Of a DNA stretch of 33,736 nt, positions 1-33,736 are shown piece after piece (the stretch's first letter is position 1; every line of letters starts with the position of its first letter). The translations under genes and the position numbers were made by a program. Source of the DNA: Desulfobacterales bacterium (lineage in GTDB: Bacteria; Desulfobacterota; Desulfobacteria; Desulfobacterales; Desulfolunaceae). The notes beneath the pieces are model-generated. The model had not been told where the DNA came from, made no database searches, and saw nothing but the letters and a program-made list of their open reading frames with translations. The stretch lies in NCBI GenBank assembly GCA_022360815.1, contig JAKSCC010000108.1:1-33736 (forward strand). Direction: 5' to 3'.

Positions 1-75
1 AACATGTGTTTATGTTTTGTAGATTACCCTTGTTTGATGGTGGGTGTGCAAATTCCATTTGGGCGGAGGTTTTGC

Positions 76-1956
76 ATGGGAGGTTCGATCAAAAGATTTC
101 TCTTCTTGGCCGTGGTGGTGGGGTGCATTTTAACGAAAGGGGTGGGATTTGCACTGGAACCCCTTTCAGATGAAGCCCTGGATGAGACCCATGCGGCCAG
201 TGGGATTCGTTTTGATATAGATTCTCTCTACATGAATTACTCTGCCGATGAGCTGGGATTTATCGCCCATGAGAACTTGCCAGCATATTGGGGCGGTTCC
301 ACCTCTTCTTATTGGAATCCAACAGAATCTGACTACCGCTATGGAAAGCTTTATGCCCAGAATGTTTTGGCAAGCAACATCAAGGTTGATGGAAGCTTTA
401 CCTTGGAGAGCGGTGTCTTCCCTTTTGCAGCACAGAGTTATGCCGTGAGAGATACTTGGAAAAACGAGTCAGGTAACATGTCTTTAAAAAGGCAGAAATA
501 TATTCATGATATTGATCCAATATATACGCTTACTGCAACCCTTCCTGAATTCAATACACGAAATCGGGATGTGATTCGCATCACCATGGCACCGGGCTCT
601 GGAAGTAGCGTGGTTGAGTTGGGATCAATGGCTGGACAGCTTTTTGTGGATTATTCAGAAAACAACAATCAAGGGGCATCTGCCACGACAGAGGCGTTGG
701 CACGCTTGGGTATTGATGGGGTCCGTTTGATTGATCAGCAGATGATGCTTTACCCCCTTGCCGATATTCCCAAATATTCCGGGAGCAATGAGTTGTATGC
801 TTCAGGTGAAGGTGTTGCCTTTGAACTTGGAATGCGGCTCTCCATTGATGCCATCGGTTTAAGATCTCCGGGGTACGTGGCCCCTTCTGGCAGCGGTTCT
901 TGGTCGGAGAGCCACAAAGGTGATCTGGTTTTAAAGGGGATTCATCTGAGAGAGTCATTTAACGATCCGTGGATTATTGATGCCTACAATGACTCTTCGT
1001 GGCCCACTCCTCCTTCGAAATATGACTATTTCGGCCGGATAACCCGAATTAACAATTTTGCATGGATAAGCAATTCGGACATTTCGAAAATGTATGCATA
1101 TGGAACAGGCGATTCAGGGGGCTATCAACAGGGGGACGAAAGTAAGCTTTTTAGTGCAAACAGTGAGATTTTAAGTCAATGGCGAGGAACAGCTCTGGAC
1201 CCCGATGTGGTGGATAGGATGTATGGTGGACGGTTTATGCTGGGAAACCTGAGGCAGATCCACTTTCATGATTATATTGCAGGAAATGGTGAGATCGCTT
1301 TTCACGAGAATCATTCCAACCAGATCGATCACCCAGGAATGTCTGATGATGTCAATGGTGAGAATCCTATTGATAGGCAGAACGGTAAGAGCAGTGAGCC
1401 CAAAGCTGACACCTCAAAGATTGTAGAGCGTCCTGCAACGGTCTCTTTTATTACACGAGGTGATGGTTCCACGTGTCTGGCCATGAACCTTCCCATTCAC
1501 GGTTCACTGCGTGTGGAAGAGGTGATGGGGTACAACTCATCGGGTAGCGACAACTATTTGGGGGGAAATTCGATGGGGCCTATTGTGGTGGAGGGGCTTC
1601 GGATTAAAAGGTTCTACCTGGAGTTTCCTGGCCGGAATGAGGCGTATACTCTGACCACACGGTATTTCCCCAGCTCAGATTCTTCTGTGGCGACACACCC
1701 TTACAAATATAGAGCAGGGCACCTTCCCATACCCCAGTCTCTTCCGGCCAACCAACACGATTATGATTGCATTGGCCGTGGGGTGGCGTGGTTTATGGAA
1801 AGGCTCTCCCCCATAACAGGAAATCAAGCCACATCACCCGGTGGGCTTGCGGATCAGTATGTGACGAGGCTGGGTGGAAGCCAGTATGGAGAGGGCAGAT
1901 CTTATTGGAAGATAGCTGAACATTTACCTTATAAGAGTGACTACAAACTTTATTGA
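76..1956 (+). CDS. Secreted FilF/DUF6160-like protein 1
   Basis: Predicted exported protein of 626 aa. The reading frame is open upstream to position 4, but the ATG at 76 is preferred because a purine-rich GGGCGGAGG lies just before it (61-69) and because it begins a signal peptide: a basic start (GGSIKR), a hydrophobic core and a short-residue exit near residue 26. The mature N-terminus carries the motif LEPLSDEALDETHAASG, the short 'plus-SDEELS-V-x-Gx-G' type segment found at the start of FilF/DUF6160-like surface proteins. The rest is rich in Gly, Ser, Asn and aromatic residues and looks beta-rich, with no catalytic motif I recognise. The next gene carries the same mature N-terminal motif, so the two probably form a functional pair in the envelope or a pilus-like structure. 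The family link rests on the short motif and is tentative; the role is unknown. Confidence 0.72.
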   Translation: MGGSIKRFLFLAVVVGCILTKGVGFALEPLSDEALDETHAASGIRFDIDSLYMNYSADELGFIAHENLPAYWGGSTSSYWNPTESDYRYGKLYAQNVLASNIKVDGSFTLESGVFPFAAQSYAVRDTWKNESGNMSLKRQKYIHDIDPIYTLTATLPEFNTRNRDVIRITMAPGSGSSVVELGSMAGQLFVDYSENNNQGASATTEALARLGIDGVRLIDQQMMLYPLADIPKYSGSNELYASGEGVAFELGMRLSIDAIGLRSPGYVAPSGSGSWSESHKGDLVLKGIHLRESFNDPWIIDAYNDSSWPTPPSKYDYFGRITRINNFAWISNSDISKMYAYGTGDSGGYQQGDESKLFSANSEILSQWRGTALDPDVVDRMYGGRFMLGNLRQIHFHDYIAGNGEIAFHENHSNQIDHPGMSDDVNGENPIDRQNGKSSEPKADTSKIVERPATVSFITRGDGSTCLAMNLPIHGSLRVEEVMGYNSSGSDNYLGGNSMGPIVVEGLRIKRFYLEFPGRNEAYTLTTRYFPSSDSSVATHPYKYRAGHLPIPQSLPANQHDYDCIGRGVAWFMERLSPITGNQATSPGGLADQYVTRLGGSQYGEGRSYWKIAEHLPYKSDYKLY

Positions 1957-2014
1957 GCAATACTTAGCATTTCGATGGACGTGAATGATTGGAATGAGAT
2001 GGGTTGGGGGATGG

Positions 2015-3289
2015 ATGAGAAAATTGTTTTCTTCAGTCTCGCTTTTGGTCGTTTTTTTTGTGTGGGGAGTCTTACCTCCTAATCTGTGGGCGTTGGAGCT
2101 CCTTGATGATGACTCTTTAGCATGTGTCGATGCCCAGGCGGGCCCAATTACAGTTTCTGTGGAACAGAATACGAACATGGTTCGTCTTTTTTTTGATACC
2201 TACATAGAAACCTATATCGAAGTCGATAACATTCGCCTTGGCTATTACTATAAGGATAAGGAAGATTTGGTAACAAGGAAAGGGATGAACCCGGGTGTTC
2301 CCTTTGGGACAGGTGCCGATCCTCGTCTGATCTGGAATCAGAACAATGCCAACCCAGACAGCGATGGCCATAAAACGTTTCGTGTGAATTATCAGGCCTA
2401 CAAACACAATGGAAGCAAAGGAGGAAAGACAGATCCTCGATATGCCATGGAATATGTCCTTGAAAATGGGCATGGGCAGACCACAGAGTTTGTACCATGG
2501 ACAGACGATGATCTTTACATGGCCAAGTATAAAAGCAGCAAAGGAAATAAAATGTGGGTGGATGGGGCCATTGGTGATAATTATGCGTATTTTTGCTTTT
2601 CAAAGAGGAGTTATCAGAATCGAAATTATCTGGACTGGGATGTCAATCTGAATAACGTGCGTCTTGGGGGCAGTCCGGATAACCCGGCCAAAATAAACGG
2701 TCTGGTCGTTCGTTTGAAGTATAACGACTTGAGTGCCTCGAACCCCAGGTTGACCGATATTATTATTGGAACCAACGATATACAGGGTGATTTGATGCTC
2801 GACTTTGTTCGGGCTACCGGCTTTTTTAGCCCTAAAAATGCATACAGATCAAGGCGGACGACTCTTCAGAATGGGTACAATGGCATCGCAGAAACAGATC
2901 TGGGGCAAGAGTTTAATATCACGCCGGTTCCTGTTGTTCTTCAAAGGGACCCCATGCTGACCCTGGTGGATCATTTCTACTTTGGCCGGGATTACAGAGA
3001 CCCCACGGGAACGGCTTTTATGACGGCCAACCCAGACAATCCCACCAACTCAAACACCCACAGCGGCGTTTTTTTGCGTATTGGTTTAGACCGCAGCAGC
3101 CCTCACTTTGGGTTCAATCTGGTGACAGGTTATAATGAGATGGTGGCGTCGGCTTTTGAATACCGGGGTGAGCATATCAACGAGTCTCTATACAGATGGT
3201 GGAATGGAATAGAAGATCCACCCGGGCTCAACGACTACCCCAGCTATTTGCCATCAGGTCCATATCTTGATTCAGGGGATTACAATTGA
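2015..3289 (+). CDS. Secreted FilF/DUF6160-like protein 2
   Basis: Predicted exported protein of 424 aa. The frame opens at 1985, but the ATG at 2015 (MRKLFSSVSLLVVFF) gives a classic signal peptide and follows the G-rich stretch GGGTTGGGGG at 2001-2010. Cleavage is likely near the Trp-Ala at residues 25-26. The mature protein starts LELLDDDSLACVDAQAG, which matches the LEPLSDEALDETHAASG segment of the upstream gene in position and spacing, so the two are probably paralogous in architecture although the bodies differ. The body is Asn/Asp/Tyr-rich with alternating polar and hydrophobic residues, suggesting a beta-sheet surface or outer-membrane-associated protein. It lies 58 bp after the first gene, on the same strand, with a terminator right after it, so a two-gene operon is likely. 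Function is not known. Confidence 0.72.
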   Translation: MRKLFSSVSLLVVFFVWGVLPPNLWALELLDDDSLACVDAQAGPITVSVEQNTNMVRLFFDTYIETYIEVDNIRLGYYYKDKEDLVTRKGMNPGVPFGTGADPRLIWNQNNANPDSDGHKTFRVNYQAYKHNGSKGGKTDPRYAMEYVLENGHGQTTEFVPWTDDDLYMAKYKSSKGNKMWVDGAIGDNYAYFCFSKRSYQNRNYLDWDVNLNNVRLGGSPDNPAKINGLVVRLKYNDLSASNPRLTDIIIGTNDIQGDLMLDFVRATGFFSPKNAYRSRRTTLQNGYNGIAETDLGQEFNITPVPVVLQRDPMLTLVDHFYFGRDYRDPTGTAFMTANPDNPTNSNTHSGVFLRIGLDRSSPHFGFNLVTGYNEMVASAFEYRGEHINESLYRWWNGIEDPPGLNDYPSYLPSGPYLDSGDYN

Positions 3290-3312
3290 ATTGTTTTTAT
3301 AGCAATCGATTG

Positions 3313-3346
3313 AAAAAGGGCCGCTTGCAAGTGCTGGCGGCCTTTT
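3313..3346 (+). terminator. Rho-independent terminator after secreted-protein pair
   Basis: The arms GGCCGC (3319-3324) and GCGGCC (3337-3342) pair perfectly around a 12-nt loop. The flanking A run (3313-3317) and T run (3343-3346) extend the stem. It lies 24 bp after the stop of the second secreted protein and can serve the convergent LysE-type gene as well, since the flanks are A-rich on one side and T-rich on the other. Confidence 0.8.
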
Positions 3347-3402
3347 GGCTTTTATGGATGTATTTGCTCTTGTCTTAACTGGTCCATTTAAAATGGATTT
3401 TT

Positions 3403-4014
3403 TTACGTTTCAGTGGCAAGTTTCAATCCAGTGGCCATCATGAGGCCTCCGGCGGTTTTTTGAATGAAACCCAGGCCGTTTTTTTCGGTTAAGATCACCC
3501 TGGCTTTGGAGGCGAGAAGCGCGTATGTTCCCAGAACCATGAAGTGGACCACAGAGACCGTGAGGCAAGCCAGTGCAATGCCTGTGGGGGTTAGGGTTTT
3601 CAGGTTCATGAATGTGGGAAGAAAACCGCAGTAGAAAAGAATGACCTTGGGGTTACCAAAGGTGATGAAAAGGCCGGTGAAGTAGCTCTTTTTTCCCGAG
3701 GGTGTCTTTGCTGCCGCCTCCATCTGGGCCGGGCCGGAGCGAATCAGCTTGATGCCGAACCAGATCAGATAGGCACCTCCGGCCATGCGGATGAGGTAGA
3801 AGAGATCACCCAGGGCTTCGGCGACCATGGAGAGGCCGAAGATGGCAAAGAGCAGAAAAATAATGTCTGCGGTGGAGAGACCGAAGATCACACCCAGAGC
3901 GGGGCGCATGCCTGATGCAAGGGCGGTTCCCACCGTGGCAAAGACACCGGGGCCGGGAATCATTGAGAGGATGGCCATGGCGGTGGCCAGGGCGAGAAAC
4001 GATGCGAAATCCAT
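3403..4014 (-). CDS. LysE/RhtB family amino-acid exporter
   Basis: Integral inner-membrane exporter of 203 aa, the usual length for LysE/RhtB proteins, which export amino acids or similar small metabolites. The start at 4014 (MDFASFLALATAMAILSMIPGPG) is chosen over the upstream in-frame codon at 4080 because GAGGAGTC sits just before it and because the family begins this way. The hallmark N-terminal segment SMIPGPGVFATVGTALASG and the motif FGNPKVILFYCGFLP are visible, with about six hydrophobic segments. The substrate cannot be read from the sequence. It is divergent from the DUF1456 gene across a 111-bp region whose palindrome overlaps its likely promoter. Confidence 0.92.
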   Translation of the reverse strand: MDFASFLALATAMAILSMIPGPGVFATVGTALASGMRPALGVIFGLSTADIIFLLFAIFGLSMVAEALGDLFYLIRMAGGAYLIWFGIKLIRSGPAQMEAAAKTPSGKKSYFTGLFITFGNPKVILFYCGFLPTFMNLKTLTPTGIALACLTVSVVHFMVLGTYALLASKARVILTEKNGLGFIQKTAGGLMMATGLKLATET

Positions 4015-4051
4015 GGTAGACTCCTCAAAGAGTGGGGAAGGGCTGAACGTG

Positions 4052-4092
4052 ATTTCAACACCATTGCACGGGCAGTGCAATGATTTTTATCC
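4052..4092. promoter_or_regulatory. Divergent promoters sharing one palindrome
   Basis: The perfect inverted repeat CATTGCAC (4062-4069) / GTGCAATG (4075-4082) lies between the divergent LysE-type and DUF1456 genes. On the minus strand TTGCAC (4080-4075), a 17-bp spacer and TGAAAT (4057-4052) form a promoter for the exporter. On the plus strand TTGCAC (4064-4069), a 17-bp spacer and TTATCC (4087-4092) form a weaker promoter for DUF1456. Each arm of the palindrome is thus a -35 box, so a dimeric regulator bound here would act on both genes. The promoter assignments are by eye. Confidence 0.5.
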
Positions 4093-4115
4093 TGAAGAGA
4101 GTCTTTTCTCTTCAG
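4092..4115 (+). repeat. Perfect hairpin in leader of DUF1456 gene
   Basis: CTGAAGAGA (4092-4100) and TCTCTTCAG (4107-4115) are perfect 9-bp arms around a 6-nt loop, ending 10 bp before the start codon at 4126. No T tract follows, so it is not a standard terminator. It could affect ribosome access to the adjacent GACGAGG or stabilise the mRNA. Confidence 0.5.
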
Positions 4116-4125
4116 AAGACGAGGC

Positions 4126-4587
4126 ATGATGACCAACAACGATATTTTAAGGCGCATACGATATATTTTTTCCCTCTCTGATGAGAAGGTGATCTCCATT
4201 TTTGGCGAGGGAGGCAAGACCGTCACACGGGCTGAGATCAGCGACTGGCTCAAACGCGATGAAGACCCTGATTTTAAAGCCTGCAGCGATGAGCTGCTGG
4301 CCACTTTTTTAAACGGATTTATCATTGAAAAAAGAGGGCGGCGCGAAGGCCCCCAGCCTGTGGCGGAGAGAAAGCTTACCCACAATATCGTCTTTTGGAA
4401 GCTTAAGATTGCTCTCAATTTAAAAGCAGACGATGTGATTGATACGCTGGGTCTGGCCAATTTTAAGATAAGCCGGCATGAGCTCAGTGCCTTTTTTCGA
4501 AAGCCCGGGCACAAACACTATCGGCCGTGTAAAGATCAGATTTTGAGAAATTTTCTTCAGGGGCTTCAAAAAAGAGAAGCGGATTGA
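4126..4587 (+). CDS. DUF1456 family protein (YehS-like)
   Basis: Small cytoplasmic protein of 153 aa, typical family length. It consists of two related helical halves: residues about 3-50 (NNDILRRIRYIFSLSD, then WLKRD, then CSDELLATFLNGFI) and about 85-150 (THNIVFWKLKIALNLKADD, then FFRKPGHKHYRPCKDQ, then ILRNFLQGL). This is the internal duplication of DUF1456/YehS. The start could be the ATG at 4126 or the adjacent ATG at 4129; GACGAGG precedes both. The biochemical role of the family is not established. It is transcribed away from the LysE-type gene and closed by its own terminator. Confidence 0.9.
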   Translation: MMTNNDILRRIRYIFSLSDEKVISIFGEGGKTVTRAEISDWLKRDEDPDFKACSDELLATFLNGFIIEKRGRREGPQPVAERKLTHNIVFWKLKIALNLKADDVIDTLGLANFKISRHELSAFFRKPGHKHYRPCKDQILRNFLQGLQKREAD

Positions 4588-4624
4588 GGATGGCATCGTA
4601 GAAAATTATAGATGATTTAAAAGG

Positions 4625-4661
4625 ACCCCGAGCTGAAAAGAGGATCAGCCCGGGGTTTTTT
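4625..4661 (+). terminator. Rho-independent terminator after DUF1456 gene
   Basis: ACCCCG plus GCTGA (4625-4636) pair with TCAGC plus CGGGGT (4645-4656) around an 8-nt loop, with one A/C mismatch, followed by a run of six T (4656-4661). This is a textbook intrinsic terminator 37 bp after the stop. Confidence 0.9.
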
Positions 4662-4754
4662 GCCCCCTCATTTTAAGAGCAACCACAGGAGGCAAGGATC
4701 GGGTTGGGTTGTGGGTGGCCCTGAGGAAGGGCCTTTGCTGCTCTTGATTTGGAA

Positions 4755-6230
4755 CTATAGGCCAATGGGCATGCCCATGGCGGGCCAGACCACCAAAACA
4801 AAGAGGGCGGTGACCACCATAAGCAGAATGCTTGCGACACTTCCATAGAGGAAGAATTCACCGGTTGTGAATTGGCCGGAGTCGTAGGCAATGGCATTGG
4901 GAGCGGCCCCCACCAGAAGGAGGAAGGGCATGCCAGCGGTCACCAGAGAGGCAAAGAGGATCACCTCAGGAGCCACACCCAGATAGGGTGCGATAACCAG
5001 GGCCACGGGCAGCGAGATGGCGATGGCCGCCACGTTCATGATGAAGTTGGTCATGATCATGACAAAAAAGGCGATGCTCATGACAAAGATAAACCAGTGG
5101 GACTCTTTAAAGAGGGTGAGCCAGTTAACGGCCAGCCATTGGGCGGCTCCGGTTTCCCAAAGGCAAAATCCGATGCTCATGGCCCCGCCAAAAAGCAGAA
5201 TGATGTTCCAAGGGACTGCTTCCAAATCCTTGATATCGAGGATATTGAGGATAAAAAAGAGGATGGTGGAGACCAGAATAATGGCGGTTTTGTTGACCCC
5301 TGCCAATTGTGGCACAAACGATCGCAGCGAGAGGGTGAGCACGCAGCAACCGATGATAAGAGCGGAGATCACTTCAGAGCGGGTAATGGTGCCCATCTGG
5401 TCAAGCATCAGGCGGGAGCGCTCTTTAATCCCCTTGATGCGGGATCTTTCGGGTCTGAAGAAGAGCATGACAAGACCCCAAATGAGAAAAACCATGACCC
5501 ATCCCACGGGGAACATGTACCAGGAGAGCTCAAAAAAAGAGACTTCGCGGCCCACAATATCTTTGAAGAAACCGATGGCAACCGCTCCTCGAGCCGCACC
5601 CAGAAGGGTGATGATGGAGCCGGCTCCGGCCACGTAAGCCATACCGATAAAGAGCCCTTTGCCAAAGCGCGTGGGGTCTCGGTCTGTGGCGTAGACGGTG
5701 TGAACCGTCATGAGAAGGGGGTAGATGGTGGCTGCCACGGCGGTGTGGGCCATGATGTGGGTGAGGGCGGCTGTGACCACAAAGCAGCCCAGGTAGATCA
5801 TGCTGGTTTTTTCACCCACAATGGAGAGCATCTTGTAGGCGATGCGGCGAGTCAGGCCGGTTTTGGTGAAGACCATGCCGATGATAAGGGAGGCAAAGAT
5901 AAAGAGAACCGAAGGGTCCATGAAGTCTTTAAAAGCCCGGTTGGCCGGACGCACCATAAACATCACCTGAAGCACGCCGATGGTGATGCTGGTAATGCCG
6001 ATGGGAAGCACTTCAAAGACCCACCAGATGCCAGCCAGAAGAAAGATGGCAATGGCCCCTTTGCCCTGGGGAGAGAGTGCAAAGGGTTTTCCGTTGGGGT
6101 CCACAGCATCCGGCCAGGGGGGAGAGCCGTATACCAAGGCAAAGAGGCCGAGTCCTAAGCCAAGAAAGAGAAGGCGTTTCCAGTCGATGGATGTACTTGA
6201 GGCTTCTGTCTGCAATGTGTCGGTAACCAT
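4755..6230 (-). CDS. DASS (SLC13) sodium:anion symporter
   Basis: Inner-membrane transporter of 491 aa of the divalent anion:sodium symporter family, which moves sulfate or C4/C5 dicarboxylates. The start at 6230 (MVTDTLQTEAS) is preferred to the frame opening at 6392 because GGGAGA precedes it and the extra N-terminus would be low-complexity. About 11-12 hydrophobic segments are visible. Family signatures include TNFIMNVAAIAISLPVAL in the C-terminal half and VGAAPNAIAYDSGQFTTGEF near the end, the second ion/substrate-binding region, plus ILLFGGAMSIGF in the middle. It is last in a three-gene minus-strand operon behind two receiver-domain proteins, 46 bp after the small response regulator. 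This suggests uptake controlled by that signalling pair. The substrate cannot be decided: sulfate fits a sulfate reducer, dicarboxylate is equally possible. Confidence 0.9.
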   Translation of the reverse strand: MVTDTLQTEASSTSIDWKRLLFLGLGLGLFALVYGSPPWPDAVDPNGKPFALSPQGKGAIAIFLLAGIWWVFEVLPIGITSITIGVLQVMFMVRPANRAFKDFMDPSVLFIFASLIIGMVFTKTGLTRRIAYKMLSIVGEKTSMIYLGCFVVTAALTHIMAHTAVAATIYPLLMTVHTVYATDRDPTRFGKGLFIGMAYVAGAGSIITLLGAARGAVAIGFFKDIVGREVSFFELSWYMFPVGWVMVFLIWGLVMLFFRPERSRIKGIKERSRLMLDQMGTITRSEVISALIIGCCVLTLSLRSFVPQLAGVNKTAIILVSTILFFILNILDIKDLEAVPWNIILLFGGAMSIGFCLWETGAAQWLAVNWLTLFKESHWFIFVMSIAFFVMIMTNFIMNVAAIAISLPVALVIAPYLGVAPEVILFASLVTAGMPFLLLVGAAPNAIAYDSGQFTTGEFFLYGSVASILLMVVTALFVLVVWPAMGMPIGL

Positions 6231-6276
6231 ATGGATGTATCTCCCTGGTGTGTAAAAAACCGTCTGAGTGGGCTCT

Positions 6277-6711
6277 CTACCAGCCTTTTCGGTTGATGAG
6301 GTGGCTGATCTCCGCATCTTTGATGCGCTCTTCGTGTTCACATTTGCGGCGGTACGCTTGCTGGAGTTTTTCTGTGATGACCCCGATGTCACAGGGCTTC
6401 ATGAGAAAATCGAGGGCTCCGGCTTTCATGCCATCAATGGCACGCTCTACGGTGGCTTCTCCGGTGAGCATAAGAACGGGGATGAGGGGGTACTTCTCCT
6501 TGATTTTCAAAAGCGCTTCAGGCCCGCTCATCTCTGGCATCAGCACATCCAGAATGATCAGATCCACAGGTTCAGTATCCAAAAGGGCGAGGGCCTCAGG
6601 GCCCGAAGTGACGGATCTTGATTTAAAACCTCGCAATTCAAGGCGTTTGCTTAAGGTTTGGGCAAACGCCTCTTCATCGTCTACCACAAGGACAACAGGG
6701 GCGATGGGCAT
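6277..6711 (-). CDS. Single-domain response regulator
   Basis: CheY-like receiver protein of 144 aa with no output domain. The acidic pair Asp11-Asp12, phospho-acceptor Asp55 (IILDVLMPEMSG), Thr83 (LTGEA) and Lys105 (LMKPCD) are all present, so it should be phosphorylated by a histidine kinase and signal by protein contact. A basic and acidic C-terminal tail of about 25 residues (RRKCEHEERIKDAEISHL) follows the domain. The ATG at 6711 has AAGGAGAG before it. It lies between the kinase-like/receiver fusion and the DASS transporter, on the same strand. No histidine kinase gene is in the window, so the partner is unknown. Its receiver is similar in wording to the receiver of the upstream fusion (VVLVVDDEEAFAQTLSKRL against RVLLVDDEKEFTQTLSDRL), suggesting the two arose by duplication. 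Confidence 0.93.
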   Translation of the reverse strand: MPIAPVVLVVDDEEAFAQTLSKRLELRGFKSRSVTSGPEALALLDTEPVDLIILDVLMPEMSGPEALLKIKEKYPLIPVLMLTGEATVERAIDGMKAGALDFLMKPCDIGVITEKLQQAYRRKCEHEERIKDAEISHLINRKGW

Positions 6712-6730
6712 GGGTCTCTCCTTGTTTCGT

Positions 6731-6772
6731 AAGGGGCCTGTCCCTGTCTTCGGGTCGTGGGTACAGGCCCTT
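6731..6772 (-). repeat. Intercistronic hairpin in receiver/DASS operon
   Basis: AAGGGGCCTGT (6731-6741) pairs with ACAGGCCCTT (6763-6772), one base bulged, in the gap between the fusion gene stop (6793) and the small regulator start (6711). Neither side has a T tract in the direction of transcription, so it is more likely an mRNA processing or stability element than a terminator. Confidence 0.55.
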
Positions 6773-6792
6773 CTCTATTTGGTTGTGGATCG

Positions 6793-8007
6793 CTACGCTT
6801 TTTTGCGGGGCCGATTGGCCTCGTAGGCTGCCTTCATGGTTTCGGTGAGCAGATCGATGTCTGCAGGCTTTTGGAGATAGGCAAAAGCTCCCATGGAAAG
6901 ACACCTTTTTTTATCCTCTTCCGACCCATGTCCGGTGAGTATGATCACTTCAATGTTGGGTTTTTCTTCCCTTACTTTTTTAAGCACCTCATACCCGTTG
7001 ACTCCCGGCATTTTGAGGTCCAGAACCATCACATCGGTCTCCCCTTTTTCTGCAATGGAGAGAGCCTCTTCGCCTCCGTGGGCCACGGTGGGGGTTAAAT
7101 CCCGAAGGCGCAGACGATCGGAGAGGGTTTGGGTGAACTCTTTTTCATCGTCCACCAGAAGCACTCGAGGTGAGACCGGGGGATCGAAGTCGTACATGAC
7201 ATTGGCCTTGTAAAATCCTTTGCCGATGCGAGTTTCCGCCGATTTTACACCATCCACTTTCAAGGCCTCGTTTATTACCTTCTCTTTGAAGCGGCTCAGC
7301 ATCAGGACGTTTTTGTTTAAGGTGATCACCGCATGGCCCTTCTTGACGTCGGCCGAGAGCCCCTGGCCTGTTTCGATGAGGGCCATTTCCAGTCTGCAGG
7401 CGGTGTGGAAGTCGGTGAGGAGGGCTTTGGTTTGTGAAGGGTCAAGGGCGATGTGTGAGAGGCTTTTTTGGATGAGCTCTGCAGCTTTTTGGGGCTCAAT
7501 TTTATGGGTGGGGATAACCAGGTCGTAGAGCGAGGTGTCCCAGGCGCTTTTTCCGTGGAGATCGTGGCACCAGCCAAGGGTCACTTCATCGAGTCTGTTG
7601 AGAGCATTTTTTGCCTGGGTATCGGTTTGATTTTGGCGTTGCATGGCGGTGTGAATCCGATTTTTTCGATCGGCAATGATGAGACATCGAAGAACCACCG
7701 AAAGGCTTGCCGGGATGAGGTGGGCAGAAAGTCCCTTGATGATGACATCTTCGGTGAGGAGGATGCGGGAAAGGGTCAGCTTTATCGCCGCAAGGCTCTT
7801 TTCCCGCTCATGGGTGAAGCTATTGAAGGCTGGGGTGTGTCCGTTAAAGATGCGGTGGAGACTTCCAGACTTGAGGTGCTGCTGGTCCACGGCAAAAGCG
7901 ATGACGTCTTCGTCGGTAAAAACCTTCATTCCTGTTTCACGGGCAACGGCGCTGACAACGGGCTCGGCCTGACTGTAAACTCCGTGGGTGATGGCAAGAG
8001 ATGGCAT
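6793..8007 (-). CDS. Cytidylate kinase-like domain fused to receiver domain
   Basis: 404-aa fusion. Residues 1 to about 185 resemble the cytidylate-kinase-like family (Cytidylate_kin2): MPSLAITHGVYSQAEPVV in the P-loop place, TGMKVFTDEDVI, then VIIKGLSAHLIP, VVLRCLIIADRKNR, and SLYDLVIPTHKI before a helix of the 'AAELI' type. The glycine-rich Walker A GxxGxGK[ST] is absent, so catalysis is doubtful and a sensor or scaffold role is likely. Residues about 218-275 form a small BON-like or dodecin-like alpha/beta segment. Residues 280-400 are a complete receiver: Asp286-Asp287, phospho-acceptor Asp330, Thr358, Lys380. The ATG at 8007 follows GGAGG. It is the first gene of the operon and sits directly behind a sigma54-type promoter. 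The kinase-like call is from motif order and is less certain than the receiver. Confidence 0.85.
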   Translation of the reverse strand: MPSLAITHGVYSQAEPVVSAVARETGMKVFTDEDVIAFAVDQQHLKSGSLHRIFNGHTPAFNSFTHEREKSLAAIKLTLSRILLTEDVIIKGLSAHLIPASLSVVLRCLIIADRKNRIHTAMQRQNQTDTQAKNALNRLDEVTLGWCHDLHGKSAWDTSLYDLVIPTHKIEPQKAAELIQKSLSHIALDPSQTKALLTDFHTACRLEMALIETGQGLSADVKKGHAVITLNKNVLMLSRFKEKVINEALKVDGVKSAETRIGKGFYKANVMYDFDPPVSPRVLLVDDEKEFTQTLSDRLRLRDLTPTVAHGGEEALSIAEKGETDVMVLDLKMPGVNGYEVLKKVREEKPNIEVIILTGHGSEEDKKRCLSMGAFAYLQKPADIDLLTETMKAAYEANRPRKKA

Positions 8008-8061
8008 GGCGCCTCCTTAAGGTTAAAGTCACGTGGTTGCTCTGTCTTGCAAGGAAAGAAT

Positions 8062-8077
8062 GGCAAGGAATATGCCA
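8062..8077 (-). promoter_or_regulatory. Sigma54 (-24/-12) promoter of receiver/DASS operon
   Basis: Read on the minus strand, TGGCATATTCCTTGCC has the GG and GC doublets exactly 10 nt apart, close to the sigma54 consensus TGGCACG-N4-TTGCW. Transcription would start near 8051, leaving a leader of about 44 nt to the ATG at 8007. The two upstream 15-bp repeats (8142-8191) sit at about -90 to -140, the distance expected for activator-binding sites. Confidence 0.7.
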
Positions 8078-8141
8078 GGTTTTGTTTTTGATTTTGTTTC
8101 GGAGGGTTATGTGTGCGGGGGCTTTTTTATGATGCGAGGTG

Positions 8142-8191
8142 GCAACAAAATGAAACATAATGCGACAAGGCAGGGTGCAACAAAATGAAAC
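8142..8191 (-). promoter_or_regulatory. Two 15-bp direct repeats, probable activator sites
   Basis: The 15-mer GCAACAAAATGAAAC occurs twice without mismatch, at 8142-8156 and 8177-8191, 35 bp apart. On the minus strand it reads GTTTCATTTTGTTGC, with the half-sites GTTTC and GTTGC one helical turn apart. It lies upstream of a -24/-12 promoter, so it is best explained as a pair of upstream activating sequences for a sigma54-dependent activator. Confidence 0.65.
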
Positions 8192-8208
8192 GTTTTGGAA
8201 GAATGGGA

Positions 8209-10110
8209 TCAGAAATAGCGGTGAAACGAAAGGCCGCTTTGCCAGGCGTGGCTATGGTCTGAGGTATCATAGCGAGCCTGCAGACTGACTCGGTTGTTGG
8301 GAGTTAAAGCCAGACTGGTTTCAAGGGTGAGCGTGGAGCGGGTTGTGGCTTCGGGAAAGAGGCGCCAGAGATTGGCTTCAAAGTGGGTCTTTAAGGCGGG
8401 CGTGTGAAAGATAAGGCAACCCGATTTAAGACCTGTTCCCACAGCAGCGCCTTTTTCGAGGTGCTTGGACTCGGTGAATCTGGCTTCGGGAAGAAGGTAG
8501 ACAAGGGGTGTGGCCGGTAGATTAAGGCTCCAGGCCATGCCTGTGGCCGCTTTGATGGTAAAGGCACCCTTGTGGATTCCATCTTTCATAAGCATCTGAT
8601 CATAACCTATATGGGCGCTCCAGGAGAGCGGCTTGATAAAAAGATGACGAGGAGAAAGGGAGAGAAGGTCGAGGAGGGTGAACTGCTGGATAACCACGTT
8701 CTTCTCTTTTTCAGCATATCTTAACGTGGTTTCGAAAAACTCAATGGCAACGCCTTCCCGATCGGTGTGGTCGGCTCCCAGAAGATCGGTGAAGGCAGGC
8801 GCGAGGGTAAGCTCTCCAAAGGCGTTTTTCTCCTGAACTCCGGCTGAAAGGGTGATGCGGCTGGCTTTGTGGCCGGTGCTGGGCTCTGGTGGTTGGTGGG
8901 TTTGTTTTTTTGGGGGGGCCATGCCCAGGGATTGTCTTGCCCGTAAAGCAGGAAGGAAACGCTTTCGGTACTGCTGTCGCGTCATCTTTTTCTTTGCGTA
9001 TTTGTAGCGGATCACCTCCACTGCGAGATCAAGGATTTCTCTTTTTCGAGGTTTTGAGAGTGGGGTGTGGTTAAGGGTGCGGGGGGAGAGCTGACCCGTG
9101 ACGACCTGTTTTGCTCTTTGAAGGTCTTCGGCTGGCAGACGCTTAACAGCAGCTTGAATGCGGCTTCCCACCGAGGGGCGGTATCGGGCGTCGGTGATAA
9201 GTCCCTTTTGCTTCATCTGTCGAATGGTATCTATGGGGATCACCGTAAACCCCTTGGCTGCGGTGAGCTTAAGGCCGGGCCGGGCCGACTCCAGCAGAAA
9301 TTGAAGCATGTAGGAGCAGTTTTCATCAAAGAAGAAGTAGTCGCTTGAAATATTCCGCATCTCCAGAATATGGAGGGTCATGCGGCGGGTCTCCTCAGGG
9401 GTAAGCGTGAGAGGGTATTCCCAGATATCCCTTTGAGCCATGTCGCCATACTCCTGAATTTTTTTGTAGTAGGGCAAAATGGTGTAGTAGCCGGGAAAGA
9501 GCCCGAAGATACCCTTGAACATATAGGCAAAAGGGGAGTTTCCGTCGGGCAAAGCAGCGTAGTTGACAGCATCGGCCAATACCGGGCTCTGAAAGTCTGT
9601 CTCAATGGTGAGAAAGGAGTGGCCGAACATGGAGGCCGGGTTGTTGAGATGGTAGGTGGGAAAAACCAGGGTGGCCGAAGAGGGGGAAAGAGCATCGGCT
9701 TCGGGACAGAAAGGGGGAGGGCTTTGCATTAGATCGCCCAGTTCTTGATGAAGCCAGGTGAGACGGGCGATGAACCGGCAGGGTGATTCAGATTTTGCTG
9801 GCGTGCCGTAAAAAGTGGTGATGAGGGCTTCAAGCTCGGCCTTGGCGTCGTACTTTCCCTTCTTTGAGAGAAAGAAGTCGGGGTCATCCACCAAAGACTC
9901 ATAGGGGCTTTGATCTGCCGGGCAGTGGAGCAGGGTATGCCAGTAGGGCGACTCTGAAAGGTGTCTCTTGTGTGCAGCGGCAATGAGAGCCTGAGCGCTT
10001 TGAGCCTGGACAAAATGCGGCCAAATCAGAAGAAAAACCCCCGCCAAAAGAGAGAAGTGTTTTTTTGAACGGGGGCGGCTCGCTGCGTATGTTACACTAA
10101 ATTTGAGCAA
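8209..10110 (-). CDS. DUF4105 (Lnb-type) envelope protein with C-terminal barrel
   Basis: Predicted exported protein of about 633 aa. No good ATG exists: the frame is open to 10275 but overlaps the DUF3015 gene. A TTG at 10110 is chosen because GAGG lies 5 bp before it and it yields a basic, hydrophobic signal sequence (KKHFSLLAGVFLLIWPHFVQAQ). An ATG at 10173 without ribosome site is the alternative. The DUF4105/Lnb-like papain-fold domain spans about residues 70-300 and contains candidate catalytic His164 (NPASMFGHSFLTI) and Cys265 (FFDENCSYMLQF). The last 200 residues show alternating beta strands and end in Phe (FHRYF), a typical outer-membrane barrel end. It overlaps the DUF3015 gene end by 14 bp, so the two are probably co-translated. 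A peptidase or amidase role in the envelope is family-based inference. Confidence 0.8.
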   Translation of the reverse strand: MLKFSVTYAASRPRSKKHFSLLAGVFLLIWPHFVQAQSAQALIAAAHKRHLSESPYWHTLLHCPADQSPYESLVDDPDFFLSKKGKYDAKAELEALITTFYGTPAKSESPCRFIARLTWLHQELGDLMQSPPPFCPEADALSPSSATLVFPTYHLNNPASMFGHSFLTIETDFQSPVLADAVNYAALPDGNSPFAYMFKGIFGLFPGYYTILPYYKKIQEYGDMAQRDIWEYPLTLTPEETRRMTLHILEMRNISSDYFFFDENCSYMLQFLLESARPGLKLTAAKGFTVIPIDTIRQMKQKGLITDARYRPSVGSRIQAAVKRLPAEDLQRAKQVVTGQLSPRTLNHTPLSKPRKREILDLAVEVIRYKYAKKKMTRQQYRKRFLPALRARQSLGMAPPKKQTHQPPEPSTGHKASRITLSAGVQEKNAFGELTLAPAFTDLLGADHTDREGVAIEFFETTLRYAEKEKNVVIQQFTLLDLLSLSPRHLFIKPLSWSAHIGYDQMLMKDGIHKGAFTIKAATGMAWSLNLPATPLVYLLPEARFTESKHLEKGAAVGTGLKSGCLIFHTPALKTHFEANLWRLFPEATTRSTLTLETSLALTPNNRVSLQARYDTSDHSHAWQSGLSFHRYF

Positions 10111-10561
10111 GAACGCCTCGAATGGATTGTGCGACCTGCGCTTCACCCACACCGGCGTCGGGGTAAATGGCATCAAAATTGTCTTGCAGGGCTTTGCTTG
10201 CCTTGGCTTTGTCGACTCCTGAGAGTTGGGCCAGCTCCATGAGGGCATCCAAGCTTTCACCGTTGCCCATGGCAATATCTACGGCCAGGTTGTCCATATT
10301 GTCGGCCACGAAAATGTCCATGCGCTCATTCATGACAAAGTCAAAGGACTCTGAGCAGCCAAGAGTTCCAGAGGTCATGCCAAAGGTTTGGTTGCCGCTG
10401 ATACCGTTTAAGAACGTGCCCAGAAGGTTCCAAGCAAGGCCCTCTTTTTCACCGATGGCGACTCTGCCGAGACCGCATCCGCAATCTTCAGCCACCGTGG
10501 CTCCAAAGGAGGTGCCGGTAAGCACAAGAAGTGCTCCAAGGGTGATGATCCATTTTTTCAT
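10097..10561 (-). CDS. DUF3015 family periplasmic protein
   Basis: 154-aa exported protein with a clear signal peptide (MKKWIITLGALLVLTGTSFGA). The DUF3015 hallmarks follow: CGCGLGRVAIGEKEGLAWNLLG, then NGISGNQTFGMTSGTLGC, and a helical C-terminal half with a conserved-looking GNGESLDALMELAQLSG. Cys residues near positions 27, 29 and 69 may pair in the periplasm. Function of the family is unknown. The gene precedes and overlaps the DUF4105 gene, an arrangement that points to a shared envelope task. Start at 10561 with AGGGA ahead. An extended -10 promoter and a palindrome lie about 150 bp upstream. Confidence 0.9.
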   Translation of the reverse strand: MKKWIITLGALLVLTGTSFGATVAEDCGCGLGRVAIGEKEGLAWNLLGTFLNGISGNQTFGMTSGTLGCSESFDFVMNERMDIFVADNMDNLAVDIAMGNGESLDALMELAQLSGVDKAKASKALQDNFDAIYPDAGVGEAQVAQSIRGVLAQI

Positions 10562-10878
10562 AATAGTATCCCTGGTTGAAGTAGGTGAGTGGTTATCTCC
10601 ATGGAATGTACATGGGGGGCATCCCTATAGAGACGATTCGAGAATTCCCTTTTGGAAGGGGAGGCTCTGTTGGGTTGTCGTGTATAGCCAACAGATTCTC
10701 ATTGGTTTGTGAATTATACCACAGTTCCTCTGTGAGGAACCTTTATTTTTGAATACTAAGTTTTTTAAATGGATCTGGGTTTTATGCAGATAGGAAATAA
10801 CTGGTTTTTTGGAGGCTTTTTCTACGAAGAATGATTTGTGAGAGTGGTAGGCGAGGGGCGTTGTGGTTTTTTGGTAAC
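10562..10878 (-). promoter_or_regulatory. Intergenic region with promoter and palindrome for DUF3015
   Basis: This 317-bp gap contains no gene. On the minus strand TGGTATAAT (TATAAT at 10718-10713, extended by TG) is a strong -10, giving a start near 10706 and a leader of about 145 nt. A perfect palindrome GTTCCTC-N3-GAGGAAC (10724-10740) lies directly over the spacer and -35 position, where no good -35 hexamer is seen, as for a regulator-dependent or regulator-blocked promoter. No clear terminator for the upstream von Willebrand gene was found. Confidence 0.55.
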
Positions 10879-12633
10879 TCACCACATACTGGGCAGAAGG
10901 GTTTTATCCATCACCACGCGGGTGGCTGAAAGCACCTCTCCGGTCTCTACAGAGATGAGACGAAGTATCAGGTTGATTTTTTCACCGGTTTTAGTGGCTG
11001 TGGCAGCCATGAGGACCGTTGCACCGGTGAGCCGACCGGCTTCGGCAGCGCTGGCCTCATCCATCAGGCCTGAAAGCCCCAGCTTGATTTCATTTACAAT
11101 GGCCCCGGTGTTCTCTCGGTCCACCACCGTAAAAAGGGGGTGCCGTATGGCTGCCATAAGAACGGTCGAGGTAAGGTGGCTTTGATCCACGGCAGGGAGC
11201 GTGGTGGCCACAGGAAGAATGGCGGTGGCCGGTTTGTGTGAGAGGGAGATCGATGCATAGGAAGCCAGTTGATCCACGGCCGAGGCAAAGAGTTCATCCA
11301 AAATTTTTTCAGGATGCTCGCCTTTGAAGGTGGCTTCAAAGTAGTCGTGGGTGATATCCGCATCACCGACCAAGTTGGCCAACTCGTTGCGGGCGATTTT
11401 GATGATGACCGCCTCCAGTTTGTTGGAGGTGAAATTGGTTCCGGTGTGATGGCTGACACTACCCGGAGTGCCACCGTCACTTTCTGACCGTTCACCATAG
11501 GTGAGAAAGATATAAGCACCGCTGGTAAGCTGAGCGATTTGCCTGAGCACGTACTCACCATCTAAGGAGAGCCCTCCTGTTCCTACTGAAAAGATCTTGA
11601 TCCCTTTTTCTCGGGCCACCCGTGTGGCATCAAGGTAGGTAAAGCTGTGCTGGTAGTCGAGGTGAGGTGGCGCATCGGTGATGATAAAGGCGAGCTTGAT
11701 GGCATCGGGGTTCCACTGCATCAAGTCGATGCCTTGTTTTAACGCACTCTCAAGATCTTCAGGGGTATCCCCCCCTCCATCCGCTTTGATGCGGTTGAGC
11801 TCCTCACGAAAATCTTCAAGCTCAGGGGTAAAGGGAATTTCGCGGGTAATATAGGCATCTCCACGGTCTTTATAGAGAACCATGCCGTAGCGGATTAGGG
11901 GGCCGGCCGGGTGTTCGGCCAGGTTCATGTTGATGAGATCGATGCTGGTCTTGAGGCGTTGGATCTCTTCTCCCATACTGCCGGTGGTGTCGAGAATAAA
12001 AAGCAAATCCAGAGGGATGGCGTCAGGAAGCCTTCGCCAGGTGTCCAGGGTGACGGGTATTTTTCGTTTTCCCTTGCGGGTGAGGGTGAGGGTTTCAGAG
12101 GTGTTGTAGGCGTTGAGACGTGCTGTGATCTCTTGAGTAGAACCCGCATAAAGGGCCGGAAAGGTACGAAAAAGACCGTCTGAGGTGGTTTTTCCCTTTT
12201 CCACCACATCACCGCCAACTGAGAGGACCACCTCGCAGTTGGGTATGACAAGGCCTTCCTTGTCGGTGACCGAAAGGGTGATTCGTTCGCTGACATCGGC
12301 GCTGAGGTGGGAGACCGTTTTGTATTTGCTAAGAAAACCGAGGAATCGGTTGAACTGTCGGTTGTCATCGGCGTAGGCAGCCCTGAGCCCCGAAGCAGGT
12401 GACGATGAGGGGTGAGGTCTCGCGGCTTCGCCTGCTTCGGAGGTTCTCTTCATGGCACCGGAAACTCGGGCCGATGGAGAGTCTTCAGCGTGAACTGATT
12501 TTGATACTTTGGGCGTCGCCGGCCCAGCATGGGGCTCTTTCGTGATCTTTTTTTGGGCGCAACCCCATGCAAAGGACACGATCAAGACAAGAGAGACGAG
12601 CTTTAGCAGCCGTGTGGGAGGGTGCGATTTCAT
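10879..12633 (-). CDS. Von Willebrand factor A domain lipoprotein
   Basis: 584-aa predicted lipoprotein. The ATG at 12633 is favoured over the GTG at 12639 because GGAG lies 5 bp before it. The signal sequence ends in a lipobox, FAWGC, with lipidated Cys25. A low-complexity linker (about 26-85) leads to a beta-rich carboxypeptidase-regulatory or Ig-like segment (about 110-195), then a vWA domain (about 207-390) with the metal site DTTGSM at 215-220 and Thr290 in GGGDTPED. The C-terminal 140 residues (AIRHPLFTVVDRENTGAIVNE, then TGATVLMAATATKTGEKI, then LISVETGEVLSATRVV) resemble the FlgO/CsgG-type curli-assembly or flagellar outer-membrane fold. It probably binds a partner on the inner face of the outer membrane or the periplasm. 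The neighbours give no specific function. Confidence 0.85.
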   Translation of the reverse strand: MKSHPPTRLLKLVSLVLIVSFAWGCAQKKITKEPHAGPATPKVSKSVHAEDSPSARVSGAMKRTSEAGEAARPHPSSSPASGLRAAYADDNRQFNRFLGFLSKYKTVSHLSADVSERITLSVTDKEGLVIPNCEVVLSVGGDVVEKGKTTSDGLFRTFPALYAGSTQEITARLNAYNTSETLTLTRKGKRKIPVTLDTWRRLPDAIPLDLLFILDTTGSMGEEIQRLKTSIDLINMNLAEHPAGPLIRYGMVLYKDRGDAYITREIPFTPELEDFREELNRIKADGGGDTPEDLESALKQGIDLMQWNPDAIKLAFIITDAPPHLDYQHSFTYLDATRVAREKGIKIFSVGTGGLSLDGEYVLRQIAQLTSGAYIFLTYGERSESDGGTPGSVSHHTGTNFTSNKLEAVIIKIARNELANLVGDADITHDYFEATFKGEHPEKILDELFASAVDQLASYASISLSHKPATAILPVATTLPAVDQSHLTSTVLMAAIRHPLFTVVDRENTGAIVNEIKLGLSGLMDEASAAEAGRLTGATVLMAATATKTGEKINLILRLISVETGEVLSATRVVMDKTLLPSMW

Positions 12634-12758
12634 GGTCACTCCAAGGCTTTTTTGGACAGTGTACTTGGCCTCAGGACGTCATAAGAGGAGATCGCCATTT
12701 TTTATACAAGTGGCGTATGGTGAGTGTCTGTGAGGGCGGTCACAGAAGACGGATTTTA

Positions 12759-13427
12759 TTACTCCTCTTTTTGAATTTCCACCACTTTTTTTATGTAATT
12801 CTTAATGCTTTTGGTTAGCTCAGCTTCGGGTGAGGTGAATTCTACACCCATGGCGATGCGCTCTTTGTCGATGGATGTGTTGCGCACTTTGCAGGTGAAC
12901 TCTTGTATCCCTTCAATACCCATAAGAGGAAACTTCAGCTGCATTTCATCAACCAGGCGGAGCTGGCGGGCCTGAAGGGTGGCGGGAAGGCGAATGACAA
13001 ATCGGCATCCACTTTGGCTGATGTCGGTGAGGGTCCCTTTGAGTTTCCGTCCGTCAAAAATGGCTGTAGCAGGAATAAAACAGCTGACCCGACTCGACTT
13101 TCGAATATCAATGTTTTCTACCTCGTCGGGGTAGGTGATGAAGACGAGACGATCGGGCGAGGCGATGTGTTCAATGATGGTGGCCGAAAAGCCGTATTCA
13201 TTTCCCAGGCTCATATAGCGTGCGGTGATTTGATCTCCCTTTTGGGCAAAGCGGTTCAGCTCTGCAGGCAGATCAAGACGGACAATGAGGTACTCCTGGG
13301 GTTCCAGCCCCACAAGGGCTCCGCCAATGGGCTCTTCCGTATCGTGGAAGAGAAAGCGCATGCGGTTTCCCATTTCGATGTTGAGGCGAATGCCGCTGGC
13401 TGTTTTAAAGAGGTTTCCGGACTCCAT
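12759..13427 (-). CDS. PilZ domain c-di-GMP-binding protein (YcgR-like)
   Basis: 222-aa cytoplasmic protein. The start at 13427 (MESGNLF) is chosen over a TTG at 13460 because AGGGAG lies just ahead. The N-terminal part (about 1-105) looks like the YcgR-type flagellar-brake barrel. The C-terminal PilZ domain carries both c-di-GMP motifs: RxxxR as Arg109-Lys-Ser-Ser-Arg113 and DxSxxG as Asp135, Ser137, Gly140 (TDISQSGCRF). Such proteins turn the second messenger into changes in motility, exopolysaccharide or envelope behaviour. No flagellar or diguanylate cyclase gene is in the window, so the target is unknown. Confidence 0.92.
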   Translation of the reverse strand: MESGNLFKTASGIRLNIEMGNRMRFLFHDTEEPIGGALVGLEPQEYLIVRLDLPAELNRFAQKGDQITARYMSLGNEYGFSATIIEHIASPDRLVFITYPDEVENIDIRKSSRVSCFIPATAIFDGRKLKGTLTDISQSGCRFVIRLPATLQARQLRLVDEMQLKFPLMGIEGIQEFTCKVRNTSIDKERIAMGVEFTSPEAELTKSIKNYIKKVVEIQKEE

Positions 13428-13579
13428 CTCTTCTCCCTGCGGCCCTTGGGTATTCCTCAATCTTCTTAAAGTGGAACCGCTGTGTATGGTGGTTTCAGCA
13501 TCAAAATAGAATAAAGCACAGGTTTGGCACGTTTACAACGATTTGAATGGGATTTTCTTTACAAACATACCCACTTGCT

Positions 13580-14986
13580 TCAGGTGTGTTTGCCCCTGTA
13601 CCAAGCAAACAGTGTTCCTGCGCAGGCCGCCAAGATACCACATCCCAGCGCACTTCGATAGGCCAGAAGAAAGGCGTTTTCCATATAAGGGGTGTACTCT
13701 GAAAGCCCATTGCACCCCGAGGTTTGAGTGAAAAGATGGTTGAAAACCGCTCCGGCAAGGGCAACACCTATCACCATACCCAGGTTTCGAGCCGCTCCCA
13801 CCATGCCGCTGGCCACGCCCCGGGTTTTGGGGGGAACCGCCCCCATGATGGCGGTGTGGTTGGGAGGAAGAAAAAGGGCGACGCCAAAGCCGAGGAGGGC
13901 GAGCTTGGAGGCGATGGCTGGAAAGGTGGAGACCTTTTCAGGCCAGGCGAGAAGCAGCAGGGCTATAGCGAGAATACCCATGCCGACAATGCAGAGAAAC
14001 CGTGAGCCCATGCGGTCCGCAATGGCACCAGAAAAGGGGGGGACCACAAAGAGAAGGGCAAAGGGAATCATCATGACGGTTCCCGCCTGGGCCTCCGAGT
14101 ATCCCATGGGGAGGATGAGGTAAAAGGGCATAAGAAAAACCATGGTGAAAAGGGCGGTATAAAGGGCAACCGATGAGAGCACGGGAAGGGTGAATCCCTT
14201 TTGTGCAAAAAGGTTCGGGGCGATGATGGGGTGAGATATATGCATTTCATGGCGAATAAAAAGAGCCAGAAAAGCCACAGAACTGATGAGAAGGGTGAGG
14301 ACCTTTGCCGAGGTGTAGCCCCAATCATAGGCGTGGGTGAGGGCCACAAAGAGGGTTCCGAACCCTGCGGCGATTAAAAAACCACCGATGAGGTCAAAAG
14401 GCTCTTTTCGTCTGAGGTCGGCGGGTGTGTTTTTTAAGAGGCGAGAGGCGCAAACCGCCGCCATAAGTCCCACGGGAACGTTGATGGCAAAGATCATCCA
14501 CCAGGAGAAGTGGGTCAGAAGAAATCCGCCGATGGCAGGCCCCGAGGTGAGGCCACCAGCTACCACGGTGCCGATGCTTCCTAAAGCTTTGGCCCTTTGT
14601 GACTCGGGAAAGGCGTCCACAATAAGGGCCTGGCTGCAGCTCATGATCATGGCCCCGCCGACCCCTTGCAGGGCTCGCGCAAAGATGAGGAGCTCCACAG
14701 TGGGGGAGAGCGCACAGAGAAGAGAGAAACAGCTAAAGAGAATGTGGCCAGAGATGAGAATCCAGCGCCTGCCAATAATGTCACTTAGACGCCCAAAACT
14801 TAAAATAAGAGAGGTAAAGGCGATAAGGTAGACGAGAACCACCCACTCAATGGCCACCATGGTGGTCTTGAGCTCTTTCATAAGAACGGGCAGAGCCACG
14901 TTGACGATGCTGGAGTCCAGAGTTGACATGAAGCTTCCCGTGGCCACCAGGGCAAAGACGGTCCATTTGGAAGGGTTTTTTTGCAT
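13580..14986 (-). CDS. MFS drug exporter, DHA2 (EmrB/QacA) type
   Basis: 468-aa inner-membrane proton antiporter with about 14 transmembrane segments, the DHA2 size and topology. Motif A (GRLSDIIGRRW) lies after TM2 and the exporter motif C (GPAIGGFLLTHFSW) in TM5. The start has the usual DHA2 wording LDSSIVNVALPVL. These proteins expel hydrophobic drugs, dyes or bile-like compounds; the substrate cannot be told here. Start ATG at 14986; the Shine-Dalgarno is weak. No TetR or MarR regulator or membrane-fusion partner is adjacent, so it may act alone. It follows fadM on the same strand with an 89-bp gap. Confidence 0.93.
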   Translation of the reverse strand: MQKNPSKWTVFALVATGSFMSTLDSSIVNVALPVLMKELKTTMVAIEWVVLVYLIAFTSLILSFGRLSDIIGRRWILISGHILFSCFSLLCALSPTVELLIFARALQGVGGAMIMSCSQALIVDAFPESQRAKALGSIGTVVAGGLTSGPAIGGFLLTHFSWWMIFAINVPVGLMAAVCASRLLKNTPADLRRKEPFDLIGGFLIAAGFGTLFVALTHAYDWGYTSAKVLTLLISSVAFLALFIRHEMHISHPIIAPNLFAQKGFTLPVLSSVALYTALFTMVFLMPFYLILPMGYSEAQAGTVMMIPFALLFVVPPFSGAIADRMGSRFLCIVGMGILAIALLLLAWPEKVSTFPAIASKLALLGFGVALFLPPNHTAIMGAVPPKTRGVASGMVGAARNLGMVIGVALAGAVFNHLFTQTSGCNGLSEYTPYMENAFLLAYRSALGCGILAACAGTLFAWYRGKHT

Positions 14987-15075
14987 GGCTGTCTCGCTTT
15001 CAATATGGATGAAGTCGAAAAAAAGTCGGGATACTTATATGCGCTAATAATCTGCAGCCATTAAAAATTATGATG

Positions 15076-15480
15076 TCAAAGGCTTTTATCGGCAAAAGGG
15101 GTGAGCATCTTATGCAACTCCCCTTCCATGGCAAGGGGCCTGCCGTCGGTGCCTAAAATAACAAAGGTTACCTCTGCTTCGACCACAGTGGTTTGACTGC
15201 CTTTTTTAATCATTTTTTGGGTAAGGGTGCAGCTTTTGCCACCGAATCGGCTGATGACGCTGTGGATCTCTACGAGGTCACCCAGTGTTGCAGAACTGCG
15301 GTAATTGATATTGATATTGACCACCACAAAGGCAAGGCCTTTGGAGGCCAGAGTGGCCAGGTGGTTTTCCAAGAGCGCCCAGCGTGCCTCTTCCAGAAAT
15401 TCCAGGTAGCGTGCGTTGTTGACGTGTCCGAAGACATCCAGGTGATAACCTCTCACTTTAATTTCAATGGGGGTGCTCAT
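15076..15480 (-). CDS. fadM: Acyl-CoA thioesterase FadM
   Basis: 134-aa hot-dog fold thioesterase of the 4HBT/YbgC group. The N-terminal KVRGYHLDVFGHVNNARYL contains the catalytic Asp of the family and is near-identical in wording to E. coli FadM, which hydrolyses long-chain acyl-CoA intermediates such as 3,5-tetradecadienoyl-CoA. FVVVNININYRSSATLGD and the C-terminal MEGELHKML also match, and the length equals FadM. Start ATG at 15480 with AGAGAAGG ahead. In an organism that also carries a beta-oxidation cluster 8 kb away, it could release dead-end acyl groups; this link is inference. Confidence 0.93.
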   Translation of the reverse strand: MSTPIEIKVRGYHLDVFGHVNNARYLEFLEEARWALLENHLATLASKGLAFVVVNININYRSSATLGDLVEIHSVISRFGGKSCTLTQKMIKKGSQTTVVEAEVTFVILGTDGRPLAMEGELHKMLTPFADKSL

Positions 15481-16031
15481 GGCCTTCTCTTTGGATTAGT
15501 ATGGTGATGGAAATTTTTGTGGGACCCAGCTTTTTAAGTGGGCCGGAACCGAGAAAATCCTTTGTGGTCTCGGTGAATTGAAAACGGTATCAGTCGCTTC
15601 AGAACCTGTCAATATCGCTATATGGGGTGAATAATGCGCTTGACTACACAACATGTTGTGGTAAACTCGGGCTTGTTCCATCTGAATCCATCCAGAGCAG
15701 GCCGGTGTTCCCGGATACGTTTTCCTGACAACACCCTTCACGCGAAAAAAAGAGTCCCCCGATCCTTTGAATACGGTGAAAATGACCCTTTTATAATCTT
15801 TACCCATGGGTTTGAGGTTGTTTGGCGGGCTTTGGTCCCTCTGGTGGAAAAAGGGACGTTTTGAATCTGAATAAAAGATGCCTCAATAGGTTTGCATGGT
15901 TATCTGTATCGGTGTGAAAAGCCTTTTATTTGAAGATCTATAAATCCGTGGCTTTAAGTGAACGGGCACTGCGGCTTTTTACCACATTTTTGGAAGAGTA
16001 CCTCAATAGAGCGTGAAGCAACGGAGAAAAT
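15481..16031. other. 551-bp intergenic region between fadM and nrdJ
   Basis: No gene is supported here; the small frames within it lack ribosome sites and recognisable content. It holds the nrdJ promoter and NrdR boxes (15615-15667) and about 358 nt of nrdJ leader. Minor hairpins: ACCGAGA/TCTCGGT (15548-15554 with 15568-15574) and GTCCCT/AGGGAC (15835-15840 with 15852-15857). The leader was inspected for a cobalamin riboswitch because the enzyme uses adenosylcobalamin, but the B12 box was not found. Confidence 0.6.
15615..15667 (+). promoter_or_regulatory. nrdJ promoter with tandem NrdR boxes
   Basis: A promoter TTGACT (15640-15645), 16-bp spacer, TAAACT (15662-15667) carries in its spacer the 14-bp perfect palindrome CACAACATGTTGTG (15647-15660). 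As ACACAACATGTTGTGG (15646-15661) this agrees with the published NrdR box acaCwAtATaTwGtgt at most positions. A weaker second copy, TCGCTATATGGGGTGA (15615-15630), has its centre exactly 31 bp upstream, the spacing NrdR boxes usually show. NrdR represses ribonucleotide reductase genes in response to nucleotides, and the next gene is a ribonucleotide reductase. Start would be near 15674. Confidence 0.72.
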
Positions 16032-18302
16032 ATGGCGGTTAAAATGGAAGAGGTGGATATGGCTGAATGCGGTCGTTTGAATCTGTCTGAGAATACTCGA
16101 ACGGTTCTTGAGCGGCGCTACCTGAAGCGCCGTGCCACCGGGGAGCTGATGGAGACCCCTGAAGATTTGTTTCGGCGTGTGGCCGGGACCATTGCCCAGG
16201 CAGAGAGCCTCTATGAAGAGGGGCTGGATGTCAAAGAGGTGGAAGAGGCATTTTACAAGATGATGACCGACTTTACCTTTCTGCCCAACTCGCCGACCCT
16301 GATGAATGCCGGAAATGATTTGGGGCAGCTTGCCGCTTGTTTTGTGCTGCCCGTCTCTGACAGTCTGGAGGGGATCTTTGATGCGGTGAAAAATGCGGCG
16401 CTGATTCACAAGTCGGGGGGAGGAACCGGTTTCTCTTTTTCACGGCTTCGGCCCAAGAATTCCCGAGTGGGCTCCACCGGAGGGGTGGCCTCCGGGCCGG
16501 TCTCCTTTATGAAGATTTTTAATACCGCCACCGAGCAGGTGAAGCAGGGGGGCACTCGGCGGGGTGCCAATATGGCCATCTTAAGAGTGGATCATCCCGA
16601 CATTATGGAGTTTATCACCTGCAAGTCGGACAACACCTCGCTGAACAACTTTAATATCTCCGTAGGGGTGACCGATGCCTTTATGCAGGCGGCACGAAAT
16701 GATGAAAATTATGATCTGATCGACCCCAGAGACAAAACCGTTCGCGGCAGTCTCAACGCCCGTGAGATCTATGAAAAGCTGGTGGAACACGCCTGGTTTA
16801 ACGGGGATCCGGGTATCGTTTTTCTGGATCGCATCAACCGGGACAACCCGACCCCTGAGGTGGGCGAGATTGAGTCCACCAACCCCTGCGGTGAGCAGCC
16901 CCTTTTGCCCATGGAAGCGTGCAACCTGGGTTCCATCAACCTGGCCAAATGCGTGGCGGGTGAGGGCAGCACGGCTCGAGTGGATTATGAGGCCCTGAAG
17001 GAGGCGATCTGGCTTTCGGTACGTTTTCTGGACAACACCATTGAGATGAGCCGCTATCCTCTTTCTGAGATTGATCAGATGGTCAAGGCAAATCGAAAAA
17101 TCGGTTTGGGGGTGATGGGCTTTGCCGATCTTCTCTTTCTTCTGGGCGTGCCCTACAACTCCGAAGAAGCGGTGAGCCTGGCGGAAAAGGTGATGGGGTT
17201 TGTTCAGGCCGAAGCCCATGAGGCTTCTCGTCATCTGGCGGTTTCAAGGGGCGCTTTTCCCAATATCGGCAAGAGCGTTTTTAAAAACGATGCGGCAAGG
17301 TGTTATCGCAATGCCACCTGCACCACCATTGCTCCCACCGGTACCCTAAGCATTCTGGCGGGGTGTTCCAGCGGCATTGAGCCGGTGTTTGCGCTCTCCT
17401 TTGTGAGGCGGGTGATGGATGGCGATGAGCTGGTGGAGGTGAATCCTCTCTTTGAGAAGGTGGCCAAAGAACGGGGTTTTTACAGTGAGGCGCTGATGGC
17501 CCGCATTGCCGAGCAGGGAACCATTGCCCACATGCCTGAGATTCCTGAAGATGTGAGACGGGTTTTTGTGACGGCCCACGATGTGTCGCCGGAGTGGCAT
17601 ATCCGCATGCAGGCAGCCTTTCAGAATCACACGGACAATGCGGTCTCCAAAACTGTCAACCTTCCCAACGAAGCCACGGTAGACGATGTGGAAGAGATCT
17701 ACAACATGGCCTTTGATCTTTGCTGCAAAGGGGTGACCATCTACCGTGACGGAAGCAAGAGCGATCAAGTGCTTTCGGTGACCGATAAGAAGCCGGAGTC
17801 TGCCGAGTCCCTTGAGCCTCCTGCAAACGGACTCAAGCCCATTGTGAAAGAGCGACCTGAGGTTCTGGAAGGTTTTACCTCACGCATGAAGACCGGCATG
17901 GGGCAGCTCTATGTTACGGTGACCGAGATGGATGGGCGTCCTTTTGAAGTGTTTGCCACCATTGGAAAGTCAGGAAAATCAACCACGGCCAAAACCGAGG
18001 CGATCGGTCGTTTGGTCTCTTTGGCCTTACGGGCCGGTGTGGATGTGGGTGAGATTATCCATCAGGTGAAGGGCATTGGGGGTGAGCATGCGGTGTTCCA
18101 GAAAGGCGGGCGGGTGCTCTCCATTCCCGATGCCATCGGTCGAGTTCTTGAGAATCGTTACTTTAAAGGGCAGGGGGTTCCAAATGGAAAAAGTGAAGGG
18201 CCCTCTTTAAGTGGGGATGCCTGCCCCGAATGTGGCGGCAGTGTTGCGCATGAAGAAGGGTGCATGAAGTGCCATATCTGCGGGTTTACCCTGTGTGGAT
18301 AG
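16032..18302 (+). CDS. nrdJ: Adenosylcobalamin-dependent ribonucleotide reductase (class II)
   Basis: 756-aa class II enzyme that reduces ribonucleotides to deoxyribonucleotides in the cytoplasm, using cobalamin to make the thiyl radical and needing no oxygen. The ATG at 16032 has GGAG ahead. The catalytic Asn-x-Cys-x-Glu is NPCGEQ (Asn284, Cys286, Glu288). The redox Cys103 sits in AACFVLPV, and a later redox Cys in LAGCSSGIEP. The substrate loop is APTGTLS. A TSCPD domain covers about 620-700 (LYVTVTEMDGRPFEVFATIG), and the C-terminus is a Cys-rich tail (Cys731, 734, 744, 747, 750, 755) that passes electrons from thioredoxin and may bind zinc. No intein or frameshift interrupts it. It is the only reductase gene seen and is flanked by its own promoter and terminator. 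Confidence 0.96.
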   Translation: MAVKMEEVDMAECGRLNLSENTRTVLERRYLKRRATGELMETPEDLFRRVAGTIAQAESLYEEGLDVKEVEEAFYKMMTDFTFLPNSPTLMNAGNDLGQLAACFVLPVSDSLEGIFDAVKNAALIHKSGGGTGFSFSRLRPKNSRVGSTGGVASGPVSFMKIFNTATEQVKQGGTRRGANMAILRVDHPDIMEFITCKSDNTSLNNFNISVGVTDAFMQAARNDENYDLIDPRDKTVRGSLNAREIYEKLVEHAWFNGDPGIVFLDRINRDNPTPEVGEIESTNPCGEQPLLPMEACNLGSINLAKCVAGEGSTARVDYEALKEAIWLSVRFLDNTIEMSRYPLSEIDQMVKANRKIGLGVMGFADLLFLLGVPYNSEEAVSLAEKVMGFVQAEAHEASRHLAVSRGAFPNIGKSVFKNDAARCYRNATCTTIAPTGTLSILAGCSSGIEPVFALSFVRRVMDGDELVEVNPLFEKVAKERGFYSEALMARIAEQGTIAHMPEIPEDVRRVFVTAHDVSPEWHIRMQAAFQNHTDNAVSKTVNLPNEATVDDVEEIYNMAFDLCCKGVTIYRDGSKSDQVLSVTDKKPESAESLEPPANGLKPIVKERPEVLEGFTSRMKTGMGQLYVTVTEMDGRPFEVFATIGKSGKSTTAKTEAIGRLVSLALRAGVDVGEIIHQVKGIGGEHAVFQKGGRVLSIPDAIGRVLENRYFKGQGVPNGKSEGPSLSGDACPECGGSVAHEEGCMKCHICGFTLCG

Positions 18303-18365
18303 AAGAGAGGGTGTTGAGATAAGGCTTCTACTTCTTTCTTCATAATCCCTGCTGCTTTAGCTACA

Positions 18366-18404
18366 GAAGCCTCCGTGTCTTTCGGCATGGAGGCTTCTTT
18401 TTTT
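18366..18404 (+). terminator. Rho-independent terminator of nrdJ
   Basis: GAAGCCTCC (18366-18374) and GGAGGCTTC (18389-18397) pair perfectly, extended inward by GTG/CAT, and are followed by seven T (18398-18404). It lies about 60 bp after the nrdJ stop. Confidence 0.93.
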
Positions 18405-18475
18405 ACTGGGCTGGAGCTCTTGATGTGTGAAGGTTTCATACACGCCAGGACGAGAAGATATCGGAGCGATATACC

Positions 18476-19108
18476 CTAGTAGAATGAACTTCTCTTTTTC
18501 CTTGAGCTGGAACCCATGAGATACCCCACCAGAAGAACACCGGCTCCGGCCAGAAACCAGACCATGTTTTTTCTCGCCAATCGGTCGTTTAGTAAGTCTG
18601 ATTTTTTGGAAAGGTTATCCAGTTGGTTGCGGGTTTCCCGGTAGTCCTCTTCCAACTGAAGGAAGTTTGATGATTTTTCTTTGAGTGTGGTAAAGGCCTC
18701 TTTGGCGTTGGTAGCATTTTGCTCTGAGGCGGCCAGCTCCTTTTTCAGGCGGGTGTTTTCGCTGCTGAGGCGTTCGGCGCGTTTTTTGAGCATGTCGGTG
18801 GTTGATTTGAGGTTTTCATGGGCCGTGCGCAGCCTGGTCAAAAGAATGGCCTGGGTGGGGGTGGGGGTGAGCCACTGTTTAAGAACCCAGCCCTCTTCGC
18901 CATCGCTTGTGATGACTCGACTCCAGCGATCTCCCTCTTCCATCAGCTCCACACGACTGCCGGAAGGAAGACTTTTGATGATGTTGAACTCAGTGCCTGC
19001 CCCGCTTCTGAATGTGGCGTTAATGCGGTCTGTAATGTACAAGGTCTGGCCAATGGCCTGGGAGGTCATAAAGAGGAGAAATGCAGCAATCAAAACATGG
19101 GTTTTCAT
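18476..19108 (-). CDS. SH3-domain coiled-coil protein (TIGR04211-like)
   Basis: 210-aa membrane-anchored protein. The frame opens at 19273, but the ATG at 19108 (MKTHVLIAAFLLFMTSQAIGQ) has AGGAG ahead and begins a signal peptide. A bacterial SH3 domain covers about 25-87 (LYITDRINATFRSGAGTEFN, then LPSGSRVELMEEGDRWSRV, then EEGWVLKQWL). Residues about 95-175 form a long charged coiled coil, and a single C-terminal membrane helix (about 183-202, MVWFLAGAGVLLVGYLMG) is followed by a basic tail (SSSRKKRSSF). This order matches the TIGR04211 SH3 family. The SH3 part would face the periplasm and could bind peptidoglycan. Function unknown. Confidence 0.88.
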   Translation of the reverse strand: MKTHVLIAAFLLFMTSQAIGQTLYITDRINATFRSGAGTEFNIIKSLPSGSRVELMEEGDRWSRVITSDGEEGWVLKQWLTPTPTQAILLTRLRTAHENLKSTTDMLKKRAERLSSENTRLKKELAASEQNATNAKEAFTTLKEKSSNFLQLEEDYRETRNQLDNLSKKSDLLNDRLARKNMVWFLAGAGVLLVGYLMGSSSRKKRSSFY

Positions 19109-19425
19109 TGAATGACTCCTTAATTCTGCGTCTTTACAGGGTGGTTTTTTAAAAGAGAAGAGGGGATGCGGCCTCTCCTTTTTATTTTTTTGGAAGATCA
19201 TTGCTTCTTGGCACGGGGCACTGGCGTTTTGCCCGTGGCCCTGCCCTTGAAGAATCGCTTTATTTGTCGTCACACCTTAACCAGACTTTCTCCTTCAATG
19301 GAAGGAAAAAATCACTGTTTATCCAGGGTTCAACTATGGTATGTATACCCTCCAATACGTAAAGAAACTTTTGGAGTTGCGGAGGATATCCCTTATGCAA
19401 TTCCTTATTTTGATCCCGGTGATAT
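19109..19425. other. 317-bp divergent region, SH3 gene / DUF1178 gene
   Basis: No gene seen. On the plus strand the arms AGAGG (19159-19163) and CCTCT (19172-19176) are followed by a T-rich tract (19179-19190), resembling a terminator although no plus-strand gene ends just before it. A second imperfect hairpin, GGCACGGG...CCCGTGGCC, lies around 19210-19241. These may shape the leader of the DUF1178 gene or stop antisense transcription toward it. No convincing -35/-10 pair was picked for either gene. Confidence 0.4.
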
Positions 19426-19863
19426 ATGATTGCTTTTGATTTACAATGCTCCAAAGGGCACACCTTCGAAGGGTGGTTTGATGATCGAGCGGCTTTTGAT
19501 GAGCAGCGGAAACAGGGTTTGGTAACCTGTCCCATCTGTGACGATGCCAATGTGATGATCGTGCCCAGTACGTTTGCTATCCCCAAGGCTGGAAAAGTTT
19601 CAACTCCCACGACGAAACCTCGTCAGAGTCGCAATTTGGCTGTGGGCGAGCTCAGTGAAAAGTTGGTGGAGTTTATGGAGCAGAATTTTGATGATGTGGG
19701 GACCAATTTTGCCAAGGAGGCACTGAAGATTCACTATGGTGTTTCTGAACCCCGCAACATTCGAGGGGTCAGTTCTCCCGAAGAGGAGAAGATCCTTGAA
19801 AAAGAGGGCGTTTCTCTTTTTAAAGTTCCCCTTCCTGTTAAAAAAGAGACGGATGACGCCTGA
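19426..19863 (+). CDS. DUF1178 family protein with zinc-ribbon-like Cys motif
   Basis: 145-aa cytoplasmic protein. The N-terminus MIAFDLQCSKGHTFEGWF and the motif GLVTCPICDD are the hallmark of DUF1178, with Cys8, His12, Cys35 and Cys38 as the likely metal ligands. The second half (SEKLVEFMEQNFDDVGTNFAKEAL, then YGVSEPRNIRGVSSPEE) is helical and typical for the family. Function of the family is not known. The Shine-Dalgarno before the ATG at 19426 is weak. It stands alone on the plus strand, with 645 bp of non-coding sequence after it. Confidence 0.88.
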   Translation: MIAFDLQCSKGHTFEGWFDDRAAFDEQRKQGLVTCPICDDANVMIVPSTFAIPKAGKVSTPTTKPRQSRNLAVGELSEKLVEFMEQNFDDVGTNFAKEALKIHYGVSEPRNIRGVSSPEEEKILEKEGVSLFKVPLPVKKETDDA

Positions 19864-20508
19864 TGCGAAAAGTACCCATCCTTTTTTTGTCCTAATAAAA
19901 CAGACTCTTGCCTTGCGTTGCGCGCTTGCGAGCATGCCATCTCGCCTTTACTATATACAGGTGGGAATAAAATGCCACACTGTGGATAGAATATACCTCT
20001 CCTTTCTTTAATTGTCTTAAAAATAAATTGGTTATACGGTTCTGTTTGGGGCGGCCTTTGCATGAGGTCGGCCCCATGCGTGGTAATTTTTGCACATTTT
20101 ACTCTCTTCTTGAATGTGCGCCTGCTTCAGTTCGGTCTTTTGAAGGGCATCTCTATTAAAAAGACGATGGCAAAACCAGGTAAGGGTCTTTTGATTTTGC
20201 ATGCTCTCCTTTGGCATTTTTATGTCATGGTAATCTTTCGAATATGTTGATGCGCGTGATTTAAGGCGTTGAGCATTTCGGGCTGGAAGGCCTTTTTTCC
20301 AAAAGAGCGTGACCAGGAACATCGGCTTTTTGCGGTTTTTTTTATTGGGTGTGGGTATTTTTTTGGAACGTGTGTTGCATTCTTGTAACGCTGTTCTTTA
20401 TGTATTACGATGTTAAAACAGTCTGCGGTATCTTCAGGAAGAGATGGCAATGATACCCACATGGTGTGTGGGAGATGATGGGACAAACAGACCTTTTTCG
20501 GAGCCGTT
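19864..20508. other. 645-bp intergenic region before sigma54 activator gene
   Basis: No gene is supported. It contains a small perfect palindrome CCACA-C-TGTGG (19975-19985), a hairpin with arms GCATG/CATGC around 20058-20077 and, near its end, the sigma54 promoter of the downstream activator gene. The rest is AT-rich sequence in which I see no further structure. Confidence 0.6.
20364..20389 (+). promoter_or_regulatory. Sigma54 (-24/-12) promoter of activator gene
   Basis: TGGAACGTGTGTTGCAT (20364-20380) places GG and GC exactly 10 nt apart, with TTGCA perfect at -12 and one mismatch at -24. Transcription would start near 20390, leaving about 118 nt of leader. The imperfect palindrome GTTGCA-N4-TGTAAC (20374-20389) overlaps the -12 element and could be an operator. 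The gene it serves encodes a sigma54-dependent activator, so autoregulation is possible. Confidence 0.7.
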
Positions 20509-22842
20509 ATGATTAGATCTTTAGAGATCAGCAAAAATGATCTTATGAAAGAGTTGGGCAAGGTGAATCGGTTTATAAAGATCCTTAGCCGGTGTAAAAA
20601 AGCCTTTATACATGAAAAGAATGAGAAGAGCCTACTTCAAGAGATCTGTAGAATCATTGTAGAAGTCGGCAATTTTCCTTTTGCTTGGGTGGGGTTTGCT
20701 GAAGACGATGAAAAAAAATCGGTGAGGCCCATGGCAAAGTATGGGTATGAAGAGGCCTATCTTCAGTCGATTGTGGCCACCTGGGACGAGGCCGACGAAA
20801 ATCTACCCCCTATGGGGATGGCGATTCGTTCCGGCGAGGTGTGCATCCTTTCCGATATAGATGCAGAAGAAAATTTTAAATCGTGGCAATACGAAGCGAT
20901 CATGCGCGGTTTCGGATCGGTGGTGGCCTTTCCCCTGGCATCCGAAGGCCAGAGATTGGGGGCGATCTCCATCTACGCCAGCAACTCCAACGCCTTTGAC
21001 TCCGAAAAAGTGGATCTTTTACGGGAGCTGGCCAACGACATCACCTGCGGCATACTCAATATCAGATCCCAGGAGGAGGGGGCTCTCATTAAAACCCTTC
21101 TCAAGGAGACAGAGGCCAAGTACAGCGGGGTTCTGGAAAATACAGGAACAGGAACCATCCTCATTGAAAACGATGAGATGATCTCCTTTGCCAACTCCAC
21201 CTTTGAGACCTACAGCGAATACACCGCAGCCGAGCTGATTGATCGCATGAAGTGGTCGGATGTGATCCATGAAGACGATCAGAGGCGGCTCTCCCGTTAC
21301 CACCACTGGCGGAGACACGAGCCGGGCCGTGCACCCGATGTGTACGAATGCAAAATGGTCACCAAAGGCCAGAAGATCAAAAACATGTTGATGAAGGTGG
21401 GAATGGTCAAGGGGACCCAAATCAGCATCGCCTCGTTTATGGATATCACCTACGCGAAACTCGCCGAGGATCGTCTTAAACAGAGGGAATCTCAGCTTCA
21501 GGCCATCATTGAGAATTTTGACGGAATGGTCTGTATTCGGGACATGGACCATCGCATTGAGTTTATGAACAAGCCTTTGGTGGATTTTATCGGGTCAGAG
21601 CCCAGGGGAAAGCTTTGCTACAATGTGATTCATCATCGGGATGCTCCCTGTCCCTGGTGCCCCAACGATACCCTCTCCCAGGGAAAGTCCATAAAAAAAG
21701 TGGTGAAATGTGCCTCTACCCAGCGGTGGTACGATTCGGTTATTTCTCCGATTTACAGCTCAGATGGCTCGGTGAATCGCGTTCAGGCCATTATTCGCGA
21801 TGTGACCGAGCAGAAAATTGCCGAAGAGGCTTTGCTTGAGCGCGAGAAAGACCTGCTTCAAGAGAACATTCGTTTGAAGTCCACCATGAAGGATCGGTAT
21901 AAGTTTGGCGACATCGTGGGGAAAAGCCCAGCCATGCAGACCGTTTATGAGATGATTTTGAAGTCTTCTGCCACCGAGGATCACATAATTATCTATGGGG
22001 AGTCGGGAACAGGCAAAGAGCTTGTGGCAAAGGCCATTCACGATGCCAGCAGCCGGGCCGATAAAAATTTTGTTCCGGTCAACTGTGGTGCCATCAACGA
22101 AAACATCATCGAAAGAGAGTTTTTTGGGCATAAGAAGGGGGCCTTCACTGGTGCCGATGGAGACCATGAAGGCTTTTTGGACAAAGCGGACGGTGGGACC
22201 CTTTTTTTGGATGAAATTGGAGAGATTGGACTCAACATGCAGGTGAAGCTGCTAAGGGCCATCGATGGAGGAGGCTACACCCCAGTGGGAAGCAATGAGG
22301 TGAAAAAGCCCAATTTACGTATCATTTCAGCCACGAACCGGAATCTTTTGGAGCATGTCAAAGCCAACATGATGCGAGAAGATTTTTTTTACCGCATCCA
22401 TGTTATTCCTATCTATCTTAAGCCGCTTAGAGAACGGAAAGAGGATTTGCCACTTCTTATTGACCACTTTTTGAATAAATTTTCGCCGGATATGAAAACG
22501 CCTCCCATAACCGGTAAATTGCTGGAATCCATCAACCACTACCATTGGCCGGGGAATGTGCGGGAACTCCAAAATACCCTGCGCCGTTTTATCTCCCTTA
22601 AAGAATTGAACTTTAATGCCAGCTTAAGCCATGAGCTCTCTTCAGGACGGGAAAAGCACTTTTCTTCAAATCGTGAGGAGGAGATACGCGATTTGAAAAC
22701 CGTTATGGAAGAGTATGAAAAGCGTATCTTGACCGATGTGCTTCAAAAGTGTCGTTGGAATCGCAAGCAAGCCTCGATTGCCCTTAATATTCATCGCAAG
22801 ACCCTTTTTGGCAAAATGAAAAAATACAACCTCATGGGCTGA
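20509..22842 (+). CDS. Sigma54-dependent activator, GAF-PAS-PAS-AAA+-Fis
   Basis: 777-aa transcription factor that opens sigma54 promoters using ATP. Order: GAF domain (about 40-190), PAS1 (about 203-318), PAS2 (about 325-440), a short linker helix, AAA+ domain (about 467-700) and Fis-type helix-turn-helix (about 745-775, CRWNRKQASIALNIHRKTL). The AAA+ part is complete: Walker A GESGTGKE (497-504), the sigma54-contact GAFTGA (544-549) and Walker B TLFLDEIGE (564-572). PAS2 has a cysteine cluster, Cys370, Cys381 and Cys384 (DAPCPWC), which may bind metal or sense redox. There is no receiver domain, so it probably senses a ligand directly. GGAG precedes the ATG at 20509. It lies upstream of, and on the same strand as, the beta-oxidation genes, which it may control. 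Confidence 0.95.
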   Translation: MIRSLEISKNDLMKELGKVNRFIKILSRCKKAFIHEKNEKSLLQEICRIIVEVGNFPFAWVGFAEDDEKKSVRPMAKYGYEEAYLQSIVATWDEADENLPPMGMAIRSGEVCILSDIDAEENFKSWQYEAIMRGFGSVVAFPLASEGQRLGAISIYASNSNAFDSEKVDLLRELANDITCGILNIRSQEEGALIKTLLKETEAKYSGVLENTGTGTILIENDEMISFANSTFETYSEYTAAELIDRMKWSDVIHEDDQRRLSRYHHWRRHEPGRAPDVYECKMVTKGQKIKNMLMKVGMVKGTQISIASFMDITYAKLAEDRLKQRESQLQAIIENFDGMVCIRDMDHRIEFMNKPLVDFIGSEPRGKLCYNVIHHRDAPCPWCPNDTLSQGKSIKKVVKCASTQRWYDSVISPIYSSDGSVNRVQAIIRDVTEQKIAEEALLEREKDLLQENIRLKSTMKDRYKFGDIVGKSPAMQTVYEMILKSSATEDHIIIYGESGTGKELVAKAIHDASSRADKNFVPVNCGAINENIIEREFFGHKKGAFTGADGDHEGFLDKADGGTLFLDEIGEIGLNMQVKLLRAIDGGGYTPVGSNEVKKPNLRIISATNRNLLEHVKANMMREDFFYRIHVIPIYLKPLRERKEDLPLLIDHFLNKFSPDMKTPPITGKLLESINHYHWPGNVRELQNTLRRFISLKELNFNASLSHELSSGREKHFSSNREEEIRDLKTVMEEYEKRILTDVLQKCRWNRKQASIALNIHRKTLFGKMKKYNLMG

Positions 22843-23021
22843 TGGGGTTGTATTGCCTTTCAAAAGGCCGTGTGGCTATACGCCACTATTGTGAATCCCT
22901 TCCGCCTTTACCTCCCCACCACAGCTACCTGTAGCTCCGGTCATTTCTTTGTATTGTATGATCGTTGAAATGTCAGATGTGCAAAATCCTGTACCCTATG
23001 AAATCCCAACTTTTCTGAATG

Positions 23022-23044
23022 AAAGAGCGGTTTGGCTCTTTTTT
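23022..23044 (+). terminator. Rho-independent terminator downstream of activator gene
   Basis: AAAGAGC (23022-23028) pairs with GCTCTTT (23035-23041) around a 6-nt loop, and the T run extends to 23044. It lies about 180 nt after the activator stop, separating it from the thiolase operon. Confidence 0.8.
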
Positions 23045-23366
23045 GCTTGATCGCCCCCTTATGAAGTCATCCCTTACTGAAATTAGGGGCCTCTTTATGT
23101 GTGGGGATTTGCAAATTTTTCTGGGGAAATATTTTTTAATTTAAGCGGGTTGGGTTGTGTCTGGGTGGTTTGGATAGGTTTTGCCACATATTTCGCATAA
23201 AAGTCTTTTTGTTTGTATTTGTTTAAATTTTAAGTGGTTGTGTGAAACCCTTTTTAAGGGGAGGGGGCGGCAATACCCCGGTTTAAAGGGGAACGGAAAG
23301 GCTTTGTTGAGATGGTGTGTCTGTTATTTCTTGATATATTAAATGCTTGCCTTGGGTTTTTCTGTG

Positions 23367-23383
23367 TTGGTATGCGGTGTGCA
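23367..23383 (+). promoter_or_regulatory. Candidate sigma54 promoter of beta-oxidation operon
   Basis: TTGGTATGCGGTGTGCA places GG and GC 10 nt apart. The -24 side keeps TGG, A and G of the consensus, and the -12 side is GTGCA instead of TTGCA, so it is a weaker match than the one before the activator gene. The start would be near 23393, 89 nt before the thiolase ATG. The adjacent activator makes it plausible. Confidence 0.4.
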
Positions 23384-23481
23384 ATGCGGGATTTGCGTGA
23401 TGATTCGTTTTGTAAAGGAGCCCTGCCGTACTTGCGATGGGGCTGATTTTGAGCTGGCAAACCAAAGCTGAGGAGTGATTT

Positions 23482-24843
23482 ATGTCTGACGTTGTTCAAA
23501 AAATGGAAGTCAAAAGATCCGAAGTTTACAAAGATGCTCGCATTTCAGAGTTTGGTGAAAGAAAACCCGATTTCACAACCATGGGAAAAAATTTTGGCAA
23601 TCGGTTTAAAGCCCATCGCGATGTGGTTGTGGTGGAGGCGTGCCGAACCCCTTACGGCGTGATTGGCGGTCAGTTAAAGCAGTACGATGCACCGGAGCTG
23701 GGTGCCATGGCCATCAAAGAGGTGTTGCGGCGTATGGAGGGCAAGGTGACTGCCGAAGATATCGATTATGTGGTCATGGGCCAGGTGGTGCCTGCGGGTT
23801 GCGGTCAGGTTCCCGGTCGTCAGGCCACCATTCTTGCCGGAATTCCAGAGTCGGTGCCTTCCATTACCGTGAACAAGGTGTGCTCTTCAGGAATAAAAAC
23901 CATCGATTTGGCAGCCCAAATGATTCAACTGGGTCGTGCCGATATCTGCATTGCCGGCGGACAGGAGAGTATGAGCAACTGTCCTTACGCTCTTCCCAAT
24001 ATGCGGTTTGGCCAGCGCATGGCTCTTCCCAATGGAGAGCTCAAAGATCTGATGGTCTACGATGGGCTGTGGGATGCCTTTTACAATCGTCATATGGCCA
24101 TCCACGGGTCTGAGACCAGCGATGAGTTCGGTTTTGATCGTGAGGCAAATGACGAGTGGGCCCTTCACTCTCAGCTTGCAGCCGTCGCCGCCATGGAAGC
24201 TGGAAAGCTCGACGATGAAATTTTTCCCGTGGAGTTTCGAAAGGGGAAAAAGGTGGAGGTGATGACAAAGGATGAGGGGCCCCGTCCTTCAAGCACCATG
24301 GAAGGTCTCGCCAAGCTACCTCCGGTGTTTGGTCACAAGAGCACGGTGACAGGAAAACCGGGAAGCGTGACAGCAGGCAACGCTCCTGGCGTTAACGACG
24401 GCGGCGATGTTTGTCTTATGATGAGCCGCGAAAAGGCCGACGAGCTTGGCTTAAAGCCTCTTTTTTCCATCGTCGATTATGCCGAAGTCTCTCAGCCCAC
24501 CAAAGATATTGCAACGGTTCCCGGCCTTTCCATCAAGAAGGTTCTCGATCAGAACAACCTCACCTACAAAGACATGGATCTCATTGAAATCAACGAAGCC
24601 TTTGCTGCCGTGGCACTGGTGAGCTCCCGTTCTATTTTGGGCATGTCCAAAGAGGAGATGTTTGAAAAGGTTAATGTCAATGGCAGTGCCATCGCCTATG
24701 GCCATCCCATTGGTGCCACCGGTGCGCGCATTGTGATGACCCTTGCCTACGAGCTGAGGCGCCGCGGTGGAGGCATTGGGGTTTGCGGTATCTGCTCGGG
24801 ACACGCCCAGGGTGACGCCATGCTGATTCAGGTGGAGCCCTAA
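23482..24843 (+). CDS. Thiolase (acetyl-CoA C-acetyl/acyltransferase)
   Basis: 453-aa thiolase that cleaves acetoacetyl-CoA or 3-ketoacyl-CoA with CoA, or runs in reverse. The nucleophile is Cys134 in NKVCSSG; NEAFAAV begins at Asn371, His408 lies in GHPIGATGAR, and Cys438 is the acid/base Cys in the last motif. That last motif reads CSGHAQGDAM, where the usual wording is C-x-GGGxGxA; His replaces a glycine. Compared with ordinary thiolases of about 392 aa there is a polar N-terminal extension of about 45 residues before HRDVVVVEACRTPYG. AGGAG precedes the ATG at 23482 and no ATG exists at the usual start, so the extension is likely real. First gene of the six-gene cluster. Chain-length preference cannot be read. 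Confidence 0.94.
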   Translation: MSDVVQKMEVKRSEVYKDARISEFGERKPDFTTMGKNFGNRFKAHRDVVVVEACRTPYGVIGGQLKQYDAPELGAMAIKEVLRRMEGKVTAEDIDYVVMGQVVPAGCGQVPGRQATILAGIPESVPSITVNKVCSSGIKTIDLAAQMIQLGRADICIAGGQESMSNCPYALPNMRFGQRMALPNGELKDLMVYDGLWDAFYNRHMAIHGSETSDEFGFDREANDEWALHSQLAAVAAMEAGKLDDEIFPVEFRKGKKVEVMTKDEGPRPSSTMEGLAKLPPVFGHKSTVTGKPGSVTAGNAPGVNDGGDVCLMMSREKADELGLKPLFSIVDYAEVSQPTKDIATVPGLSIKKVLDQNNLTYKDMDLIEINEAFAAVALVSSRSILGMSKEEMFEKVNVNGSAIAYGHPIGATGARIVMTLAYELRRRGGGIGVCGICSGHAQGDAMLIQVEP

Positions 24844-24901
24844 AGGTTCTTTTGTTGCGGAAGATCGTTTCTACGTAAGAGGACGTTAAAGTTCGAACCT
24901 T
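24843..24901 (+). repeat. Inverted repeat in thiolase-dehydrogenase gap
   Basis: AAGGTTC (24843-24849) and GAACCTT (24895-24901) are perfect arms separated by 45 nt, just after the thiolase stop and before the AAGGAGGG of the next gene; the palindrome GTTCGAAC (24891-24898) overlaps the second arm. No T tract follows. It may be a stability or processing element in the polycistronic mRNA. Confidence 0.35.
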
Positions 24902-24923
24902 GAAATAGTAAGGAGGGAGTCGC

Positions 24924-25778
24924 ATGGAAATCAAGAAGATTATGGTTATCGGAGCTGGACAGATGGGGGGCGGAATTGCTCAAGTTTCTGCTCAAGCAGG
25001 TTTTGAGACCGTTCAATACGATATCAATATGGAATTGGTGGAAAAGGGCATGGCTGTGATGGAGAAAAATCTTAATCGCAGTCTTTCCAAGGGCAAAATC
25101 ACCGAAGAGGAGAAGGCTCAAATTCTGGGACGGATTACCCCTTCGGTAAGTCTTGAAGATGCCGCAGGTTGCGACCTTGTGATTGAGGCCATTGTGGAGA
25201 ATATGGAGGTCAAGGCCAAGGTGTTCTCTGAGTTGGATCGCATCGCCCCACCCCACGCTATCTTGGCCACCAATACGTCATCACTTCCCATCACTCAGAT
25301 CGCAGCGTGCACGAAACGCCCCGAAAAGGTGATCGGCATGCACTTTATGAATCCGGTTCCGGTGATGAAGCTGGTGGAGGTGATCCGCGGCATCGCTACC
25401 AGCGACGAGGTCTACGAGATTATTGAAAAAACCTCCGAAAAGATGGGGAAAATTCCCGTGGAGTGCAAAGATGTGCCCGGCTTTGTCTCCAACCGCGTGC
25501 TTCAGGTGATGATCAACGAAGCCCTTTGGGAGCTCTACGAAGGGGTGGCCACTGCCGAAGGGATCGACAACATCATGAAGCTGGGCATGAACCATCCCAT
25601 GGGTCCTCTGGCACTGGCCGATTTGATTGGACTGGATACCGTTCTGGCCATCTTAAAGGTGCTTCAAGACGGGTATGGTGATTCAAAATACAGGCCTTCT
25701 CCTCTGCTGAATCAGTATGTCAACGCCGGCTGGCTGGGACGCAAAACGGGCAAAGGCATCTACGACTACAGCCATTGA
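24924..25778 (+). CDS. hbd: 3-hydroxybutyryl-CoA dehydrogenase
   Basis: 284-aa NAD(P)-dependent cytoplasmic enzyme, the usual length for short-chain 3-hydroxyacyl-CoA dehydrogenases of the Hbd/PaaH type. It interconverts 3-hydroxybutyryl-CoA and acetoacetyl-CoA. The dinucleotide-binding GxGxxG is [10 protein letters not shown] (10-19). The catalytic pair is His140 ([17 protein letters not shown]) and Glu152, with Ser119 in [14 protein letters not shown] starts the C-terminal helical domain, and the protein ends [14 protein letters not shown], a family signature. AAGGAGGG precedes the ATG at 24924. It follows the thiolase by 80 bp and sits in the natural pathway order. Confidence 0.95.
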
Positions 25779-25848
25779 TGCTTTTTTATGACAGACGCAT
25801 TGCCTTTACCTTGAACCATCAGATCCCCAGGCGGGGAAAGGAGTGATA

Positions 25849-27018
25849 ATGGGTTTTCAAATCAGCAAAGAGCAACAGATGATTCAAAAGATGGCCCGCG
25901 AATTTGCAAGAAAAGAGTTGGCGGAAAAGGCAGAAGAGCGGGATCGAAACCATGAATATCCGGCAGACAGTCTGAAGAAGATGGGAGAGCTGGGTCTGTT
26001 GGGTATGCTCGTCTCGGAAAAATATGGCGGGGAAGATATGGGGACACTGGCCTACTCCCTGGCCCTTACGGAGATCGCCTATTCGTGTGCGTCCACAGCG
26101 GTGATCATGTCGGTTCACAACTCCATCTGCTGCGGTAGCATTGAACGATTTGGCACCGAAGAGCAGAAAGAGACTTTCCTTCGTCCTATGGCGGCCGGTG
26201 AGTTTATCGGAGCTTTTGCTCTCACCGAGCCCGAGGCGGGATCTGATCCTCAGTCCATGACATGCACAGCCGAAAAGGATGGGGACCATTACATTATCAA
26301 TGGAACCAAACGATTTATTACAAGCGGTAAAAATGGTGGGGTGGTGATTCTCTTGGCTCGTACGGCCCCCACGGGAAGCAAAGGGATTACCGCCTTTCTG
26401 GCCACTCCGGATCTTCCCGGATTTGAGGTGGGCCGAGTGGAAGACAAAATGGGGCAGTGTGCCTCGGATACCGTGGATTTGAACTTCACCAATTGTCGTA
26501 TTCCTGCCTCCAGAATGCTTGGTAAGGAGGGCGAAGGGTTTTTGGTCGCCATGTCGGGTCTTGATGCCGGACGAATTGGCATCGCATCCCTTGCCCTGGG
26601 GATTGGGATGGCCGCTTTGGATGAGGCGAAAAAATACGCGAAACAACGTGAACAGTTTGGTCGGGCCATTGGTGAATTCCAGGGGATTCGCTGGATGTTG
26701 GCAGACATGGCCATGGACGTGGAGGCCGCCCGCCTTCTGGTGCTGAACGCTGCCGCCACCAAGGAGAGGGGGGAGAATTGCACGGCTCAGGCTTCCATGG
26801 CCAAGTGCTTTGCCTCAGAAATGGCCCAGCGCGTGACAGGACAGGCCATTCAGATTCACGGTGGGTACGGCTACACCAAGGAGTATCCCGTGGAGCGTTT
26901 CTATCGCGATGCTCGAATTACAACCATCTATGAGGGAACCAATCAGGTTCAGCGTATCGTGATCGCAAATGATTTGATGAAGGATAAGAAGAAGAAAAAA
27001 GGAAAAGCCGCAGCCTAA
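25849..27018 (+). CDS. Short-chain (butyryl-CoA type) acyl-CoA dehydrogenase
   Basis: 389-aa FAD enzyme that oxidises butyryl-CoA or another short acyl-CoA to the trans-2-enoyl-CoA and passes electrons to ETF. The start is the ATG at 25849, with AGGAG 6 bp ahead; a GTG at 25843 is the alternative. Both family signatures are present: GAFALTEPEAGSD and QIHGGYGYTKEYPVERFYRD. The catalytic base is Glu362 in IYEGTNQVQR. The protein ends in an unusual lysine-rich tail (KDKKKKKGKAAA) beyond the usual C-terminus, which could aid interaction with membrane or partner. ETF genes are not in the window. Short-chain preference is inferred from length and neighbours. Confidence 0.94.
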   Translation: MGFQISKEQQMIQKMAREFARKELAEKAEERDRNHEYPADSLKKMGELGLLGMLVSEKYGGEDMGTLAYSLALTEIAYSCASTAVIMSVHNSICCGSIERFGTEEQKETFLRPMAAGEFIGAFALTEPEAGSDPQSMTCTAEKDGDHYIINGTKRFITSGKNGGVVILLARTAPTGSKGITAFLATPDLPGFEVGRVEDKMGQCASDTVDLNFTNCRIPASRMLGKEGEGFLVAMSGLDAGRIGIASLALGIGMAALDEAKKYAKQREQFGRAIGEFQGIRWMLADMAMDVEAARLLVLNAAATKERGENCTAQASMAKCFASEMAQRVTGQAIQIHGGYGYTKEYPVERFYRDARITTIYEGTNQVQRIVIANDLMKDKKKKKGKAAA

Positions 27019-27102
27019 AGACCTGCTTTGGATTCATCGCAGATAGGGCTATTTTTTGTCTTGCCTGCGATGAAGACAGGCAACAAACCCAAGGAGATGA
27101 AG

Positions 27103-28080
27103 ATGGGTAAACCACAGAAAATCGGTTTAAGTGAGGCCATCGCGAAGATACATGATGGGGATATGTTGACCTTCAGTGGATTTACAATCTGGCGACGTCC
27201 CATGGCGGCCATCTACGAACTCATTCGTCAAAAGAAAAAAGAGCTTCATCTGGTGGAGGTCAATGGGGGAACCCACAGTGACCTTCTGATCGGCGCAGGT
27301 TGCGTCAAGATATGGGAGTCGTGTTGGATTGGCCATGAACTCTACGGCAAGATTGGAGCCAATCTGGCCCGAAAGGCCGAAGCGGGCGAGGTGGTCATTG
27401 AAGATTACTCCCATGTCCAGGTTTTGGCGCGTCTTACAGCCGGGTCCATGGGTCTTCCCTATATGCCCACCTATGCCAGCATGGGGACCGATATGCTGAA
27501 TCCCGCCTTTGATCATCTGGGCAAGCTGGGTTTAAGGGATGGCAGCCATCCCAAGATCCCTAAGCTGAAGGTGGACTTTGCCGAAGATCCCTTTTACGGA
27601 AGCCAGCTTCTCCACATTCCGGCCTGTAACCCGGATTGGTGCATCGCCCATGTTCAGATGGTGGGGGAAGAGGGGACGGTTCGAGTACATGGACAGCAGT
27701 ATTCGGACTCCGAGGCCATCAAGGCGTCGGACAATGTGATTGTCATTGCCGAGCAGGTGGTAACCGAAGAGTACATTCGGCGTGAGCCCACCCACAACTT
27801 GGTTCCCGGTCATCAGGTGGACTACATCGTTGAGCTTCCTTGGGCCGGGCACCCCACCGGGTGTTACGGTGAGTATGAGGCCGACGGGGATTTTATTCGC
27901 AACTTTTACAACACCACCAGAAGCCAGGAAGGGCTTGACACTTGGGTGGATGAGTGGGTGATGGGTGTGGATGATTTCGATGCCTATCTTCAAAAGATCG
28001 GGATTGAACGGCTTGAGACCCTTCGAGCCAATCCGGCGTTGGGCTATTCCACCAAGGTGAAAAGGGGGGCACGCGCATGA
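27103..28080 (+). CDS. CoA-transferase family I, subunit A
   Basis: 325-aa alpha subunit of a heteromeric class I CoA-transferase of the glutaconate CoA-transferase (GctA) or 3-oxoadipate type. The start at 27103 is chosen among several ATGs because AAGGAG lies 6 bp before it. GLSEAIAKIHDGDMLTFSGFT at the N-terminus, the WRRPMAAIYELIR helix and NGGTHSDLLIGAG are typical of subunit A. Its stop overlaps the start of subunit B by 4 bp (ATGA), ensuring balanced synthesis. Within this cluster it probably transfers CoA from acetyl-CoA or another acyl-CoA to butyrate or a similar acid for activation. The exact substrates are not decided by sequence. Confidence 0.9.
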   Translation: MGKPQKIGLSEAIAKIHDGDMLTFSGFTIWRRPMAAIYELIRQKKKELHLVEVNGGTHSDLLIGAGCVKIWESCWIGHELYGKIGANLARKAEAGEVVIEDYSHVQVLARLTAGSMGLPYMPTYASMGTDMLNPAFDHLGKLGLRDGSHPKIPKLKVDFAEDPFYGSQLLHIPACNPDWCIAHVQMVGEEGTVRVHGQQYSDSEAIKASDNVIVIAEQVVTEEYIRREPTHNLVPGHQVDYIVELPWAGHPTGCYGEYEADGDFIRNFYNTTRSQEGLDTWVDEWVMGVDDFDAYLQKIGIERLETLRANPALGYSTKVKRGARA

Positions 28081-28883
28081 AAAATCCAAACTATGTCAAA
28101 CCAGGTGAATTTAAGTCGATCGACCTTTTGGCCGTTGCCGCAGCTCGTGAGGTGCATGACGGGGACATTGTTTTTGCAGGCACCGGACTTCCCATGCTGG
28201 CCATTGTGTTGGCTCAGCACAACAACTCCCCCAATGCGGTGTGCATCTATGAGGCGGGAAGCGTTGACGGGCGCCCCATCTCCTTACCAACCTCCGTTGG
28301 AGACGCCAGGTGCAGCTATCAGGCCTCCATCGCCTCAGGGCTTTCCGATGTGTTCAATCAGCTTCAGCGTGGGGTTGTGGATCTCGCCTTTCTCGGGGGG
28401 GCCGAGGTGGACAAGTACGGCAACGTCAACACCACAGGGATGGGAGAGTATGGCATGGTCCCTGAAAAACGCCTTACCGGCAGCGGGGGCAACTCCGATA
28501 TCAATGGTTTGGCTCGCAAGACGGTGTTCATCATGCCGCAGGAGAAGCGTCGATTTAAAGAGAAAGTCGATTTTATCACCTCTCCGGGATGGAAGATTCC
28601 CAAGTGGCCCGGGGGCGAGATGGTTTCCAAAAAAGAGGTCTACAACAAGGCCTTTAGGGGAGGACCCTCTGCGGTGATCTCCAACATGGCGGTTTTCCGG
28701 TTTGACGAAAACGGTGAGATGTATCTGGATACCTATCATCCCGGAACGACCCCGGAGGAGGTAAAGGAGCATTGTAGCTTTGATCTCAATATATCTCAGG
28801 TCAAAGGTGAGACAGAGCTTCCAACCTATGAGGAGCTCGATCTTCTCTACAACGTCATAGATCCCGAAGGGATTTTTTTGTGA
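28077..28883 (+). CDS. CoA-transferase family I, subunit B
   Basis: 268-aa beta subunit paired with the preceding gene. The catalytic glutamate that forms the CoA thioester is most likely Glu59 in VCIYEAGSVDGRP, the position of the active-site Glu in GctB-type subunits. The GxGxPxxA segment is FAGTGLPMLAIVLA, and FLGGAEVDKYGNVNTTG is the conserved loop. It starts in the ATGA overlap with subunit A (28077) without a separate strong ribosome site, which points to translational coupling. The partner and substrates follow subunit A. Confidence 0.9.
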   Translation: MKNPNYVKPGEFKSIDLLAVAAAREVHDGDIVFAGTGLPMLAIVLAQHNNSPNAVCIYEAGSVDGRPISLPTSVGDARCSYQASIASGLSDVFNQLQRGVVDLAFLGGAEVDKYGNVNTTGMGEYGMVPEKRLTGSGGNSDINGLARKTVFIMPQEKRRFKEKVDFITSPGWKIPKWPGGEMVSKKEVYNKAFRGGPSAVISNMAVFRFDENGEMYLDTYHPGTTPEEVKEHCSFDLNISQVKGETELPTYEELDLLYNVIDPEGIFL

Positions 28884-28919
28884 TTGCCGAAGAAGAGATG
28901 GCAGAGACAAGGAGATTTT

Positions 28920-29711
28920 ATGGCATACAAACACATTCTAATGGAGACCCAGGGCGGTATTGCCACTTTGACGTTTAACAGGCCCAAAGCTTTGAATGCT
29001 TTGAATAGCGAACTGTTGGATGAGGTGTGTGACGCGCTGGAAAGGGTTGGAGAAGACGAAGAAATTCGCGTCCTGATTTTGACCGGTGCAGGTGATAAGG
29101 CCTTTGTGGCAGGAGCCGATATCAGTGAGCTTGCGACCTTTACACCACTTCAGGGAAAGCGCTTCGCCTGCAGGGGGCATGAAGTGATGAACCGGCTTCA
29201 GGCCCTATCCATTCCTGTGATTGCCGCTGTCAATGGCTTTGCCCTTGGGGGAGGCAGTGAAATGGCCCTTGCCTGTGATTTTATCTACGCATCGGAAAAG
29301 GCAAAGTTTGGTCTGCCCGAAGAGAACCTGGGGCTGATTCCTGGTTTTGGGGGCACCCAGCGTCTTTCCAGGCAGGTGGGGAAAAGCATGGCCAAAGAGC
29401 TTATCTTTACCGCAAGAATGATTTCTGCTGAGGAGGCCTTAAACCTGGGGCTTGTCAACCGTATCTGCCGTCAGGATGAGCTCATGGATGAGGTGCGAAA
29501 GGTCGCCTTGTCCATTGCAGACAAGGGGCGGGTTGCCATTCGTGCGGCCAAACAGGTGGTCAATCGCGGGATGGACGTGGATTTGGCCACGGCCTGTCAA
29601 CTGGAGATTGACGCCTTTGCCCTCTGCATGGCCAGCGAAGATTCCCGTGAAGGAACCCTGGCTTTTATGGAGAAGCGCAAAGCCTCCTTTAAAGGAAAGC
29701 TGAATGGGTAA
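28920..29711 (+). CDS. Enoyl-CoA hydratase (crotonase)
   Basis: 263-aa crotonase-fold enzyme that hydrates crotonyl-CoA to 3-hydroxybutyryl-CoA. The start at 28920 has AAGGAG 6 bp ahead, better than the in-frame ATG at 28884. Both catalytic glutamates are in place: Glu114 in GGGSEMALACD and Glu134 in GLPEENLGLIPGFGG; the oxyanion loop AGADISEL lies at 65-72. NGFALGGG and GTQRLSR complete the family profile. It closes the cluster in a logical position: acyl-CoA dehydrogenase gives enoyl-CoA, this enzyme gives 3-hydroxyacyl-CoA, then Hbd and the thiolase. A hairpin follows the stop. Chain-length preference cannot be proven by sequence. Confidence 0.95.
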   Translation: MAYKHILMETQGGIATLTFNRPKALNALNSELLDEVCDALERVGEDEEIRVLILTGAGDKAFVAGADISELATFTPLQGKRFACRGHEVMNRLQALSIPVIAAVNGFALGGGSEMALACDFIYASEKAKFGLPEENLGLIPGFGGTQRLSRQVGKSMAKELIFTARMISAEEALNLGLVNRICRQDELMDEVRKVALSIADKGRVAIRAAKQVVNRGMDVDLATACQLEIDAFALCMASEDSREGTLAFMEKRKASFKGKLNG

Positions 29712-29760
29712 AAAAAAGAGATGGTAAGGTTTTTTGCCCAGTGAAGGTTTGAAATGAATT

Positions 29761-29795
29761 CTTATCCCCGTCTTCGTTTTAAGGGCGGGGATAAG
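29761..29795. terminator. Perfect hairpin between convergent genes
   Basis: CTTATCCCCG (29761-29770) and CGGGGATAAG (29786-29795) pair over 10 bp without mismatch around a 15-nt loop, between the crotonase stop (29711) and the convergent recD2 stop (29865). No long T tract follows on either strand, so a shared terminator or mRNA-end hairpin is likely but not textbook. Confidence 0.65.
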
Positions 29796-29864
29796 TGTTT
29801 GGGAGGTTTTTGTGGGACTCTTTTTTTAAAGATTGATTTGCTGAGGGGGGCTGTGGCAAAGCGA

Positions 29865-32045
29865 TTAAGCCACTCTTTTCTGCAGGCGCTGGCAAAGGTG
29901 TGAGAGCCTCAGCTTGGGTCTGTTGTTGGTCAGGGCGATCTCCACAGCTCGGCGGGTGCCAATAAGGATAACGAGCTCCTTGCCCCGGGTCATGGCGGTG
30001 TAGAGCAGGTTCCTTTGAAGCAGAGGGTAGTGCTGCGTGGTGACAGGCACCACCACGGCCGGGTACTCCGAACCCTGGGATTTGTGTACACTGATGGCGT
30101 ACGCCAGAGTCAACTCTTCAAGGTCGTCGGTTTCGTAGTCCACCTTTCTTCCGTCAAAGTCTACCACCAGGTTTTTCTCTTTTTTGTTCACAGCGTGCAC
30201 CACGCCGATGTCTCCGTTGAACACATCTTTTTCGTAGTTGTTTTTAAGATGCATCACTTTGTCGCCCTTTCGAAAATTGCGCCCTCGAGCTTCAAGGGAT
30301 TCACCCTCTCCATTCAAGGCCTCCTGAAGGACTCCGTTAAGAGTTAAGGTACCCACATCACCTTTGTGCATGGGGGTGAGCACCTGGATATCATCGAAGG
30401 GGTCAAAGGACCAGGTGGCGGGGATGCGCCTGGCACAGAGTTCCACGACCCGTTCCATCACTTTGAGAGGCTCACCGGTTTCGATGAAGTAGAATTCCGA
30501 GAGTCCGTCCTCCCTTGCAATAGAAAAGTCGGGAAATTCACCTTCACGCACCTTGTGGGCGTTCATGACAATGGGACTCTCTTGGGCCTGGCGAAAGATG
30601 CGGGTGAGGGCATAGGTCTTCATGCGCTCCGAGGCGATGAGGTCTGTGAGAATATTTCCTGCTCCCACCGAGGGGAGCTGAAAGAGGTCGCCCACAAAAA
30701 TGACGGCGGCATCCACGGGGATGGCGTCCAATAGGTGGAACATGAGAAGGGTGTCGACCATGGAGACTTCATCCACGATAAAGAGATCCCCCTCAAGTGG
30801 GTTGTCCCGGTGGTGCTGAAAGCCTCGGGTTTGGAAGTCCACCTTGAGAAGCCGGTGGATGGTGGAGGCCTTTTTACCCGTGACTTCCGCCATTCTTCTG
30901 GCCGCGCGTCCGGTGGGGGCGGCCAGAACCGCGGCCTTTCCAAGATGATCACACAAGGCGGTGACAGAACGCACCAGGGTGGTTTTCCCCGTGCCCGGTC
31001 CACCGGTAATAATGGCTGCACGGTGACAGAGAATCTCTTCAAGGGTGGTGAGTTGTTCTTTGGAGGGTTTGATGGCCAGACGAGCCAGGACGGTCTCCAA
31101 AATTTCGTTTCGAGAGGCTGGCTTGGGCCGCTCGGGAAAAGAGAGCATCATGGCCAGGCGGCGGGCAATTCCCTCTTCGGCAGCGTGGAGCTGGGCCGTG
31201 TAGATCGCCTCGATGGTCTCGCCTTCCTGCTCAATGGCTTCGTTTACCGCATGGCCGGTTTTGCAGAGCTCGTCAAGGGCAAGGGTGAGGGGTTCGTGTT
31301 CCACATGGTAACTCTCCATACACCGGGTGAGCAGTTCCCCCTTTGGAGCAAAAACATGGCCATCGGAGGTGAATTTTTCCAAGGCAAAGAGGAGGCAGGC
31401 CTTAAGCCTTCTGGGGTCATCTTCGGCAATGCCCAAAGAGGCGGCGATGCGATCCACTGTGGAAAAATCGATCCCCTCAATGGTCTCCAGGAGGTCAAAA
31501 GGATTGTTCTCAATGCATTGGGCCGCTTTTGAACCGTAGGCTTTCTGAATGGCGGCGCAGTGAGCCACAGGAATGGCATGGTCTTTTAGAAACTCGAGAA
31601 GGTGTTTGACCTCCATCTGGCGTGTGAGAGCCTCTCGAAGGCTCTCGACAGTCTTTTTTCCAAAGCCTTTAAGCCCTGTGATTTTTTCAGGACAAGTTTC
31701 AATAACCTCTAAGGTTTGGTTTCCGAATCTTTCGATCAACGCCTTTATTTTGGGGCCTGAAAGCCCCTTAACCCCCAGCCGTTTCAGGTAGAGTTTGATC
31801 TCTTCTCCGGTTTCCGGAAAGATCAGCTCGTAAGAGATGATGCGAAACTGATCGCCAAATCGGGCGTGTTTTTCCCAGCTGCCGGTCAAGCGCAGGCGAT
31901 CATCCAAGTCAATGCCTGCCAGAGGACCCACTGCGGTAATGCGTGCACCGGTGTCATCGGTGGATATTTCAGCGATGGTGTAGCTGTTCTCTTCGTTTCG
32001 GTACCGGATTCTCTTGATGGATCCTGAGAAGGTAAGCTGGCTCAT
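29865..32045 (-). CDS. recD2: RecD2-type ATP-dependent DNA helicase
   Basis: 726-aa superfamily 1B 5'-to-3' helicase of the RecD2 type, not tied to RecBC. The N-terminal OB-like part (1-75) is followed by helix-hairpin-helix repeats (about 85-200; GVKGLSGPKIKALIERFG, then ITGLKGFGKKTVESL). Motifs: Walker A GGPGTGKT (348-355), Walker B IVDEVSM (423-429), motif III VGDLFQLPSVGAG (451-463), and the C-terminal helicase motif YTAMTRGKELVILIG. SH3-like DNA-binding and UvrD-type segments lie between. Full length, no frameshift. The ATG (32045) overlaps the gmhB stop in ATGA, so it is translationally coupled to the upstream gene. It acts on DNA repair or replication intermediates. Confidence 0.95.
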   Translation of the reverse strand: MSQLTFSGSIKRIRYRNEENSYTIAEISTDDTGARITAVGPLAGIDLDDRLRLTGSWEKHARFGDQFRIISYELIFPETGEEIKLYLKRLGVKGLSGPKIKALIERFGNQTLEVIETCPEKITGLKGFGKKTVESLREALTRQMEVKHLLEFLKDHAIPVAHCAAIQKAYGSKAAQCIENNPFDLLETIEGIDFSTVDRIAASLGIAEDDPRRLKACLLFALEKFTSDGHVFAPKGELLTRCMESYHVEHEPLTLALDELCKTGHAVNEAIEQEGETIEAIYTAQLHAAEEGIARRLAMMLSFPERPKPASRNEILETVLARLAIKPSKEQLTTLEEILCHRAAIITGGPGTGKTTLVRSVTALCDHLGKAAVLAAPTGRAARRMAEVTGKKASTIHRLLKVDFQTRGFQHHRDNPLEGDLFIVDEVSMVDTLLMFHLLDAIPVDAAVIFVGDLFQLPSVGAGNILTDLIASERMKTYALTRIFRQAQESPIVMNAHKVREGEFPDFSIAREDGLSEFYFIETGEPLKVMERVVELCARRIPATWSFDPFDDIQVLTPMHKGDVGTLTLNGVLQEALNGEGESLEARGRNFRKGDKVMHLKNNYEKDVFNGDIGVVHAVNKKEKNLVVDFDGRKVDYETDDLEELTLAYAISVHKSQGSEYPAVVVPVTTQHYPLLQRNLLYTAMTRGKELVILIGTRRAVEIALTNNRPKLRLSHLCQRLQKRVA

Positions 32046-32611
32046 GGGTAAGTGTGTCCTGCGGTTTCAGCCACCCACTTGACCGCATCAAGAAGAGACG
32101 GTGCCACATGGTCAGGCTCTTTCCCCATGGTTTTAAGCTCTTCTTTTGCTCTTCGTCCATTTCCCGTTAAAACCAGAACGGTTTTGGCGCATCCGGCTGC
32201 TTTTCCACAGAGAATATCCTTGGTGCTGTCTCCGATCATCACCGACTCTTTTTTTTCAATGCCTCGGCTGCGGCACGCTTCATCAATCAGACCTGTTTTG
32301 GGTTTTCGGCAGGCGCACCCCTCATCTGGAGCGTGGGGGCAAAAGAAGATGGCATCTACTTTTCCGCCTGCGGTTTTAATGCCATCTCTCATCTTATCAA
32401 AGATAGCCTCAAGGCCTTCGGGGCTTACCCAGCCTCGTCCTATAACAGACTGGTTGGTGATAACAACAGCCGACATTTCAAGTTTTTTTAACAGCGCAAA
32501 GGCACTTGTGCTTCCTGGAAGAAAGTGAAACTCTTCCTCACTTTTGATGTAATCCGGGGAGTCGGCGTTGATGACGCCATCTCTGTCGATAAAGACGGTG
32601 GTGATTTTCAT
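32042..32611 (-). CDS. gmhB: D-glycero-D-manno-heptose 1,7-bisphosphate phosphatase
   Basis: 189-aa HAD-superfamily phosphatase that removes the 7-phosphate in making ADP-heptose for LPS core. The nucleophile motif FIDRDGVIN gives Asp9 and Asp11; ITNQSVIGRG is motif II; CPHAPDEGCACRKPKTG gives a zinc site (Cys91, His93, Cys99, Cys101) specific to GmhB-like members, and GDSTKDI is the late acidic motif. Length matches GmhB. A histidinol phosphatase of the same fold cannot be excluded, but no his genes are near. The stop overlaps the recD2 start by 4 bp. Ribosome site before the ATG at 32611 is weak. It follows rlpA by 18 bp. Confidence 0.88.
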   Translation of the reverse strand: MKITTVFIDRDGVINADSPDYIKSEEEFHFLPGSTSAFALLKKLEMSAVVITNQSVIGRGWVSPEGLEAIFDKMRDGIKTAGGKVDAIFFCPHAPDEGCACRKPKTGLIDEACRSRGIEKKESVMIGDSTKDILCGKAAGCAKTVLVLTGNGRRAKEELKTMGKEPDHVAPSLLDAVKWVAETAGHTYP

Positions 32612-32629
32612 GGTTCGAGCTCTTTTTTT

Positions 32630-33367
32630 TTAATGCGTCAAAATAAAGGCGCTTGGAAAGCCATCGTCAATGAGGCGGAGCTTTAAATCCACAGCTTTTT
32701 CCCTGGTTTTAAGATGACCCACCACCACACGGGTGAACCCTTGCTCACCTTTTAGAATGCTTACGGGAAGCCTGCTGTATCGCCGGGTGAGTTTTTCGGC
32801 AAAAAGGGTGGCGTTCTCCACATTGGAGAAAGATCCCAGTTGGATGGCAAAATGTCCAGAAACAACCGGTGATATTTTTGCGCCTCCTCTCTTCTGTTTT
32901 TTCTTCGTTTCACAGGAGAGAGCCGTAACCCGGACTCTGGCTGTTCCGGTTCCCACCATGGCGATGGCGTGGGCCGCTTTGTTGGAAAGATCGATGATGC
33001 GTTCAGAGACAAAAGGACCCCTGTCGTTGATCTTGAGGGTAATTTCGCGTCCATTTCCAAGGTGTTTGACTCTGACCCATGTGCCAAGGGGCAAGGTTTT
33101 GTGGGCCGCAGTCATGGCATGCATGTTGTAAGTTTCCCCGCTGGCGGTCAGTTTACCGTGAAACTTGGGACCGTACCAGGAGGCGATACCCACTTCACTG
33201 TAACCGGTGGCTGTGGCCAGGGGTTGGTACCACTTGCCGAGAACCTTGTAGGGCCTTGGCATGTTGGGCTGCTGTTTTGGGGGGCGACTCTGCTTGGTGG
33301 CACAGGCCGAAATCAGAAGAAGGGTCAGCACGACAGCAAAAAGAAGAGAGAGGCGCCTTAAGTTCAT
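32630..33367 (-). CDS. rlpA: RlpA-family septal lytic transglycosylase lipoprotein
   Basis: 245-aa lipoprotein. The signal ends in the lipobox LISAC with Cys22. The double-psi beta-barrel covers about 58-148, with GIASWYGPKFHGKLTASGE, then MTAAHKTLPLGTWVRVKHLG, then INDRGPFVSERIIDLS; the Asp in NDRGPF is the catalytic acid expected for RlpA, which cuts denuded peptidoglycan at the septum. The C-terminal SPOR domain (about 168-245, GHFAIQLGSFSNVENATLFA) should direct it to denuded strands. The ATG at 33367 has AGGA ahead. It lies 101 bp after the arginase end and 18 bp before gmhB; operon membership is plausible. Confidence 0.94.
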   Translation of the reverse strand: MNLRRLSLLFAVVLTLLLISACATKQSRPPKQQPNMPRPYKVLGKWYQPLATATGYSEVGIASWYGPKFHGKLTASGETYNMHAMTAAHKTLPLGTWVRVKHLGNGREITLKINDRGPFVSERIIDLSNKAAHAIAMVGTGTARVRVTALSCETKKKQKRGGAKISPVVSGHFAIQLGSFSNVENATLFAEKLTRRYSRLPVSILKGEQGFTRVVVGHLKTREKAVDLKLRLIDDGFPSAFILTH

Positions 33368-33468
33368 GGAATCTATCCTGGATCAATGGGTTGACGCGGT
33401 ACAATACATAGGCATCGTTCTGGTCATATCATATGTGGTTTTCTGGGGAAAGCGAGGCAGAGGCGGCG

Positions 33469-33736
33469 TTAAAGGATATTTTTGCCGAAAAGAGAGACGG
33501 CGAGGTGCACGGCCAGGACTGCCGTTTGATTGGCAGTATCCATGATGGGGTTGATTTCGACAATATCCATGGAACCCAGTTTGCCTGTGTCTGCAATGAT
33601 CTCCATGAGAAGATGGGTCTCTCGGTAGGTAAGGCCGCCGGGTACCGGGGTGCCGACTCCGGGAGCATTTTCGGGTGAAAGGGCATCCATATCCATACTG
33701 ACATGGATTCTGGAGTGGTGCGAGAGTTTGGAGAGA
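33469..33736 (-). CDS. rocF: Arginase, C-terminal part (cut by window end)
   Basis: Only the last 88 residues are inside the window; the gene runs beyond the right edge. The fragment begins in the Mn2+-binding region: [13 protein letters not shown] holds the Asp-x-Asp metal ligands that bind the second manganese in arginases. It goes on with [33 protein letters not shown] and a [11 protein letters not shown] end, all near-identical to arginase C-termini; an agmatinase would differ in this last stretch. Arginase splits arginine to ornithine and urea. Transcribed toward rlpA. Confidence 0.85.

Follow-up and report, generated by a model that had tools for sequence, protein, structure and literature searches.

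The three-gene operon in this stretch of DNA (the window, one whole contig of 33.7 kb) is a variant of a described cluster type and, judging from sequence comparisons, would form the transporter end of a conserved module with which sulfate-reducing Desulfobacterota control their sulfate uptake, import being tuned by a Cache-kinase phosphorelay and by nucleotide or energy status, a reading to which we assign a probability of roughly 65%. Its three genes follow one another on the minus strand, with a sigma54 promoter ahead of them and a terminator-like stem behind (Table 1), and encode, in this order, a fusion of a CMP-kinase-like domain, a BON-like domain and a receiver, then a stand-alone receiver, and finally a transporter of the DASS family. 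Apart from the BON-like domain, an earlier note on this DNA had proposed this arrangement, and domain matches bore it out. The fusion is a core component of the cluster that is not discussed in the literature searched, and a search for papers on the pairing of a cytidylate kinase-like domain with a response regulator found nothing.

Table 1. Features of the operon, with positions counted along the window.
Feature	Positions	Strand	Remarks
DASS transporter gene, 491 aa	4755..6230	-	A161-H162-T163 and M398-N399-V400 in place of SNT motifs
Stand-alone receiver gene, 144 aa	6277..6711	-	Response_reg 99.1 bits
Fusion gene, 404 aa	6793..8007	-	CMP-kinase-like, BON-like, receiver
Fusion, CMP-kinase-like fold, ~aa 1-186	7450..8007	-	phosphate-loop GK lost
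Fusion, BON-like domain, ~aa 187-262	7222..7449	-	basis: model topology
Fusion, receiver domain, aa 279-401	6805..7173	-	D286, D287, D330, T358 and K380 all kept
Stem-loop in gap between fusion and receiver genes	6732..6770	-	gap itself 6712-6792
Terminator-like stem behind DASS gene	4625..4656	-	12 pairs, then CCTTTT
sigma54 promoter TGGCATATTCCTTGC	8063..8077	-	TGGCAT-N5-TTGC; canonical 5-base spacer; predicted start ~8051
Proximal 15-bp repeat GTTTCATTTTGTTGC	8142..8156	-	candidate upstream activator site
Distal 15-bp repeat GTTTCATTTTGTTGC	8177..8191	-	candidate upstream activator site; identical to proximal

The promoter and the repeats above it characterize the DASS-type loci. A sigma54 promoter, with GG and GC elements that lie ten bases apart and are kept in relatives, stands upstream of the fusion gene in 11/11 DASS-type loci examined. 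The earlier note had placed such a site here with a spacer of eight bases; the site holds, the spacer is five bases long, and the start near position 8051 that it gave agrees with the one predicted by counting from the -24/-12 elements. The two perfect 15-bp repeats that it reported proved exact at 8142-8156 and 8177-8191, and with one mismatch allowed the 15-mer occurs in the 4.2-Mb genome at these two sites and one more. The repeats consist of GTTTCAT units at a spacing of about 10 bases, located some 55 to 125 bases upstream of the promoter, and GTTTCAT-type repeats are, like the promoter, kept in the 11/11 DASS-type loci examined. A motif of this type gave 33 matches in 462 kb, mostly just upstream of the fusion gene, and 0 in mononucleotide-shuffled sequence; promoter and repeats recur beyond chance. 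As the promoter is scarce in SulP-type loci (2/67 SulP genes and 0/85 fusion genes), sigma54 control is confined to the DASS branch. Further down the operon, the gap between the fusion and receiver genes also folds in relatives, with differing sequences, and the likely start of the DASS gene is the ATG at 6230, preceded by GGGAG.

In genomes of the same genus, the operon genes belong to a longer cluster with the order PAS-sigma54-Fis activator, Cache kinase, receiver, short kinase-like protein, fusion, receiver, DASS and Mnh genes, and a divergent arm of the DASS branch adds a second kinase, a receiver-sigma54 activator, another Cache kinase, a receiver and a second DASS. The short protein (about 220 aa) matched HisKA weakly and no ATPase domain, and may resemble a ChpT-type histidine phosphotransferase. 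Genes of a Mrp-type Na+/H+ antiporter (MnhE, MnhB, MnhC and MnhD-type; L035:39-4232) follow DASS in the same-genus genomes, and in one locus (L045 of genome G001), where no DASS was detected within the 20-kb stretch, Mrp-type genes directly follow the fusion. Several DASS-type loci carry a small protein between the activator and kinase genes (as at L164:6663-7022), with a weak, sub-cut-off match to Dinitrogenase iron-molybdenum cofactor (0.00023). In the host genome these genes are dispersed: the Cache-type kinase, the receiver and the short histidine-kinase-like protein lie on contig C295, away from the operon, and a gene 75% identical to the PAS-sigma54-Fis activator of relatives reaches the end of contig C9. 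The link of the operon to its kinase and activator therefore rests on the relatives.

The gene set, the promoter, the repeats and the gene associations can be read from the sequences; for the signals, phosphate path, ligand and substrate of this module, we infer the following scheme. The Cache kinase would sense an outside signal, probably sulfate, and would phosphorylate the receivers, perhaps through the short histidine-kinase-like protein, while the kinase-like domain of the fusion would bind a nucleotide without phosphorylating it and would report energy state or the AMP or APS from sulfate activation. The receivers would contact the PAS-sigma54-Fis activator or the transporter, protein to protein, the activator would bind the repeats and open the promoter, and the DASS protein would bring in sulfate with sodium, whose gradient the Mrp antiporter encoded downstream in relatives may restore.

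Both receivers carry the acidic pair, the phosphoacceptor aspartate, the threonine and the lysine of response regulators (D11, D12, D55, T83 and K105 in the complete active site of the stand-alone one), and no DNA-binding domain appeared among the Pfam matches of either. The earlier note had taken the system to have no DNA-binding output; since the activator of the relatives' cluster is encoded elsewhere in this genome, on contig C9, such an output probably exists, and that claim is not supported. The strongest alternative, to which we give somewhat less than an even chance, is that the receivers target the transporter or CBS proteins directly, at the post-translational level, and play no role in transcription. 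It would fit receivers devoid of DNA-binding domains and the CBS-protein gene that adjoins DASS in the loci of several relatives (in the host genome a REC-CBS protein is encoded on contig C92 and none in the window operon), and the activator, which carries a PAS domain but lacks a receiver, may answer a signal of its own. Against it, the module also has sigma54 activators, one type of which does carry a receiver. The sulfate-uptake module that we favour permits either route, transcriptional or direct, and the data do not separate it from this post-translational alternative.

The distribution of the fusion connects it to sulfate reducers and to anion transporters. An orthologue is present in 8/8 genomes of the family, a family match at 1e-15 was obtained in 209/291 genomes of the order (a count that includes stand-alone relatives), and 50/395 genomes of the phylum contain the fusion itself. 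Because aprA is nearly universal within the order (258/291), co-occurrence was tested at the phylum level, where aprA was found in 46 of the 50 genomes with the fusion compared to 117 of the 345 without it (p = 1.3e-15); the four fusion genomes in which it went undetected may be incomplete. Among 76 named loci, 71 have a SulP gene (PF00916) immediately upstream of the fusion and 64 have a Cache kinase gene immediately downstream; these loci were collected for their similarity to a single SulP-type member, which biases the sample to that type. A second, less SulP-biased sample came from a phylum-wide draw of 50 fusion loci, 46 of which had enough flank: SulP or DASS lies within 6 kb of 41/46 fusions and in 0/20 control regions (Fisher p = 1.3e-12), two of the remaining fusions have TSUP only, and three have no SulP, DASS or TSUP nearby. 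This is the conserved association in relatives for which the earlier note had asked. On the fusion tree, SulP and DASS partners separate by one change.

The cluster type itself appears in a 2025 paper, whose main text describes DASS and SulP sulfate-uptake clusters of Desulfobacteraceae that also encode Cache kinases, response regulators, and CBS or TetR proteins, and independently proposes sulfate as the substrate (PMC11887813). The earlier note's view of an undescribed system is thus too broad for the cluster type and stands, with respect to that main text, for the fusion, the promoter, the repeats and the activator: the main text mentions none of these for such clusters, nor the Mrp genes. 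The DASS cluster presented there for Desulfosarcina variabilis and further Desulfobacteraceae shares with the clusters of our relatives DASS genes, two-component genes, Cache kinases and a proposed role in sulfate uptake, a likeness drawn from the published description, which calls the regulators 'WalR type'. Its two-component and CBS-protein genes are numerous; of the latter, several relatives have one near DASS and the window operon has none. The SulP/TetR cluster of that text has its counterpart in our SulP-type loci, where the same fusion family stands next to receivers, a Cache kinase and the short histidine-kinase-like protein; these loci differ from the window in that SulP replaces DASS, a TetR gene is present and the sigma54 promoter is missing. 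The main text of the Desulfovibrio vulgaris sigma54 regulome paper names neither a cytidylate kinase nor a DASS gene (PMC4641369).

The earlier note had left the substrate as sulfate or a dicarboxylate. The DASS protein matches Na_sulph_symp (168 bits) and exceeds the curated cut-off of TIGR00785 (210.1 versus 198.6 bits), which places it in that family, and orthologues with 67-76% identity were found in 12/12 genomes of the order chosen for the test. It is doubtful that a dicarboxylate or some other anion is the substrate of this protein, with the operon tuning carbon uptake. Such a role would agree with its closest solved relatives by sequence, which include the dicarboxylate carrier VcINDY, and with the range of the DASS family overall, which spans dicarboxylates, sulfate and phosphate (PMC5840216). 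However, AHT and MNV replace both substrate-site SNT motifs of VcINDY in every window-type DASS aligned, setting these proteins outside the VcINDY type; this weakens the dicarboxylate reading and argues, at the level of sequence, that the window protein is not a classical dicarboxylate carrier, sulfate not being thereby proven. The other partner of the fusion is a SulP permease and the fusion tracks aprA, both of which also speak against carbon uptake. Of the two candidates, sulfate is the likely one and the window transporter would probably carry it. A published study treats DASS proteins of sulfate reducers as candidate sulfate carriers and reports expression of two of them, HRM2_38230/38300, when sulfate is low (PMC5840216). 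With the AHT/MNV signature, this DASS group can be told from dicarboxylate carriers. The host genome also encodes a second DASS protein of 618 aa (L048:10978-14412, contig C92); next to its gene come those of an uncharacterised 209-aa protein and then of the receiver-CBS protein.

In the fusion, residues 5-168 match PF13189 Cytidylate_kin2 (60.1 bits against a cut-off of 28) and residues 282-390 match Response_reg (93.3 bits). A structure model of the full-length protein had a mean pLDDT of 85. Searched whole against the PDB it returned receivers only, so residues 1-275 were folded (pLDDT 88) and searched alone. The best structural matches of this part were the uncharacterised kinase-like proteins 3hdt (Z 18.6) and 3fdi (Z 18.1), followed by CMP kinases with Z of about 13 to 14 (2h92, 14.0; 1kdo, 13.5), and the N-terminal model thus shows the CMP-kinase fold. 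Beyond the kinase-like part, the model shows a helix-strand-strand-helix-strand order; Pfam gave no BON match in the window protein and a weak one in one fusion, and a stand-alone relative of the same genome scored over the BON cut-off (33.1 bits). A very divergent kinase-like relative of 358 aa without a Pfam match (L035:13299-14375), which has its own sigma54-like site, heads the divergent arm, and profile comparison related it to the N-terminal part of the fusion with a probability of 95.6%.

What sets the fusions apart from stand-alone PF13189 proteins, with which they share the CMP-kinase-like fold, is the receiver and the phosphate loop. Most of the stand-alone relatives read keep GxxxxGK-like loops and have no receiver; the GK is absent from 45/45 aligned fusion members, whose loops are of the SGxFCxxE type or further variants. 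The kinase-like domain is thus probably incapable of phosphate transfer, which upholds the proposal in the earlier note of an input domain without phosphoryl transfer. That the fusion is instead a working nucleotide kinase under the control of its receiver seems to us improbable, slightly more so than carbon uptake: the fold and the many invariant residues of the domain (including F61, N62, T65, E69, R117 and D162) would suit an enzyme, and PF13189 proteins could use another phosphate-binding arrangement, but at the level of sequence the GxxxxGK of the stand-alone relatives is lost in all aligned fusions.

SulP and DASS are unrelated transporters, and the fusion points to one regulator shared by both. 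We tentatively suggest, as a possibility clearly less probable than the module itself, that a nucleotide-kinase fold that has lost catalysis, joined to a receiver, gives sulfate-reducing Desulfobacterota a common inner sensor for their sulfate uptake and matches import through SulP and DASS to AMP, APS or energy state. The main text of the 2025 paper ties APS sensing to CBS proteins, as a speculation (PMC11887813). Sulfate reduction in marine sediments begins with sulfate uptake, and our literature search found no experimental test of how these bacteria control that step; the fusion offers concrete targets for one, namely the ligand of the kinase-like domain, the order of the phosphorelay and the activator sites.

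The operon appears to have relocated as a unit with its own promoter and repeats, as the genes that flank it in the window are far apart in relatives. That distance, together with the 360 contigs and the estimated contamination of 8.4% of the 4.2-Mb host genome, might suggest an assembly artefact of the metagenome bin, which is very unlikely given a window that is a single whole contig, an operon complete with promoter, repeats and terminator, and a fusion 59-62% identical to those of congeners. The upstream neighbour gene (8209-10275) matches Lnb_N, DUF7840 and DUF7843; in the sole single-contig relative (G003), some 1 Mb separates it from the fusion gene. In-frame stops in the relatives of this gene were only apparent, the reading having begun before the likely start or run past the gene end. 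Elsewhere in the window, a GAF/PAS sigma54 activator gene (20509-22842, with a sigma54-like site at 20364) is followed at 23482-28883 by genes for a thiolase, a 3-hydroxyacyl-CoA dehydrogenase, an acyl-CoA dehydrogenase and two CoA-transferases, and an open reading frame at 28884-29711 ends this stretch (20509-29711).
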